Shown here: positions 1 through 64,000 of the stretch, in pieces
Position numbering within the stretch: the stretch's first letter is position 1
Layout of the letters: every line of letters starts with the position of its first letter
DNA from: Bacteroidota bacterium
GTDB lineage: Bacteria; Bacteroidota; Bacteroidia; JABDFU01
Reading direction: 5' to 3'
Length of the DNA stretch: 64,000 bases
NCBI GenBank assembly: GCA_013286655.1
Contig: JABDFG010000007.1
Span: 1-64,000 of the forward strand
The notes under the pieces: generated by a model
What the model was told of the DNA's origin: nothing
Databases searched by the model: none
Seen by the model: the letters and a program-made list of their open reading frames with translations, nothing else
Program-made: the position numbers and the translations under genes

Positions 1-404
1 GAAGCGGCCCCACTACAAGTCACCGTAGTCAAAGTAGCATTCCCTTCCACGTTAATTGTTCCGGTTGATATCGTCAATTTACCTGTCCCCGCTAAATTAC
101 CCGTTGTCCCGTTAATGGTCAGATTATTCGCACCTTCAGCCAGAACTCCTGTGCCATTTACTGTAACGGACATAAGACTATTATTAATCTGATTGGAGGT
201 GAGGGTGATCGTTATACCTGCCGGAATTATAGCCAAATCGTCCTGCCCGGCATTCTGGCCGGGGAAGGTGGAAGTAGAAGTACCTGACTTTGACCAGGAA
301 AGGGAGGAATTCCAGTTTCCTGTAAGTACAGCTGTGAAAGTAGTCTGCGAACGAACAGTACCAATGACAAAAAATAAAAAGAAAAACACCTGGTACTTTC
401 TCAC
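1..404 (-). CDS. Secreted adhesin-like protein, N-terminal part only
   Basis: Reading the minus strand from a GTG at 402-404 gives an open frame running off the left edge (134 codons visible). It starts VRKYQVFFFLFFVIGTVRSQ, a short basic N-terminus, a hydrophobic core and a likely signal-peptidase site after the SQ, so it is exported. The mature part is rich in Thr, Ser, Asn and Gly (for example NGTTGNLAGTGKLTIST), like the beta-strand repeat regions of large T9SS-exported surface proteins. The frame stays open upstream to about 476, but the start at 404 gives the cleanest signal peptide. Function is not identifiable from this fragment. The C-terminus, where a sorting domain would lie, is outside the window, so T9SS export is inference. 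Confidence 0.72.
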   Translation of the reverse strand, partial: MRKYQVFFFLFFVIGTVRSQTTFTAVLTGNWNSSLSWSKSGTSTSTFPGQNAGQDDLAIIPAGITITLTSNQINNSLMSVTVNGTGVLAEGANNLTINGTTGNLAGTGKLTISTGTINVEGNATLTTVTCSGAA

Positions 405-542
405 GATATCCACAACTGTTAAACCTTTTCCAACTATACGCAAGAAACCTCCAAATGTTTCAATTCCCTGCAATAATCAAAGTGATACATTCGCGTACTA
501 ATATCGGAAATATCAAGGTCAATACCAAACCCGTTATTTTGT

Positions 543-550
543 TAACTTTG
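543..550 (+). promoter_or_regulatory. Bacteroidota -7 promoter box for gldF
   Basis: TAACTTTG matches the Bacteroidota housekeeping -7 consensus TAnnTTTG and ends 14 nt before the gldF ATG. I see no convincing -33 TTG at the usual distance. Confidence 0.5.
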
Positions 551-564
551 GCCAAAAGCAATTT

Positions 565-1296
565 ATGCTTACCCTATTTAAAAAAGAGATCAACGTTTTT
601 CTGAATTCCCTCATAGGTTATATTGCTATTGTTGTTTTTTTATTCACCATTGGACTTTTTATGTGGATACTTCCTACAGATTCCAATATTCTTGATAACG
701 GATTTGCCAATATCGATGCATTATTCGTAACGGCCCCCTGGGTATTTTTATTTTTAATCCCTGCTATTACCATGCGGACCTTCGCAGATGAAAAAAAAGG
801 CGGCACCATTGAATTATTGCTGACACGACCCCTGACCGACCTTCAGATCATCCTGGCAAAATATTTTGCCGGTGTTATCCTGGTTATTATTTCCTTACTC
901 CCAACCCTTATTTATTATTACACGGTTTCCTGCCTTGGAAATCCCCCTGGGAATATTGATACAGGAGGAATGTGGGGGTCTTACATAGGCTTATTGTTTT
1001 TGGCCTCAGCCTTTGTTGCTATAGGAGTCTTTGCTTCTGCTATTTCAAATGACCAGGTCACCGCATTCATCATCGCATTATTTCTTTGTTTCTTTTCTTA
1101 TGTAGGGTTTGAATATATCAGCTCCCTGGATCTTTTTGGAAAAATCAACAGTTTTATCCTTTCCCTTGGAATAAATGATCATTATCTTTCTATGAGCCGG
1201 GGAGTTATCGACACCCGGGATGTACTTTACTTTCTTAGCCTTATTTCGGTATTTATTATTTCAACTCGCACTTGTCTGGAGAGCAGAAAATGGTAA
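565..1296 (+). CDS. gldF: GldF, gliding-motility ABC transporter permease
   Basis: A 243-residue integral membrane protein with about six hydrophobic segments (first near residues 15-35, LIGYIAIVVFLFTIGLFMW). The loop after the second segment has the ABC-2 permease pattern of this family (FADEKKGGTIELLLTRP near residues 73-89). GldF pairs with GldG and the ATPase GldA in an ABC transporter needed for gliding in Flavobacterium johnsoniae; many non-gliding Bacteroidota also keep it. Its stop overlaps the next start by 7 nt (ATGGTAA), so the two are translationally coupled. No gldA is in the window. Start at the first ATG after a -7 box. Confidence 0.93.
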   Translation: MLTLFKKEINVFLNSLIGYIAIVVFLFTIGLFMWILPTDSNILDNGFANIDALFVTAPWVFLFLIPAITMRTFADEKKGGTIELLLTRPLTDLQIILAKYFAGVILVIISLLPTLIYYYTVSCLGNPPGNIDTGGMWGSYIGLLFLASAFVAIGVFASAISNDQVTAFIIALFLCFFSYVGFEYISSLDLFGKINSFILSLGINDHYLSMSRGVIDTRDVLYFLSLISVFIISTRTCLESRKW

Positions 1297-2999
1297 ACGA
1301 AATCAAAAATAATCGTCCGAACAGGAAACGTGATCTGCTTTATCTGTCACTGAGTGTTATCATCATCATTCTGCTTAACTACATTGCAGGTTTTGTTTTT
1401 CATCGTTTCGATCTCACTTCCGAAAAACGTTTTACACTCACACCCAGTACGATTAAACTGGTCAAAAACCTGGACGATGTTGTTTTTGTAAAAGTGTATT
1501 TAGATGGGGAATTTCCAGGAGCGGCCGGTTTTAAACGATTGCGAAATTCTACCAAAGAGTTGCTGGATGAATTCCGGGCATATGGTGGCGATAATATTGA
1601 ATATGAATTTACAGATCCGAACGCGATAACGGACAAAAAACAACGCGAGCAACTGTATGAGCAGCTGAATAAAAAAGGTCTACAAGCAACCAATCTGGAA
1701 GTCAAGGGTGAAAAAGGATTAAACCAGCAGATTATTTTCCCGGGAGCAATTGTCACTTATAGGGGCCGGGAAATTCCCTGGATTTTACTAAAAACTCAAA
1801 TGGGTGTGAGCCCCGATGAGCAATTAAACAACTCTATACAAGCGCTTGAATATGAATTTTCGAACAGCATCCGTAAACTTAGCGTTGGTCTGAAGCCAAG
1901 GATAGCCTTTATTGACGGACAACATGAACTCGACTCTCTGCAACTTGCAGATATTTCGGCTAGTTTACAGGAATATTATGACATTGTTCATATAAACATT
2001 CAACATAAACTAAAATGCCTGAATGGATTGAAAGCTATTATTATAGCACACCCTGACAGTGCTTTTGACGAGAAGGACAAATTCATTATTGACCAATACA
2101 TCCTGAACGGTGGCAACGCACTCTGGCTGCTGAATCCTGTTTATGTAAGTTATGATAGCCTAACGAAAAGTGCTGTTACATTGGGATTGGAAAATCCAGT
2201 CAATCTAAAGGACCAACTTTTTAAATACGGGGTTCGCGTCAATCCAAATCTGATACAGGATCTGCAATGTGCTGCCCTTCCCGTAAATAAAGCCTTAGTA
2301 GGACAACAACCTGACTGGAAATTGATGCCTTGGGTATTCAGTCCATTGATCATCCCCACTGAACAACATCCGATTGTAAAAAATTTAGATGTCATAAAAC
2401 TTGACTTTGCAAGTTCTATTGATACAATCGGAACTCCTGATGTTCACAAAACTATTTTATTGAAAACCTCCCGCTACACTAAACTGGTTAACGCTCCTGC
2501 ACGTGTTAATCTTGCAATGGTCAATATCCGACCGGATGAAAATCAATACAGAAAATCATTTCAGGCTGTTGCTGTCTTGCTGGAAGGCAAGTTTGAATCA
2601 CTTTACAAAAACCGGCTCCCCCCGAATATAGCAAAGGACAGTGCCATCGGCTTTAAGGAAAATGGGAAACCCGCCAAAATGATTATCGTATCAGATGGGA
2701 ATATTATCCGGAATGGGATCGATCGGAACGGACAGGCTTTGCCCCTTGGGTATGACCGGTATACCGGAAAAATGTATGGTAACAAAAATTTTCTTCTGAA
2801 TTGTGTCAATTGGTTATGCGATGATTCAGGACTTATGTCAGCAAGAGCAAGAGATATAAAATTGCGCATGCTCAACAAGAAAAAAATTGCCGGAGAAAGA
2901 ATAAAATGGCAGCTTATTAACACTTTTCTGCCAATCATACTCGTTATTTCATTAGGGATTGTCCTTTTTTTCTTTCGAAAAAGAAAATACGCATCCTGA
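1290..2999 (+). CDS. gldG: GldG, gliding-motility ABC transporter auxiliary protein
   Basis: A 569-residue protein with one membrane helix near the N-terminus (LLYLSLSVIIIILLNYIAGF), a large periplasmic ABC_transp_aux domain (starting around TLTPSTIKLVKNLDDVVFVK), and a C-terminal helix followed by a basic tail (FFFRKRKYAS). This is the usual GldG plan. An in-frame TTG at 1272 would lengthen it by six residues, but ATG 1290, overlapping the gldF stop, is the better start. It works with GldF and probably GldA; the transported substrate is unknown. Order gldF-gldG-DUF4340-dnaN recurs in Bacteroidota. Confidence 0.93.
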   Translation: MVNEIKNNRPNRKRDLLYLSLSVIIIILLNYIAGFVFHRFDLTSEKRFTLTPSTIKLVKNLDDVVFVKVYLDGEFPGAAGFKRLRNSTKELLDEFRAYGGDNIEYEFTDPNAITDKKQREQLYEQLNKKGLQATNLEVKGEKGLNQQIIFPGAIVTYRGREIPWILLKTQMGVSPDEQLNNSIQALEYEFSNSIRKLSVGLKPRIAFIDGQHELDSLQLADISASLQEYYDIVHINIQHKLKCLNGLKAIIIAHPDSAFDEKDKFIIDQYILNGGNALWLLNPVYVSYDSLTKSAVTLGLENPVNLKDQLFKYGVRVNPNLIQDLQCAALPVNKALVGQQPDWKLMPWVFSPLIIPTEQHPIVKNLDVIKLDFASSIDTIGTPDVHKTILLKTSRYTKLVNAPARVNLAMVNIRPDENQYRKSFQAVAVLLEGKFESLYKNRLPPNIAKDSAIGFKENGKPAKMIIVSDGNIIRNGIDRNGQALPLGYDRYTGKMYGNKNFLLNCVNWLCDDSGLMSARARDIKLRMLNKKKIAGERIKWQLINTFLPIILVISLGIVLFFFRKRKYAS

Positions 3000-3040
3000 A
3001 CTGAGCAAAAGAACAAAGAAACTGTTTAAAACTACTTAAG

Positions 3041-4078
3041 ATGAAGCGGAACAGGATAGCAATCGTTCTTGTTGTGCTGATGGGGAGCATCAGCCTTTGG
3101 TTTATTCTGCACAATGGCAATACGACCTTAAAAAAAGGCTTGCGAAATTTCGCATTGGAAGATACTACACATATCACCAAATTGTTTTTAGCAGATAAGA
3201 ATAACAACACCATAACACTTGAAAAACAAAGGCCGGGAATATGGCGGTTAAATGGAAAATTTTATGCCCGGAATGATGCCGTCAACATGGTCTTAGGGAC
3301 TATGAAAATCATGGAAGTTAAAAGTCCAGTAGGAAAGAATGGACGGGAAGGTGTGTTAAAATCTCTGGCCACAGGAGGTGTTAAAGTGGAAGCTTACGAA
3401 GGGGATAAGTTGGTTAAGCTATTTTATGTCGGTTCCGAAACTCCGGATTTTATGGGCACTTATATGCTCCTGGCTGATCCCGAAACCCAGCAAAATTCGA
3501 TTTTCCCTTATGTCGTTTACATCCCGGGATTTGACGGCTTCCTTACTCCTCGTTTTTTCACCGGTGAAAACGAATGGCGCGACCGGACTATTTTTCATTA
3601 CATCCCTCCTGAAATAAAATCAATAAAAGTGGAATTTCCTCCCAAACCGGAAAATGGGTTTGAAATAACCAATCTTCCCGGAAGCAGGTTCGAAGTGCGT
3701 TCTTCTGTCGATAATCTGCCCTTGCAACACATTGATACCATGTCTGTAATGCAGTATGTCAGCTATTTTCAAAATATACAATACGAATTAATTGAAAAGC
3801 TGAGTAAGAGCTTCAAAGATTCTGTGCAGGCTTCTACCCCGATATCCAAAATATCGGTAACGGATACAAAGGGTCAAACAAATACGATAAAGGTCTTTTA
3901 CAGAAATCCAGGGCCAAAGTCAATAGATGCGACCGGGAAGCCTGCCAAATACGACCCTGACCGGATTTTTGCACTGATCAATAATGGAAACGACTTTGTC
4001 ACCATTCAGTTTTACGTCTTCGGTAAACTTCTGGAACCTATAGCCTATTTTACGCCCAGGAACTTTGTTAAAAGATAG
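3041..4078 (+). CDS. DUF4340 membrane-anchored protein
   Basis: A 345-residue protein with one N-terminal membrane helix (IAIVLVVLMGSISLWFIL) and the rest outside the cytoplasm. The body fits DUF4340: a repeated strand pattern around THITKLFLADKNNNTITLEK and a second copy after TIFHYIPPEIKSIKVEF. It sits 41 nt after gldG in the same direction and probably shares its transcript. DUF4340 proteins commonly accompany GldG-like ABC auxiliary proteins, suggesting an accessory role in that transporter. That role is inference; no catalytic motif is visible. Confidence 0.75.
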   Translation: MKRNRIAIVLVVLMGSISLWFILHNGNTTLKKGLRNFALEDTTHITKLFLADKNNNTITLEKQRPGIWRLNGKFYARNDAVNMVLGTMKIMEVKSPVGKNGREGVLKSLATGGVKVEAYEGDKLVKLFYVGSETPDFMGTYMLLADPETQQNSIFPYVVYIPGFDGFLTPRFFTGENEWRDRTIFHYIPPEIKSIKVEFPPKPENGFEITNLPGSRFEVRSSVDNLPLQHIDTMSVMQYVSYFQNIQYELIEKLSKSFKDSVQASTPISKISVTDTKGQTNTIKVFYRNPGPKSIDATGKPAKYDPDRIFALINNGNDFVTIQFYVFGKLLEPIAYFTPRNFVKR

Positions 4079-4178
4079 TGCATAACATTCATTTTAATCT
4101 CCCCCATATTCCTTTACATTCACTTAAATTTGATAGGCCATAAGAGTTAATGGTTCCTAACTTAAAACTAAACCTCCA

Positions 4179-5300
4179 ATGAAGTTTATTGTATCCAGTT
4201 CAGCACTTTTGAAACAATTACAGGCCCTGTCAGGCGTACTCAATTCAAACAACACGCTTCCGATACTCGACAACTTTTTGTTTGAAATTGAACGCGGTCA
4301 ATTAACCATTTCGGCTTCTGACCTGGAAACCACTATGACAACCATTATTTCTGTTGAATCAAAAGACGGTGGCAGCATTGCTATTCCGGCTAAATTGCTA
4401 ATCGATACGTTAAAAACTTTTCCGGAACAACCGCTTACCTTCAGCATAGACAAAAACAAATTTGGAATAGAAATAAGTTCTGATTACGGAAAATATAAAT
4501 TGACCGGACAAAACGGCGAAGAGTTTCCAAAAATTCCAAGTATCCAATCTGCTTCTTCCATTGAGGTTGATGCCCCTATTTTAGCCGAAGCGATCAATAA
4601 AACTATTTTTGCGACCGGAAATGATGAACTGCGTCCGGTCATGTCAGGAGTGTTTTGCCAATTGGATTCGGATAGCCTGACTTTTGTTTCCACGGATGCG
4701 CATAAATTGGTGCGTTACCGTCGCAATGATGCGAAATCAAAAGCCACAGCTTCTTTTATTCTTCCGAAAAAACCGTTGAACCTGCTTAAAAACATTTTGC
4801 CGAATGTTATTGAGAAAGTAAAAATTGAATTCAACGCCACCAATGCTTTCTTTTCTTTTATCGGCACAACAATCATTTGTCGTTTGATCGATGGTAAATA
4901 TCCTAACTACGAAGCCGTTATTCCTGCAAGCAATCCAAATAAACTTACAGTTGACCGTATGGCATTTCTAAATTCGATCAGACGTGTTTCGATTTTTTCC
5001 AATAAAACGACCCATCAGGTTCGTTTCAAAGTTGCCGGCAGCGAATTAAGCATCTCGGCGGAAGATCTTGATTATTCTAACGAAGCCAGTGAACGTCTCA
5101 CCTGCCAGTATGTGGGGGAAGATATGGAAATCGGATTTAACTCCAGGTTTATTCTGGAAATGCTTAGCAATATTAGCAGCGAGAGCGTTACCTTAGAAAT
5201 GTCGGCACCTAACCGGGCCGGGATTTTATTACCATCCGAACATAACAATAAAGAAGAAGATACGTTGATGCTCGTAATGCCTGTAATGCTCAATAATTAA
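4179..5300 (+). CDS. dnaN: DNA polymerase III beta subunit (sliding clamp)
   Basis: A 373-residue protein of normal DnaN length, starting MKFIVSSSALLKQLQALSGV and carrying family landmarks (SNNTLPILDNFLFEI, DNDELRPVMSGV-like ATGNDELRPVMSGVF, IDGKYPNYEAVIP, and the C-terminal LMLVMPVML). The clamp encircles DNA and tethers polymerase and repair enzymes. It is not next to dnaA here, as is usual for Bacteroidota. A 100-nt gap separates it from the DUF4340 gene, long enough for its own promoter. The stop is followed at once by an 8-bp tandem repeat and the convergent purS. Confidence 0.97.
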   Translation: MKFIVSSSALLKQLQALSGVLNSNNTLPILDNFLFEIERGQLTISASDLETTMTTIISVESKDGGSIAIPAKLLIDTLKTFPEQPLTFSIDKNKFGIEISSDYGKYKLTGQNGEEFPKIPSIQSASSIEVDAPILAEAINKTIFATGNDELRPVMSGVFCQLDSDSLTFVSTDAHKLVRYRRNDAKSKATASFILPKKPLNLLKNILPNVIEKVKIEFNATNAFFSFIGTTIICRLIDGKYPNYEAVIPASNPNKLTVDRMAFLNSIRRVSIFSNKTTHQVRFKVAGSELSISAEDLDYSNEASERLTCQYVGEDMEIGFNSRFILEMLSNISSESVTLEMSAPNRAGILLPSEHNNKEEDTLMLVMPVMLNN

Positions 5301-5323
5301 ACAACTCAACAACTCAACAACTC
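5300..5323. repeat. Three perfect copies of an 8-bp tandem repeat
   Basis: AACAACTC occurs three times head to tail between the dnaN stop and the purS end, followed by a partial copy. On the minus strand it encodes the last residues (LLSC) and the stop of purS. Because 8 is not a multiple of 3, copy-number slippage would change the PurS tail and stop position. Confidence 0.85.
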
Positions 5324-5560
5324 AAACTCATAACTCTCCATAATCTGGTTAGCCAGAAGTTTTTTACAGGCTTCCTCCACCTTAACGGAAGCAACCTCTT
5401 TAGAAGGAGCTTCCACTTCCAATGTAATATGTTTACCAATACGCACATTTTGGATCTCCGGCAAACCTATATTTTTCATACTTCCGGTTACCGCTTTTCC
5501 CTGAGGGTCCAACAAGGCCTTCAATGGCATTACATCAATTTCTGCTCTGTATTTACCCAT
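5306..5560 (-). CDS. purS: PurS, small subunit of FGAR amidotransferase
   Basis: An 84-residue protein of normal PurS length with the family pattern: KYRAEIDVMPLKALLDPQGK, then SMKNIGLPEIQNVRIGKHI, then a final helix and strand (VEEACKKLLANQIMESYEFE). PurS bridges PurL and PurQ in the three-subunit phosphoribosylformylglycinamidine synthase of purine synthesis. Its presence predicts a small PurL and a separate PurQ elsewhere in the genome. It lies 15 nt after the fcl stop on the same strand, probably a chance neighbour. The extreme C-terminus (LLSC) is written by the tandem repeat and is probably not conserved. Confidence 0.9.
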   Translation of the reverse strand: MGKYRAEIDVMPLKALLDPQGKAVTGSMKNIGLPEIQNVRIGKHITLEVEAPSKEVASVKVEEACKKLLANQIMESYEFELLSC

Positions 5561-5575
5561 TTCCTTATTTTTTTA

Positions 5576-6511
5576 TTAGACAAATAACTTCTTGGTTAAA
5601 ACCTCCTCATAAACCGAACGGATTCCATCTTCCAGATTTATCTTATGTTTCCAGCCGAATGAATGAAGTTTGGTTACATCCATCAATTTACGGGGCGTCC
5701 CATCGGGCTGTGCAGGATTAAAGTTCAATTCTCCATTAAATCCTACCACTCTTTTTATCAGTAAAGCAAGATCCTTTATAGAAAGATCTTCCCCACAGCC
5801 AATATTTACCAAGCCTGATCCATTATAATTCTCCATCAAAAAAACACAGGCATCCGCCATGTCATTCACATGCAAAAACTCTCTTCGCGGATTCCCGGTT
5901 CCCCAAACTTCCACAAATGGCATACCTTCCACCTTGGCGGTATGTATTTTTCGTAGCAAGGCGGGAAGAACATGTGAATTATTCAAATCGTAATTATCAT
6001 TAGGCCCATATAAATTAGTCGGCATCGCTGACACAAAATTGCAACCATACTGACTTCGATAGGCATCGCACATTTTAATTCCGGCAATTTTTGCAATCGC
6101 ATAAGGCTCATTTGTCTGTTCCAAAGGACCGCTCAGCAAATATTCTTCTTTTAAGGGCTGGGGAGCCAGTTTAGGATAAATACAGGAAGATCCTAAAAAC
6201 ATCAGTTTCTTTACCTGATTCCGGTAAGACTGATGGATCACATTGGACTGGATCATGATGTTATCATAAATAAACTCTGCACGAAAAGTATTATTGGCAT
6301 AAATGCCACCGACTTTTGCAGCAGCCAAAAAAACAAGATCCGGTTTCTCAGCTTTGAAAAAGGTTTCTACTTGCGCCTGGTTACGAAGATCTAACTCCTT
6401 TGATCCACGTATTATAATATTTCTAAAACCAAGTATTTCCAATCTTCTGACAATAGCGGAACCCACCATTCCCCGATGTCCCGCTATGAATATTTTATCG
6501 TCTTTGTTCAA
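5576..6511 (-). CDS. fcl: GDP-L-fucose synthase
   Basis: A 311-residue short-chain dehydrogenase/reductase of the extended type. The N-terminal NADP-binding loop reads GHRGMVGSAI (residues 11-20) and the catalytic set is Ser108/Ser109 (FLGSSCIYP), Tyr137 and Lys141 (EPYAIAK). The IYPKLAPQPLKEE stretch is characteristic of GDP-fucose synthase. The enzyme epimerises and reduces GDP-4-keto-6-deoxymannose to GDP-L-fucose in the cytoplasm. It follows gmd by 10 nt, so the two steps are made together. The product feeds fucosylated surface glycan; the transferase is not identified here. Confidence 0.96.
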   Translation of the reverse strand: MNKDDKIFIAGHRGMVGSAIVRRLEILGFRNIIIRGSKELDLRNQAQVETFFKAEKPDLVFLAAAKVGGIYANNTFRAEFIYDNIMIQSNVIHQSYRNQVKKLMFLGSSCIYPKLAPQPLKEEYLLSGPLEQTNEPYAIAKIAGIKMCDAYRSQYGCNFVSAMPTNLYGPNDNYDLNNSHVLPALLRKIHTAKVEGMPFVEVWGTGNPRREFLHVNDMADACVFLMENYNGSGLVNIGCGEDLSIKDLALLIKRVVGFNGELNFNPAQPDGTPRKLMDVTKLHSFGWKHKINLEDGIRSVYEEVLTKKLFV

Positions 6512-6521
6512 TTTCAGGAAT

Positions 6522-7610
6522 CTATTCGTGAAAATTCATAATGTCATGGCCACCTTCTAAAAGGTATTTATCCTTTTCGAATAATTTCAGATCAGCCTGA
6601 ACCATTTCTTTGCAAAGTTCTTCCACACTGTATTTAGGTTTCCAGCCTAATTGATTAAAAGCTTTGGAAGCGTCTCCTACCAAAAGATCAACCTCTGCCG
6701 GCCGGAAATAACGGGGATCAATCTCAACCACCGTTTTTTTCGTCCTCGTGTCAATCCCCTTTTCCTCCACTCCCGCACCCTCCCATTTCAATTCGATCCC
6801 AACCTGCTTAAATGCCATCTCTACAAATTTTCGGACAGACACCTTTTTCCCGGTTGCCAGTACAAAGTCATCCGGATTATCCTGCTGCATCATTAACCAC
6901 ATACCTTCCACATAATCTTTCGCATGTCCCCAATCCCTTTCAGCATCGATATTTCCGAGAAAAAGTTTTTGTTGCAGACCCAAACTTATTTTGGCTGCGG
7001 CACGGGTAATTTTCCGGGTGACAAAAGTTTCACCCCGAACGGGACTTTCATGATTAAACAAGATACCGTTACAGGCGAAAATACCATACGATTCACGGTA
7101 GTTTTTGGTTATCCAGTAAGCATATAATTTGGCTACTCCATAGGGGCTTCGCGGATAAAACGGTGTTGTTTCGCGCTGAGGAATTTCCTGTACTAATCCA
7201 TATAATTCAGAAGTAGAGGCCTGGTAGAATTTTGTTTTCTTCTCCATACCAAGAATACGGATCGCTTCCAGCAAACGCAATGTACCGATTGCGTCCGCGT
7301 TCGCCGTATATTCAGGCGTTTCGAAAGAAACTTTTACATGTGATTGAGCAGCGAGGTTATAAATTTCATCCGGCTTTACCTCTTGTACAATACGGATTAA
7401 ATTAGTGGAATCTGTCAGATCACCATAATGTAAAAAAAAGTTAACCTTATTTTCATGAGTATCTTTATACAGGTGATCTATCCGGTCAGTATTAAAGAGC
7501 GAACTTCTTCTTTTTATTCCATGTACAATGTACCCCTTGTTCAACAGAAACTCACTTAAATAGGCTCCATCCTGACCGGTAACGCCTGTTAATAATGCTA
7601 CTTTTGCCAT
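6522..7610 (-). CDS. gmd: GDP-mannose 4,6-dehydratase
   Basis: A 362-residue protein beginning with the NADP-binding motif [18 protein letters not shown] (GVTGQDG, residues 9-15). The active site is visible as Ser/Thr in [10 protein letters not shown] (near 130-138) and Tyr157/Lys161 in SPYGVAK. It converts GDP-D-mannose to GDP-4-keto-6-deoxy-D-mannose, the substrate of the next gene. Length and motifs are normal. It is divergent from der across 86 nt. Confidence 0.97.
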
Positions 7611-7682
7611 ATAGATGCGCTATAAAAGTTGAACTGCAATAATACTAAAAATTAACGAATATCTTTACTGAATCCGATTTCG

Positions 7683-7690
7683 TACCTTCG
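7683..7690 (+). promoter_or_regulatory. -7-type promoter box for der
   Basis: TACCTTCG is a one-base variant of TAnnTTTG and ends 6 nt before the der ATG, so the transcript would start at or very near the start codon. Confidence 0.4.
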
Positions 7691-7696
7691 TGCCTC

Positions 7697-9004
7697 ATGG
7701 CAAATATGGTAGCAATAGTCGGGCGCCCGAACGTAGGCAAATCAACTCTTTTTAACCGTTTGACAGAAAGCAGGATGGCAATCGTTGAGGAAACCTCCGG
7801 AGTCACCCGCGATCGTCATTACGGAAAGGTGAATTGGAACGGACTGGAGTTTTCGATAATTGATACGGGAGGGTATGTCCGGGGTTCGGAAGATATTTTT
7901 GAAGCAGAGATACGTCGGCAGGTCGAACTGGCGATCGATGAGGCCAACATCATACTTTTTGTAGTAGATGTAACCATTGGGATATCACACTTGGATGAAG
8001 CTGTTGCCGCCCTGCTCCGTAAATCAAAGAAACAAGTAATGGTAGTTTCTAACAAAGTGGACAATAACGAGCGAATCAGCCTGTCTTCTGAATTTTATTC
8101 CCTGGGATTAGGTGATATATATTCGCTTTCGGCCATCAACGGCAGTGGCACAGGCGAGTTGTTGGATGAACTGGTGAAACACCTGGATAAGGAGGAAGTT
8201 GTGGAAGAAACCAATCTGCCGAAAATTGCTATTGTGGGCAGACCTAACGTAGGGAAATCCTCTTTGCTGAATTCCTTGCTCGGAACAGAACGCTCAATTG
8301 TTACAGATATTGCCGGCACAACACGGGACACCATCAATACACACTATAACCAATTTGGTAAAGATTTTATTTTAGTTGACACGGCCGGAATTCGCAAAAA
8401 AGCGAAGGTACATGAAGACATAGAGTTCTATTCCGTTATGCGTTCTGTAAAAGCTATTGAAGATTGCAATGTATGCCTGCTAATGGTGGATGCCCAGGTA
8501 GGCATAGAAGCTCAGGAAATGAGTATCTTCCGGCTTGCCGAAAAGAACAGAAAAGGCATCGTAATCGTCGTTAATAAATGGGACCTGGTAGAAAGTAAGC
8601 ATTCCAAGAGTACCAAAGAATATGAAGAGTACGTTCAGAAGAAAATCGCTCCATTTATAGATGTCCCGGTAGTCTTTACTTCGGCCACTACCAAACAAAG
8701 AATCTTAAAGGCTGTTGAGGTTGCTCTGGAAGTGAATGAAAACCGGATCAGGAAAATCCCCACTTCCAAGCTGAATGATGTCATGCAAATAGATATTGAA
8801 AATTATCCTCCTCCAGCTATCAAGGGAAAATATATAAAAATAAAATATGTCCAGCAGTTACCAACATATGCTCCATCATTTGCATTTTTCTGCAACCTGC
8901 CACAATATGTAAATGAACCTTACAAACGTTACCTGGAGAATAAATTGCGGGAGCACTTTAATTTCAGCGGTGTACCGATACAGGTTTTCATGAGGAAGAA
9001 ATAG
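7697..9004 (+). CDS. der: GTPase Der (EngA), ribosome assembly
   Basis: A 435-residue protein with two tandem G domains, the hallmark of Der. First P-loop GRPNVGKS at residues 9-16, DTGG at 56-59 and NKVD at 119-122; second P-loop GRPNVGKS at 181-188, then [10 protein letters not shown] and NKWD. The C-terminal KH-like domain ends in [16 protein letters not shown], typical of the family. Der is an essential factor in 50S subunit maturation. Single gene with its own promoter; no oddities. Confidence 0.98.
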
Positions 9005-9043
9005 TCATCGTAATTAGTTCTGAATTACGGGTACTAATGACTA
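9002..9043. terminator. Nested hairpin between convergent der and the NHL gene
   Basis: An outer pair (TAGTCAT at 9002-9008, ATGACTA at 9037-9043) encloses an inner pair (GTAATT at 9010-9015, AATTAC at 9023-9028). It begins at the der stop codon and sits between two convergent genes, where a bidirectional terminator is expected. It is AT-rich and lacks a strong U-tract, so the call is tentative. Confidence 0.35.
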
Positions 9044-9044
9044 A

Positions 9045-10421
9045 CTATTTAATGACGGCCAGTCTTCCATTTTTCAAGGTGATGGTATTACTCAACCGAA
9101 CGGCATAAAGTCCCTGAGTCAAATTGCTTGCATCAACGGATTCCCTGTCGTTGAGCGATTGATCCAACACAAGTTTTCCGTTTAAATCAAATACCTGAAG
9201 CCTTTCTATTTCTTTTGAATGAGTGGATCCCTGATCAACAGGGATTTCGATAAAAAAATGATCCGAACAAGGATTAGGAAAAATTTTCAATTCTTCACTT
9301 TTGTTTTTTAATTCGTTGATCCCCGCTGCTATATTGGTCAACATGCGAACACGGTAAAAATTACCATCTGCGATATACAAATTTTGAAAATAGGAATCTA
9401 GCGCAACGCCAAAGGGGGACATTTCAGTTTCAGTAGCAGGTACACTGTCAAGGTAACCACTGCCGCCACCTGCTATTGTTCTGATCCTTCCATCAAATGC
9501 ACTCACCTTACGAATCCTACCTTCTCCTTCATCTGCTATGTACAAATTTCCGCCGGGATCTACTGCAATATCCGTAACATCACTCAATCCAGCATGAGTA
9601 GCCAGACTATCGTCTCCACTATCATTAGCTTCGCCATTACCGGCTACTGTTGTGATTTTCCCATCGCTGATGGTTACCTCCCGGATTCTGTTATTGCCAT
9701 TATCTGCAATAAAAATATTACCCGAAACATCTAACTTAATGGCCAAAGGCAGATTAAGTTCGGCATTAACCGCTGGGCCTCCATCTCCACTATAACCACC
9801 GATTCCCAGATTACTACCCGCCACAGTAGTTATAATCCCAGTACTGGCTTTTACTTTTCGGATACAATTATTAAACTCATCTGCAATATAAATATTTCCG
9901 GCAGTATCCAGCGCAACACCCACAGGGTACTGCAAAGATGCGACAGTCGCAGGACCATTGTCCCCATTGTAAGCCGGAATTCCATTTCCAGCAATCGTAG
10001 ATATGATCCCTGTCCCTGTCGCAAAGGAAACCTTTCGGATACGGCTATTTCCAAAATCCGCAATGTAGATATTACCCGAATCATCCAGTGCGACCGCCGA
10101 GGGGTTAAACAAAGCGGCAGCTGTCGCAGCCCCGCCATCACCCCCATATCCTTGGGTAGTATCTCCTGCAATAGTAGTGATGATATTACTGCCAACCGCA
10201 ACTTTCCGGATTCGGTTGTTCAGAAAATCTGCAATATAAATGTTCCCGGCAGCATCCAGCGTCACGCCATAAGGATCGATCCCTGCGTTTAAGGCTGGTC
10301 CTCCATCTCCGCTCCAATCTGGTATACTATCTCCGGCAACAGTATAAATAAACTGTGCATGCAGGCGAAGAGAACCAAGAACAACAAGAACAACAAGAAG
10401 AATGGTTAACTTTTTAATCAT
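9045..10421 (-). CDS. Secreted NHL-repeat protein with T9SS type A sorting domain
   Basis: A 458-residue protein with a signal peptide (IKKLTILLVVLVVLGSLRLHAQ), then about six NHL beta-propeller blades repeating the patterns GVALD.AGNIYIAD..NNRIRKV and ITTVAGNG...GDGGPA, and finally about 80 residues of type A sorting domain (LKIFPNPCSDHFFIEIPV ... DLNGKLV ... LTQGLYAVRL ... GRLAVIK). The propeller suggests binding of protein or sugar ligands outside the cell; no catalytic residues are evident. The C-terminal domain is removed during T9SS export through a SprA-type pore, encoded in this window. The ligand is unknown. Confidence 0.88.
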   Translation of the reverse strand: MIKKLTILLVVLVVLGSLRLHAQFIYTVAGDSIPDWSGDGGPALNAGIDPYGVTLDAAGNIYIADFLNNRIRKVAVGSNIITTIAGDTTQGYGGDGGAATAAALFNPSAVALDDSGNIYIADFGNSRIRKVSFATGTGIISTIAGNGIPAYNGDNGPATVASLQYPVGVALDTAGNIYIADEFNNCIRKVKASTGIITTVAGSNLGIGGYSGDGGPAVNAELNLPLAIKLDVSGNIFIADNGNNRIREVTISDGKITTVAGNGEANDSGDDSLATHAGLSDVTDIAVDPGGNLYIADEGEGRIRKVSAFDGRIRTIAGGGSGYLDSVPATETEMSPFGVALDSYFQNLYIADGNFYRVRMLTNIAAGINELKNKSEELKIFPNPCSDHFFIEIPVDQGSTHSKEIERLQVFDLNGKLVLDQSLNDRESVDASNLTQGLYAVRLSNTITLKNGRLAVIK

Positions 10422-10643
10422 GTCCTGGTACTTATTTGAAAACTTTTGTCTTTATACTTAAGTAAGACTTTGCCAAAATGGATTTTCATGACCTCATTAA
10501 CGCAAAAAATGCACTTCTAGTATGTCAAATTATAAGGTGGAAAAAGTTGTGCTGATTTGCATTTATTCGCATCATTTTTCATTTTTCTTCGGTGCTCATG
10601 AATCCGCCATCGGCAGATTTCACTATTACTCAATTGACTACTC

Positions 10644-11294
10644 TTACTTAGCCAAATTACCTTTGAAAACCTTCTCAAACTTGTCCAGCTTTGGCTTGAT
10701 CACGAACTTACAATAAGGCTGTTCTCCATTAAGGTTATAATAATTCTGATGATAATCTTCCGCTTTATAAAAAACAGTAAAGGGACTAATTTCCGTTACC
10801 ACAGGGTTTTCCCAGGCACCGGAAGCGCTTAATTCCTTTTTAATTTTTTCAGCTATTTCTTTTTGTTTAGTGTTATGGTAAAATATAACGGAGCGGTATT
10901 GCGTACCATGGTCGTTACCTTGTTGATTAAGCGTTGTCGGGTCATGAACTTTCCAAAACACCTCCAATAATTGTTCGTAGCTCACTTGTTTCGGATCATA
11001 AAAAATCTGGGTAACTTCGGCATGACCGGTCGTTCCGGTACAGACCTCTTTGTAAGACGGATTTTTAACTGTCCCCCCCGAATATCCCGAACTAACAGCA
11101 ATTACCCCTTTGACCTGTTGAAAAACGGCTTCTACACACCAAAAGCAACCAGCCCCGAAAGTAGCAGTATCAAGATCATCCATAGATATTGTATTGGTTT
11201 CCATTTTTTTTTCAGTTTTATCTTTTGTTTGCGCACATGAAACCAAAGCCACTCCCACTAAGAAATAACTGAAAATTGATTTTAGCTTTTGCAT
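10644..11294 (-). CDS. msrA: Peptide-methionine (S)-S-oxide reductase, lipoprotein form
   Basis: A 216-residue protein. Residues 1-20 are a lipoprotein signal ending in the lipobox ALVSC (lipidated Cys20). The catalytic domain opens with FGAGCFWCVEAVFQQVKGV (nucleophile Cys50) and continues with SGYSGGT, GHAEVTQIFYDP, FWKVHDPTTLNQQGNDHGTQ and YHQNYY, all MsrA landmarks. It reduces the S-epimer of methionine sulfoxide in proteins, here on the periplasmic side of a membrane. The window also encodes a lipoprotein-type MsrB (57278..57760). An internal Met at 31 could give a cytoplasmic form, but the lipobox argues for the long one. Upstream lies the 320-bp gap described separately. Confidence 0.94.
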   Translation of the reverse strand: MQKLKSIFSYFLVGVALVSCAQTKDKTEKKMETNTISMDDLDTATFGAGCFWCVEAVFQQVKGVIAVSSGYSGGTVKNPSYKEVCTGTTGHAEVTQIFYDPKQVSYEQLLEVFWKVHDPTTLNQQGNDHGTQYRSVIFYHNTKQKEIAEKIKKELSASGAWENPVVTEISPFTVFYKAEDYHQNYYNLNGEQPYCKFVIKPKLDKFEKVFKGNLAK

Positions 11295-11427
11295 GTGTAA
11301 CTGGTTAAACTTTTCATTAAATAATCCTACTTAGATCAGTGATATATCCTTTTTATGTGATGACTATTTCATACTTATTCATACTTACTGCCAAAATTAG
11401 ATAAAATTCTCTTATTTTTATCTTAAG

Positions 11428-11452
11428 AAAACCACAGGTTATCTGTGGTTTT
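11428..11452. terminator. Perfect 10-bp stem-loop with T-tract, orphan terminator
   Basis: AAAACCACAG (11428-11437), a five-base loop GTTAT, and CTGTGGTTTT (11443-11452) pair perfectly; both sides carry A/T tracts, so it looks like a bidirectional intrinsic terminator. It lies upstream of both divergent genes (msrA leftward, ruvA rightward), where neither needs one. I see no long ORF around it. It may end a small RNA or be left from a lost gene. Confidence 0.65.
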
Positions 11453-11465
11453 TGTTTTAAGAAGG

Positions 11466-11600
11466 TAAGAGACTATTCAAAATTTAGCTCATAAATTCGA
11501 TTATGTGTCTGTTTTGGCTGAGTTTAGGAATGTGACATTCGCATTTCGCTCAAAAACACATACTAATCAATTTTATACTATAAATTTGAACCGCCTCTGA
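11466..11600. mobile_element. 135-bp MITE-like element with about 21-bp terminal inverted repeats
   Basis: The left end (11466-11487) includes AGACTATTCAAAATTTAG; the right end (11580-11600), read on the other strand, includes AGAGGCGGTTCAAATTTAT. They match at most positions with one gap. The interior is also partly self-complementary (TATGTGT near 11502 and ACACATA near 11555), so the whole element could fold into a long hairpin. There is no ORF inside and no clear target duplication. Ends of the form GAGGCTGTTCAAAA are common in insertion sequences. A related pair of ends lies upstream of pyrE (50704-50745). Confidence 0.55.
11581..11588 (+). promoter_or_regulatory. -7 promoter box for ruvA inside the element's right end
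   Basis: TAAATTTG fits TAnnTTTG exactly, 27 nt before the ruvA ATG. It is part of the right terminal repeat of the MITE-like element, so the ruvA-sprA promoter may be element-derived. Confidence 0.45.
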
Positions 11601-11615
11601 AACTATATAAATACT

Positions 11616-12203
11616 ATGCTTAATCACATTAAAGGAGAGTTAGTAGAAAAAACACCCACCTATGCTGTTGTGGAATGCTCTGGAACAGGTTATTTGCTTA
11701 ACATATCCCTGAATACGTATACCAAACTACCAGGAAGTGGCAGCTGTAAAGTGTTTACAGAACAGATGTATGTTCGGGATGATTTGCCCAGACTTTTCGG
11801 TTTTGCTGACATTCAGGAACGGCAGTTATTCCGGCACCTGGTATCAGTCTCCGGCGTTGGAGGCACAAGTGCCATTATGATGCTTTCTTCCCTGTCAGCA
11901 CAGGAAATTCAGCAGGCTATCCTGAGTGGCAATGTGGCTGTTCTTAAAAGCATAAAAGGCATTGGTGAAAAAACAGCTCAACGCATCATTGTCGACCTGA
12001 AAGGCAAGCTTGGGAAAAGTGACTTATCGCCTGATTTTATGACAGTTCCATACAATAATACCCGCGAAGAGGCGTTATCAGCTCTGGTCATGTTGGGTTT
12101 TGCCAAAAATACGGCCGAAAAAGCCCTGGACAAAATCATAAAAGACTCACCCTCAGCACATAACGTTGAGGACTTGATAAAGGCAGCATTAAAAAATTTA
12201 TAG
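11616..12203 (+). CDS. ruvA: Holliday junction helicase subunit RuvA
   Basis: A 195-residue protein of standard RuvA length: N-terminal OB domain (MLNHIKGELVEKTPTYAVVE), the central helix-hairpin-helix pair (VSGVGGTSAIMMLSS, IKGIGEKTAQRIIVDLKGKL) and a C-terminal UBA-like domain (NTREEALSALVMLGF) that contacts RuvB. It binds Holliday junctions and with RuvB drives branch migration. It is 21 nt ahead of sprA on the same strand; ruvA-sprA adjacency recurs in Bacteroidota. Confidence 0.97.
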   Translation: MLNHIKGELVEKTPTYAVVECSGTGYLLNISLNTYTKLPGSGSCKVFTEQMYVRDDLPRLFGFADIQERQLFRHLVSVSGVGGTSAIMMLSSLSAQEIQQAILSGNVAVLKSIKGIGEKTAQRIIVDLKGKLGKSDLSPDFMTVPYNNTREEALSALVMLGFAKNTAEKALDKIIKDSPSAHNVEDLIKAALKNL

Positions 12204-12224
12204 GCCGGGAATTATTAAATTGTT

Positions 12225-15200
12225 GTGGCGAATAGTGCACTCAAATACACATTAATAGCAGCAATTTCGGCAACTGCCTATTCCGCTTTTTATAGTAATG
12301 AAGCAGAAGATCGTCCTACCGATAACCAGGACGATCCTTCCCCCATAGTTCTTCCGATTGATTCGCCAAAACAAAAAACGGCTGCAATTGATACACCCCT
12401 AACAGCTCCTAAACTCAGGTACAACTTCCAGGATCAATCGGTACAGGATCCGCTCAATTACCCCAATGGAGGGGGTTTAAAACTAAAAGACCCCTCAAAT
12501 ATAAAAAAGGACGTTCAATATGACCCAACAACAGGGCAATATGAAATCACCCAAAAAATAGGAAATGAAGATTACAGGCCTCCAACCTATATGACTCCCG
12601 AGGAGTACGAAGATTACATTATTCAACAGAAGATCAAAAGCTATTGGGGACAACGTACAAAAGCCGAAGATGTCAAAAAAGGTAATCGCTCGCTGATACC
12701 TACCTTACATGTAGGAGGAGAATATTTCGACCGGATCTTTGGAGGAAATACCGTTGATATCCGACCCCAGGGTACGGCTGAACTTATTTTCGGTTTAAAC
12801 AATTCAACAACACAGAATCCGGCATTACCCGTCAATCAACGTAGTATCACCACCTTCAATTTCAATGAAAAAATTCAGTTAAACGTAGTCGGCAAAATCG
12901 GGGAAAAACTAAAACTCACAACAAACTATAATACAGAAGCCACTTTCGACTTTGAAAATCAAATGAAGATTGAGTACAATGGCCTGGAAGATGAAATCAT
13001 TAAAAAGATTGAAGCGGGCAATGTCAGTTTGCCCTTGACAGGTTCGCTTATTTCAAGCAGCACCAGTTTGTTCGGAATAAAAACGCAGATGCAGTTTGGA
13101 CGCTTAACCGCAACAGCCGTCTTGTCCCAGGACAAGGGTAAAAAATCAGTCATCAACGTAAGCGGAGGAGCTCAGACCACCAACTTTTCAATTACGGGCG
13201 ACCAATATGAAGCTAACCGCGACTACTTTTTAGCTCAATATTTCAGAGATCGGTTTGATACGGCAATGGGATCATTACCTGTTATTCTTTCGGATGTGAT
13301 TGTAACAAGAGTCGAAGTATACGTAACTAACAGGACCAATACGGTCGTCGGTTTACGCAACATTGTAGGCTTTGCCGATCTGGGAGAGGATAAGAAACAC
13401 AGTTCTCCTTTGTTCAAGGAAAATGTGATCCACGATGTGAGCCCAACTTCTGTTTTACCATACAATACTCAAAATGACGAATACCATCAGGTTGCAGATA
13501 CTATTTCCGGTTACCTAAAAGACCGCAATTTTAATACAGTAACAACAAAACTACCTGCCTGGTACGTGAATGCACGTGATTACGAGAATGTCAACCTGGC
13601 CAGGATGTTAGCTCCTACAGAATATACTTTCAATCCAAAACTTGGTTTCATATCACTCAACCAGGCTTTGAATTACGACCAGGTATTAGCTGTCGCCTTC
13701 CAATATACCTATAACGGAAAAGTTTACCAGGTAGGAGAATTTTCAACGGACGGAATTGTTAGTCCCAAACCTCTTTTTCTGAAACTGTTAAAAGGAACAG
13801 TCACCAACCCGCAATTACCAATCTGGAACCTGATGATGAAAAACATCTATTCCATTGGTGGCTATCAAATCAACCCGCAGAATTTTGTTTTGAATATTTT
13901 GTATAATAATATTTCCACAGGAGTCAACATTAATTATTTTCCCGATGGTCCTGTTTCCGGCAAACCCCTGGTACAGGTTTTTGGCCTTGATCGGCTCAAT
14001 TCCAACGGAGATGCCATACCTGACGGAGCATTCGACTTTCTGGATGGAGTCACGATCATGTCTGCCAGTGGACGCATTATTTTTCCTTCCGTTGAACCTT
14101 TCGGAAGTTATTTAATTAACAAACAGGTGATAAGGAAAAACCCCAATGACTCCACGTACGCGAAAAAATATGGGTTTAAACAACTATATGATTCCACCTT
14201 GATTGTAGCCCAGCAGTTTCCCCAGTTGAACCGTTTTACACTTTCCGGAAGTTTCAAATCTTCCTCCAGCTCCGACATATCGCTCAATACCGTTAACGTA
14301 CCACAAGGTTCCGTAACCGTTACCGCAGGAGGTATCAAATTGACGGAAAATGTCGACTATACAGTGGATTATACCTTAGGTCGGGTAAAAATCATCAACC
14401 AGGGGATTCTCAGTTCCGGTACTCCTATCCAAATATCACTGGAAAGCAATGCGTTGTTCGCATTGCAAACAAAAACCCTCATGGGCGCAAACTTTGATTA
14501 TAAAGTAAACAAGGATTTCAATATAGGAGGTACCATTTTAAATCTGAACGAACACCCCCTTACTCAAAAAGTAAACATTGGCGATGAACCCATTGACAAT
14601 ACCATTATTGGTGTTAATTCCAACTACCGGACCGCAGTCCCTTTCATCACCCAGTTGGTGAACAGATTGCCTTTCATCAATACAAAAGCTCCCTCGAACT
14701 TTGTTGCCTCCGGCGAAGCCGCCCGCTTATTTCCGGGACATAACCGGGCTATCGGCTCAGGTGCAGCCGGTGATTCGTATATCGACGATTTTGAAGGAAG
14801 CATTTCCAATATCGACCTGAAACAGCCCCAGTCCTGGAACCTGGCGAGTATTCCCCAGGGACAGCCTACGGTGTTTCCGGAAGCTTCTTTAAATGATAGT
14901 GCGGCTATTGGTTATAACCGGGCCCTTCTTAACTGGTATATTCTGGACCCCTTGTTTCTTCGTCAGACAAACGGACTTACACCTTCCTCCATAACCCTTG
15001 ATAGCATGTCCAATAATCAAACCCGGGAAGTTTTGGAAACAGAAATATTTCCGAACGAACAATTAGCCAGTGGCCTGCCAACAAATACGCCTATGTTTGA
15101 CCTGGCCTATTACCCTTACATACGCGGCCCTTACAATTATGATGTGAAAGGTTACCGCAATTCAAGTGGAACTGTGATTTCGAATGGGATTAACAGCAAT

Positions 15201-18200
15201 GGAAGTCTGAACCTCCCGGCAACTCGTTGGGGAGGCATCATGCGGGCCATTCAAACCAATGATTTTGAAGCCACGAACATTGAGTACCTGGAATTATGGA
15301 TGATGGACCCTTTCAACAAAGACAACCATAATCCTAATACCTCCGGCAACCTTTATATTAACTTGGGTGATGTCTCGGAAGATGTGATGAAAGATTCCCG
15401 GAAATCATTTGAAAATGGCTTGCCGATTGACGCGGCTAACTCGACGGGTGTTCCCTGTGATACTACAAATCTGGCAAGGGTTTCAGACATACAATCTCTG
15501 GTGAACGCGTTTGATGTGAATGCAAGCGCACGCCCTTTCCAGGATGTAGGCCTGGACGGGTTCAGCGATGCCCAGGAAGCTGCTTTTCCGACTGCCAGAA
15601 AATACCTGGCAAATATAGCGGCAGCCTTTGGTACAAGTTCTCAAGCTTATCAGCGCGCAGTTATTGATCCTTCAGGTGATGACTATAATTTTTACCGCGG
15701 ATCGGCCTACGATGACCTCAATGCAGGCGTTCTTACCCGGTACCTGAAATACAATGGTTATGATGGAAATTCCCCGCAAACGGGTCAATCTGACAATGTG
15801 ATATATGGGCAAAAACAGGCCTCCTATTCTCCGGAAAGTTATACAACCTCTGCTACGACCTTGCCCAACACAGAAGACATTAACAATGATAACACCCTGA
15901 GCGAAAATGAAGGCTATTATCAATACAAAGTGAGCTTGAAACCATCGGACTTTAACACAGTCGGAAACAACTACATTGCGGACATTCTTTCCACTAACGG
16001 ACAAAACATTAAAAATGGTGCACCCAAACCCATCAAATGGTACCAACTCAAAATTCCCATACACAGTTTTGATACCAAGGTAGGCAGCATCTCTGATTTT
16101 CGTTCCATACGTTTTCTTCGCATGTATTTCAAAGGTGTCGACCAACCCATTGTTTGCCGCTTTGCCCGTATGCAGTTTGTCCGGAGTTCCTGGATCATTT
16201 ATCCCAACTCCCTTCTGTCCGACGGAGAATACCTGGCCACCGACGGGGGAGGCGCATCCTTTTCCTTATCTTCCGTCAGCATCGTTGCAAATGGTACACA
16301 AGCACCCGTAAATTATGTCCTTCCTCCCGGCATTCAGCGTACCGTCAATGTTCAGTCTTCTAACCTGGCCCAGCAAAACGAACAATCCTTAGCCATGCAG
16401 ATTTGTGGCCTGCAGGATGGTGATGCCAAAGCCTGCTACCGGAATATGAATTTTGATATACGTAATTACAAAACAATACAAATGTTCGCGCATGCGGAAG
16501 CCCCCGTTCCAAATACGACCGATCTTAAAAGCAACGATTTGCGTTGGTTTATCCGTTTGGGTTCGGACTTTACAGACAACTATTATGAATATGAAATCCC
16601 CTTACAGGTCACTCCGGGAAAAAACTACAATGGGGGTCTCGAAAGCGACCAATACGCGGTTTGGCCTCTTGCAAATCAACTGGACCTGGCATTTGCAAAA
16701 CTGATAGCGGCAAAACAGGAACGTGATATCGCCATCAATTCCAAATCCGCATCAACTACCTTACGCTACCCGGTAAGTGACGGCAACAACACGATTTACA
16801 TCATGGGAAGTCCCAACCTGGGAGGTATTACAACGATTATGATCGGAGTACGTAACCCCAAACGCCAACCAGGAGTTCCCGGAGATGATGGATTGCAGAA
16901 ATGTGCGACAGTTTGGGTGGATGAACTCCGCCTGAGTGGCTTCAATGAATCAGGAGGATGGGCAGCATTGGGCCGGGCCAAAGTTGATCTTGCCGACCTT
17001 GGCTCCCTTTCTCTTGCAGGCAATTACAGCACCCCCGGCTGGGGTGGCCTTGAACAAACGATGGCTCAAAGACAACTATCAACAAATTTCGGCTACGACT
17101 TTTCCTCTAACTTTGAACTTGGTAAATTCACTCCTGCTAAACTTGGAATTAAAATACCCATGTATGCAGGTATTTCGGAAGGCATTATCATTCCGGAATA
17201 TAATCCGCTGGATCCGGACATTAATCTGAAAACGGTATTGAACGATCCCTCTATTCCAAAATCCCAGCGGGATTCACTGGGAAATGCAACAATCGACTAT
17301 ACCCTGAGGAAAAGTTTAAACTTTACCAACGTCAAAAAAGAACGATCGAAAACCAAGAAAAACATTCACATCTATGACATAGAAAATTTTTCTTTTACTT
17401 ATTCCTATACGGAGATCGACCACCGGGACATCAATACCCTGTTTAACAATACCCGTACTTACCATGCAGGGCTTATCTATTCCTATACTCCTGTGGCAAA
17501 AAGCCTAAAACCCTTCGCAAAAACAAAATTGAATCCTAAATATTTCGCACTCATTAAAGATTTAAATTTTTCACCCTTACCCACCAATTTAGGTTTTTCA
17601 TCCAATGTAGACCGCTATTTTAATGAAAGCCAGATCCGGGACAATACGGGAGATCTCCTGATCACTCCTTTGTATAATAAAACGTTCACCATGAACCGCC
17701 TCTATAATATGAATTGGGCGCTTACCAAAGGACTAAAAGTTGATTTTTCTGCTACTAACAATTCAAGAATATTTGAACCCTACGGTAGTCTTGATACAAA
17801 AGCACAACGTGATTCAGTTGTCAACAACCTCCTTGGATTAGGGACCACTACTGAATACAAACACAACCTGAATGTAAACTATGCCGTACCCATAAACAAA
17901 TTGCCCTTTCTTGATTTTGTGAATTCCACAGTTCATTATACGGGAAGTTACGACTGGATGCATGCCCCTTTTGCGGCAGACTCCCTGGGAAACACCATTC
18001 AGAATTCCAGATCCTGGCAATTCAATGGACAGTTTAACATGAGTACACTTTACAATAAAATATCCTACTTTAAAAAACTAGCCCTGAAACCTCTTTTCAT
18101 TAATCCGGAGGACAAGAAAAAGGAAGAAGATAAAAAGAAAAAAGAAATAGAAAAATTAGACCTGGCAATTAAAAAAGCTATCAGTGACACCTCTAGAAAG

Positions 18201-19664
18201 GCGAAAAAAACGCTGGATAGCTTAAAAACAGCAAAAGCAAAATTGAAGGGAGACAATCAATATGAAATTTTAGATTACCTGGGAAGATTGATCATCAGTG
18301 TCAAAAATATCACCTTAAGTTATTCCGACAACCGGGGAACTACTTTACCTGGCTATGCTCAATCGACCCAGATTCTGGGTATGGATCCCCGTTTTTCAGG
18401 CCCTACACCCGGCTTCGTATTTGGAAGCCAGGCAAACATTATACCGGAAGCCATGCGGGACGATTGGCTGGTCAAAACATCAACCTTCAGTTCTCCCTAT
18501 ATAACTAATTCCGCCCAAACTTTTACCGGACGTATGAATGTCGAACTTATCCCCGATTTAAAAATTGAATTAAATGTTAACAGGACATACAGTGAAAATT
18601 TCAGTGAGTACATTGTCTGGAACCCGACATTGGGGCCACATGGCCGTTACGATACACTTACGCCGACACAGACAGGTAATTTCAGCATGTCTTTCATAAC
18701 GATAAAAACAGCATTTGAAAGAGATAATTCAACCCACACTTCTCAGAATTGGGAAAATTTTCTTAACTACAGGGCTACAATTTCCACCTTCCTCGGTCAG
18801 AATTATAATCAGAATCATAGTTTACCCAGGATAGGTCCGACCGCGTCTGGTTATATCGATGGTTACGGTCCCGCATCCCAATCGGTAGTCATTCCGGCCT
18901 TCATTGCCGCCTACGAAGGCCATAGCCCAAGGCCAGGCGACCTTACCCTATTTCCGCTGATACCCTTACCTAACTGGCGGATAACGTACGATGGTTTAGC
19001 CAAATTCCCGGCAATTAAAAAACATTTTAAATCCATTACCCTGAGCAGTGCTTACCGCTCTTCGTATAATATTGCTTCTTTTACACAAAACCTGGACTAT
19101 GTCAGCGATAACAAAGATGATGGTCTTACAACAGTGCGGGACGCCACGGAAAATTTCATTCCAAAATTAAGCATTGCCTCCGTTTCCATTTCGGAACAAT
19201 TTAGCCCATTAATTAAAATAGAAACGGTGTGGAATAACAGTCTCATCTCCAGCCTGGAAATAAGAAAGGAACGAAGTCTTGCACTCCAAATGTCAGACAT
19301 TTCCTTACAGGAATTAGAATCACAGGCCGTCGTAATTGGCGGCGGCTATCGGTTTAGCAAGGTAAAAATAAGATTCATTCGTATTGGAGGGAAGCCTCTT
19401 CCCCCAAGCGACATGAATTTAAAGGTCGACCTTTCCTTTACCAATAATATTACCATCATGCGACAGTCCGATCCAGATGTATCCCAGGCGACCTCCGGTC
19501 AGAATATCATCACCCTCAAAAATTCCCTGGATTACAAAATGAATGACCGGCTTACGATCCGGATCTTCTTTGACCGGATCATGAATAACCCCGTCATTTC
19601 CTCCTCCTTCCCTACCTCGAATACAAATGCCGGATTCAGTTTAAGATTCACATTAACGGGTTAA
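12225..19664 (+). CDS. sprA: SprA/Sov, type IX secretion outer-membrane translocon
   Basis: A 2,479-residue protein, the normal very large size of SprA. A GTG start at 12225 gives a hydrophobic signal (ALKYTLIAAISATAYSAFYS). Landmarks include the GGEYFDRIFGGNTVDIRPQG stretch near residue 165, a second SprA_N-type region around residues 1030-1400, and long runs of alternating beta-strand residues ending in an aromatic-rich strand (NAGFSLRFTLTG). In F. johnsoniae SprA forms the giant 36-strand barrel through which T9SS cargo leaves. A lysine/glutamate-rich segment (about residues 1961-2010) interrupts the barrel region and is probably a flexible loop. The stop overlaps the convergent radC end by 4 nt. 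Confidence 0.96.
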   Translation: MANSALKYTLIAAISATAYSAFYSNEAEDRPTDNQDDPSPIVLPIDSPKQKTAAIDTPLTAPKLRYNFQDQSVQDPLNYPNGGGLKLKDPSNIKKDVQYDPTTGQYEITQKIGNEDYRPPTYMTPEEYEDYIIQQKIKSYWGQRTKAEDVKKGNRSLIPTLHVGGEYFDRIFGGNTVDIRPQGTAELIFGLNNSTTQNPALPVNQRSITTFNFNEKIQLNVVGKIGEKLKLTTNYNTEATFDFENQMKIEYNGLEDEIIKKIEAGNVSLPLTGSLISSSTSLFGIKTQMQFGRLTATAVLSQDKGKKSVINVSGGAQTTNFSITGDQYEANRDYFLAQYFRDRFDTAMGSLPVILSDVIVTRVEVYVTNRTNTVVGLRNIVGFADLGEDKKHSSPLFKENVIHDVSPTSVLPYNTQNDEYHQVADTISGYLKDRNFNTVTTKLPAWYVNARDYENVNLARMLAPTEYTFNPKLGFISLNQALNYDQVLAVAFQYTYNGKVYQVGEFSTDGIVSPKPLFLKLLKGTVTNPQLPIWNLMMKNIYSIGGYQINPQNFVLNILYNNISTGVNINYFPDGPVSGKPLVQVFGLDRLNSNGDAIPDGAFDFLDGVTIMSASGRIIFPSVEPFGSYLINKQVIRKNPNDSTYAKKYGFKQLYDSTLIVAQQFPQLNRFTLSGSFKSSSSSDISLNTVNVPQGSVTVTAGGIKLTENVDYTVDYTLGRVKIINQGILSSGTPIQISLESNALFALQTKTLMGANFDYKVNKDFNIGGTILNLNEHPLTQKVNIGDEPIDNTIIGVNSNYRTAVPFITQLVNRLPFINTKAPSNFVASGEAARLFPGHNRAIGSGAAGDSYIDDFEGSISNIDLKQPQSWNLASIPQGQPTVFPEASLNDSAAIGYNRALLNWYILDPLFLRQTNGLTPSSITLDSMSNNQTREVLETEIFPNEQLASGLPTNTPMFDLAYYPYIRGPYNYDVKGYRNSSGTVISNGINSNGSLNLPATRWGGIMRAIQTNDFEATNIEYLELWMMDPFNKDNHNPNTSGNLYINLGDVSEDVMKDSRKSFENGLPIDAANSTGVPCDTTNLARVSDIQSLVNAFDVNASARPFQDVGLDGFSDAQEAAFPTARKYLANIAAAFGTSSQAYQRAVIDPSGDDYNFYRGSAYDDLNAGVLTRYLKYNGYDGNSPQTGQSDNVIYGQKQASYSPESYTTSATTLPNTEDINNDNTLSENEGYYQYKVSLKPSDFNTVGNNYIADILSTNGQNIKNGAPKPIKWYQLKIPIHSFDTKVGSISDFRSIRFLRMYFKGVDQPIVCRFARMQFVRSSWIIYPNSLLSDGEYLATDGGGASFSLSSVSIVANGTQAPVNYVLPPGIQRTVNVQSSNLAQQNEQSLAMQICGLQDGDAKACYRNMNFDIRNYKTIQMFAHAEAPVPNTTDLKSNDLRWFIRLGSDFTDNYYEYEIPLQVTPGKNYNGGLESDQYAVWPLANQLDLAFAKLIAAKQERDIAINSKSASTTLRYPVSDGNNTIYIMGSPNLGGITTIMIGVRNPKRQPGVPGDDGLQKCATVWVDELRLSGFNESGGWAALGRAKVDLADLGSLSLAGNYSTPGWGGLEQTMAQRQLSTNFGYDFSSNFELGKFTPAKLGIKIPMYAGISEGIIIPEYNPLDPDINLKTVLNDPSIPKSQRDSLGNATIDYTLRKSLNFTNVKKERSKTKKNIHIYDIENFSFTYSYTEIDHRDINTLFNNTRTYHAGLIYSYTPVAKSLKPFAKTKLNPKYFALIKDLNFSPLPTNLGFSSNVDRYFNESQIRDNTGDLLITPLYNKTFTMNRLYNMNWALTKGLKVDFSATNNSRIFEPYGSLDTKAQRDSVVNNLLGLGTTTEYKHNLNVNYAVPINKLPFLDFVNSTVHYTGSYDWMHAPFAADSLGNTIQNSRSWQFNGQFNMSTLYNKISYFKKLALKPLFINPEDKKKEEDKKKKEIEKLDLAIKKAISDTSRKAKKTLDSLKTAKAKLKGDNQYEILDYLGRLIISVKNITLSYSDNRGTTLPGYAQSTQILGMDPRFSGPTPGFVFGSQANIIPEAMRDDWLVKTSTFSSPYITNSAQTFTGRMNVELIPDLKIELNVNRTYSENFSEYIVWNPTLGPHGRYDTLTPTQTGNFSMSFITIKTAFERDNSTHTSQNWENFLNYRATISTFLGQNYNQNHSLPRIGPTASGYIDGYGPASQSVVIPAFIAAYEGHSPRPGDLTLFPLIPLPNWRITYDGLAKFPAIKKHFKSITLSSAYRSSYNIASFTQNLDYVSDNKDDGLTTVRDATENFIPKLSIASVSISEQFSPLIKIETVWNNSLISSLEIRKERSLALQMSDISLQELESQAVVIGGGYRFSKVKIRFIRIGGKPLPPSDMNLKVDLSFTNNITIMRQSDPDVSQATSGQNIITLKNSLDYKMNDRLTIRIFFDRIMNNPVISSSFPTSNTNAGFSLRFTLTG

Positions 19665-20359
19665 AGCAGACCCTCATCTGCAAAACTATAATATCCGTTT
19701 TCGCAAAGAATCACATGATCCAAGACAGGTATTTCAAGCAGACGACCGGCTTCTTTTAGTTTTTTAGTAATCTGAAGATCCTGCTCGCTTGGCTTCCTGT
19801 TCCCCGAAGGATGATTATGACACAAAATAATGGAACTAGCCAAATGTTCTATCCCCGTTTTAAAAATAATTTTCAAATCTACAACCGTTCCTGTCACTCC
19901 TCCCCTGCTAATCATTTCCTTTTTTATCAAGTGGTTCGAACGATCCAGAAAAATCACCCAGAATTCCTCATGGGGCAGATCCAGCAACAAAGGCTTAAAA
20001 AGATGGTAGGCATCCATACTGGTAATAATTTTTTTTCGTTTTTCAATTTCAGCTTCTTTCCGGCGTCGTCCCAATTCAAGGGCCGCTATAATACTGATTG
20101 CTTTTGCTTCAGCAATTCCTTTAAATTTCTTTAAATCATTTACACCAAGCTTACTTAATTCATTTAGGTTATTATGAACAGATGCCAAAATTCGTTTAGA
20201 GAGTTCAACAGCCGTTTCTTCCCGGCTACCCGATACAATCAGAATAGCGACAAGTTCAGCATCACTTAATACCTGCCTTCCTTTATTTACCAATTTTTCT
20301 CTTGGCCGGTCATCTTCAGCCCAGGCAGTGATCGGCAGATTTTTTATGAGCGTACCCAT
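19661..20359 (-). CDS. radC: RadC family (JAB/MPN domain) protein
   Basis: A 232-residue protein with an N-terminal helix-hairpin-helix part (LSDAELVAILIVSGSREETAVELSK, LSKLGVNDLKKFKGIAEAKA) and a C-terminal MPN/JAB metalloprotease-like domain with HNHPSGNRKPSEQD (the HxHPSG...D zinc motif) and LLEIPVLDHVI. The family was tied to DNA repair, but the original radC102 phenotype is now attributed to recG, and the real function is unsettled. It is convergent with sprA, sharing the last bases, and divergent from the HU/SPOR gene. Confidence 0.95.
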   Translation of the reverse strand: MGTLIKNLPITAWAEDDRPREKLVNKGRQVLSDAELVAILIVSGSREETAVELSKRILASVHNNLNELSKLGVNDLKKFKGIAEAKAISIIAALELGRRRKEAEIEKRKKIITSMDAYHLFKPLLLDLPHEEFWVIFLDRSNHLIKKEMISRGGVTGTVVDLKIIFKTGIEHLASSIILCHNHPSGNRKPSEQDLQITKKLKEAGRLLEIPVLDHVILCENGYYSFADEGLL

Positions 20360-20431
20360 TCCTCAAATTTGCCCTATTTTTCCATTAAAAACATCCGTAT
20401 AAGTACCTATTTTGTTACTTTTATACACGTA

Positions 20432-21442
20432 ATGAAGATTGATAAACACATAAGCGCTTTACTATATGATCATGACTGTATAATTGTGCCTGACTTCGGA
20501 GGATTTGTTTCCAGTTATGCTCCTGCAAAAGTTCATCCTACACAACATATATTCCATCCTCCTCATAAAAACATAACATTCAACAAGCATTTAAAAAGCA
20601 ATGATGGTTTGCTCGCCAGTCAAATATCCAGGTCAGAAAATAAAACATTTACGGAAGCAAACAGTATACTGGCCAGTTTTGTTTCGGAAAGCACCAGTGC
20701 GTTTAAACGGGGCGAAAAAATAACGCTCGAATGTATTGGATCACTTTATATGGATGTTGAACGAAACATACAGTTTGAACCCGATCATTCCACCAATTAC
20801 CTGACCGAAGCATATGGAATGACTTCACTTCAGTCTTTGCCGGTAAAACGGGAAGGTTTGCAGGATCGTATAGAAAAAGGATTTATTGATCGCAAAGCCA
20901 TTCCTCAGAAAAAAGGAAAAATGAAAGTATATTCAAGAGCAGGAGCCATATTTACCATATTGGTTATAGCCCTGGCAGGATCCATTATTTTTCTTTCCAC
21001 CCGTACCGGTGTTTTAAAAGAAATAAGTTATTCCTCCCTGAATCCTTTTGTTGAAAAAACAAAAATAGTTTCATCCGTTAAAGATCATGTCCCACCCAAA
21101 CCTCCTGCCAATGATTCTGTCCATAAAGCGATCACTCCTCCTCCTGGAGAAGTCGTTATTAAAAATCATGAGCCGGATAAAACCGCCGTCAGTGTCAACG
21201 GTGTCAAAACTGCAAAGAAGTATAAATATCACATTGTGAGTGGTTGCTTTAAAATCAAATCCAATGCACTTAACTTTTTGGCAAAGATGAAAAGTAAAAA
21301 CTTCAATGCTACTATTCTTGGCCAAAACAAGGATGGTCTGTATGTGATTAGCTGTGGAGATTATGCTCAAAAAGAAGAGGCTTATACTGAACTTGCCCGT
21401 GTGCGCTCCCAAAACATGGAAGCCTGGATGCTGGCAGAATGA
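20432..21442 (+). CDS. HU-CCDC81-like and SPOR domain membrane protein
   Basis: A 336-residue protein if started at ATG 20432 (MKIDKHISALLYDHDCIIVP); the longer frame from 20369 adds 21 residues overlapping the radC promoter side and is unlikely. The N-terminal half matches Bacteroidota HU-CCDC81 domains (VPDFGGFVSSYAPAKVHP, FNKHLKSNDGLLASQIS). A single membrane helix follows (AIFTILVIALAGSIIFLS, about 172-190), then a Pro/Lys linker, then a C-terminal SPOR domain (YHIVSGCFKIKSNALNFLAK ... YVISCGDYAQKEEAYTEL). SPOR domains bind denuded peptidoglycan at division sites, and HU domains bind DNA, so the protein may tie chromosome to septum. That link is inference. Confidence 0.85.
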   Translation: MKIDKHISALLYDHDCIIVPDFGGFVSSYAPAKVHPTQHIFHPPHKNITFNKHLKSNDGLLASQISRSENKTFTEANSILASFVSESTSAFKRGEKITLECIGSLYMDVERNIQFEPDHSTNYLTEAYGMTSLQSLPVKREGLQDRIEKGFIDRKAIPQKKGKMKVYSRAGAIFTILVIALAGSIIFLSTRTGVLKEISYSSLNPFVEKTKIVSSVKDHVPPKPPANDSVHKAITPPPGEVVIKNHEPDKTAVSVNGVKTAKKYKYHIVSGCFKIKSNALNFLAKMKSKNFNATILGQNKDGLYVISCGDYAQKEEAYTELARVRSQNMEAWMLAE

Positions 21443-21444
21443 TT

Positions 21445-21981
21445 TTAGCGTTTGGTCTCTTTTCTTTTTTTTCTATAAACCAGTATCGAAACGGTTAGTA
21501 ATACCGCAAAGATTATCAAACCTGCGATCCCCCACCAATAATTAGCCTGTTCCTTCAAAACCACAATAAAAACAATCGCAAATAATAATAAGGTCGCGAC
21601 TTCGTTCCAAAAACGAAGTTTTGTGGAGGACCATTTAAACACATCGTTTTGCAGGCGTTTAAAAATCAAACCGCATTGCAGGTGATAGAGTGTTAAACCG
21701 AAAACGAAAACGAGCTTCAACATCAGCCATCCCGGGAAAGATAGTCCGAACATATCATACGCAAGCCAGAAGGCAAACACATACGTTAGAATTGCAGATG
21801 GCCAGGTAATCCCAAACCACAAACGTTTCGCCATTAATTTGAATTGATTAGACAAGATTGTTTTATCGGGTTCCGGTTTGCTTTGAGCTTCCGTATGATA
21901 AATAAATAAACGGGGGATGTAAAACAATCCCGCAAACCAGGTGACAACAAAAATTATATGAAGAGCCTTTAGGTATAGCAT
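21445..21981 (-). CDS. hemJ: HemJ-type protoporphyrinogen IX oxidase
   Basis: A 178-residue membrane protein with four to five helices. It starts LYLKALHIIFVVTWFAGLFY, with the conserved His near the N-terminus and the RLFIYH segment typical of HemJ (UPF0093/PF03653). HemJ oxidises protoporphyrinogen to protoporphyrin in haem synthesis, the step after HemE (35970..36989) and coproporphyrinogen oxidation. The C-terminus ends with a basic tail. It converges on the HU/SPOR gene with 2 nt between stops, and its start codon lies inside a palindrome shared with the divergent thioesterase. Confidence 0.88.
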   Translation of the reverse strand: MLYLKALHIIFVVTWFAGLFYIPRLFIYHTEAQSKPEPDKTILSNQFKLMAKRLWFGITWPSAILTYVFAFWLAYDMFGLSFPGWLMLKLVFVFGLTLYHLQCGLIFKRLQNDVFKWSSTKLRFWNEVATLLLFAIVFIVVLKEQANYWWGIAGLIIFAVLLTVSILVYRKKRKETKR

Positions 21982-22008
21982 TCGGTAAAGTTATAACTTT
22001 ACCGAATG
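21979..22008. promoter_or_regulatory. Perfect 30-bp palindrome containing both start codons of hemJ and the thioesterase
   Basis: The left half is CATTCGGTAAAGTTA and the right half is its exact reverse complement. The outer CAT is the hemJ start on the minus strand and the outer ATG is the thioesterase start on the plus strand. Each arm contains TAACTTTA, one base off the -7 box, 4 nt before its start codon. The two promoters therefore overlap and both mRNAs would be leaderless or nearly so. It could also serve as a symmetric operator. Confidence 0.8.
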
Positions 22009-22521
22009 GCAAAATCAAAAACAGCAAAAGAATCACTGGCAATAACAACACATCATGTATTACCCAATGATACAAATAATCTTGGCAACCTTTTTGGAGG
22101 ACGCCTATTGGAATGGATGGACATCATTGCTTCCATATCAGCTCATCGGCATTGTAAACGTGTTGTAGTAACGGCTTCCGTCAATAATGTTGCCTTTGCC
22201 AAATCAATTACACATGGAAGTATCGTTACACTTGAAGCAAAAGTTTCCAGGTCTTTTAATTCCAGCATGGAAGTTTTTATTGATGTGTGGGTAGAAGACC
22301 CTGTCACAGGCGAAAGAAAAAAATCGAACGAAGCCATTTATACTTTTGTCGCAGTCGACCAGCATGGCGCACCTCTCGTTGTGCCCGAATTAATTCCTGA
22401 ATCAACAGAAGAAAAACTACGCTTTGAAGGAGCTCTGCGCCGAAAACAATTGAGTCTGATTCTGGCTGGAAAAATGAAACCGGAAGAAGCTACAGAGCTG
22501 AAGGCTTTATTTTTGAAATAA
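22006..22521 (+). CDS. Acyl-CoA thioesterase, hotdog fold (YciA/BFIT type)
   Basis: A 171-residue protein with the acyl-CoA hydrolase signature NNLGNLFGGRLLEWMDIIAS (near residues 23-42), with N, the GG pair and the acidic residue in family positions, and then VTASVNNVAFAKSITHGSIV. It hydrolyses acyl-CoA esters in the cytoplasm; chain-length preference cannot be read. Length is normal for a single hotdog domain plus a C-terminal helix. It shares a palindromic promoter with hemJ and its last 32 nt overlap the end of the convergent glycosyltransferase gene. Confidence 0.9.
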   Translation: MAKSKTAKESLAITTHHVLPNDTNNLGNLFGGRLLEWMDIIASISAHRHCKRVVVTASVNNVAFAKSITHGSIVTLEAKVSRSFNSSMEVFIDVWVEDPVTGERKKSNEAIYTFVAVDQHGAPLVVPELIPESTEEKLRFEGALRRKQLSLILAGKMKPEEATELKALFLK

Positions 22522-23482
22522 GTTCCGCTTCATTTATCTCCTTCATACATTTAAAGTGGCCTTTAGGGCATTCCTCGAATCCTATTTTTGAACAAGGCCG
22601 GCAGGGCAAATTCTTCACTTCGATTTTTGCACTTTGCACTTTGTGCTTTTCAGTATAATAAGGATACATTCCAAATTCCGGAACCGTATTTCCCCATACC
22701 GAAATAATTGGCTTTTGAAATGCTGCAGCTATATGCATCAGTCCCGTATCATGTGTAATTACCTTGTTCGCTTGATTTACCAGAGAAGCCGATTGATTCA
22801 GATTATATTTCCCACAGGCATTGTAAACTGTTGATCCGACAGTAGCCTCAATTTCCCTTCCATTTTCAACATCGTCTTTACCCCCAAGGAGTATAATTGG
22901 ACTGTTTATCTTTTTACATATAGAGATTATTTTATTCAGGGGTAAGCGTTTAGTCGCATGGGCTGCGCCGATAACAAAACCAGTATATCCCTGCCGGTGC
23001 GTTTCAGGAAGCGCAGCAATATTAATTTTATCCTTCTCCGGAATAAAATAATCTAACCCCATCCCGTCATTAGTAACTCCAAAATTCTTTACTGTTTCAA
23101 AATAACGATCGACGATGTGAACAGGTGGAAGCCTGTTGATTTTCAGATTAACGAGCAACCACTTTTCAATATTCAGTTTACGGAAAGAGAAAGACGGCCT
23201 ATTCAATTTTCGTTTTACCTGTAGTGTTCTCAGATTATGATGAAGGTCAATTATACAATCAAATTTTTCCTTCTTCAAAACATCCATTACTTCACTAAGA
23301 TCCTCATCAATGGAATGAATCTTATCCAGATAGGGATTGTTTTCTAAAATACTGCAAAAGCTCTTTTTTGTCAGATAATGAAGCTCCGCCTCCTTCAACT
23401 GCATTTTCGTACACCTTATAACAGGGGTGGTAAGAACAATATCTCCAATAGAACTAAAGCGTATAAATAGAATCTTTCTCAA
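22490..23482 (-). CDS. Family 9 glycosyltransferase (heptosyltransferase-like)
   Basis: A 330-residue GT-B enzyme. It starts from a TTG (RKILFIRFSSIGDIVLTTPV), the usual ADP-heptose:LPS heptosyltransferase opening, and carries the donor-site motif ITHDTGLMHIAAAFQKPIIS followed by WGNTVPEFGMYPYY. It probably adds a heptose-like sugar to the lipid A core or another surface glycan; the acceptor is not deducible. A perfect -7 box (TAACTTTG, 23490-23497 on the minus strand) ends 7 nt before the TTG, supporting that start. It stands alone, not in an LPS cluster. Confidence 0.88.
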   Translation of the reverse strand: MRKILFIRFSSIGDIVLTTPVIRCTKMQLKEAELHYLTKKSFCSILENNPYLDKIHSIDEDLSEVMDVLKKEKFDCIIDLHHNLRTLQVKRKLNRPSFSFRKLNIEKWLLVNLKINRLPPVHIVDRYFETVKNFGVTNDGMGLDYFIPEKDKINIAALPETHRQGYTGFVIGAAHATKRLPLNKIISICKKINSPIILLGGKDDVENGREIEATVGSTVYNACGKYNLNQSASLVNQANKVITHDTGLMHIAAAFQKPIISVWGNTVPEFGMYPYYTEKHKVQSAKIEVKNLPCRPCSKIGFEECPKGHFKCMKEINEAELISKIKPSAL

Positions 23483-23514
23483 TTGCAGGCAAAGTTAGGG
23501 CTTTTTAACTGTTG

Positions 23515-23544
23515 ATTGGGCAACTATTTATTGGCCTTGAAGTC
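23515..23544 (+). promoter_or_regulatory. ECF-type promoter ahead of the micropeptide gene
   Basis: ATTGGGCAACTATT (23515-23528) is followed by GTC at 23542-23544, giving AAC-N17-GTC, the spacing and cores of ECF sigma promoters (AAC-type -35, GTC-type -10). The same 14-mer lies ahead of the sigma factor gene. Confidence 0.6.
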
Positions 23545-23584
23545 TTATAAATAGGTCTGAAAATTTCACAAAAACCGAAATAAT

Positions 23585-23695
23585 ATGGAAACCATTAAAA
23601 AGAGTATTCATGAAAAGCTATCAGATATAGCAATCATTATCGTATTTGCAGCCATCCTTGCAATGGGTTTGTTCGCCTATATCGGAAAATTTTAA
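23585..23695 (+). CDS. 36-residue single-pass membrane peptide
   Basis: The ATG at 23585 opens METIKKSIHEKLSDIAIIIV and continues through one hydrophobic helix (about residues 15-32) to IGKF and a TAA. The N-terminal part is amphipathic and charged, so it probably sits in the cytoplasm. It has an ECF-like promoter of its own and lies 74 nt before the sigma factor gene, downstream of a matching promoter. I recognise no family. Being co-controlled, it may be a target or a modulator of the sigma/anti-sigma pair. Being short, it could be chance, but the clean start, helix and promoter argue for a gene. Confidence 0.6.
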   Translation: METIKKSIHEKLSDIAIIIVFAAILAMGLFAYIGKF

Positions 23696-23723
23696 CTACT
23701 TAAAAATCAAATATATACGTATA

Positions 23724-23752
23724 ATTGGGCAACTATTCAGGATTTATTAGTC
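23724..23752 (+). promoter_or_regulatory. ECF-type promoter ahead of the sigma factor (autoregulation)
   Basis: ATTGGGCAACTATT (23724-23737) followed by GTC at 23750-23752 gives AAC-N16-GTC; GTC runs into AAA, as in many ECF -10 boxes. The sigma ATG is 16 nt further on, so the 5' leader would be under 10 nt. This suggests the sigma factor transcribes its own operon. Confidence 0.62.
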
Positions 23753-23768
23753 AAATTAGTGAATAGCT

Positions 23769-24317
23769 ATGCTGGATGAATTACAATTAATAGAAGACTG
23801 CAAACAGGGAAGTAATTCTGCATTTGAAAAACTTTACGTAAAGTATGCGCCAAAAATGAAAGGAATTGCATACAGGTATGTCGGAGACAGAATGAAAGCA
23901 GAAGATATAGTCCACGACGCATTTATTAAGGTATATGAAAAAATAAGCTCCCTGAAAGATAATGCCGTTTTCGGGGGCTGGCTCAGAAGAATCGTTGTTA
24001 ACCAGGCACTTGACGCGCTTAAAAGCGAAAAAAAACTGAAAACAATATCAGAGGAATCCTTGCAATTTAATTCGGAGGAGCCCTCGGATGATAAAGGAAT
24101 TTACGAAAACATCAGTGCAAAACAACTGATGGATACCCTTGCATCATTACCAACTGGTTATAAAACAATATTTAATTTATATGTGGTGGATGGTTTTCAA
24201 CACAAAGAAATAGCTGAACAATTGGGAATTTCGGAAGGTACTTCAAAATCCCAACTTGCTAAAGCGAAAATTTATTTACGAAAATTATTAATTGAAAAAT
24301 GCGTATTAAATGATTGA
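23769..24317 (+). CDS. ECF RNA polymerase sigma factor
   Basis: A 182-residue sigma-70 family protein with only regions 2 and 4, the ECF pattern. Region 2 reads AFEKLYVKYAPKMKGIAYRY ... KAEDIVHDAFIKVYEKI, and region 4 has the helix-turn-helix FQHKEIAEQLGISEGTSKSQ followed by LAKAKIYLRKLL. It directs RNA polymerase to its regulon in response to an envelope signal. Its end overlaps the next gene by 8 nt, and that gene encodes a predicted anti-sigma/barrel fusion, the expected partner. The promoter upstream has an ECF form shared with the neighbouring micropeptide gene. Confidence 0.94.
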   Translation: MLDELQLIEDCKQGSNSAFEKLYVKYAPKMKGIAYRYVGDRMKAEDIVHDAFIKVYEKISSLKDNAVFGGWLRRIVVNQALDALKSEKKLKTISEESLQFNSEEPSDDKGIYENISAKQLMDTLASLPTGYKTIFNLYVVDGFQHKEIAEQLGISEGTSKSQLAKAKIYLRKLLIEKCVLND

Positions 24318-25923
24318 AGAAGAAGACATACTGGAATCCCTCTACAAAACCCACCTGGAGGATATTGAAATGCCTGTTTCCGATAGCCTTTGGAATCGCA
24401 TCAGAAAGACTATTGCATTGAATAGGTTAAGAAAAATTTTAGGAGCATTGGCATTGATAGGTGCGGTAATCGGATTGAGTTTGTTTTTTATTCATCCAGC
24501 TGATCTAAACAGAAACAGCTATGCTAAAGAAAATAAAACAAGGATCAGTTGGAAAAACAAACCGAATGGCAATGATCAGGAAGAAATAAGGGATACATAT
24601 CAGAAAAAGACATTAACGGTTACTAAAAAAAATAAAACAGATAGCCTTTGGGACAATATAACTTATATAGACAAAAAGGACATAAAAAATGTTGATCAGA
24701 AAAAAAAAATTTTAAAAAATGTAAATACGGAAATTAATAACTCAAAAAAAATAACTGAAATAGGGCTACCTTCTTCTCAACAGTCTAAACTTCCCGGGAA
24801 AAGAAGTCTCCATCCTTTGATAGTGGACAAAGGGCAGAAAAAATCAAATCAGAAAACGGAAATAGATATAAAACAAAAAAAATCCCTTCCGACCACCCAA
24901 AATGAAAATTCCCAAACGGAAAAAAACACTAAAAATAAAGAAGATTCGATAGCCAATCCTTTAAACAAAGAGATACTGTCAAACGGGAACAGTCCAAAAT
25001 CAGCCGAAAATAATACACCCTTGACGGATAGCATTCCAAAACTAAAAGACGGTAATCCGATAACCGGTCAAAACCAGGTTTTGAAAACAGACAGTAATCC
25101 GACAACCAGTCAAAACCAGGTTTTGAAGACAGATACCTTTCCAACACAACCCTCAGATTCCGCCGGAATGAATAGTTCCAATAGCCAAAAGCCGGATAGT
25201 ACGTTATCGGGAAATACACCTCCTCCTAAAGACAATGAAAATAAACTTAAGCTATTTATCAATGCAGAAAGCGGAGGTTTGATCCCTATTGTTAGCAGTT
25301 CAATTGCCGGTATCACTATGACAAACAATCCTACCGGGAATAAAGTTCAAAACTTGAGTTATGATGAACGAGTGGAGCTGGGATTTATGATCCAAAATAA
25401 GCTCAGCCTTAATATTGGCCTGGGGCTTTCACATTTTCAGGGAAACTATTCGCAGACAGTTAGCAATGCCATACAATGGAAAGACACGACAGGTAAAAAT
25501 CATACGACAACAGTTGTTATTAACTCAAAAGCCGGCTTTGATTGTCAGTTCTTAAATATTCCCGTTTTTGCAGAATACCTTTTTGGTTTAAGCCCCAAAT
25601 GGAACCTGGCACCCTCAATTGGAGTCATTTTAAATTATTTACTGAACGCTCAAAGTACCGCCTCTGCCTCCAGTAGTCAAAGTATACCTGGAGTTTCTCT
25701 TACAAATGCCACCAGTACAAACAGAACCACCGATTTTAAACCTCTTACTGCATCTACATTGACAGGACTCCGCTTAGAGTATATTTTGAATGAAAAATGG
25801 AAAATTTACCTATGTCCCAGTTATTCCTTTTTTATCGGAGATCTGGTTAAAGAAGGCAATATTTTAAAAATAACGCCTTCTGCCTTCAATGCAAATCTTG
25901 GAATAACCTATTTTTTCAGGTAA
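24310..25923 (+). CDS. Anti-sigma/outer-membrane beta-barrel fusion (Dma-like)
   Basis: A 537-residue protein in four parts. Residues 1-42 are cytoplasmic, acidic then basic (EEDILESLYKTHLEDIEMPV, DSLWNRIRKTI), like short anti-sigma segments. Residues 43-61 are one inner-membrane helix. About 65-310 is a low-complexity Lys/Asn/Ser/Thr linker with a 14-residue tandem repeat. About 312-537 is a small outer-membrane barrel of the PorT/OMP_b-brl type ending in the aromatic strand LGITYFFR. This layout matches the dual membrane-spanning anti-sigma factors (Dma) reported in Bacteroides, where one chain spans both membranes and holds its ECF sigma. Position and 8-nt overlap with the sigma gene support that. 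The signal sensed is unknown. Confidence 0.8.
   Translation: MIEEEDILESLYKTHLEDIEMPVSDSLWNRIRKTIALNRLRKILGALALIGAVIGLSLFFIHPADLNRNSYAKENKTRISWKNKPNGNDQEEIRDTYQKKTLTVTKKNKTDSLWDNITYIDKKDIKNVDQKKKILKNVNTEINNSKKITEIGLPSSQQSKLPGKRSLHPLIVDKGQKKSNQKTEIDIKQKKSLPTTQNENSQTEKNTKNKEDSIANPLNKEILSNGNSPKSAENNTPLTDSIPKLKDGNPITGQNQVLKTDSNPTTSQNQVLKTDTFPTQPSDSAGMNSSNSQKPDSTLSGNTPPPKDNENKLKLFINAESGGLIPIVSSSIAGITMTNNPTGNKVQNLSYDERVELGFMIQNKLSLNIGLGLSHFQGNYSQTVSNAIQWKDTTGKNHTTTVVINSKAGFDCQFLNIPVFAEYLFGLSPKWNLAPSIGVILNYLLNAQSTASASSSQSIPGVSLTNATSTNRTTDFKPLTASTLTGLRLEYILNEKWKIYLCPSYSFFIGDLVKEGNILKITPSAFNANLGITYFFR
25051..25134 (+). repeat. Two 42-bp tandem repeats in the linker of the barrel fusion
   Basis: Each copy encodes a 14-residue unit of the form [GS]NP[IT]T[GS]QNQVLKTD; copies span 25051-25092 and 25093-25134 with few mismatches. 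Being a multiple of 3, gain or loss of copies would change periplasmic linker length without a frameshift. Confidence 0.85.
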
Positions 25924-25959
25924 AATCAGGGGATCTTTTTGGCTAAATTAGCGCCACGA

Positions 25960-28074
25960 ATGAACAGCCGCTCCCAAACTTTCCTGGATACACCGATTGA
26001 ATACCTAAAGGGAGTCGGTCCTCAAAGAGCCGACCTTTTGAAAAAGGAGCTACAGGTCTTTACATTTTATGACCTGCTAACGCAATTCCCATTTCGTTAT
26101 GTTGATCGTACCCGGTTTTACAAAGTAAACGAAGTAAGCATTGACTATCCTTACGTTCAATTACGTGGTAAAATTAAATCAATGACAATGGCGGGGAAAC
26201 CACGAAACCAAAGACTGATTGCTAAATTTTACGACGAAAGTGGCACAATCGACTTACTCTGGTTTGCGGGCGCTAAATGGATGCTGGATAAATTAAAAGG
26301 CGAAAAAGAATTCATTGTATTTGGAAAAGCAACGAGTTTCAAGGGCCAAATCAATATTCCTCATCCGGAAATTGAAGAGGTAAGCGAAGAGAATACACGT
26401 TTAGCCAGTTCCCTCCAGGCTGTGTACAACAGCACCGAAAAACTCAAGAGTAAAGGACTTGACAGCAGAGGAATCTATAAGCTCATGCGCGTACTTGTTG
26501 CCAACATTCACAAAAATATACCTGAAACGATTTCAGACGAGCTGTTGGGTGAGTACAAATTAATGCAACGCGAACGGGCGTTCCAGACTATTCACCTGCC
26601 GGAAAACCCCGAAGCCTTAAGAAAAGCAGAATACCGGTTAAAATTCGAAGAATTGTTCTTTATCCAACTTCGTCTGCTTCGTTTAAAAGTGATCCGTCAG
26701 AAAAATTTCAAAGGTTTTGTATTCGGAAAAGTAGGAGAATACTTTAACACTTTTTATACCCAATACCTGCCATTCGATCTTACAGGAGCCCAAAAGCGTG
26801 TAATAAAGGAAATCCGTTACGACATGGGTTCGGGCAAGCAAATGAATCGTCTGTTACAGGGAGATGTAGGCAGTGGCAAAACATTGGTTGCATTGATGAC
26901 AATGTTAATAGCTCTGGACAATGGCTTTCAGGCATGTATTATTGCCCCGACTGAAATCCTCGCCGCACAGCATTATGAGTCCATCAGTAAAATGCTGGAA
27001 AAACTACCGATAAAAGTCGAATTGCTCACCGGCTCTACAAAAAAATCAAATCGAAAAATAGTGCATGAGCAACTACAAACGGGAACCTTGCACATATTGA
27101 TTGGTACGCATGCCTTAATGGAAGACGCCGTGCTTTTTAAAAATCTGGGGCTGATCGTAATTGACGAACAGCACCGCTTTGGCGTCGCTCAACGGGCACG
27201 TATGTGGAAAAAAAACACACAACCCCCACATGTATTGATTATGTCCGCTACTCCCATCCCCCGCACCCTAGCCATGACTTTATACGGAGACCTGGATGTA
27301 TCCATTATAGATGAATTACCTCCAGGACGAAAACCCATATCCACCTCCCACAAATTTGACTCCCAGCGCTTGCGTGTATTTGGTTTTATGAAAGAACAGA
27401 TCGCTATAGGTCGTCAGGTATATATTGTTTATCCCTTGATTGAAGAATCGGAAAAACTTGATTTAAAAAATCTGATGGATGGATATGAAAGTATTGTACG
27501 GGCATTTGCTCCTCCGGATTACCGGGTAAGCATTGTACACGGACAGATGAAGGCCGCAGACAAAAATTTTGAGATGCAGCGTTTTGTAAAGGGCGAAACG
27601 CAAATAATGGTGGCAACAACTGTCATTGAAGTAGGTGTGAATGTACCCAATGCAAGCGTCATGGTCATTGAAAATGCTGAGCGTTTTGGCCTTTCTCAAC
27701 TGCATCAATTACGGGGAAGGGTCGGGCGGGGAGCGGATAAAAGCTATTGCATCCTGATGACCTCCTTCAAACTGAGCGCCGATTCTAAAATACGGATCAA
27801 TACCATGGTTGGAAGTAACGACGGTTTTGAGATTGCCGAGGTGGATCTTAGACTTCGCGGTCCGGGAGACCTGTCAGGTACCCAGCAAAGCGGAGTCCTT
27901 GACCTGAAAATTTCGGACTTAGCCAAAGATGTACAAATAGTCCAATTGGCCAGAAGCTGCGCTTCACAAATTTTAGCAGAAGATCCCACACTGGAAAAAC
28001 CCTCCAACCAAAGGATTGCCCAACAATATGTCCAACTGAATCAAAATAAAACCAACTGGAGCAGAATAAGTTAA
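25960..28074 (+). CDS. recG: ATP-dependent DNA helicase RecG
   Basis: A 704-residue superfamily 2 helicase of standard RecG size. The wedge domain opens with LDTPIEYLKGVGPQRADLLK, then comes an OB fold (YVQLRGKIKSMTM), Walker A GDVGSGKT, the DEQH box (VIDEQHRFGVAQRARM), MSATPIPRTLAMTLYGDLDV, motif VI QLRGRVGRG and the C-terminal wedge-contacting region. It regresses stalled forks and branch-migrates junctions. An in-frame TTG at 25939 would add seven residues, but ATG 25960 is preferred because the TAAATTAGC just before it resembles a -7 box. Confidence 0.97.
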   Translation: MNSRSQTFLDTPIEYLKGVGPQRADLLKKELQVFTFYDLLTQFPFRYVDRTRFYKVNEVSIDYPYVQLRGKIKSMTMAGKPRNQRLIAKFYDESGTIDLLWFAGAKWMLDKLKGEKEFIVFGKATSFKGQINIPHPEIEEVSEENTRLASSLQAVYNSTEKLKSKGLDSRGIYKLMRVLVANIHKNIPETISDELLGEYKLMQRERAFQTIHLPENPEALRKAEYRLKFEELFFIQLRLLRLKVIRQKNFKGFVFGKVGEYFNTFYTQYLPFDLTGAQKRVIKEIRYDMGSGKQMNRLLQGDVGSGKTLVALMTMLIALDNGFQACIIAPTEILAAQHYESISKMLEKLPIKVELLTGSTKKSNRKIVHEQLQTGTLHILIGTHALMEDAVLFKNLGLIVIDEQHRFGVAQRARMWKKNTQPPHVLIMSATPIPRTLAMTLYGDLDVSIIDELPPGRKPISTSHKFDSQRLRVFGFMKEQIAIGRQVYIVYPLIEESEKLDLKNLMDGYESIVRAFAPPDYRVSIVHGQMKAADKNFEMQRFVKGETQIMVATTVIEVGVNVPNASVMVIENAERFGLSQLHQLRGRVGRGADKSYCILMTSFKLSADSKIRINTMVGSNDGFEIAEVDLRLRGPGDLSGTQQSGVLDLKISDLAKDVQIVQLARSCASQILAEDPTLEKPSNQRIAQQYVQLNQNKTNWSRIS

Positions 28075-28111
28075 ATTGTGTAATTTCAGCAAACGGAGCC
28101 AGTAAATTCTG

Positions 28112-29314
28112 ATGATTTACTCTTTAAAAAGATATTTCAAGTATTTTAGTATAACCCTTTTTGCAAGAAAAGAAAGAAGCCTGTTATTCCGCGATTTTTT
28201 TTCGTACTTTCTGACCCGGTCTTTTTTAAAACAAAATTACTCCCCTTTTCATAAAGAGATTGCCTTGAAGAAAGCCATGTCCTGGCTTTTACATTCACAA
28301 AAAAGTTCGATCGATGGAGGTTTCAGCACATACAAAACAATCGAAGGCTGGACAAGTTCTTATCCCGAAACTTCCGGCTATATCATTCCAACGCTCCTTT
28401 CATTCAAGAAATTTTCACGGGAGGAAAATAACATAAAACACATTACTGCTTGTGCCGATTGGCTGCTTTCCATTCAAAAACCAAGCGGAGGCTGGCAAAG
28501 CATGTATGTAGCCGACGACAGACCCGAGGTTGTTTTTAATACCGGACAGGTTATCGGGGGACTTACAGAGATGTATACATATACCGGAGATGGGAAATAC
28601 CTGAATTCGATCCTAAAAGCCTGCGATTGGTTATGCTCCATACAGGAAGAAGACGGCTCCTGGAAAAAATTTGCCTTCATGAATCAGTCCCGCGTGTATG
28701 ATAGTTATGTAGATTATCCCCTGTTAAAGGTTTACAAGATTACCGGCAATGAACGCTATCGAAAAACAGCACTTAAAAATCTGGAATGGATCATTAAAAA
28801 GCACCAGACGAATGGCTGGCTGGAAGATTGCGACAATACGCTGAAACACAACGACAGACCCATAACCCATACGATCGCCTATACCCTGGATGGCTTACTG
28901 GAAAGCGGCCTGTTATTGAAAGACGAACGGTTTATACTGGCGGCTAAAAAAGCTGCAGACAAACTCCTGGAAATTTTCAATGAACAGGGTTTCTTAAATG
29001 GCCGATATGATCGCAACTGGCTCGGATCTGAATATATGATCTGCACAGGATGCGCCCAGATGGCGATTGTCTGGTTAAAACTTTACAAGGTGTACAAAAA
29101 TGAAACGTATCTTTATACTGCATCAAAAATGAATACGATGTTGGTATTTATACAAAACCGCACGTTCAATGAAAACACGAATACAAAAGGAGCAATGCCG
29201 GGCTCATTTCCCTTTTGGGGCAAGTACGAACCTTTTGCCTTTCCTAACTGGGCAACCAAATACCTCGCTGATTCACTCATGCTGGAATTAGAGCTACAAA
29301 AGGAAAAAAACTAA
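28112..29314 (+). CDS. (Alpha/alpha)6-barrel protein of surface-glycan loci
   Basis: A 400-residue protein of repeating helical pairs. Recurring motifs such as WLLSIQKPSGGWQS, WLCSIQEEDGSWKK and WIIKKHQTNGWLEDC are the QW-like repeats of terpene cyclase/prenyltransferase-type (alpha/alpha)6 toroids, also seen in glycan lyases and hydrolases. Similar proteins in Bacteroidota capsule loci are often mislabelled as delta-aminolevulinate dehydratase. No signal peptide is evident; the N-terminus is basic and aromatic. It is first in a tightly packed operon, 9 nt before the acyl carrier protein. Whether it cuts or modifies a glycan is not deducible; the DCDNTLKHNDRPITHTIAY stretch may hold active-site acids. 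Confidence 0.6.
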   Translation: MIYSLKRYFKYFSITLFARKERSLLFRDFFSYFLTRSFLKQNYSPFHKEIALKKAMSWLLHSQKSSIDGGFSTYKTIEGWTSSYPETSGYIIPTLLSFKKFSREENNIKHITACADWLLSIQKPSGGWQSMYVADDRPEVVFNTGQVIGGLTEMYTYTGDGKYLNSILKACDWLCSIQEEDGSWKKFAFMNQSRVYDSYVDYPLLKVYKITGNERYRKTALKNLEWIIKKHQTNGWLEDCDNTLKHNDRPITHTIAYTLDGLLESGLLLKDERFILAAKKAADKLLEIFNEQGFLNGRYDRNWLGSEYMICTGCAQMAIVWLKLYKVYKNETYLYTASKMNTMLVFIQNRTFNENTNTKGAMPGSFPFWGKYEPFAFPNWATKYLADSLMLELELQKEKN

Positions 29315-29323
29315 AAAATACAA

Positions 29324-29653
29324 ATGGATCAGGGAAAAGACAAAGTGGAAAAAATTATTTTTGCAGCTATTGATGATTACAATGATTTCCATCCGGAAGA
29401 ACAGAAGCTTGAAAAGAATACGGGAACAGTTTTGTTTTCAAGAGCAGGGTTTACAAAATCAGGGAAACTAGACAGCATCGGCCTCGTTAACCTTCTCGTT
29501 TTGATAGAAGAAAAAATGAAAACGGTATTTGGAAACGCATTTATGTTAGATATTCAACAGCTGATCCAGGAGAAAGAAAAATATTTAAAAGATCTGGGTA
29601 CACTGCTTGATTATCTTGAAATAATGTCTCGTAAAATTGAAAACAACACTTAA
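29324..29653 (+). CDS. Acyl carrier protein-like protein
   Basis: A 109-residue acidic helical protein with the phosphopantetheine-site pattern KLDSIGLVNLLVLIEEK (Ser51 in D-S-I-G, a variant of the usual DSL). It is longer than FabD-type ACPs and not the fatty-acid housekeeping copy, which would carry GADSLD. It overlaps the next gene, an FkbH-like enzyme, by 17 nt; FkbH proteins load and dephosphorylate a three-carbon glyceryl unit on a dedicated ACP. It is therefore probably the carrier for a glyceryl or other short acyl group added to a glycan. Substrate is inference. Confidence 0.78.
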   Translation: MDQGKDKVEKIIFAAIDDYNDFHPEEQKLEKNTGTVLFSRAGFTKSGKLDSIGLVNLLVLIEEKMKTVFGNAFMLDIQQLIQEKEKYLKDLGTLLDYLEIMSRKIENNT

Positions 29654-31295
29654 AGGCATACTCATATCTGATTTTACCATCAACAATCTGAAGGGCTATC
29701 TTTCCAATTCCAACAGCGAACCCAGGATAGAATCCATACTTGCGCCCTTTAACCAGGTGCAACAGGTATTGTTGGACACTCAACTTGAATGCTGGGCAGC
29801 CAAACCCGATTTCGCAATTATTTGGTGTTTGCCCGAGCGCATTATTCCCTCTTTTGGAAAGGGATCAATCGAAACAGTACTTCAGGAAACGGATGAATTT
29901 ATCGATTTGTTAAAACCCTTACACCAACGGGTTAAATTCACGTTGATTGCTTCGTTCGCAATAGACCCCGGGAGGTTTAACGGATTAACAGCTCTCAAAA
30001 GCAAGACCGGTATCGAAAATATTCTTATGCAGATGAATCTGCGGATGATCGAAAAGCTGAATGAATCACAGGGGTTTTACTTGCTTGACTCCCAAAGGTG
30101 GATCGCCTCTTCGGGAACGTTAGCTTTTCAACCAAAACTATGGTACTTAAGTAAAAACCCTTTTCACAATTCCGTTTTTGAAAAGGCTGCAGAAGAAATT
30201 CAGTCATCCGTCAGGGGAATTCTTGGGCTGTCAAAAAAAATGATCATTGTAGATCTGGACGATACTCTTTGGGGAGGAATTCTTGGCGATATAGGATGGG
30301 AAAACCTGATCCTTGGAGGACATGATGCACTTGGGGAAGCCTATGTCGATTTTCAACGCGAATTGAAAATCCTGGCCGACAAGGGAATACTAATAGCAAT
30401 CGTCAGTAAAAACGAAGAGAAAACAGCACTTGCTGCTATCGAGAAACATCCGGAAATGATCCTTCGCAAAAAAAATATCGCGGCCTGGAGGATCAACTGG
30501 GAGGACAAAGCCAAGAATATTACAGAACTTGTTAAGGAGCTTCGCCTTGGACTTGATTCAGTCGTTTTTATCGACGACAATCCTGTCGAACGAGCAAGAG
30601 TGAGCGAATCATTGCCAGATATTTTTGTTCCTGAAATGCCAGCCGACAAACTTTTCTACCCTGCTTTCCTGCGCAGTCTTAATTGTTTTAACAAGCCTTT
30701 CATAAGTCAGGAAGACAGGAATAGAAACCTTCTGTATGCAGAAGAAAAAAACAGAACTGAAAACAGGAATTCATTCCAGTCATTGGATGAATGGCTTTCG
30801 GGTATTGGTATAAAAATCAAGGCAGAAAGAGTTAGCAAAAAAAACAGTCAGCGAGTTACCCAGCTTTTAAACAAGACCAATCAACTCAATCTTCGTACAC
30901 GCAGAATGACCGAACAGGAAATTCTGGACTGGGACGCCTCTTCAGATAACTTTATGTGGGCTTTTAGCACCAGTGACAGATTCGGCGATGCCGGACTAAC
31001 AGGAATTATAAGTATTTCTGTTAAAGGAGAAACAGCATTTATCGCTGATTTCATTCTTAGTTGCAGAGTCATAGGAAGAAAAACCGAAGAAACCATGCTG
31101 GGCTTCGCTAACCTGCAAGCTATTAAAAACAAGTGCCTGTTTTTGAAGGCCGAATACCTGCCAACTGACAAAAACAATCCCTGTTTTCTGTTCTTTAAGG
31201 GATCCGGAATGAGACGAAAAGACAATACATTCACCTGGGATTGTACAGCTGAATTTAAAATTCCACCCTATATCCATTTCACGTATGAAGTTTAA
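29637..31295 (+). CDS. FkbH-like enzyme: SGNH-like, HAD-IIIC and acyltransferase-like domains
   Basis: A 552-residue protein started from TTG, with no nearby ATG. About residues 1-195 are an SGNH-like alpha/beta region. From 203 the HAD-IIIC core begins: VDLDDTLWGG with Asp206 and Asp208 as nucleophile and acid, then IAIVSKNEE and VVFIDDNPVERARV. From about 380 a GNAT-like part follows (VTQLLNKTNQLNLRTRRMT ... SDRFGDAGLTGII). FkbH enzymes take 1,3-bisphosphoglycerate, load phosphoglycerate on an ACP and remove the phosphate, giving glyceryl-ACP. An ACP gene overlaps it upstream and a VOC gene overlaps downstream by 11 nt, so a glyceryl- or lactyl-type decoration of surface glycan is likely. 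Confidence 0.85.
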   Translation: MKTTLKGILISDFTINNLKGYLSNSNSEPRIESILAPFNQVQQVLLDTQLECWAAKPDFAIIWCLPERIIPSFGKGSIETVLQETDEFIDLLKPLHQRVKFTLIASFAIDPGRFNGLTALKSKTGIENILMQMNLRMIEKLNESQGFYLLDSQRWIASSGTLAFQPKLWYLSKNPFHNSVFEKAAEEIQSSVRGILGLSKKMIIVDLDDTLWGGILGDIGWENLILGGHDALGEAYVDFQRELKILADKGILIAIVSKNEEKTALAAIEKHPEMILRKKNIAAWRINWEDKAKNITELVKELRLGLDSVVFIDDNPVERARVSESLPDIFVPEMPADKLFYPAFLRSLNCFNKPFISQEDRNRNLLYAEEKNRTENRNSFQSLDEWLSGIGIKIKAERVSKKNSQRVTQLLNKTNQLNLRTRRMTEQEILDWDASSDNFMWAFSTSDRFGDAGLTGIISISVKGETAFIADFILSCRVIGRKTEETMLGFANLQAIKNKCLFLKAEYLPTDKNNPCFLFFKGSGMRRKDNTFTWDCTAEFKIPPYIHFTYEV

Positions 31296-31695
31296 TCATA
31301 TAGGCATAGCCGTGGAAAGCATTGAACGGTATTTTCAGGACATACTGGGACCGCTGTTTGATTGCAAAATGAAAAGCAGGATATACACGGACCCTTTACA
31401 GGATTCCAGAGTTGCCTTTGTAGAAACGGCGGATGGTTCGACAATCGAATTGATAGAGCCACTCAGCCCTGCCTCTCCTGTTTCTACTATTCTCCGCAAC
31501 AAAAGAGGAGGTCTTCATCATTTGTGTTTTATGGCAGATAATTTTGAAAACGACCTGGCGAAATTAAAAAAGAGTAAATTCGTATTGGTTTCCTCTCCTA
31601 AAAAAGCAATTGCATTCAACAACCGGAAAATAGCATTTTTCCTTAGTCCTTCGAATGAGCTTATCGAAATCATTGAACCGGAAAAACAGTCTTGA
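31285..31695 (+). CDS. VOC (glyoxalase/epimerase fold) protein
   Basis: A 136-residue protein with the vicinal-oxygen-chelate pattern: KFNHIGIAVESIERYFQDIL at the start, a mid-chain FVETADGSTIELIEPLSPAS, GGLHHLCFMADNFENDLAKL and a final NELIEIIEP. Metal-ligand candidates are His5, Glu55, His78 and Glu131 (counted approximately), as in methylmalonyl-CoA epimerase. It overlaps the FkbH-like gene before it and shares its TGATG stop/start with the next gene. It may epimerise or isomerise the ACP- or CoA-bound acyl group of this operon; that is inference. Confidence 0.8.
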   Translation: MKFNHIGIAVESIERYFQDILGPLFDCKMKSRIYTDPLQDSRVAFVETADGSTIELIEPLSPASPVSTILRNKRGGLHHLCFMADNFENDLAKLKKSKFVLVSSPKKAIAFNNRKIAFFLSPSNELIEIIEPEKQS

Positions 31696-32498
31696 TGGAA
31701 GTTACGTATGCCTATTACGAAATTCCGGGAAAGCTTGCCATCCAATCCGACAATACCATCTTGATCGCCTCTGATATAAGCAAACTAGCCTATCATGCCG
31801 CAAAATCGGGTCTTAGATTTGACGCCGATAAATTCATTGACAGTCTGAAAGAAAAATTCAAAACCGGAACCTTGTTATTTCCTGCCTTTGTAAACCATTC
31901 TTCTTATCAATCTTCCTTTGATAGTTTACATTCAATTCCGGAAACCGGAACCCTGTCACTTGCCGCCTTTAAACGAAAAGATTTTACAAGGACCTCCGAC
32001 CCCCTCCATTCCTTTATGGTATGGGGCAAGCATTCGAATGAACTAATGCAATTAAAAAATAAAAGCACTTTTGGTGCTGATTCCGTTTTTGGGTTTCTTC
32101 ACCGGAACGCCGCCAAAATGTTGCTGATTGATATCGACCTTCAACATAGCTTTACCTTTGCCCATTATGTAGAAGAACAGGAACGAGTCAGATACAGGGA
32201 ATGGAAAAACTATACCATACATTGCAGGGACCAGAATGGACATTCTGAATGGAGGAACATTCGTTTTTACGAGAAAAAGAATGGTGTTATGATTAACCTG
32301 GAAGGATTGAGAAATATATTTTTAATGAATGGAGCCGCATCCGAGTTATACATAAACAATTCTTCCTTTACGATCATTGACCTGCAAAAAAGTTTTGAGC
32401 TGATTCAAAAGGATATTCAAACCAATAAGGCATCTAATCTTCATAAAACAAGTGTTTCACTTTTTATTAAAACCTTGATCAAAAAACTTATCCGATAG
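31695..32498 (+). CDS. AAC(3)-family N-acyltransferase
   Basis: A 267-residue protein with the hallmarks of the Antibiotic_NAT fold: GTLLFPAF, ETGTLSLAAFKRKDFTRTSD, PLHSFMVWG, and a later LLIDIDLQHSFTFAHYVE segment in the acceptor site. Family members include aminoglycoside 3-N-acetyltransferases, but copies inside glycan operons acylate amino groups of surface sugars. Set here after ACP, FkbH and VOC genes, it may use an ACP-bound acyl donor. ATG 31695, in the TGATG overlap, is preferred over the TTG one codon before. I would not predict antibiotic resistance. Confidence 0.75.
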   Translation: MEVTYAYYEIPGKLAIQSDNTILIASDISKLAYHAAKSGLRFDADKFIDSLKEKFKTGTLLFPAFVNHSSYQSSFDSLHSIPETGTLSLAAFKRKDFTRTSDPLHSFMVWGKHSNELMQLKNKSTFGADSVFGFLHRNAAKMLLIDIDLQHSFTFAHYVEEQERVRYREWKNYTIHCRDQNGHSEWRNIRFYEKKNGVMINLEGLRNIFLMNGAASELYINNSSFTIIDLQKSFELIQKDIQTNKASNLHKTSVSLFIKTLIKKLIR

Positions 32499-32502
32499 TG
32501 TT

Positions 32503-33798
32503 ATGCTGTTGATATTTGCCAAAAAAAACACATCGAGACTTCAGTACATCATTCATTATTTCTTCCGGGACATATTGAACACAGAATTCAATTTAATCAA
32601 TGATGCAAAACAATTTGAAATCTATACCGGGCCAAAGCTAAATTATTCTGTACAATCATTTGAAAATTGCATCAGCATCTGTCCCCAGGGCATCCTTTTT
32701 GAGGATGATATCAAACAGATAAAAATAGCCGTCTTTGATTTTGAAACAACGAAAGCTTTCTTCCGTACATCCTCTCCCGACTTTTCATTTGATCTTTTTG
32801 GAGCCAGTTTTTACCTGCTCAGCAGATATGAAGAATACCTGCCATTCATAGCCGACCAGCATGGGCGGTTTGAAGCAAAACAAAGCCTTTCAGCTAAATA
32901 CAATTTTCTATTTCAGCCAGTAATAAACTATTGGGCCGACTCGTTAAAAAAAACACTACGCTTGCGGTTTCCCTCCATTCCATTCAAGGAAAACAAGTAT
33001 CATTTTATCCCAACCATAGATGTAGACAATGTATACGCCTACACCGGCAAAGGATTTTTCAGATCAACCGGGGCATATTTAAAATCAGTTTTAAAACTCG
33101 ATCTTGAAACCATTGTTGACAGAACGTATGTGCTTTTGGGGAAGCGATTCGATCCCTTTGACGGATACCTCGAACAGGAATATCTTGTAAAAAAGCACCA
33201 ACTTCAATTGATTTATTTTTTATTGTTTGGTTCCAGGTCAAAATACGATCACAACGTAGCTCCTGAAAACAAAAAGTATCAAACTTTAGTACAACACCTT
33301 TCTGCATTTTCCGAAATTGGCATTCACCCTTCTTATCGATCCAATGGCCGGTCTTCCGGAATTATCTCTGAAAAAGAACACCTGGAAAAGATAACTAAGA
33401 AAAAGGTTCTGCAAAGCAGACAGCATTTCCTGAAAATGAAACTACCGGATACATACCGGAACCTGATTGAATCAGGAATTACAGAAGATTATAGTATGGG
33501 CTATGCCTCTTCTCCCGGCTTTAGAGCCGGCACCTGCATTCCGTTTAACTTTTTTGATCTGGAACAAAACGAAGAAACGAATCTTAGAATATTTCCTTTC
33601 GCGGTGATGGATATTACCTTTCGTGATTATTTGAAAATTGGACCCAAGGAAGCCTTAGCACATATTGAAAAACTGATCACGGAAGTTAAAAAAATGAATG
33701 GAGTTTTTATTTCCGTATGGCACGATCGTAGTTTTAGCACCACGCATTATCCAGGCTGGAAACAAATCTTCGAAAAAATGATCGAATTAGCAAAATGA
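32503..33798 (+). CDS. Polysaccharide deacetylase-like (CE4-fold) protein
   Basis: A 431-residue protein. The first 150 residues form the N-terminal domain common in Bacteroidota members (FDFETTKAFFRTSS, FGASFYLLSRYEEYL). The catalytic part has TIDVDN near residue 172, in the position of the CE4 Thr-Asp-Asp motif, then IGIHPSYRS, RQHFLKMKLPDTYRNLIESG, EDYSMGYASSPGFRAGTC and the final VWHDRSF. It probably removes acetyl from a surface polysaccharide in the cytoplasm or at the membrane; no signal peptide is seen. It overlaps the following GNAT gene by 4 nt, a pairing often seen in Bacteroidota glycan loci. Confidence 0.82.
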   Translation: MLLIFAKKNTSRLQYIIHYFFRDILNTEFNLINDAKQFEIYTGPKLNYSVQSFENCISICPQGILFEDDIKQIKIAVFDFETTKAFFRTSSPDFSFDLFGASFYLLSRYEEYLPFIADQHGRFEAKQSLSAKYNFLFQPVINYWADSLKKTLRLRFPSIPFKENKYHFIPTIDVDNVYAYTGKGFFRSTGAYLKSVLKLDLETIVDRTYVLLGKRFDPFDGYLEQEYLVKKHQLQLIYFLLFGSRSKYDHNVAPENKKYQTLVQHLSAFSEIGIHPSYRSNGRSSGIISEKEHLEKITKKKVLQSRQHFLKMKLPDTYRNLIESGITEDYSMGYASSPGFRAGTCIPFNFFDLEQNEETNLRIFPFAVMDITFRDYLKIGPKEALAHIEKLITEVKKMNGVFISVWHDRSFSTTHYPGWKQIFEKMIELAK

Positions 33799-34712
33799 TA
33801 AAGCATATTACGCATCGGGAGATTGATAAAAAAAAATGGGACGTTAGCATTGCTAATGCCGGCAATTCCCTCATTTATGCATATTCCTGGTATCTTGATA
33901 TTGTAAGCCCTGGCTGGGAAGCCTTGATAGAAGGAGACTATCAGACCCTTATGCCACTTACCTTAAATAAGAAATATGGCATCCCTTATCTATACCAACC
34001 CTTTTTCACCCAACAGCTTGGGATATTCTCCCCCGAAACGCTGACGGAAAATAAAACAGGAGCTTTTCTAGAGGCTCTTCCACCGCAGTTTAAGCTTATT
34101 GAGATCAATTTGAATACCTCCAATGAAACGAAAAATTCCGCTTTTTATCTCAGAAAAAATACCAGTTTCAAGCTAAACCTCGCCCAACCATATTCAACGA
34201 TCGTTCAAAAATATTCTGAAAACACAAAACGGAATATAAAGAAAGCACAGAAGCAGGGACTCGTTTTAAGGAAGAATGCTGATCCTAAAAAAATCATCCG
34301 TTTATTCCGGCATAACCGGGGCAAAAAAATTGAGACCCTTTCCGGAAAACACTACCTGTTATTAGAGAAGCTGCTGGAAGAACTAATTAAAAGAGATGCC
34401 GTTCAGATTCTTTCGGTAGAAACAGCAAATAAAGAATTATCTGCCGGAGCCTTTTTCATTGAAAGTGGTGTAAATGCAGTGTTTTTATTTTCAGGATCAG
34501 ACGAGGGCTCGCGTGAAAACGGAGCCATGTTTTATCTTATTGACAGATTTATTTCGGAGAATGCACAACGTCTCTATACGCTGGATTTCAATGGTTCCAA
34601 CAACCCTAATCTCGCAAGATTTTATAGCGGATTCGGCTCCCTTCCACAGACCTACTCGCAAATCAGAAAAAACAATCTTCCGTGGCTAATCAGATGGCTT
34701 AAAAAACACTAA
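33795..34712 (+). CDS. GNAT/FemAB-like acyltransferase
   Basis: A 305-residue protein of the FemAB-like double-GNAT type. Markers are YAYSWYLDIVSPGWEALI at the N-terminus, SENTKRNIKKAQKQGLVLR in the middle and the C-terminal LSAGAFFIESGVNAVFLFSG ... FDFNGSNNPNLARFYSGFGS (as LDFNGSN). Such proteins transfer acyl or aminoacyl groups to sugars or peptides. Coupled by ATGA to the deacetylase gene, it may re-acylate the amine that enzyme exposes. Acceptor and donor are not deducible. Confidence 0.8.
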   Translation: MIKHITHREIDKKKWDVSIANAGNSLIYAYSWYLDIVSPGWEALIEGDYQTLMPLTLNKKYGIPYLYQPFFTQQLGIFSPETLTENKTGAFLEALPPQFKLIEINLNTSNETKNSAFYLRKNTSFKLNLAQPYSTIVQKYSENTKRNIKKAQKQGLVLRKNADPKKIIRLFRHNRGKKIETLSGKHYLLLEKLLEELIKRDAVQILSVETANKELSAGAFFIESGVNAVFLFSGSDEGSRENGAMFYLIDRFISENAQRLYTLDFNGSNNPNLARFYSGFGSLPQTYSQIRKNNLPWLIRWLKKH

Positions 34713-34732
34713 GAATCCGTATATTTATAGGT

Positions 34733-35197
34733 ATGGGCTTGAGAGAATGGCTTGAAATATTGGGAGTATTCGTACTCAGCGCACTCAAATTTGGATTGGC
34801 AGGAGTTCCGACGGCTGTCTTTGCCAAATGGTCTTTTTTTAAAGTATTGACCGTTACTATTAGCGGAGGAATAACCGGCACGGTTGTATTTACATTTATC
34901 AGCGAAGCGATTATCCGTTTCTTTAAAGATATCAGAAAACGACTTGGACATCTGCCGGAAAAATCTAAAAAGAAATTCACCTTCACAAATAAGATTATCG
35001 TAAAAGTAAAACGGCGGTTTGGTCTATTGGGTATTGCTATCCTGGGGCCCTCCGTACTTTCTATACCATTAGGCGTCTTTTTATCCGTCCGCTATTTTAA
35101 GAACAGAAAAAAAATCATGTCTTACTTTTTCCTTTCGATAATAGCCTGGGCAATTATCCTGTATTTCTTTTATAATATTATTTATCGTCATATTTAA
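34733..35197 (+). CDS. Small four-helix membrane protein, unknown
   Basis: A 154-residue protein with four predicted helices (about 5-32, 36-60, 100-124, 130-152). A strongly basic loop, FKDIRKRLGHLPEKSKKKF, separates the halves. Each half has a small-residue-rich stretch (ISGGITGTVV; FGLLGIAILGPSVLSIPLGV), somewhat like the inverted repeats of DedA/SNARE-associated or small multidrug-export proteins (COG2426). I cannot name it with confidence. It follows the glycan operon by 20 nt and precedes the nucleotidase gene by 2 nt, so it is co-transcribed with at least one of them. Confidence 0.6.
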   Translation: MGLREWLEILGVFVLSALKFGLAGVPTAVFAKWSFFKVLTVTISGGITGTVVFTFISEAIIRFFKDIRKRLGHLPEKSKKKFTFTNKIIVKVKRRFGLLGIAILGPSVLSIPLGVFLSVRYFKNRKKIMSYFFLSIIAWAIILYFFYNIIYRHI

Positions 35198-35199
35198 CG

Positions 35200-35892
35200 T
35201 TGCAATACAAACACATTTTTTTCGATCTGGACCACACGCTGTGGGATGCGAATGCCAATTCCGCAGAAGCCTTAAAAGAGTTGTTCCATAAACATAAACT
35301 CCAGGACAAAGGAATTTCTTCCTTCAACGAATTTGTTTCAAAGTACAATGAGATCAATCAGGAATTCTGGGATAATTACGCGAAAGGGCACATAAGCAAA
35401 CAAACCTTAAGATATAAGCGTTTCTTATTGACCCTTCAGCATTTTAATATAAAAAACTACGACCTGAGTTATTCCTTGAGTGAAGATTATATAGCCTTAG
35501 CGCCTACTAAAAGCGGCTTACAACCTCACACACTGGAAATCTTAAGATACCTGGCAGCCAAATATACACTGCACATCATCACAAATGGGTTTGAGGATGC
35601 CCAATACAGCAAGTTAAAATCATCCGGCATTGACGGGTATTTCCGACATATTATAACGGCAGAAAAAGCGGGCAGTAAAAAACCTGCAGAGGGCATATTT
35701 GAGTATTCCATAAAACTCGCAAAAACAAATGTGCAGGAAAGTATAATGATTGGAGACAACCTGGAAGTAGATATACTTGGCGCCCGTTCAGCGGGAATAG
35801 ACCAAGTATATTACAATATAAACAATCTGGCACATACGGAAATGATCAGTTTTGAAATACGTTCATTGATTGAATTAAAAGAAATTTTATAA
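35200..35892 (+). CDS. YjjG-family HAD pyrimidine 5'-nucleotidase
   Basis: A 230-residue HAD hydrolase. Catalytic motif FFDLDHTLWD (Asp9, Asp11), motif II ITNG, Lys in SKKPAEGIF and motif IV MIGDNLEVDILGARSAGI fit the YjjG house-cleaning nucleotidases (TIGR02254), which dephosphorylate non-canonical pyrimidine nucleotides. Length is normal. It starts from TTG, with no ATG nearby, 2 nt after the small membrane protein gene. Confidence 0.86.
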   Translation: MQYKHIFFDLDHTLWDANANSAEALKELFHKHKLQDKGISSFNEFVSKYNEINQEFWDNYAKGHISKQTLRYKRFLLTLQHFNIKNYDLSYSLSEDYIALAPTKSGLQPHTLEILRYLAAKYTLHIITNGFEDAQYSKLKSSGIDGYFRHIITAEKAGSKKPAEGIFEYSIKLAKTNVQESIMIGDNLEVDILGARSAGIDQVYYNINNLAHTEMISFEIRSLIELKEIL

Positions 35893-35946
35893 AGTTTCTT
35901 ATTAACTTAGTATTTAGTCGTCGGTATGGAATTTTGAGCTAATGAT

Positions 35947-35984
35947 TTATGACGAACGACTTATAACTTATGATAAACGACTTA
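35947..35984 (+). repeat. Tandem 21-bp-period duplication spanning the hemE start
   Basis: TTATGACGAACGACTTA (35947-35963) is repeated with two changes at 35968-35984. The first copy encodes an in-frame mini-ORF Met-Thr-Asn-Asp-Leu-stop; the second encodes the real hemE start Met-Ile-Asn-Asp-Leu. A near-identical 19-mer occurs at 40646-40664. Confidence 0.7.
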
Positions 35985-36989
35985 GTTTTACGTGCAGCAA
36001 GAGGAGAAAAAGTAGAACGAACCCCCATATGGCTCATGCGCCAGGCAGGACGGATATTACCGGAATATCGTGCGGTGAGGTCAAAACTAAGCGGGTTTAA
36101 AGAATTAGTTGAATCTCCTGACTTGGCCTGCGAAGTAACCATTCAACCCGTCGATAGTTTAGGGGTGGATGCTGCAATTATATTCTCCGACATCCTTGTT
36201 ATCCCGGAGGCTATGGGCCTCCCCTACCAGATGATAGAAGCAAAAGGCCCCTGGTTTGAAAAAACGATACAGTCTCAAAAGGACATAGAACAACTTCGGA
36301 TAGCACAAGCAGACGATCTTCCATATGTAATGAACGCCTTAAAACTAACGAAGCGGGAATTGAATAACAGAGTTCCCTTGATTGGCTTTTGCGGCGCTCC
36401 ATGGACCCTCCTTGCCTATATGATAGAAGGATCAGGATCCAAAACATTTTCCAAGGCCAAAAAATTTCTCTACACACAACCCCAACTGGCTCATCAATTA
36501 CTGGAAAAGATCACACAAAGTTCGATTAACTACCTGAAAGGACAGGTGATAGCCGGAGCCGACATGTTACAGGTATTCGACAGTTGGGCAGGCATTCTTT
36601 CTCCTGAACAATACACCGAATTTTCATTAAACTATATATCACAGATATGCAATGCGGTGAAGGAAGTACCCCTCACTGTTTTTGCAAAAGATGCCTACTT
36701 TGCCCGCAAAGCAATGAGCCAGTTAAATTGTGCGACCATCGGACTGGACTGGACCATGGATATAGCTGAAAGCCGGGAAATTATTGGAAACACAAAGACT
36801 TTGCAGGGCAATATGGATCCTTGCTTACTATACGCTGATCAGGACATTATTAAAAAGGAAACCATAAAAATGCTGAAAGCTTTTGGCCCTAACCGGCATA
36901 TAGCTAACCTTGGACATGGAATATATCCCGATACGGAGAAAGACAAAGTGAAATTTTTTGTTGATACGGTTAAAGAATTCCGGCATTGA
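35970..36989 (+). CDS. hemE: Uroporphyrinogen III decarboxylase
   Basis: A 339-residue protein with both UROD signatures: [20 protein letters not shown] near the N-terminus and [16 protein letters not shown] in the middle, plus [14 protein letters not shown] and [10 protein letters not shown]. It removes four carboxyl groups from uroporphyrinogen III to give coproporphyrinogen III in the cytoplasm. hemJ is in the same window but not adjacent. The start region is a tandem duplication; the upstream copy terminates after five codons, so this ATG is the working start. The stop overlaps the next TTG start. Confidence 0.97.
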
Positions 36990-38050
36990 AGATACCTTAT
37001 CTTTTCTTCCTGTTGCTATCAACGGCATTTGCTCTATCTGCTCAAAAAAACCTTGTTCCAAATGGAGGTTTCGAAGCCCATAAAAATAAACGAAACACAA
37101 ACATCTCCAATGCCGCTCCCTGGAAAGGAATTGCGAGTGTCGATTATTATCTCCAGTCATTAAAGCTCGACACCAGCAGGTATCATGGACCGCACTCGGG
37201 CGATGCAAGTGTAGGACTTCGCTTTCAATTGAAATACAAAGAATATTTGTACGTTAAATTGATAGAGCCCCTGAAGGCGGGAAAAACGTATCACTATGAG
37301 ACCTGGTTCCGCCTGCTTTCCATCAGTACGATGGGATTAAAACATTTTGGTGTTTTTTTTTCCAGAAAACCATTCGTTTTTTCGGACAAAATCGATTCCA
37401 CGAATTCCCTTTACATGTATAACCCGAAGGGACTGATCAATAATTACAACTGGATAAAACTGGAAGGCGAGTACACCGCTCAGGGAGGAGAACGATACAT
37501 TACGATCGGAAATTTTGTAAAAAAAACCAAACACGATATGTACCGATTGAACCGAAAAAAGCTGTTTTCCTATTTTCACGAAGCCTATTACTTTGTCGAC
37601 GATGTGCTTCTTACCGAAAAGATCGATCCGGCATTACTTATACAGACCAAACAAAATACTGGCAAAAAAGATTCAATACCCGTTGTTAAAAATGAATTAA
37701 AGTCTGGTGATGTTATTCAGCTGAAAAGTATTTTCTTTGAAACGGGAAAAACGGAGTTGATGGACGACTCTTATCCCGAATTAGACAAATTGGTTGATTT
37801 ATTGGAACGGAATCCTAAAATGGAAATTCGCATTAATGGACATACAGACAGCCAGGGTAATTCCGAAAGTAACCAGAAATTATCGGAAGACAGGGCCAAA
37901 GCCGTATTTGATTACCTCCTTGAAAAAGGAATTTCCAACGAAATTGATTTCAAAGGCTTTGGAAGTACAAAACCTATTGCAGGAAATGACACGGAAGAAG
38001 GACGAAAAAGGAACAGACGGGTCGAATTTGAAGTTTTGCAAGGTCACTGA
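36986..38050 (+). CDS. Outer-membrane-associated protein with OmpA C-terminal domain
   Basis: A 354-residue secreted protein started from TTG (overlapping the hemE stop), with signal peptide [19 protein letters not shown]. The N-terminal 190 residues form a beta-sandwich like a carbohydrate-binding module ([30 protein letters not shown]). The C-terminal 110 are a clear OmpA peptidoglycan-binding domain: [49 protein letters not shown] and the final NRRVEFEV. It should tether the envelope to peptidoglycan; the N-terminal ligand is unknown. No enzyme motif. Confidence 0.85.
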
Positions 38051-38059
38051 TAAATAGGG

Positions 38060-38185
38060 AATAGCGAGTAGCCAATAGCGAATAGGGGGATAGAAGTTTA
38101 GAAATCAGTAAGGTCAAATTAAGGTGGAAAATAAACTATATTTCAACCCTGTTGGCTATTCGCTACTCACTAGTCGCTAATAATT
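38060..38185. repeat. Imperfect inverted repeat in the OmpA/UMF1 gap
   Basis: The left arm contains AATAGCGAGTAGCCAATAGC and the right arm (38152-38185) contains TTGGCTATTCGCTACTCACT; they are partly complementary and each carries internal TAGCGA/AGTAG copies. A similar TAGCGAGTAGTGACGAAAGT (minus strand) covers the AsmA gene end near 43396-43416. This looks like a small dispersed intergenic repeat of the genome. Confidence 0.5.
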
Positions 38186-38188
38186 AAA

Positions 38189-39475
38189 ATGGAAAAAGGA
38201 AATAAAAAAATAATCAACGCCTGGGCTTTCTACGATTGGGCCAATTCCTCTTATCCACTTGTCATTACTGCAGCAATTTTCCCGGTGTTTTACGAAAATG
38301 TAACCAGTACAGTTCTGAATGGAAAAACAATCAGTGATACGGTGCACCTGTTTGGCCGGGAGTATAAAAATACAGAGCTCTATTCCTACGTAGTTTCATT
38401 GTCATTCATTATTGTTTCTCTTTCAGCGCCCATACTTTCAGGAGTCGCGGATTACTCTGGCAATAAAAAAAAATTTATGCGGTTTTTTTGTTACCTCGGA
38501 TCCTTATCCTGTGCCTCCCTTTATTTCTTCCGTACAGAGAACCTTTTTTGGGGTTTGCTCTCCATCCTTCTGGCAAGTGTAGGCTTTTGGGGAAGCCTGG
38601 TATTTTACAACGCTTATTTGCCGGAAATAGCCGAACCAGAGGATCACGACCGGATAAGTGCAAAAGGATTTTCCATGGGCTACATCGGGAGTGCCCTTCT
38701 CCTGATTATTAACCTCGTTCTAATAAAAGGATTTAATATGCCAGCGCGCTGGTCTTTTGTATCAGTTGGACTTTGGTGGGCCGGATTCGCTCAAATAACC
38801 TTCTCGACACTTCCTGATAATATATATGGGCATAAACCTCATGGCAACATTCTATTTAAAGGATTTAACGAACTGAGCGTTGTTTGGAAAGAACTCAAAA
38901 CGATACCAAGACTGAAACGTTACCTGAGTTCGTTTTTTTTGTACAGCATGGGTGTACAAACGGTAATGCTGATGGCGGTACTTTTTGCAAAAAAAGAAAT
39001 TGTCGGGATAGAAGACAGTAACCTGATCATTAGTATATTGCTCATCCAATTTCTGGGGATCGCTGGTTCTGTTTTATTCTCAAGACTATCCAGATGGATA
39101 GGAAATATAAGGGCATTAGGCATAGCCATTTTTATCTGGATTGGCATTTGTGTAGGAACTTATCTTTGGGTGTATACTCCAACTGATTTTTATATCATCG
39201 CTTCATTAGTCGGACTTGTCATGGGTGGAATACAATCCCTTTCGCGTTCTACCTACTCAAAGTTATTACCCGAAACCGAGGATCATGCATCTTACTTTAG
39301 CTTTTTCGACGTATGCGAGAAAATAGGCATTGTGATTGGCACCTTTTCTTTCGGTTATATTGAAGGGATAACGGGAGGCATGCGGAATTCAATACTTGCC
39401 CTGATCGTATTCTTTGTGTTCGGCTTTGTCGTCTTGTTGACAATTCCCAAAAGTAAAAATATCGAAGCAGAATGA
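38189..39475 (+). CDS. MFS transporter, UMF1/Atg22-like
   Basis: A 428-residue protein with about 12 membrane helices. The opening INAWAFYDWANSSYPLVITA is diagnostic of the UMF1 (Atg22-like) branch of the major facilitator superfamily, and GGIQSLSRSTYSKLLPE plus ASYFSFFDVCEKIGIVIGTF match its second half. Substrates of bacterial members are mostly unproven; yeast Atg22 exports amino acids from the vacuole. Stands alone with repeats on its upstream side. Confidence 0.9.
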   Translation: MEKGNKKIINAWAFYDWANSSYPLVITAAIFPVFYENVTSTVLNGKTISDTVHLFGREYKNTELYSYVVSLSFIIVSLSAPILSGVADYSGNKKKFMRFFCYLGSLSCASLYFFRTENLFWGLLSILLASVGFWGSLVFYNAYLPEIAEPEDHDRISAKGFSMGYIGSALLLIINLVLIKGFNMPARWSFVSVGLWWAGFAQITFSTLPDNIYGHKPHGNILFKGFNELSVVWKELKTIPRLKRYLSSFFLYSMGVQTVMLMAVLFAKKEIVGIEDSNLIISILLIQFLGIAGSVLFSRLSRWIGNIRALGIAIFIWIGICVGTYLWVYTPTDFYIIASLVGLVMGGIQSLSRSTYSKLLPETEDHASYFSFFDVCEKIGIVIGTFSFGYIEGITGGMRNSILALIVFFVFGFVVLLTIPKSKNIEAE

Positions 39476-39594
39476 TTAAGGATTGGGGATGAAGGATTTA
39501 GACAGAATGTTATGTGATTTTTAAACCTAAAACCGTAAATTGCAATATTAATTAGTTTAATCCTGAATCCAAATTCCTGAATCCCTGATTCTCT

Positions 39595-40317
39595 ATGATT
39601 GTAGACATATTTATCCCCTGTTTTATTGACCAGATTTATCCAAAAGCTGCGGAAAGCATGGTAAAGGTGCTCGAAAAGGTAGGCTGCGCGGTAAATTATA
39701 ACCCAGAGCAAACCTGCTGTGGACAACCGGCTTTCAATGCAGGCTATTGGAGCGAGGCGAAAGAAGTGAGCGAGAAATTTATCAAAGAATTTCAGAATGA
39801 TCGTTACATTGTTTGCCCTTCCGCTTCCTGCGCCGGTTTTGTAAAAAATTACTTTCCTGAAATGTTCCATAATTCCGCCTTACACAATGAATTCAAACAA
39901 ATTCAAAAGAACATGTTTGAGTTTACCGATTTTATGGTGAACATTTTAAAGATCACCGATATTGGCGCCACGCTGAAGGGGATTGCGACGTATCACGATT
40001 CCTGCGCTGCGCTGCGCGAATATGGAGTTCGACGAGAACCACGTGTATTACTTGAAAAAGTAAAAGGGCTTGAATTACGTGAAATGAAAGACACGGAAAC
40101 CTGTTGTGGATTTGGAGGCAGTTTTGCAGTAAAATTTGAACCCATTGCGGTGGGCATGGGACAAGAAAAAGTCGGACATGCCCTTGAAGTGGGTGCGGAG
40201 TATCTTATATCAACCGATATGTCTTGCTTAATGCACATGGAAGGATATATCAAAAAACAAAACATGAACCTGCAGGTTATGCACATTGCTGATGTGCTGG
40301 CGAGCGGATGGGAATGA
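39595..40317 (+). CDS. LutA/YkgE-like (CCG-domain) iron-sulfur protein
   Basis: A 240-residue protein with two cysteine-rich CCG motifs: EQTCCGQPAFNAG near residue 41 and ETCCGFGGSFAVKFEPI near 164, the LutA/GlpC-type Fe-S cluster or disulfide ligands. It begins VDIFIPCFIDQIYPKAAESM, as LutA does. In Bacillus, LutABC oxidises lactate. Here LutA stands apart: a LutC-like LUD gene is 15 kb away beside ftsH (55129..55776), and no LutB is in the window. A single-gene quinone-linked oxidoreductase subunit is likely; lactate use is unproven. Confidence 0.85.
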   Translation: MIVDIFIPCFIDQIYPKAAESMVKVLEKVGCAVNYNPEQTCCGQPAFNAGYWSEAKEVSEKFIKEFQNDRYIVCPSASCAGFVKNYFPEMFHNSALHNEFKQIQKNMFEFTDFMVNILKITDIGATLKGIATYHDSCAALREYGVRREPRVLLEKVKGLELREMKDTETCCGFGGSFAVKFEPIAVGMGQEKVGHALEVGAEYLISTDMSCLMHMEGYIKKQNMNLQVMHIADVLASGWE

Positions 40318-40318
40318 T

Positions 40319-40651
40319 ATGCGTGAAGATTTTTTTAAAGATGTTTTTGAGGTAGTTTGCCTTATACCGAAAGGTCGTGTCACCAATTACGGAGCTATTG
40401 CGAAATACCTCGGCACAGCCCAATCATCGCGCATGGTTGGCTGGGCTATGAACGCCTCCCATTCATATAAAAAGAAAGTTCCGGCGCACCGCGTTGTCAA
40501 TCGCAATGGCATGCTTACTGGGAAACATCACTTTACAGATCCTTATAGGATGCAGCAACTCCTTGAAAAAGAAGGCATAAAAGTCAAAAATGACAAAGTG
40601 CTCGAGTTCCGAAAATTGTTTTGGGATCCTACTGAAGAATTAAGATTATGA
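40319..40651 (+). CDS. Alkyltransferase-like (ATL/MGMT C-terminal) protein
   Basis: A 110-residue protein matching the DNA-binding domain of O6-alkylguanine transferases: EDFFKDVFEVVCLIPKGRVT, NYGAIAKYLG, ARMVGWAM-like SSRMVGWAMNASHSYKKKVP and AHRVVNRNG. In true MGMT the motif is PCHRV with a reactive Cys; here it reads PAHRV, so the methyl-accepting cysteine is Ala and the protein should be an ATL that flags lesions for nucleotide-excision repair. The start ATG 40319 is taken over a longer frame because it follows the LutA stop by one base. Confidence 0.88.
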   Translation: MREDFFKDVFEVVCLIPKGRVTNYGAIAKYLGTAQSSRMVGWAMNASHSYKKKVPAHRVVNRNGMLTGKHHFTDPYRMQQLLEKEGIKVKNDKVLEFRKLFWDPTEELRL

Positions 40652-40659
40652 CGAACGAA

Positions 40660-41784
40660 TTATACCACAAACAGGTCGCTGGCAATCTTATCCGCCAGTA
40701 ATTTCCCTTTATCCGTTAAATTCAACAGCGAATTCTTTTGGATAACGTCACCGGACATAATATACCTCTGAACTTCTTTAACACAGGTTGTATAATAGTC
40801 TTCTCCCATTTTTCGTATACAGTCTAAATCCGTACCCCAGATGGTACGCAAAGAGGTTAATATATATTCATTATAGTGCTGATCAGGCTTAAGAATTTCC
40901 TTCTCAAAATCAAGTGTTCTTTTTTCCAAAGCCCGTATGTACCGGTTATTATTCCGGACATTCCATTGCCGGCTATATCCATTGTAGGAGTGGGCAGAAG
41001 GTCCTAAACCTAAATAATGTTCCTTTAACCAGTAATTACTGTTGTGTTTTGACAAAAAACCCTCTTTACAAAAATTAGATATCTCATACTGTATAAAATC
41101 ATTCTTTTTCATTTCAGCAATCAGCGTTTCAAACTGGTAAGCTGTCTGCCGTTCATCTGGATTTTCCGATTTTCCTGATCGAATGAAGCGGTCAAGTGCC
41201 GTCTTGGGTTCAACCGTTAAAGCATAACAAGAAATATGTTTGACTTGGAGCGCAAATACCTTATCGAGGTTATTCAGCCAGACATCCTTACTTAAGGTTG
41301 GAGTGCCATAGATCAGGTCGACAGAGATATTGTTAAAGCCGGCATCCTGGGCATCTTTAACCGCAGCACTTCCCATTTCTGCCGTATGCGCACGATTCAT
41401 ATAACGAAGGTCTTTCTCTGCGAAGGATTGCAAACCGATACTCAGACGGTTAACCGGAGTTTCCTTCAATTGCCGTAATTTTTCATGTGTCAGGTCATCC
41501 GGATTTGCCTCCAGGGTAATTTCAGCATCTGCTGAAATTGAATAATTCTCATTTAGCTCCTGAAAAACATCCAGCAGTTCCCTTTGAGAAAGTAAAGAAG
41601 GAGTACCACCTCCCAAATAAACAGACTTGATCTCCTGACCTTTCAAGTAATTCTTCTGCAAAGCTATTTCCAGTTTCAAAGCATCTAAAAAAGCTTGTTT
41701 GTTTTTCAGTGAAGTGGAAAAATGAAAATCGCAGTAATGACAGGCTTGTTTACAAAATGGTATATGTAGGTATATACCTGCCAC
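40660..41784 (-). CDS. hemW: HemW, radical SAM haem chaperone
   Basis: A 374-residue radical SAM protein, GTG start. The cluster motif is CKQACHYC (Cys11, Cys15, Cys18) followed by DF rather than the extra Cys of HemN, and the HemN C-terminal region is missing, so HemW is the better name than coproporphyrinogen dehydrogenase. YLGGGTPSLL and RLSIGLQSF are family motifs; the C-terminal HemN_C-like part is present. HemW hands haem to target proteins. Its GTG shares one base with the stop of the upstream histidine kinase gene. Confidence 0.93.
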   Translation of the reverse strand: MAGIYLHIPFCKQACHYCDFHFSTSLKNKQAFLDALKLEIALQKNYLKGQEIKSVYLGGGTPSLLSQRELLDVFQELNENYSISADAEITLEANPDDLTHEKLRQLKETPVNRLSIGLQSFAEKDLRYMNRAHTAEMGSAAVKDAQDAGFNNISVDLIYGTPTLSKDVWLNNLDKVFALQVKHISCYALTVEPKTALDRFIRSGKSENPDERQTAYQFETLIAEMKKNDFIQYEISNFCKEGFLSKHNSNYWLKEHYLGLGPSAHSYNGYSRQWNVRNNNRYIRALEKRTLDFEKEILKPDQHYNEYILTSLRTIWGTDLDCIRKMGEDYYTTCVKEVQRYIMSGDVIQKNSLLNLTDKGKLLADKIASDLFVV

Positions 41785-43295
41785 TATTTATTCAATACAA
41801 TCCTGAACGTAGTTCCTTTATTGATTTCCGACCACTTGACGAATAACTCCCCCGAATGATAATTCTCAATAATACGTTTGCTAAGAGAAAGCCCAAGTCC
41901 CCAGCCACGCTGTTTAGTTGTATAACCTGGTTTAAAAACAGTTTTATACTTTGATTTAGGAAGCCCCTTACCAGTATCTGTTATGTCAATGTACACAAAC
42001 TGATGTTGATCATAAATGTCAACCCTGATGGCACCATTCCCATTCATAGCGTCAACAGCGTTTCTGCACAAATTTTCAATTACCCAGGCAAATAAGGCGA
42101 CATTCAACTTTGCAGTTACCTGCTCTCCATCATGCGGCTGAATACTATAGATAACATTTTTAGAAGTACGTGTTTTCAAATAGTTAATAGCTTCTTCCAT
42201 TACGCTGAAAACATTTTCATTTTCGAGTTTGGGTACAGAACCGATCTTGGAGAAACGCTCGGTTATCGTTTCCAGACGTTTAACGTCCTTTTCGAGTTCA
42301 GATATCATGTCAGGAGGAACATCTTTCGTTTTTAAATATTCAACCCAGGCCATCAGGGAAGAAAGCGGAGTCCCCAATTGATGAGCCGTTTCCTTCGCCA
42401 TTCCAACCCAAACCTGATTCTGTTCAGCATTCCTGGAAGTACTGAACAACGTATAGGCAATCAGAAAAAACAAGCCAATTACAACAAATTGCACGTATGG
42501 ATAATACTTAAGCTGAGTAAGTAAAATTGAATCTTCATAGAAAATAAATTGTTCGCCTTCTTCTCCAAAATTAATGACAATGGGAGGCTTGGAAGACTCC
42601 ATCTTTTCAATAGTCTCTTTTAGCCTTTGAGGAGTGGACATCTTAACCGAATCGACATTTCCGGAAGCAATCACATGAAGCCGGGTAGAGTCTGTGAAAA
42701 CAACCGGCACAGAGGCCGAATTAACAGCCACTTCCGAAATAAAAGACTTCACAAGATCATCCAGAACAGTTCTCAATTCCGAAAAAAGCCTGGAATCCTT
42801 ATAATACAAATAATTCTTTTGTCCCTTAGAAAGTGTGATTTCTATCGGATGATGTTGCTGACGCATTATTCGCATCTCCTGCTCCAGATAGTTTTTGTCA
42901 TTGACTTTGGTCGAATCCAGGTTTCGCGAGTTAATAATCGCTCCAGTGGCATCCGCCAATATAACAGGAACCGTTTGATTATTTTTAATGACTTCAAATA
43001 TAAAACTCACATCCTCCATTTGTAATGATGGATTAGCAAGTTGCCGGGTGCCGGTTGCCAATAATTCAACCTTTTTACGTTCCTCTATGGCTATTTTTGT
43101 AAACAATTCATTGGTATATTGAACGAGTTTTGCTTTTTTGCGAATTGCATCCGCCCACAATTTTACTTTCTTCCGTTCATCAGCTGCTATTTTGTTAACG
43201 AGCGTATTGGTATACCAAAGCGATAAGGCTACAATGAATAATGCAGCAATACAGAGCAGCAATTTCCATCGTTGTTTTTGCGAATAGATATTCAT
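41784..43295 (-). CDS. Sensor histidine kinase with duplicated sensor region
   Basis: A 503-residue protein: N-terminal helix (WKLLLCIAALFIVALSLWY), periplasmic sensor to about 265, second helix (PYVQFVVIGLFFLIAYTLF) and a kinase core with the phosphoacceptor His305 in MAKETAHQLGTPLSSL, N box NLCRNAVDAMNG, G1 DTGKGLPKS and G2 GWGLGLSLS. The sensor is an internal duplication: DERKKVKLWADAIRK and EERKKVELLATGTRQ, then VPVILADATGAI and VPVVFTDSTRLH. No response regulator is adjacent, so it is an orphan kinase; its gene is coupled to hemW by a one-base overlap, perhaps by chance. Signal unknown. Confidence 0.9.
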   Translation of the reverse strand: MNIYSQKQRWKLLLCIAALFIVALSLWYTNTLVNKIAADERKKVKLWADAIRKKAKLVQYTNELFTKIAIEERKKVELLATGTRQLANPSLQMEDVSFIFEVIKNNQTVPVILADATGAIINSRNLDSTKVNDKNYLEQEMRIMRQQHHPIEITLSKGQKNYLYYKDSRLFSELRTVLDDLVKSFISEVAVNSASVPVVFTDSTRLHVIASGNVDSVKMSTPQRLKETIEKMESSKPPIVINFGEEGEQFIFYEDSILLTQLKYYPYVQFVVIGLFFLIAYTLFSTSRNAEQNQVWVGMAKETAHQLGTPLSSLMAWVEYLKTKDVPPDMISELEKDVKRLETITERFSKIGSVPKLENENVFSVMEEAINYLKTRTSKNVIYSIQPHDGEQVTAKLNVALFAWVIENLCRNAVDAMNGNGAIRVDIYDQHQFVYIDITDTGKGLPKSKYKTVFKPGYTTKQRGWGLGLSLSKRIIENYHSGELFVKWSEINKGTTFRIVLNK

Positions 43296-43300
43296 CCCTT

Positions 43301-43308
43301 CAAATTTA
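43301..43308 (-). promoter_or_regulatory. -7 promoter box for the histidine kinase
   Basis: Minus-strand TAAATTTG (plus CAAATTTA) ends 5 nt before the kinase ATG, implying a leaderless or near-leaderless transcript. Confidence 0.45.
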
Positions 43309-43413
43309 CCTAAATTTAAACTTCAAATCAGTTAAGTGTGTTCCTAAATGCTTCCCATTTTCGGCTATTACTTACCTCTTATAGCCTATGAATCCGACTT
43401 TCGTCACTACTCG

Positions 43414-46047
43414 CTAATTATCTTCCTTCTCATCCTTCCCACTTTCATCCCATTTAACTTTCAGTTTATCCGATTTCTTCTGAGTACCTTTTTCCGGTGC
43501 TTTAGTAAGCGTGCTGTCTTTCTTAAACCAACCAAACTCATCTTTCAATAGGCCTTTCAAATTGTGCTTTTCTTTCTTAATATCCGCTTTAATTTTTTGA
43601 AACATTCCTTTTCGGTCGTAGTTGATAAGAGGGTGATCAACAGTTCCTTTCATTGAAATAAATAAGGTTCTGCTCAATCCGTCATCTGCCACTTCACCAA
43701 ATTCATCATTCTCTTTTTTCACTTTACCTGCCTTTTGAGCCAATAATTCACGCATCAATAAGCTAATCTCGTAATCTATTTCATTGTTAAAGGTATGTTT
43801 ACCCAGACAGGTGAGGTTGAGAACGCTGTTTTTTATTTCCATTTTAGGAATAAAAATAGTTTGATTTTTAATTTCAATTTTATTTTCCAACGTAGCGAAT
43901 TTGATATCCTCGAGTTCCTTCAGACGAATAAATTTGGAAAATGCTTTCAAAGGTTCAAAATTCAACAATTCTCCTTTTTCAATTTTTATTTCTGCCCGGG
44001 CTTTTACTTTGTCAAGGTTGGCAATAAGCTCCGGGCTCCATTCGGAAGAATAGTGTATTTCCGAAGTTAATAAACCTCTTAAATTTTTATTCGTAAGCGT
44101 CGTTTGTCCGAAATTATCCAGTTCAGCAAACAATTTGCTGATATTCACTTTATCAAGCGAAGCCTCACAGGAAATGAATAGTCGTTTTCCATCACTGCCA
44201 TCTATTATACCACTCCCTTCCACCTTTCCGTCCATCGAGTTAAACGAAACAGGTTCGATGATCATCCTTTTATCATTCAAAGTTATCTGAGCATATATAT
44301 TCTCCGCCTCAAAACGTTTAAAATTCAGTTTCTTTATAGCTGTATGAAGATCCAGACGCAGGTATTCCGGAAACCGGAGTTCATAAATGGTATTGCGCGG
44401 AGTTGACTTATTTTCATCCGCCAATAGCTCGTCCAGATCAAGTCTTTTACACTTCAATTCGGCTTCGACAGTCAATGTTTCCCTGTCCAGAAAAATGGAA
44501 GGCAAAACATTTTTCACAAGCCCTGTTAATTCAAAATCGCTGTTAGCAATACGACCCTTAAAATCATTTATCACTACATCATTGTTATCAAATTGAAAAG
44601 AACCTTGAATACTGTCAACGCTGTTCTTATTACGCTTAAATCGCACCTGAACATCCTTCAGTTCTATTGTCCCGGATGTTATTGCATTTTTCAGATCCTT
44701 TTCCACAAACGACTTTCCATTTTTAACCTCCGGCAATTTTCCGGAGTAGGTCAGAACGACCTTTGCACGACCTTTGATTGATTCAATGGTATCTATCTCT
44801 ATAAACTTCTGAAAATTTCCAAGATCAAAATCGGCTCTTATATTCATTTTTAAATATGGATTGCTAAAGTTTTCAAGAAGACCATAACCACTTAACTGCC
44901 CTTCATTCAACTTACCGGAGAAATGTTCAATCAATAATCTCGATTCTCCACTGTTGGTATATGTCCCTTTAAGTGTCAATCCATTGAAAGTAAGCCCCGA
45001 TTTTTTATGGGTAATTTTCCCATCCTGAATTCCGAAATGAGCATTTACGACAGGAGTTTCAAAATGACTCCATTTCCCCTTAATACTTGCATCAAAATAA
45101 AAATCGCCCTCTTTCGAATAATCAGTTAGTTTATTTCTGTATTTATCAGGGACCAATGATAAGACAGAACCGATCTCCAGGTCACGTCCCTTCACCTGAA
45201 GATCAACTCCTGCAGAAGAATCCCGGTACGTCAGATTCCCTTTCAGGTCAAAATTCAAACCAGCCACTTTAATCCTCCCGATTTGAACACCATAGGTGCC
45301 GGATTTGTTTTCCATATAAAAATCTGCTTTTAATTCAGCATCCTTATTTTCCAAGTATACGGTATTGCCGGATTTCACCTGCAGCAGGAATAATTGCAGA
45401 TCCGTACTTAAATGATAGGTTTCTTCTGTAAATTTTCCGGACAATGTACCTTTGGATATTTTCAGACGATGAATCTGTTTGTTTGCGAGGTCAGTATAGC
45501 TCAGACAAACATTTTTTAAAACTATTTTTTCTAAAGCAAAAGAAAACTTTCCGGAAATACTGTCGCTGGAATCTTTCCAGAAGTGATAATTGTCCTTACC
45601 ATTCTTATCAATTTTTATTTTCATGACAAGATCTGCCAAAGAGAGTTTACGGATTCTGTAATTCCTGTTAAAAATATCCCGGATATCAAATTGAAGTGAA
45701 ACTGATCCGGCAAAAAAAAGGGTGTCCCTTTCGGGCGTATCTTTAGGATTGACATCCAAGGCAAGTACTTCCCTGAACTCAACAGAGGCAGAAGGAAAAT
45801 TTTTCAGTACAGAAAAATGGATATCGCGGGGAGAAACGACAACTTGCACATTCAATCGTTTGTTAACCTGCTCAATAATATAGGACTTGACTTCATCTCC
45901 GTAAAAATTACCAATGATCAATCCAAAAATCAGGAAGAGAAAAACGGACAGGAGCAATCCAATAAAAAATCGTCCTGCAGTTTTTCCGGCCGGTATTTTT
46001 TTACCTGCTCTCTCAGATGGAGAGATAGAACCTTCCTTGATTTCCAT
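43414..46047 (-). CDS. AsmA-like large inner-membrane protein
   Basis: An 877-residue protein with one N-terminal membrane helix (about residues 27-48, FFIGLLLSVFLFLIFGLIIG) and a long periplasmic body of repeating beta-strands typical of the AsmA/TamB/YhdP group (VNKRLNVQVVVSPRDIHFSV near the N-terminus; a C-terminal AsmA_2-like region LTCLGKHTFNNEIDYEISLL). The tail is Lys/Glu/Asp-rich. These proteins probably form bridges moving phospholipid between membranes. Nothing adjacent ties it to a pathway. Upstream lies a 183-nt gap without features. Confidence 0.82.
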   Translation of the reverse strand: MEIKEGSISPSERAGKKIPAGKTAGRFFIGLLLSVFLFLIFGLIIGNFYGDEVKSYIIEQVNKRLNVQVVVSPRDIHFSVLKNFPSASVEFREVLALDVNPKDTPERDTLFFAGSVSLQFDIRDIFNRNYRIRKLSLADLVMKIKIDKNGKDNYHFWKDSSDSISGKFSFALEKIVLKNVCLSYTDLANKQIHRLKISKGTLSGKFTEETYHLSTDLQLFLLQVKSGNTVYLENKDAELKADFYMENKSGTYGVQIGRIKVAGLNFDLKGNLTYRDSSAGVDLQVKGRDLEIGSVLSLVPDKYRNKLTDYSKEGDFYFDASIKGKWSHFETPVVNAHFGIQDGKITHKKSGLTFNGLTLKGTYTNSGESRLLIEHFSGKLNEGQLSGYGLLENFSNPYLKMNIRADFDLGNFQKFIEIDTIESIKGRAKVVLTYSGKLPEVKNGKSFVEKDLKNAITSGTIELKDVQVRFKRNKNSVDSIQGSFQFDNNDVVINDFKGRIANSDFELTGLVKNVLPSIFLDRETLTVEAELKCKRLDLDELLADENKSTPRNTIYELRFPEYLRLDLHTAIKKLNFKRFEAENIYAQITLNDKRMIIEPVSFNSMDGKVEGSGIIDGSDGKRLFISCEASLDKVNISKLFAELDNFGQTTLTNKNLRGLLTSEIHYSSEWSPELIANLDKVKARAEIKIEKGELLNFEPLKAFSKFIRLKELEDIKFATLENKIEIKNQTIFIPKMEIKNSVLNLTCLGKHTFNNEIDYEISLLMRELLAQKAGKVKKENDEFGEVADDGLSRTLFISMKGTVDHPLINYDRKGMFQKIKADIKKEKHNLKGLLKDEFGWFKKDSTLTKAPEKGTQKKSDKLKVKWDESGKDEKEDN

Positions 46048-46230
46048 GAAATAGTGTTGGAATACAAATATTCTGAAAATTACGGGCTAAAATTCATAAA
46101 ACGGCCGTATCTTATTAATAACGGGAAGTGGATAAGAATAGTATCGAATGATCTCTGTATCAACAATTAATTGTTTTTAACTTATCGGGAAACCCACGAA
46201 TAATACTTCTCCATCCTCTATTTTTGATAA

Positions 46231-47463
46231 ATGGTGCTTAATTTTATCTGGATCGCCTTTTTCCTGATCGCCTTCCTGATCGCCCTGGTAAAACTTTTAT
46301 TCTTTGGGGATACGGAAATATTTAAGCTGCTTGTCGACAGCACCTTCACTTCTTCTGCGGATGCGTTCACAATATCCATCGGTTTAACCGGAATCATGAG
46401 TCTTTGGCTGGGATTAATGAACATAGGTGAAAAAGCGGGAGCCATTACTTTTTTTTCCAGGCTGGTCAACCCTTTGTTCAGCCGTTTGTTTCCGGATATC
46501 CCGAAAGAACACCCGGCCATCGGAGAGATCGTAATGAATTTCACCGCCAATATGCTTGGTCTTGGAAACGCAGCGACTCCATTGGGACTAAAGGCCATGC
46601 AGAGTATGCAGGAGCTTAATACCGATAAGGAAACAGCATCCAATTCACAAATAATGTTCCTGGTATTGAACACAGCCGGGTTTACGCTTTTGCCAGTAAC
46701 GATCATGATGTTTCGCGCCCAAAAAGGTGCGACTGACCCCTCGGACGTTTTTATTCCTATACTCCTGGCCTCTTTTTTTGCAACCATCGGAGGCGTAACG
46801 TTCGTCGCGTTGCGCCAACGTATTAAAATCTTGGACCCGGTTCTTTTGACATGGGTACTAGCCATTAGCGCTGCAATTACCGGCCTCGTTTTCTACTTCC
46901 ACAGTTTAACACATGAAAAACTCGTTATCGTTTCTAAAGTAGCAGGCAATTTCATTTTATTCGGAATTATAACTTCATTCATTACTGCAGCCTTCATTAA
47001 GAAAGTGAATGTATTTGAGAGCTTTATTGAAGGCGCCAAAAACGGCTTTGGGACAGCCATTAAAATTATTCCCTACCTGGTTGCCTTTCTTGTTGGAATA
47101 GCGGTATTCCGTGCATCCGGCGCTATGGACCTTTTATTAAAAGGTATCGGGTATATCCTCTCTGCAGCAGGCCTGCCTACAGACATTGTGAATGCATTGC
47201 CCACTGCCTTTATGAAACCTCTGAGTGGAAGCGGCGCCAGCAGTATGACGCTCGATACCATGAAAACATACGGAGTTGACTCCTTCGCAGGCCGCTTAGC
47301 CTGTACCTTCCAGGGTTCGGCCGATACCACATTTTACATAGTGGCTTTGTATTTCGGATCAGTAGGAATCCGGAAAACCCGCTATGCCATAACATACGGT
47401 CTATTGGCTGACCTCTTCGGATTTATGGCAGCTGTATTTGTAGCTTATTTATTTTTCAAATAG
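46231..47463 (+). CDS. Fused SpmA/SpmB-type nucleoside-recognition membrane protein
   Basis: A 410-residue protein with about ten helices and two nucleoside-recognition (Gate) domains: residues about 1-190 match SpmA (FTANMLGLGNAATPLGLKAM, LNTAGFTLLPVTIMMFRA), and 210-410 match SpmB (FLVGIAVFRASGAMDLLLKG, FMKPLSGSGASSMTLDTM, RLACTFQGSADTTFYIVALY). In Bacillus the two are separate spore-maturation proteins; fused forms are common in non-sporing Bacteroidota, so a transport role is more likely here. Substrate unknown. Next gene follows after 8 nt. Confidence 0.88.
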   Translation: MVLNFIWIAFFLIAFLIALVKLLFFGDTEIFKLLVDSTFTSSADAFTISIGLTGIMSLWLGLMNIGEKAGAITFFSRLVNPLFSRLFPDIPKEHPAIGEIVMNFTANMLGLGNAATPLGLKAMQSMQELNTDKETASNSQIMFLVLNTAGFTLLPVTIMMFRAQKGATDPSDVFIPILLASFFATIGGVTFVALRQRIKILDPVLLTWVLAISAAITGLVFYFHSLTHEKLVIVSKVAGNFILFGIITSFITAAFIKKVNVFESFIEGAKNGFGTAIKIIPYLVAFLVGIAVFRASGAMDLLLKGIGYILSAAGLPTDIVNALPTAFMKPLSGSGASSMTLDTMKTYGVDSFAGRLACTFQGSADTTFYIVALYFGSVGIRKTRYAITYGLLADLFGFMAAVFVAYLFFK

Positions 47464-47471
47464 CAGCTATT

Positions 47472-47885
47472 ATGTGGTGGATATTCGCTTTACTATCCGC
47501 ATTTTTTGCAGCCTTAACAGCTATACTGGCAAAAGTCGGGATCAAAGGAATTGATACCAATCTGGCCGTAGCTATTCGTACAAGCGTTATATTATTTTTA
47601 ACCTGGGGAATTGCTTTCTTTTCAGGAGGAATCCGAAATATTTCTACAGTTAACAAACAGAATCTCATTTTTTTGGTCCTTTCCGGCCTTACCACCGGAA
47701 TATCCTGGCTATTCTATTTTAAAGCCCTTGAAATTGGCAAATTATCTCAAGTTGCACCGGTAGATAAACTCAGCATTGCATTAACCATACTTTTAGCTTA
47801 CTTTATTCTGAACGAAACAGTGGATCTGAAAACATTAATAGGTGCCCTTTTGATCCTGGGAGGAACAATCGTTATTATTTTTTAA
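47472..47885 (+). CDS. EamA-family transporter, single-domain
   Basis: A 137-residue protein with four to five helices and the EamA pattern: MWWIFALLSAFFAALTAILA, GIKGIDTNLAVAIRTSVILF, TGISWLFYFKALEIGKLSQV, APVDKLSIALTILLAYFIL and GALLILGGTIVIIF. Single-domain forms of this size occur and should work as dimers, like EmrE-type carriers. Substrate unknown. Probably co-transcribed with the SpmA/SpmB fusion. Confidence 0.88.
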   Translation: MWWIFALLSAFFAALTAILAKVGIKGIDTNLAVAIRTSVILFLTWGIAFFSGGIRNISTVNKQNLIFLVLSGLTTGISWLFYFKALEIGKLSQVAPVDKLSIALTILLAYFILNETVDLKTLIGALLILGGTIVIIF

Positions 47886-47894
47886 CCTGACTTC

Positions 47895-50051
47895 TTATAA
47901 CTTAATTCCGATAAGCGTCACATCATCTGTTTGCTCCTGATTACCTTTCCACTCGTCAAAAGATTTTGATAAGATAGCCTGTTGTTCTGAAAATGGTTTT
48001 GAACAAATCTCCACTAACAGGCTTTTAAGTTGCTTGTACATGAATTTTTTACCGACAGGTCCACCAAACTGATCTGCGAAACCATCCGTTAATAAATAAA
48101 AGACGGTGTCCCTGTTCCATTTAATACTATGCGTAATAAACGGGCCAGGATTATCCGTTTTGCCAATAGGTTGTTTGTCAGCTCTGATTTCTTTCAATTC
48201 TCCCTGTTCCATATACCACAAAGGATTATTAGCTCCGCTCCAGGAAATTTTTTGCAAGTGTTTATTAAAGGATAATAATGAAATATCCATTCCATCCCTT
48301 ACCTCACTATTGCTTTTGGCAAACGTTTCCAAGACCAGTTCACGGGTCTTGTCCAAGATTTCCCCGGTTTCCCGCAATCCGAATTCTTTAACTGCCCTAT
48401 TCAAGGCATTGCTACAAACAACACTCACCAAAGCACCCGGAACCCCATGACCCGTACTATCCGCAGCGGCAATAAAAGTTGTTTCCCCGGATTGTTCCAT
48501 CCAATAAAAATCCCCGGCTACAATGTCCTTGGGTTTGAATATTAAAATACTTTCCGGAAAGCATTTTAATATTTCTTCATCCGACGGGAAAATGGCTTGT
48601 TGTAATCGTTTAGCGTAAGTAATACTTTGAACCATTTCTTTTCGATGTTCCTCCACCATTATTTTTTGCTGCTTAATTACTTGACTTTGTTCGACGGCAA
48701 TAATTCTTTCACTTTCAGCTAATTCTCTTTGTTTTTCAACTTCTCCTTTTTGTTTCTCAATAATCACATTCTGACCCTGCGTAATTTTAAACCTGCGGTA
48801 CAGAGAAAATGAAAAAATGATAACAAGTAATAAAATACCCGCAACTCCATAAATCACAAGTCTCTGTTTCCTTTTTTCCATAAAATCAATCGCTTGCTGA
48901 GCCTCTGCCTGAGCCTTCATCTCTGTCTCTTTTTTCGTTACCTCAAAATTTGTTTTTAAATCGCCGAGTTGTTTGTTCTTGTCAGTATTAAAAATACTAT
49001 CCTTCAATTTTGTAAATTGCACATAGTTATTATAAGCGTCCTGATATATACCAGTCTGGGCATAAACATCCGAGATATTTTGATATAAAAAACTTTCCGT
49101 GTTAATATCTCCAATCTCCTTAGTTAATCGCAGACCAGAATCAATATATTCAATAGCGAGCTTATACTTTTTGACTTTATTATAAAATACACCCATATTA
49201 TTGTAACAATTTGCTGCCCCCTCCTTATTTCCTATTTCCTTTTGTATTTGCAAATCTTTTAATTCATACTGGATGGCTTTAGAATAGTCAGACAAATGTT
49301 GATAGGCAATTCCAATATTTCCATAACAATTTCCTATGCCATTTTTATCTCCCAATTCTTCCAATATTTTTAAAGCTTTATTTTGATAATCCAAAGCTTT
49401 TACAAAATCCGATTGAGAACCATATACAATTCCGATGTTAACATAACAAAATCCCAATGTTTGCTTGTCTTTATTTTCCTTTGCTATTTCTAAAGATTTT
49501 AGCAAATATTCTAACGCTTTGGCATAATTACCCTGAACTATGTAAATGATACCAATGGTGTTGTAACATTCTCCAACCCCTTGCTTATATCCAATTTCCT
49601 GCCTGATTTCTAACGCTTTAAGAGAACACTCAAGGGCTGTGGGATAATCACTTTGATGCTGATAAACCAATCCCATATTATAATATACATTTCCTACTCT
49701 TTTTTTATCTCCGATTTCTTCAAATTTCTTAAACGCTTTTAAATAATATTCCAAAGCGGAGGGATAATTACTTTTATTATCTAACGAAGAGCCTATCGTA
49801 TTATATGCCTTTCCTTCAAATTCCTTTTGATTTGTCTTTTCAGCTAAGTGTCTTTCCTGCTCCGCAAGTATAATTGCCGTATCAGGTTTATTACTGCGAT
49901 AGCTCCAGGCAATATCTTGTATCGCTTTCAGGCGGTTCGTATCCGCCTGATTCATATTATTATATACAGTCCACAGCGAATCCAATTTTTTATTCTGTCC
50001 TTGAATAAAGGAGCAAATAAAAAAACAGATGAGAAATAGGCATTTTTTCAT
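47895..50051 (-). CDS. TPR-containing PP2C (SpoIIE-type) phosphatase
   Basis: A 718-residue protein: signal-like N-terminus (CLFLICFFICSFIQGQ), about seven TPR repeats between residues 30 and 380 (ALEYYLKAFKKFEEIGDKKR, CYNTIGIIYIVQGNYAKALE), one membrane helix (LVIYGVAGILLLVIIFSF), a coiled coil of Glu/Lys/Gln, and a C-terminal SpoIIE/PP2C serine phosphatase domain with KPKDIVAGDFYWME, DSTGHGVPGALVSVV and LTDGFADQFGG. The TPR part is probably periplasmic and the phosphatase cytoplasmic. Such proteins act on anti-anti-sigma factors or similar targets; none is adjacent. Function in this organism unknown. Confidence 0.9.
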   Translation of the reverse strand: MKKCLFLICFFICSFIQGQNKKLDSLWTVYNNMNQADTNRLKAIQDIAWSYRSNKPDTAIILAEQERHLAEKTNQKEFEGKAYNTIGSSLDNKSNYPSALEYYLKAFKKFEEIGDKKRVGNVYYNMGLVYQHQSDYPTALECSLKALEIRQEIGYKQGVGECYNTIGIIYIVQGNYAKALEYLLKSLEIAKENKDKQTLGFCYVNIGIVYGSQSDFVKALDYQNKALKILEELGDKNGIGNCYGNIGIAYQHLSDYSKAIQYELKDLQIQKEIGNKEGAANCYNNMGVFYNKVKKYKLAIEYIDSGLRLTKEIGDINTESFLYQNISDVYAQTGIYQDAYNNYVQFTKLKDSIFNTDKNKQLGDLKTNFEVTKKETEMKAQAEAQQAIDFMEKRKQRLVIYGVAGILLLVIIFSFSLYRRFKITQGQNVIIEKQKGEVEKQRELAESERIIAVEQSQVIKQQKIMVEEHRKEMVQSITYAKRLQQAIFPSDEEILKCFPESILIFKPKDIVAGDFYWMEQSGETTFIAAADSTGHGVPGALVSVVCSNALNRAVKEFGLRETGEILDKTRELVLETFAKSNSEVRDGMDISLLSFNKHLQKISWSGANNPLWYMEQGELKEIRADKQPIGKTDNPGPFITHSIKWNRDTVFYLLTDGFADQFGGPVGKKFMYKQLKSLLVEICSKPFSEQQAILSKSFDEWKGNQEQTDDVTLIGIKL

Positions 50052-50064
50052 TCGCCGAAGTTTG

Positions 50065-50679
50065 TCAAGCTATGTGTGATTGAAGCACTTCCCGTATAAG
50101 AGGATACGTATTCTTTAGGGCCAGTTTCAGTTCTTCCTGATTCATCCAACGGGCATCGGTAATATTTTCTTCCAATTGAGGAGTTAATGTATAATCAGAT
50201 CCTGTATAATTCATCTCAAACCAATAGGTTTTTTTGAGTATGTGTTTCCCATTCAAAAGGTACGTATGATAGGTAACAGGCGCCTCCCCACTTATCTTAA
50301 TCTCCTGTATACCACATTCTTCCTGTACTTCCCGGATAGCCGCCGCCTTCACTTGCTCCCCTTTTTCAATTTTCCCCTTTGGCAAATCCCAACGCTCCAG
50401 ACGGAAAATTAATAGCAATTCCGCCCTATTGTTTTTAACGAGTCCTCCAGCTGCTTCTATCAGTTTAAAACACTCCTGGAATTTCTTCCAGAGAAGCTCC
50501 ACATCAGCATATAAAAAACAAAGCTTCTGAATAAAGCTTTGTTCCACAAATATTTTATACTCCCTAAAAAGCTGCTCCTGACTCAGATACCTTATCACCT
50601 GGATATGATTATCCTCCACAAAAGAATTCTTTTCATGAACCAGATGAACGATTTTATCTTTTGCAAAAATTGTATACAC
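50065..50679 (-). CDS. Nudix hydrolase with N-terminal extension
   Basis: A 204-residue protein. The Nudix box is complete: GKIEKGEQVKAAAIREVQEE followed by CGI, fitting G-x5-E-x7-REUxEExGU. Before it lies about 75 residues not needed for a Nudix fold (YTIFAKDKIVHLVHEKNSFV), which recurs in Bacteroidota Nudix proteins. The substrate (a nucleoside-diphosphate derivative) is not identified. It precedes the TPR-PP2C gene by 13 nt on the same strand. Confidence 0.88.
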   Translation of the reverse strand: MYTIFAKDKIVHLVHEKNSFVEDNHIQVIRYLSQEQLFREYKIFVEQSFIQKLCFLYADVELLWKKFQECFKLIEAAGGLVKNNRAELLLIFRLERWDLPKGKIEKGEQVKAAAIREVQEECGIQEIKISGEAPVTYHTYLLNGKHILKKTYWFEMNYTGSDYTLTPQLEENITDARWMNQEELKLALKNTYPLIREVLQSHIA

Positions 50680-50703
50680 AGTATTTTTTTGTTTATCAGA
50701 TGT

Positions 50704-50745
50704 TGTTCAAATTTATATTATTAGATAAATTTTGAACAGCCTCTT
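50704..50745. repeat. Inverted repeat related to the MITE-like element ends
   Basis: TGTTCAAATTTAT (50704-50716) and ATAAATTTTGAACA (50725-50738) pair with one bulge around an 8-nt loop. The right side goes on GCCTCTTA, and read on the minus strand TAAGAGGCTGTTCAAAATTT matches 11466-11485 at all but two positions. It looks like two element ends left after deletion of the middle, between the divergent Nudix and pyrE genes. Confidence 0.5.
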
Positions 50746-50775
50746 AGAGATAAATATTATGGTTATATTCGCCGA

Positions 50776-51432
50776 ATGATAAAGAACGAGGAAACTGCGC
50801 TTAAAATTGCTGAATTTTTACTTCAAATCAAAGCGATAAAATTACAACCGAACAATCCTTTTACCTGGGCATCTGGCTGGAAATCGCCCATCTATTGCGA
50901 CAACCGCAAAACACTCTCCTATCCTAAGGTACGTACAAATATTCGCCAACAATTTGTGGAAATGATCAACTCCGAATTTGGAAAACCGGACGTGATTGCG
51001 GGTGTTGCAACAGGAGGAATAGCACATGGTGCATTGGTAGCACAGGAATTAGGACTTCCCTTTGTTTACATCCGTTCTGAAGCGAAGGCTCATGGACTTG
51101 GCAACGTAATAGAAGGAGTGGTTGAAAGCGGGCAATCGATAGTTGTTGTGGAAGATCTCATATCCACCGGAGGCAGTAGTCTGAAAGCGGTAGAGGCTTT
51201 ACGTAAAGAAAAATGCTCCGTAAAAGGACTTATTTCTATCTTCTCCTATGGTTTTCAAATTGCAGACGAAGCTTTTAAAAAGGCAAAATGCAAGGCTGTT
51301 TCTCTTTGCGATTATGATATTTTAGTAAAGCAAGCCCTTAAGTCAAAATACATAACTGACAATGATTTGCTTTCTCTGCAAAGCTGGCGTGAAAATCCAG
51401 CGGGATGGGGCCTGGAAATAAAAAGTCGTTAA
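50776..51432 (+). CDS. pyrE: Orotate phosphoribosyltransferase
   Basis: A 218-residue protein of normal PyrE length. It carries the substrate region FTWASGWKSPIYCDNRKTLS, the GVATGGIAHG loop, YIRSEAKAHGLGNVIEG with the catalytic flexible loop, and the PRPP-binding motif VVVVEDLISTGGSS. It joins orotate to PRPP to give OMP in pyrimidine synthesis. A -7-like TATATTCG (50764-50771) ends 4 nt before the ATG. Confidence 0.96.
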   Translation: MIKNEETALKIAEFLLQIKAIKLQPNNPFTWASGWKSPIYCDNRKTLSYPKVRTNIRQQFVEMINSEFGKPDVIAGVATGGIAHGALVAQELGLPFVYIRSEAKAHGLGNVIEGVVESGQSIVVVEDLISTGGSSLKAVEALRKEKCSVKGLISIFSYGFQIADEAFKKAKCKAVSLCDYDILVKQALKSKYITDNDLLSLQSWRENPAGWGLEIKSR

Positions 51433-51475
51433 TTGTCAGACAATGCTTTAGTATAAATGACCAATTAATTAAACG

Positions 51476-51877
51476 ATGACCACTATAGAAAGTAACAAAA
51501 TTGAAATTGACAACTCAGCTGAAAATGTATTCAATTACCTCAGTAATTTCAATAACTTTCAACGCTTAATGCCTGATCAGGTTACCAATTGGAGTTCCTC
51601 TGAAACCGAATGCTCTTTCACCATTAATGGTATGGCGACGATTGGAATGAAAATCATAGAGAAAACACCGAACTCTCACATTAAAATAGCCTCTAATGGA
51701 AAGGTGCCTTTCAACTTTATCCTGCATACTAACCTTACCTCTGTTTCTCCGGACAAAACAAACGGTCAATTGGTTTTTGAAGCCGAATTGAATCCCATGA
51801 TAAAAATGATGGTAGAAAAACCCTTGACCAATTTTTTTAATCTTTTGGCAGAAAAAATGAAAGACATAAAGAAATAA
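51476..51877 (+). CDS. SRPBCC/START-like protein
   Basis: A 133-residue protein of the helix-grip (polyketide cyclase/START) fold: TIESNKIEIDNSAENVFNYL at the start, mid-chain strands (FTINGMATIGMKIIEKTPNS) and a long C-terminal helix (MVEKPLTNFFNLLAEKMKDI). The fold binds a hydrophobic ligand; which one is unknown. It follows pyrE by 43 nt and ends 1 nt before the convergent birA stop. Widespread in Bacteroidota next to pyrE or birA. Confidence 0.82.
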   Translation: MTTIESNKIEIDNSAENVFNYLSNFNNFQRLMPDQVTNWSSSETECSFTINGMATIGMKIIEKTPNSHIKIASNGKVPFNFILHTNLTSVSPDKTNGQLVFEAELNPMIKMMVEKPLTNFFNLLAEKMKDIKK

Positions 51878-51878
51878 A

Positions 51879-52646
51879 TTAAGAATTACCACAAAAAGTG
51901 ATTTCCTTAAAACCATATTCCGAAATTTCCCCGTTTTCCTGTTTAAGCAATAATTTTCCTTGTTCATTTACACCTGTTAAAATAGCGCCAAACCGCTTTC
52001 CATCTTTTTCATAATCACCCAGTTCGCCTAATTTATACAAACGTTCTTCGTAATCCGAATCCAGTAATTCCATTTTATTGGCTTTTAGCTGCAAATACCT
52101 GGCTTCAATATGTTCACAAAGCCTGCTCAGACAATCGCTCAAATCGAAAACGGTATTCGACAGTATTTGCAGAGAAGTTGCATTACTCAAACCATTAAAT
52201 TTTTTCTGATTCACATTCAGCCCAATGCCAATTACACTGGAAAAAATCTGTTCTGCTCTTAAATTATTTTCGATTAATACACCTGCTATTTTTTTATCCG
52301 ATACATAAATATCATTAGGCCACTTTATTTTAATATCCGATCCAGCATCTTTTTTACCGATTAATTCTGATACAAATGTTTCAAGTCCAAGTGCAATAAC
52401 CTTGGTCAGGTAAAATTGCCTCCTAACCGTTAAATCAGGATACAAAATGATACTCATTGTCAGATTCTGAAAAGGCTCAGCCAACCAATTATTTTCCCTT
52501 TGTCCTCGTCCTTTTGTTTGTTCCAGAGCCCATATAAGGGTACCTTCCATCACCTGAGTATCTTTCAACAGCTGCAAGGCATAATTATTGGTCGAATCAA
52601 CGGAAGCCAATCGGACCAGGTTTTGCCCTATAAATAACGTTTGCAT
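51879..52646 (-). CDS. birA: Biotin--[acetyl-CoA-carboxylase] ligase
   Basis: A 255-residue protein with VDSTNNYALQLL at the N-terminus, the biotinyl-AMP loop KGRGQRENNWLAEPFQN, IKWPNDIYVSDKKIAGVLIE and IGIGLNVNQ, and a C-terminal SH3-like part. No N-terminal helix-turn-helix is present, so it is a pure ligase and not a repressor, unlike E. coli BirA. It attaches biotin to acetyl-CoA carboxylase. Divergent from rsfS across 67 nt, which hold TATTTTTG (52672-52679) as a -7 box for rsfS. Confidence 0.95.
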   Translation of the reverse strand: MQTLFIGQNLVRLASVDSTNNYALQLLKDTQVMEGTLIWALEQTKGRGQRENNWLAEPFQNLTMSIILYPDLTVRRQFYLTKVIALGLETFVSELIGKKDAGSDIKIKWPNDIYVSDKKIAGVLIENNLRAEQIFSSVIGIGLNVNQKKFNGLSNATSLQILSNTVFDLSDCLSRLCEHIEARYLQLKANKMELLDSDYEERLYKLGELGDYEKDGKRFGAILTGVNEQGKLLLKQENGEISEYGFKEITFCGNS

Positions 52647-52671
52647 GGACTGTTTATCAGGGATTAATGCT

Positions 52672-52679
52672 TATTTTTG
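52672..52679 (+). promoter_or_regulatory. -7 promoter box for the rsfS-ftsH unit
   Basis: TATTTTTG fits TAnnTTTG exactly and lies 34 nt before the rsfS ATG, within the short divergent gap shared with birA. Confidence 0.4.
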
Positions 52680-52713
52680 TGCGAATAATACCAAAGTAAC
52701 TCATTTATTTTGA

Positions 52714-53082
52714 ATGGCTAAAAAGAAAAAGAAATCTCAATCGTCTACCCTGGTAGAAGCAATAATTAAAGGAATACAAGAGATAAAAGGACAGAACATC
52801 ATATGCCTGGATCTGAGAAAAATACAAAATGCAGTTTGTGAACATTTTATAATATGCGAAGGGACAGCTACTACACAAGTGAGTGCAATAGCCGACTCCA
52901 TCAAAGAAGAGGTTAAAAAAGGGACCGGAGAAAAACCTTTTCATTCCGAAGGATATGAAAATTCGCAATGGATATTGGTGGATTACATAACTGTGGTAGT
53001 GCATGTGTTTCTTCCGGACGTTCGTAACTTCTATAACCTGGAAGATCTTTGGGCAGATGCAGAAACAATGGCATACGCTTAA
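52714..53082 (+). CDS. rsfS: Ribosome silencing factor RsfS
   Basis: A 122-residue protein of normal length with the DUF143 pattern: IIKGIQEIKGQNIICLDLRK, EHFIICEGTATTQVSAIADS, the EGYENSQWILVDYITVVVHV stretch and FYNLEDLWADA at the end. RsfS binds ribosomal protein uL14 and blocks subunit joining in poor growth. It precedes ftsH by 25 nt in a conserved Bacteroidota order. Confidence 0.95.
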   Translation: MAKKKKKSQSSTLVEAIIKGIQEIKGQNIICLDLRKIQNAVCEHFIICEGTATTQVSAIADSIKEEVKKGTGEKPFHSEGYENSQWILVDYITVVVHVFLPDVRNFYNLEDLWADAETMAYA

Positions 53083-53107
53083 AATTAAATAGTTTAATGA
53101 TTAATCA

Positions 53108-55129
53108 ATGAGCGAAGACACTAAAAAGAACGAGGGCAAGAATCAGTTCGAAAAAGTTAAAGAACGATTGTCGAAAAAACCTCAAATGCCTAAGAATTCC
53201 TTCAATATTTATTGGATATATGCGGTCATATTGGCCATTCTGATAGGTTTGGAACTTTTCAGCCCTTTTGGGGGAGAAGGAAAAGAAATCAGCACCGGCC
53301 GTTTTTTAGATGAAATGCTCAAAAAAAATCATGTTAGAAAAATTGTGGTTGTAAACGGGGATCTGGCCGAAATTTTTATCAAGAAAGACAGCCTCGTTTT
53401 ACATCAGTATGATTCTGTTCGTGTAAAATCAATTGGGGGAGGAATAAATACAGGACCTCACTTCCTGATCAAAAATCTGAATGACGAAAATTTCGAAAAA
53501 GCAGTTGCGGAAGTTCAAAAAGACATTCCCTACAAGGACCGGGTCTATCCTGAAAAAATAACCCGAACCAATTGGTACGAGCCTATTGGTTCGCTTCTTA
53601 TTCCAACTATTATCATTATCATTATATGGATCATTGTTATGCGCAGAATGGCTGGAGGAGGAGGAGGAGGACAAATATTCAATATCGGCAAATCCAAAGC
53701 CCAGCTTTTTGATAAAGATACCAATGTAAGCATAACTTTCAATGATGTCGCGGGTTTAGAAGGCGCCAAAATTGAGATAAAAGAAATTGTCGATTTTCTG
53801 AAGCAACCGAAAAAATACACTGAACTGGGTGCTAAAATTCCTAAAGGTGCATTATTGGTTGGCCCTCCCGGTACGGGAAAAACACTTTTGGCAAAGGCCG
53901 TTGCCGGAGAAGCAAAAGTTCCATTCTTTTCTTTATCGGGTTCCGACTTTGTGGAAATGTTTGTCGGTGTAGGAGCATCCCGGGTACGTGATCTTTTCCG
54001 CCAGGCAAAGGAAAAAGCCCCTTGCATCATTTTCATTGATGAAGTAGACGCCGTTGGACGGGCCAGGGGCAAAAGCCCAATGACCGGAGCAAATGATGAG
54101 CGCGAAAGCACTTTAAACCAACTGTTAACAGAAATGGACGGCTTTGGGACCAATAGCGGTGTCATTATTTTAGCCGCCACAAACAGGGCGGATGTATTGG
54201 ACAGAGCACTTTTGCGGGCAGGTCGATTCGACAGGCAGATATATGTCGATATGCCCGATAAAAATGAGCGCAGTGAAATATTTAAGGTGCATTTAAAACC
54301 ATTGAAACTGGATCAGGGACTGGATATAGAATTTCTGGCTAAACAGACACCTGGTTTTTCGGGAGCGGACATCGCAAACGTATGTAACGAAGCCGCACTT
54401 ATTGCTGCCCGTCACGATAAAAAAACCGTCGGCAGACAGGACTTCCTGGATGCAGTGGACCGTATCATTGGAGGATTAGAAAAAAGGAATAAAATCATTT
54501 CAGTACACGAAAAAAAGGTAATTGCTTTTCATGAAGCGGGTCACGCTGCTGTCAGCTGGCTGATGGAACATGCTTCCCCTTTGGTAAAAGTTACGATCGT
54601 GCCACGTGGAAGGTCCCTTGGAGCCGCCTGGTATTTACCGGAAGAGCGCCAAATAACGACAACAGAACAAATGTTTGATGAACTTTGTGCTGCCCTTGGA
54701 GGACGCGCGGCGGAAGAAATTATTTTTGAAAAAATTTCAACCGGAGCTTTAAGTGATCTTGAAAAAATAACCAAACAGGCTTATGCGATGGTCATGTATT
54801 ATGGCCTGAACGATAAGGTAGGAAATGTCAGCTTTTACGATTCTACCGGACAGTCTGAATATGCTTTTAATAAACCTTACAGCGAAAAAACAGCCCAGAT
54901 AATTGACGAAGAAGTAAGCAAGCTGATTGAAAAAGCTTACCTGCGCACCAAAGAAATATTAATACAAAATAAGCACTTACTCACACAACTGGCCGATTTA
55001 TTATTGGAAAAAGAAGTGATTTTCAAAGAAGACTTGGAGCGAATCTTTGGAGAACGACCTTTTGATAAAAAAGAAGAAGTAATGACCGAGCTATCCAAAG
55101 CCGCAGAAAACCCAGCAACTTTATTTTAA
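53108..55129 (+). CDS. ftsH: ATP-dependent zinc metalloprotease FtsH
   Basis: A 673-residue protein with membrane helices at about residues 33-50 and 162-178, then a Gly-rich linker (GGGGGG, 183-188). AAA+ core: Walker A GPPGTGKT at 252-259, IDEVDAVGRARG, second region of homology RAGRFDRQIYVD. Protease: zinc motif HEAGH at 475-479. FtsH degrades misfolded membrane proteins and regulators. The stop overlaps the next ATG by one base (TAATG). Standard length, no oddities. Confidence 0.98.
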   Translation: MSEDTKKNEGKNQFEKVKERLSKKPQMPKNSFNIYWIYAVILAILIGLELFSPFGGEGKEISTGRFLDEMLKKNHVRKIVVVNGDLAEIFIKKDSLVLHQYDSVRVKSIGGGINTGPHFLIKNLNDENFEKAVAEVQKDIPYKDRVYPEKITRTNWYEPIGSLLIPTIIIIIIWIIVMRRMAGGGGGGQIFNIGKSKAQLFDKDTNVSITFNDVAGLEGAKIEIKEIVDFLKQPKKYTELGAKIPKGALLVGPPGTGKTLLAKAVAGEAKVPFFSLSGSDFVEMFVGVGASRVRDLFRQAKEKAPCIIFIDEVDAVGRARGKSPMTGANDERESTLNQLLTEMDGFGTNSGVIILAATNRADVLDRALLRAGRFDRQIYVDMPDKNERSEIFKVHLKPLKLDQGLDIEFLAKQTPGFSGADIANVCNEAALIAARHDKKTVGRQDFLDAVDRIIGGLEKRNKIISVHEKKVIAFHEAGHAAVSWLMEHASPLVKVTIVPRGRSLGAAWYLPEERQITTTEQMFDELCAALGGRAAEEIIFEKISTGALSDLEKITKQAYAMVMYYGLNDKVGNVSFYDSTGQSEYAFNKPYSEKTAQIIDEEVSKLIEKAYLRTKEILIQNKHLLTQLADLLLEKEVIFKEDLERIFGERPFDKKEEVMTELSKAAENPATLF

Positions 55130-55776
55130 TGGAAGAAAGCACCTCCAAGGAAAAAATACTAAAAAAAATACGGAAAGCGCTGATCCATAAATCCGAATTG
55201 GATTATGGAACCGTTGACTTTGATTCGGAAATATATGCATCATCCGGAGAACCTCTGGAAATATTATTTGCCCAACAGTTTACAGCTCTTAACGGTAAAT
55301 TCGCTTTTTGCGAAAACGAAAACGAGTTTCTAACAACCTTTTCCTCCCTCATCAAAGAAAATAAATGGGAGCAGGTATTTTGCCTGGATGAAAAAATAAA
55401 AACTCTTTTAAAAAAAGGGGATATTACTTTTTTCGATAAGGAAGCAGATTTCGCTAATGTCAATGTCGGAGTTACAACCTGTGAATACCTGATTGCCCGT
55501 ACAGGAAGTGTTCTTATCAGTTCAAAACAAGAATCCGGCAGGCGTCTACCAGCTTATGCCAATTACCATGTTGTCCTTGCTTACAGCAATCAGTTGGTGC
55601 ACAGCGTAAAAGATGCCCTGAAAGAAATGAAAAGCAAATACGGCAACAATGTCCCCTCACTTATCTCTGCTATTACTGGTCCCAGCCGTACAGCAGATAT
55701 TGAGAAAACCCTGGTACAAGGAGCACATGGTCCGAAAGAGATCTACGTTTTATTAATCGACTCACCAGCCAACTAA
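55129..55776 (+). CDS. LUD-domain (LutC/YkgG-like) protein
   Basis: A 215-residue protein with the LUD pattern: ANVNVGVTTCEYLIARTGSV, LPAYANYHVVLAYSNQLVHS, and ITGPSRTADIEKTLVQGAHG with the terminal GPKEIYVLLID. LutC is the third subunit of lactate utilisation, but this gene sits between ftsH and cdsA, as in many Bacteroidota lacking a lut operon there. A LutA-like gene lies 15 kb upstream. Its job may not be lactate oxidation. Confidence 0.85.
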   Translation: MEESTSKEKILKKIRKALIHKSELDYGTVDFDSEIYASSGEPLEILFAQQFTALNGKFAFCENENEFLTTFSSLIKENKWEQVFCLDEKIKTLLKKGDITFFDKEADFANVNVGVTTCEYLIARTGSVLISSKQESGRRLPAYANYHVVLAYSNQLVHSVKDALKEMKSKYGNNVPSLISAITGPSRTADIEKTLVQGAHGPKEIYVLLIDSPAN

Positions 55777-55785
55777 AAAATTGTT

Positions 55786-56619
55786 TTGACACAGCGCACT
55801 ATAACCGGAGGTATATTTGTGAGCATACTCATTGGCGCTATTCTATTCAGTGCTTATTCATTTTCTCTTTTATTTTTCGGGATTACTATTATTGGGTTAT
55901 GGGAATTTTACATCCTTTCCATTAAAACAGGTCATGATCCACAAAAAATAATGGGAATACTGATCGGTGCGCTTATATTTACCGGGAACACATTGAATTT
56001 TAGTTCTACTTTCCGGCAGTATACTTTTATCCCATTAGCGTTATTATTACCTGCCATATTCAGCGTTTTCATAATTGAATTGTACCGAAAAAAGGATAAG
56101 CCTTTTGGAAATATTGCTTTCACTTTTGTCGGGATTATCTATATTGTTCTACCCTTTTCATTGCTGAGCATGATTGCCTTTCAGGATGCATGGTGGATAG
56201 GTAGTTATATTTACAATCCTCACAAAATAGCAGGAATCCTTTTTATTTTATGGGCAAGTGATACTGGCGCCTACTTATCGGGAAAAGCGTTCGGGAAACA
56301 TAAACTATTTGAACGGATTTCACCTGGAAAAACATGGGAAGGAACAATTGGAGGTGGGATTCTTAGCCTCGCGATAGCCTATGTGGTTTCCCTATTTTAT
56401 AAGGAGTTAACAGTAATTGACTGGATGATTATTTCGCTGATTATTGTGGTTATCGGAAACTTCGGCGACCTGGTAGAATCTCTATTTAAAAGAAGTATTG
56501 ACGCAAAAGATTCCGGAACTATTTTACCCGGACACGGAGGTATTTTAGACCGGTTTGACAGCCTGATATTATCAACTCCGTTTATATTTATGTACCTTAT
56601 TTTTACAAATAAATTATGA
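55786..56619 (+). CDS. cdsA: Phosphatidate cytidylyltransferase
   Basis: A 277-residue membrane protein (about seven helices), TTG start. The CDP-diglyceride synthetase signature is complete near the C-terminus: SLFKRSIDAKDSGTILPGHG then GILDRFDSL, with the two acidic metal ligands. It makes CDP-diacylglycerol from phosphatidate and CTP. It overlaps psd by 4 nt (ATGA), placing two phospholipid enzymes under one control; the PS synthase between them in the pathway is elsewhere. Confidence 0.95.
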   Translation: MTQRTITGGIFVSILIGAILFSAYSFSLLFFGITIIGLWEFYILSIKTGHDPQKIMGILIGALIFTGNTLNFSSTFRQYTFIPLALLLPAIFSVFIIELYRKKDKPFGNIAFTFVGIIYIVLPFSLLSMIAFQDAWWIGSYIYNPHKIAGILFILWASDTGAYLSGKAFGKHKLFERISPGKTWEGTIGGGILSLAIAYVVSLFYKELTVIDWMIISLIIVVIGNFGDLVESLFKRSIDAKDSGTILPGHGGILDRFDSLILSTPFIFMYLIFTNKL

Positions 56620-57269
56620 TACACAGAGAAGGATACCCTACCATTGGTTTAACATTCTTGTTCAGCTTACTGATACTATTTCTGGCAGAGCATTATACAG
56701 GCAATAGCTTTGTACATGCCTTTGCCTATTCATTGTCCGGATTTCTTTTAATTACTGTCCTTCAGTTTTTTCGCAACCCTAAACGTACAACCATACTGAA
56801 CGATAGCCAGGTCATTGCACCTGCTGACGGAAAAGTAGTGGTAATTGAAGAAGTAGAAGAACCCGAATATTTTAAAGACAGACGCTTACAGCTTTCCATT
56901 TTCATGTCTCCGGTAAACGTACATGTAAACCGATTTCCAATCGGCGGTATTGTTAAATACATAAAATACCATGCCGGCCTGTATTTAGTTGCCTGGCACC
57001 CGAAATCATCCACAGAAAATGAACGCACAACTATTGTAGTTGAGCACAGCGGTGGAAAATCTGTCTTGTTCCGCCAGATAGCCGGAGCCATGGCCCGACG
57101 AATTGTTTATTATTGCAAAGAGAATGACACCGCCCGGCAAGGTGCTGAATTCGGTTTCATAAAATTCGGATCAAGAGTAGATATTTTTTTGCCGATCGGA
57201 ACGAAAATAAATGTAAGTCTGAACGAAGCGGTCAGAGGTGGAGAAACTGTTATCGGAACATTTAATTAA
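56616..57269 (+). CDS. psd: Phosphatidylserine decarboxylase proenzyme
   Basis: A 217-residue short-form PSD. Two N-terminal helices are followed by APADGKVVVIEEV, the histidine-bearing MSPVNVHVNRFPIGG, and the self-cleavage site FGSRVDIF with Gly185-Ser186; cleavage makes the pyruvoyl cofactor. It turns phosphatidylserine into phosphatidylethanolamine. The short archaeal/Bacteroidota-type architecture explains the size compared with the E. coli enzyme. Confidence 0.95.
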   Translation: MIHREGYPTIGLTFLFSLLILFLAEHYTGNSFVHAFAYSLSGFLLITVLQFFRNPKRTTILNDSQVIAPADGKVVVIEEVEEPEYFKDRRLQLSIFMSPVNVHVNRFPIGGIVKYIKYHAGLYLVAWHPKSSTENERTTIVVEHSGGKSVLFRQIAGAMARRIVYYCKENDTARQGAEFGFIKFGSRVDIFLPIGTKINVSLNEAVRGGETVIGTFN

Positions 57270-57277
57270 TAAGCCAA

Positions 57278-57760
57278 TTATTTCTTGTCCGGTATAAACT
57301 TCAGGGACACAGAATTCACACAATAACGTAATCCGGTTTCCTTAGGACCATCGTCAAACACGTGTCCCAGGTGACCTCCACAACGGGCGCAGGTAATCTC
57401 CGTCCTTTTCATTCCCAAGGTATAATCCGGTGTTTCAATTATATGTCCTTTGGCAGCTTCCCGGTAAAAGCTGGGCCATCCACAGCCGGCATCGAACTTA
57501 GTATCCGATTTAAACAATACATTTCCACAGGCCGCGCAAACATATGTACCCGGTTCAAAGGTCTTTTCATACTCTCCACTATATGGCCTTTCCGTACCTT
57601 TTTCCCGAAGCACCCGGTACTGTTCAGGGGTCAATACCCTTTTCCACTCCTCCTCACTTTTCTTAACAGTATCCTGCATGACAGTTATTTTATTTGTTGT
57701 CTTTGTACTGTCTCCGCACGAAGCACAATACAATCCAATTATAAACATCAATGTTTTCAT
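57278..57760 (-). CDS. msrB: Peptide-methionine (R)-S-oxide reductase, exported
   Basis: A 160-residue protein if started at 57760 ([20 protein letters not shown]); a longer frame from 57799 is less likely because a TACCTTTA promoter box (57768-57775, minus strand) lies inside it. The N-terminus looks like a lipoprotein signal (Cys in CASCGDS; the -3 residue is unusual). The SelR domain has zinc pairs CAACGN and [14 protein letters not shown] and the catalytic [11 protein letters not shown]. It reduces the R-epimer of methionine sulfoxide, complementing the lipoprotein MsrA of this window. Confidence 0.93.
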
Positions 57761-57841
57761 TTCTTTATAAAGGTACGGACTAAGTGTCAAAAAAGCCAAA
57801 CGAATATCTCCCGACTATTTGTATTAGTCGCAAAATAATCC

Positions 57842-60109
57842 TTATGCTTTTACACTTGCCCGGATAATGTTAAGAGCACCACCTGCCTTGAACCATTCAA
57901 TTTGCTGAGCATTATAACTATGGTTTACCTTTATTTCATCCTTCGTTCCGTCTGCATGATGGAGTACCACCGTTAAAGGAATACCGGGTGTGAAATGTGT
58001 TAAGCCATTGATATCAATGTTATCATCCTCCAGCACTTTAGCATAATCCTCTTTGTTGGCAAAAGTAATCCCAAGCATACCTTGTTTCTTCAGGTTTGTT
58101 TCATGGATCCGTGCAAACGACTTTACCAATACCGCACGAACACCCAGGTGGCGCGGTTCCATTGCCGCATGCTCCCGGGAAGATCCTTCCCCATAGTTTT
58201 CATCCCCCACCACAATTGAACCCATTCCTTTAGCTTTGTATTGTCGCTGAACTTGTGGTACCGATTGATATTCATCCGTCAATTGATTTTTTACGGAATC
58301 TGTTTTATCATTGAAAGCATTTACAGCCCCAATCAGCATATTATTGGAAATATTATCCAGGTGCCCGCGGAATTTAAGCCAAGGGCCTGCCATAGAAATA
58401 TGATCAGTTGTACATTTACCTTTGGCTTTGATCAATAGTTTGAGCCCTTTCATATCCGTTCCTTCCCAGGCTGAAAACGGATCCAGGAGTTGAAGACGAT
58501 CCGATGCAGGCGAAACCAAAACCTCCACCTTATCCCCATTCGCAGCAGGAGCCTGATAACCGGCATCCTTTACATCAAAACCCTTTGGAGGAAGTTCCAA
58601 TCCTTCCGGTTCAGCCAATTTCACTTTTTCTCCCTTTTCGTTCGTAAGGTAATCCTTCAACGGGTTAAACGATAAATCTCCCGCCAGTGCAAGAGCGGTA
58701 ACAATCTCCGGTGAGGCCACAAAAGCATGTGTATTCGGATTTCCATCATTCCGTTTCGCAAAATTTCGGTTAAAAGAAGTGATAATTGAATTTTTCCTGT
58801 TCGGGTCATTCGAATGACGTGACCATTGTCCGATGCAAGGTCCGCAGGCATTTGCCAATACTACCCCTCCTATCTTTTCGAAGACCCCAAGGTAACCATC
58901 CCGTTCCACAGTATAGCGCACTTGTTCAGAACCAGGTGTGATCGTAAATTCCGATTTTGTTTTCAATCCTTTCTCAACCGCCTGTTTTGCCAGGGATGCC
59001 GAACGGGAAATATCTTCGTAAGAAGAATTGGTACAAGAGCCGATGAGCCCCACTTCCAATTTAGAAGGCCAGCCATTCTCCTTCACGGCTTGTGCGAATT
59101 GGGAGATCGGCCAGGCAAGATCCGGAGTAAATGGGCCATTTACATGCGGCTCCAACTCAGAGAGATTAATCTCTATCACCTGGTCAAAATAGTTTGCAGG
59201 AGAAGCATATACCTCCCGATCCCCGCGCAGGTGTTCTTTTACTTTATCCGCCAGTTCAGCCACTTCCTTCCGTTCCGTTCCCTTCAGGTAAGCACTCATT
59301 TTTTCATCGTAACCAAAAACAGAAGTAGTCGCTCCAATTTCTGCACCCATATTACAGATAGTCCCCTTTCCCGTACAGGAAAGCGAATCTGCTCCTTCTC
59401 CGAAATATTCAAGTATAGCATCCGTGCCACCCTTCACAGTAAGTATCCCGGCAACTTTCAGAATTACGTCTTTCGAAGAAGTCCATCCACTTAATTTTCC
59501 CGTCAGTTTTACCCCAATAATTTTGGGCATTTTTAATTCCCAGGGAAGTCCAGCCATCACATCACAGGCATCAGCACCACCCACACCAATAGCAATCATT
59601 CCCAATCCACCCGCATTCACTGTATGCGAATCCGTACCGATCATTAATCCACCCGGAAATGCATAGTTTTCCAGTATCACCTGATGAATAATCCCGGCCC
59701 CCGGTTTCCAGAAACCAATACCGTACTTATTAGAAACCGAAGAAAGAAAATTATAAACTTCCTCATTTGTCTTTATAGCCCGTTGCAAATCTTCCTTAGC
59801 CCCCGACATAGCAGTAATCAGGTGATCACAATGTACCGTAGAAGGAACGGCCACTTTGGGGCGGCCGGCCTGCATAAATTGCAGCAAGGCCATTTGGGCG
59901 GTAGCATCCTGCATAGCAACACGGTCAGGATTAAAATCCACATACGATTTTCCGCGTTCATACGGTTTTACGGGCAATGCCTCCGAAAGATGCGCATACA
60001 GAATTTTTTCAGTAAGCGTCAGAGGTTTACCAACCAATTTGCGTGCAGCAGCAATTTTATCAGGAAGAGCAGCATACACCTTTTTGATCATTTCAATGTC
60101 AAAAGCCAT
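57842..60109 (-). CDS. acn: Aconitate hydratase
   Basis: A 755-residue protein close in size and order to mitochondrial-type aconitase. Fe-S ligands appear in [14 protein letters not shown] and [16 protein letters not shown]; further markers are [20 protein letters not shown] and the swivel-domain [20 protein letters not shown]. It interconverts citrate and isocitrate in the TCA cycle. It stands alone, with a TACTTTCG box (60138-60145, minus strand) 28 nt upstream as the likely promoter. Confidence 0.97.
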
Positions 60110-60182
60110 GTTTTTTTAATATTAGTTGTCTACTAAACGAAAGTAACAAATTCTAAGTTTTTCAGATACAAAAGCCAAAAAC

Positions 60183-60290
60183 TTATTCACGGTGATGATG
60201 CCATCTCCAATGACGATGACCATTTTCAACAATACAGGAAGAGAAAAAAACACCTGCAATAACGGCGATAATAATCACTGATTTCTTCAT
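60183..60290 (-). CDS. 35-residue His/Trp-rich lipoprotein
   Basis: An ATG at 60288-60290 opens KKSVIIIAVIAGVFFSSC, a complete lipoprotein signal with lipobox FSSC; the mature peptide is only CIVENGHRHWRWHHHRE, with five His and two Trp in 17 residues. It may bind a metal or sit as a small envelope peptide. No family recognised. It lies in the 436-nt gap between aconitase and the ABC permease; the rest of that gap (60291-60545) shows only a weak TAACTTTA box near 60433 and no other ORF of note. Confidence 0.62.
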   Translation of the reverse strand: MKKSVIIIAVIAGVFFSSCIVENGHRHWRWHHHRE

Positions 60291-60545
60291 AACGCTTTGT
60301 TTATTTAATTAAACTTTTGAAATATAAAGGACGAAATCGTTAATGGGCATAAATTTACAAAATATACTTGTCTGGGTATTAATCCAAAAGGTATTATTCC
60401 TCAAATGGAGCCCCCATACCCTTTTTTTCTAACTTTAGATCCCAAAAGCTATTCTTTATTCTACATGAAGCATTTCGACTTTTATGCGATCATCCAATAA
60501 AACGGGTCGGTGTATCGAGCAGGTATTACCTAGATTTTAAAAACC

Positions 60546-61790
60546 ATGAACCGGCTCCTGTTAGAGAACATAAAAACCTCCCTTCAATCTATCCGGAGCC
60601 AACTGCTTCGCACCATTCTCACCATTTTGATCATTTCCATTGGAATCATGGCCCTGATCGGAATTTTAACAGCCATTGAAGTAATTAAATCATCCATCAA
60701 TGGAAAATTTACCAACATGGGAGCCAATACCTTCACGATTCGCAATCGTGAAACCACTATACGCATCGGTAAACGCGGCATGGGGCCAAAAAATTACAAG
60801 GCTATTAGCTACGAAGATGCACTTCGGTTTAAAAAGCAGTTTAACTATCCTGGCTCCCTTTCTTCTATATCTGTAAGAGCAACGGCCGGTGCTACCCTCA
60901 AGTACAAGTCACAAAAAAGCAATCCAAATATCTTTGTTTTCGGGGTGGACGAAAATTACCTGGCGACTTCCGGTTACGACATAGCAAGCGGCCGCAATTT
61001 TTCCCTGCAGGAAATCTTATCCGGAACAAATGCCATACTGCTCGGGCAAGACGCAATGAAAGCCATTTTCGATAAAAAAGAAGCCCCCCTTGATAAAGAA
61101 ATAACCCTGGGAGGCATCAAATATAAAGTTGCCGGCATTCTCAAGGAAAAAGGAAATGCCGCTGGTTTTGGAGGAGACAAAATCTGCCTGATTCCCCTAA
61201 ACAGTGCCAGACAAGACTTCTCCCGTCCGGACATGTCTTACATGATCAGTGTATTATCCCCCGGAGCCCAACAAATAGATGCTGCGGTTGGCGAAGCCAC
61301 CGGAACCATGCGGGTCATTCGAAAGATTCTTCCGGGTCAGGATGATAATTTCGACCTGAGCAAAAGCGACAACCTGGCCAACCTGTTAATCGACAACCTT
61401 CAAAAAGTAACCATTGGAGCAACCGCAATTGGATTTATTACTCTTTTGGGAGCTGCAATCGGACTCATGAATATTATGCTGGTATCCGTTTCTGAACGCA
61501 CCAGGGAAATTGGTGTACGCAAAGCCCTTGGGGCAAACAAAACAACCATACGCCGGCAATTCCTGATCGAAGCAATTGTAATTTGTCAACTGGGAGGCTT
61601 GCTTGGCATTTTATTAGGAGTTTCAGCCGGCAACCTCCTTGCCCTGCAATTTGACGTAGCCTTTATAATTCCCTGGGTATGGGTGATCAGCGGGATTATA
61701 CTATGTATTGCAGTAGGAATATTATCAGGAATTTATCCGGCTATTAAAGCATCTAATTTAGATCCGATTGAAGCGCTGAGGACAGAATAA
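60546..61790 (+). CDS. MacB/FtsX-type ABC transporter permease
   Basis: A 414-residue protein: N-terminal helix (LRTILTILIISIGIMALIGI), a periplasmic MacB-type domain (about 50-280), and three C-terminal helices in the FtsX pattern (IGFITLLGAAIGLMNIMLVS, SERTREIGVRKALGANKTTI, ISGIYPAIKASNLDPIEALR). It is the permease half of a MacB-like transporter exporting lipoproteins, peptides or drugs; no ATPase gene adjoins. Substrate unknown. Confidence 0.9.
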   Translation: MNRLLLENIKTSLQSIRSQLLRTILTILIISIGIMALIGILTAIEVIKSSINGKFTNMGANTFTIRNRETTIRIGKRGMGPKNYKAISYEDALRFKKQFNYPGSLSSISVRATAGATLKYKSQKSNPNIFVFGVDENYLATSGYDIASGRNFSLQEILSGTNAILLGQDAMKAIFDKKEAPLDKEITLGGIKYKVAGILKEKGNAAGFGGDKICLIPLNSARQDFSRPDMSYMISVLSPGAQQIDAAVGEATGTMRVIRKILPGQDDNFDLSKSDNLANLLIDNLQKVTIGATAIGFITLLGAAIGLMNIMLVSVSERTREIGVRKALGANKTTIRRQFLIEAIVICQLGGLLGILLGVSAGNLLALQFDVAFIIPWVWVISGIILCIAVGILSGIYPAIKASNLDPIEALRTE

Positions 61791-61821
61791 CCGGAGACTT
61801 TAGTATCCACTTAAGAAAGAA

Positions 61822-61829
61822 TATCTTTG
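61822..61829 (+). promoter_or_regulatory. -7 promoter box for wecB
   Basis: TATCTTTG fits TAnnTTTG exactly, 18 nt before the wecB ATG. Confidence 0.5.
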
Positions 61830-61847
61830 AATATAATTAGTTAACAA

Positions 61848-62987
61848 ATGTTAAAAATAATTACACTGATAGGTGCCCGTCCGCAGATCATAAAAGCAGC
61901 TGCATTAAGCAGAGCCATACGAAATAATTTTTCAGACAAACTGAAAGAAGTCATTGTACATACAGGGCAGCATTACGACGAAAACATGAGCCAGGTGTTT
62001 TTTTATGAATTACAGATACCCGCACCCGATTACAATCTCAACATCGGCTCCGCTTCGCATGGCAAACAAACGGCGGCTATGATCGTCGGAATAGAAGAAA
62101 TACTTGAAAAAGAAAAACCGGCCTACCTGATTGTATATGGAGACACCAATTCAACCCTTGCGGGCAGTATTGCGGCCGCCAAGATGCAAGTGCCTGTTAT
62201 ACATATAGAAGCAGGACTTCGTTCTTTTAACAAAGCCATGCCGGAGGAGATCAACCGCATTCTATGCGATCACATTTCAACCCGGCTCTTCTCCCCTACA
62301 AAAGCCGGTTATCTGAATTTGCTGAAAGAAGGATTCAAGGAAAACAACAGCCCTCCCTATTCTGCAGACAATCCCAGAATTTATCATTGCGGAGATGTAA
62401 TGTACGATAACAGTTTATATTTTTCGACAGTCGCTGAACAAAAAACAGGGATCATCGGACGACTGGATTTACAAAAAGGACAGTATATTTTGGCAACCAT
62501 ACACAGAAATAACAACACAGACGAACCCAAACGCTTGTCTTCCTTATTCCGTGTTCTGTTGAAATTATCATCGGACGAACGGATATCAATTGTACTTCCA
62601 TTGCACCCCCGCACAGCCAAACTACTTGACAAGAACCTGGAAGCCAACCTGCATCAACAAGTAAAGAAAAGCCCTTTTATAAAAATAATTCCTCCCGTTT
62701 CTTTCCTGGAAATGATTGCTCTTGAAAAAAACTGTCAATTAGTGATGACCGATTCAGGAGGCGTTCAAAAAGAGGCTTTCTTTTTCAAAAAGCCCTGTAT
62801 CATTTTACGTTCAGAGACAGAATGGGTGGAACTGGTTGAATGCGGTAGTGCGATCCTCACGGATGCCGACGAAAAAAAAATAGAGGACGCATATCACCAT
62901 TTTGCAGATAAACCCAACCTGCAATTTCCCGAACTCTTTGGAGATGGGAAAGCTGCTGAATTTATTTGTTCAGAGCTTTTGAAATAA
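61848..62987 (+). CDS. wecB: UDP-N-acetylglucosamine 2-epimerase, non-hydrolysing
   Basis: A 379-residue GT-B-fold epimerase: LIGARPQIIKAAALSRAIRN at the start, VHTGQHYDENMSQVFFYELQ, YGDTNSTLAGSIAA, HIEAGLRSFNKAMPEEINR, TIHRNNNTDEPKRL and TDSGGVQKEAFFFKKPCIIL. It makes UDP-ManNAc from UDP-GlcNAc for surface polysaccharide. The next step, WecC, is not here. Divergence of the local TIHRNNN from the common HRREN is minor. Confidence 0.94.
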   Translation: MLKIITLIGARPQIIKAAALSRAIRNNFSDKLKEVIVHTGQHYDENMSQVFFYELQIPAPDYNLNIGSASHGKQTAAMIVGIEEILEKEKPAYLIVYGDTNSTLAGSIAAAKMQVPVIHIEAGLRSFNKAMPEEINRILCDHISTRLFSPTKAGYLNLLKEGFKENNSPPYSADNPRIYHCGDVMYDNSLYFSTVAEQKTGIIGRLDLQKGQYILATIHRNNNTDEPKRLSSLFRVLLKLSSDERISIVLPLHPRTAKLLDKNLEANLHQQVKKSPFIKIIPPVSFLEMIALEKNCQLVMTDSGGVQKEAFFFKKPCIILRSETEWVELVECGSAILTDADEKKIEDAYHHFADKPNLQFPELFGDGKAAEFICSELLK

Positions 62988-63015
62988 ATCCAGCACGACC
63001 TTGCTAATTTTAGTC

Positions 63016-64000
63016 CTACTTAACCAACGTAACATTTCCTCTTCCGTTTATGTTTTGTCCATTTGATAAAGTAGCCGTCAGGTAATAAGCGAAAACTCCC
63101 GTTTCCATTGTTTTACCCTTAAAAGTCCCGTCCCAACCCGTTGCTGGATTTGTGGTTTCAAATACCACTTCTCCCCAGCGGTCAAACAGTTGAAAATGCA
63201 GTTGGGTGGCACAGAGTGCTCCCCTCACATAGAGTATATCATTCTGTCCATCTCCGTTGGGTGAAAAGGCGGTAGGAACAAACACATTCTTTGAATCGCA
63301 AGGGTTCGGCACCTCCTCGATAGCAATTTGTATACTAGCGGTCTCCGAACAACTGTTGACGCCGGTAACCGTTACTGTATAGTTTGTTGTTTGGGTTGGA
63401 TCCGCAATAGGATTATAGATTGTGTCACTGTTCAAGGATGAAGAGGGTGTCCATAAATAAGTTTTCCCTCCGCTTGAATTAGCTATTAGCTGAACAAATT
63501 GCCCTTTTTTTATGGCAGTATCCGGTCCGACCATAACGGAGGGATTAGCTAGTTGAAGAATAGTTACTGTTTTGGTAGCCGTGCATCCAGTCCCGTCTGT
63601 TACAGTAACGGTATAGGTTCCTCCGGGAAGATTATTTTGATTTTGTGTGGTGGAACCATTACTCCAGACATACGTATTTGCCATAGCGGTAGCTGATAAA
63701 GTGATGGCTCCATTCATTTTTCCCTGACAGGTATTGATTGAATCTACCACATTTACTTTTGGCCCATTACTGTTTTGAATAGTAGCAGAGGAGGTACCGG
63801 AACATCCCTTTGTGTCAGTAACAGTAACCGTATAAGTACCCGCTCCTATATTATTATTGGTTACTCCTGTAATCAGATTGCTCCAGGTATAAGTCAGCAT
63901 ACCTGTCCCCCCTGTCGCCATCACTTCAGCACTCCCATCAGACAAATTGCAAACCGCCGGCGCTAGTTGTGCGGCTGTCACATTGATTGCCGGCAAAATC
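63016..64000 (-). CDS. T9SS cargo protein, C-terminal part (CHU_C type B sorting domain)
   Basis: The open frame enters from the right edge; 328 residues are seen. It holds PKD/SprB-type beta-repeats (GTYTVTVTDTKGCSGTSSAT, GTYTVTVTDGTGCTATKTVT) and ends in the gliding-motility C-terminal domain: VFVPTAFSPNGDGQNDILYV, FQLFDRWGEVVFETTNPATG, WDGTFKGK, and the final NGRGNVTLVK. That is the type B sorting signal used by T9SS, so export goes through a SprA-type pore such as the one at 12225. Repeat proteins of this kind are adhesins or motility tracks; the particular ligand is unknown. A TTG near the edge is not the true start. Confidence 0.92.
   Translation of the reverse strand, partial: ILPAINVTAAQLAPAVCNLSDGSAEVMATGGTGMLTYTWSNLITGVTNNNIGAGTYTVTVTDTKGCSGTSSATIQNSNGPKVNVVDSINTCQGKMNGAITLSATAMANTYVWSNGSTTQNQNNLPGGTYTVTVTDGTGCTATKTVTILQLANPSVMVGPDTAIKKGQFVQLIANSSGGKTYLWTPSSSLNSDTIYNPIADPTQTTNYTVTVTGVNSCSETASIQIAIEEVPNPCDSKNVFVPTAFSPNGDGQNDILYVRGALCATQLHFQLFDRWGEVVFETTNPATGWDGTFKGKTMETGVFAYYLTATLSNGQNINGRGNVTLVK

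Follow-up and report, generated by a model that had tools for sequence, protein, structure and literature searches.

Within a window of 64,000 nucleotides of contig JABDFG010000007.1 from a Bacteroidota genome, an autoregulated ECF sigma factor gene and the gene for a Dma-type anti-sigma factor form a cassette that, through replacement of a promoter, most probably captured a membrane micropeptide gene as a direct output, a reading to which we assign a probability of about 0.75. Promoters, coding status, protein layout, presence or absence of the cassette, and the promoter difference between the micropeptide and its relatives were all computed here. The features of the locus are as follows.

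22490 to 23482, minus strand: glycosyltransferase family 9 gene (PF01075), bordering the cassette on one side
23515 to 23544, plus strand: P1, the ECF promoter predicted for the micropeptide gene (-35 block TTGGGCAACTATT, N17 between AAC and the -10 GTC; top matrix score in the window)
23585 to 23695, plus strand: micropeptide of 36 residues, METIKKSIHEKLSDIAIIIVFAAILAMGLFAYIGKF (ORF call, three homologues within the genus, and pN clearly lower than pS)
23724 to 23752, plus strand: P2, an ECF promoter through which the sigma factor is predicted to control its own operon (14-mer identical to that of P1, N16, GTC)
23769 to 24317, plus strand: ECF sigma factor of 182 residues (PF04542 and PF08281; TIGR02985)
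24310 to 25923, plus strand: Dma-like anti-sigma factor of 537 residues (ORF call, Pfam, AlphaFold, and Foldseek)
25939 to 28074: recG-like gene, bordering the cassette on the other side; the name is our assumption from its sequence

A predicted, duplicated ECF promoter precedes the micropeptide and sigma genes

The initial annotation had reported the same 14-mer ahead of the micropeptide and sigma genes, followed in both cases by a GTC 16 to 17 nt after AAC, as in ECF promoters. Both observations were confirmed. Exact copies of the 14-mer ATTGGGCAACTATT are found at just two places in the window (23515 to 23528 and 23724 to 23737), all remaining matches having three mismatches. The geometry is AAC-N17-GTC in P1, ahead of the micropeptide gene (GTC at 23542 to 23544), and AAC-N16-GTC in P2, ahead of the sigma gene (GTC at 23750 to 23752). 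A position matrix trained on promoters of related sigma genes (70 sites, the window left out) independently ranked P1 first (16.2) and P2 second (14.1) on the two strands of the window, followed by a site scoring 11.8. The genome scan for AAC-N16/17-GTC with this -35 box, proposed with that annotation, was run as the strict pattern GGCAACTWTT-N12/13-GTC and detected P1 and P2 only in the whole assembly, versus one match for the reversed-pattern control. This assembly (2.62 Mb) is 72.6% complete, so that any regulon count is a minimum. The promoter proposed to be common to the sigma factor and the micropeptide is supported as a prediction by the duplicated 14-mer, the genome-wide unique pair, and the matrix, and the micropeptide gene is a well-supported predicted target of the sigma factor.

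Both promoters are weaker than is typical, with 16.2 and 14.1 against a median score of 22.7 in the training set, and their -10 elements reach a modest 5.9 and 3.8 bits. The spacers, at 17 and 16 nt, fall short of the 18 nt usual in the wider family (AAC-N18-RTC, 55 of 70 sites); two close relatives (G067 and G019) also have 16 nt. Sigma70-type promoters in the region did not clearly exceed shuffled controls. The stretch from the micropeptide gene to the sigma gene yielded no terminator; the sole terminator-like site of the region is on the minus strand, within the sigma gene. The cassette is known from one genome, which puts the conservation of both promoters beyond comparison.

The 14-bp repeat could also be a by-product of the insertion of the micropeptide segment, a direct repeat bracketing about 195 bp in which a single copy is a promoter. 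The presence of two exact copies on either side of the micropeptide gene and the restriction of the cassette to one genome fit such an event. Nonetheless, we consider it very unlikely, since both copies are followed by a GTC at promoter spacing, the core of the repeat is the family-wide -35 element, and the exact identity ends where the -35 region ends. A GTC falls within any three consecutive offsets at merely 2.3% of window positions.

Promoter consensus of related sigma genes and candidate targets

A set of 29 related sigma genes was drawn from 395 genomes of the class, and 26 of them have GCAAC upstream, compared to 3.1 expected from Markov-shuffled sequences and 2 on the opposite strand. 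Among 80 named relatives, 58 have it, against 6 for the opposite strand. From these regions we derived a putative family consensus, GCAAC-N18-RTC, with a subgroup variant, GGCAAC-N16/17-GTC. The literature that we consulted contained no published consensus for direct target promoters of Dma-type anti-sigma systems.

In G067, the same box is present at both ends of the intergenic region, for the sigma gene and for a divergent gene whose PKD protein product carries a T9SS sorting domain. In the genome of the window, a looser promoter pattern gave two additional matches. Its total number of matches equals that of the control (four), which makes the site at C4:20122 (L084:1498-2605) a candidate only, retained for its matrix score of 23.1. 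This site has an N17 spacer and GTCTTA as in P1, and lies 64 nt ahead of the gene for a T9SS-sorted protein of 346 residues, which is a likely candidate for a third target of the sigma factor. It could instead be the target of another ECF sigma factor of the same genome. The second looser match was dropped, being antisense within a long ORF.

No second promoter ahead of a transmembrane micropeptide gene was detected near about 90 related sigma loci. Second sites were found ahead of sizeable ORFs, several of which look lipoprotein-like or exported, as judged from their N termini. As a separate observation, second promoter copies in three named Bacteroidota (L128 at about 5617, L113 at about 839, and L146 at about 378; scores of 30.0, 22.1, and 21.6) are followed by a gene for a lipoprotein-like protein of 420 to 433 residues with the shared motif Y-x-A-x-V-P-[VI]-Y, possibly a common target of these sigma factors.

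The sigma factor is paired with a putative Dma-like anti-sigma factor

The sigma factor scored far over the Pfam cutoffs for Sigma70_r2 and Sigma70_r4_2 and just under that of TIGR02985 (117.7 versus 126.4 bits). The reported overlap of its gene with that of the 537-residue protein amounts to 8 nt.

The Dma-like layout attributed to the latter protein, including the C-terminal barrel, was recovered by structure prediction, Pfam, and Foldseek. In the AlphaFold model (eight-row alignment; N-terminal part of low confidence), helices span residues 2 to 16, 25 to 36, and 40 to 61. The last of these, the transmembrane helix, was modeled at low pLDDT, and relatives have a hydrophobic stretch at the same place. 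Residues 59 to 309 have pLDDT values below 50, indicating about 250 disordered residues and a tether at about 62 to 310. An eight-stranded barrel follows at residues 314 to 536 (pLDDT mostly 74 to 94), with the OmpA barrel as its best Foldseek match (E value of 3.2e-9) and a score of 28.5 bits for Pfam OMP_b-brl_2 (cutoff of 27).

The N-terminal two-helix domain is common to 74 other anti-sigma N termini adjoining related sigma factors (consensus NNIDELFRSKLENFEAPPSPGVWDKI). An ORF occupies this place in 67 named relatives, with a transmembrane stretch in 65 and a length of more than 330 residues in about half (34). The family probably has forms both with and without a barrel, because the shorter relatives are too short for the four-part layout. 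The 537-residue protein had no match in five congeners, four of which are incomplete.

Dma2 of Bacteroides thetaiotaomicron likewise consists of an N-terminal anti-sigma domain, a transmembrane helix, a disordered tether, and a C-terminal barrel (PMC13088901), and in both the Dma1/Das1 and Dma2/Das2 systems of that species the sigma gene adjoins an anti-sigma gene of four-part layout, as it does here. By layout, the pair is of the Dma kind; binding of the sigma factor and membership in group ECF21 are putative. Deletion of dma2 raises the expression of das2 (log2FC of 4.54) and of neighboring genes (2.5 to 6.0) (PMC13088901); the published neighbors of Dma2, BT_1555 to BT_1557, are annotated as DUF-domain or enzyme-like proteins. 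In those systems, sigma activity raises the sigma factor's own gene and its neighbors, an effect predicted here from the promoters; in contrast to Dma/Das, it is an upstream micropeptide gene that carries the predicted promoter of the sigma factor.

Class I transmembrane anti-sigma factors, as generally described, have a cytoplasmic part that holds the sigma factor, a single transmembrane helix, and an operon under the control of the sigma factor itself; the putative sigma-holding domain, the transmembrane helix, and the predicted autoregulation of the present system correspond to these. Where they have a short periplasmic domain, the protein studied here has a tether of great length that leads to a barrel of the outer-membrane type.

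The micropeptide belongs to a small genus-level family

The micropeptide consists of a short amphipathic basic N terminus followed by one transmembrane helix. The initial annotation had assigned it to no family, and indeed neither Pfam nor NCBIfam gave a match over cutoff. That assignment was nevertheless not upheld, since three more copies define a small genus-level family: one in the same genome (C10) and the others in congeners G001 and G002. The four share start, length, and core residues, and comparison of the window copy with the three relatives gave pN values of 0.23 to 0.45 and pS values of 0.60 to 0.87. On this comparative evidence, the micropeptide is a real gene, under purifying selection. 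Outside the genus, the class-wide search gave partial and weak matches only; no relative was confirmed by tblastn in public genome contigs, and plasmids gave none.

The relatives have a different setting. No sigma/anti-sigma pair lies beside any of the three in the stretches read, and no ECF site upstream of them reaches the scores of the window (best matrix scores of 11.0, 4.6, and none). The relatives in C10 and G002 are preceded by a TTAACA-N4-TTAAC repeat and a -24/-12 sigma54-like element; the relative in G001 has neither. The micropeptide gene of the window lacks both and has an ECF promoter in that place.

Next downstream of each of the three relatives is another small ORF, of the LSAKELQKIRHERR type. 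Members of this second-peptide family (L075 to L083) have 48 to 97 residues with a basic middle, include G000:C10:6119-6292 (minus strand), C17:2708-2875 (plus strand), and C8:18034-18183 (minus strand), and often end in WDLSGGLLGI; three members checked were in no Pfam or NCBIfam model. A TTAACA-N3..6-TTAAC direct repeat lies upstream of eight of nine second-peptide loci (0.03 expected), and several of the second-peptide genes are preceded by a gene for a transmembrane peptide of 35 to 41 residues. In its TTAACA-N4/5-TTAAC form, we take the repeat to resemble the Pho box of Bacillus subtilis. A third small-protein family of about 84 to 90 residues (LQRAMQLWNVVHQKSKIIFRSGNEIRSVDTPVWFVSEKYVCINAG; L079:1134-1391 and L013:7632-7904) is encoded upstream of these small-peptide genes in two genomes and had no convincing family match.

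Stress-induced small membrane proteins, such as MgrB and TisB of Escherichia coli, have about 30 to 50 residues, one transmembrane helix, and a stress regulator. From what is generally known of them, the micropeptide is alike in these three respects, but searches of Pfam and NCBIfam found no sequence relation. The micropeptide could be imagined as a small hydrophobic toxin of a type I toxin-antitoxin system, comparable to TisB or Ldr and induced by envelope stress: its 36 residues, basic N terminus, and single helix fit such toxins as commonly described, and the same intergenic place in congener G003 holds a PIN-domain toxin-like gene. We regard this as highly improbable. Rfam detected no antitoxin RNA, nor any other known RNA family, in positions 23300 to 26100, a search that an undescribed RNA would escape; what comes after the relatives is another coding gene, not a known antisense RNA, and the micropeptide has no plasmid match.

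Co-occurrence and origin of the cassette

The micropeptide had been viewed as part of the circuit. That it is a conserved part was not supported, as it is absent from about 100 related sigma loci, including every examined relative that keeps the sigma/anti-sigma pair, and its own relatives sit without a sigma factor; the conservation expected alongside the sigma/barrel pair was checked and fails.

In a rival reading, the micropeptide, once induced by the sigma factor, would modulate the circuit by feedback from within the inner membrane, with the anti-sigma factor or the sigma factor as its target, for example through an N-terminal helix that mimics the first sigma-binding helix of the anti-sigma factor. 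The micropeptide gene adjoins the sigma gene under the same predicted promoter, its segment ETIKKSIHEKLSDIAI aligns to the helix 1 consensus of the anti-sigma family (NNIDELFRSKLENFEA), with 36 of 1,000 shuffles scoring as high, and it outscores its three relatives against that consensus. However, the match is marginal, at about 0.04 in an uncorrected, post hoc comparison, amphipathic helices resemble one another, micropeptide relatives exist without the sigma factor, and related sigma/anti-sigma pairs exist without the micropeptide. Feedback modulation is therefore unlikely. Its most specific form is quite unlikely: a membrane-anchored mimic of the first sigma-binding helix, taken over from an unrelated regulon of small peptides through promoter replacement and produced solely while the sigma factor is active, that would prolong or cut off the response by acting in competition with or next to the anti-sigma factor.

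In congener G003 (97% complete), the glycosyltransferase and recG genes are collinear and the cassette is absent from the gap between them, which contains a PIN-domain gene and a 54-residue ORF (L175, G003:C73, reverse complement of about 9089 to 9611). Because the gap holds these genes in G003 and the sigma cassette in the genome of the window, it appears to be a variable cargo site. The sequence supports, for this one genome, the recruitment of the micropeptide gene under the promoter of the sigma factor as the new element of the locus.

Proposed mechanism

The proposed scheme is a switch responding to envelope stress, with the micropeptide as a direct output, in which binding of the sigma factor, its release by stress, and the effector role of the micropeptide are what we infer. 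At rest, the barrel would lie in the outer membrane and the tether would cross the periplasm to the helix spanning the inner membrane, with the sigma factor held by the cytoplasmic two-helix domain at the N terminus. Stress at the outer membrane would free the sigma factor to bind GGGCAAC...GTC, thereby increasing expression of its own operon from P2 and of the micropeptide from P1. Because no terminator was found between the two genes, P1 could also feed the sigma gene, its transcripts continuing downstream and strengthening the loop. The micropeptide itself would be an inner-membrane effector drawn from a small genus-level family, its predicted ECF promoter standing where two of three relatives have a TTAACA-repeat/sigma54-like promoter.

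Dma-type anti-sigma factors form a link between the outer membrane and transcription, and the consensus derived here would allow prediction of their regulons across the Bacteroidota as well as direct testing. For the micropeptide family, the locus provides a condition under which to look for the peptide. More generally, it suggests that a gene for a small membrane peptide can move between regulons by promoter replacement.
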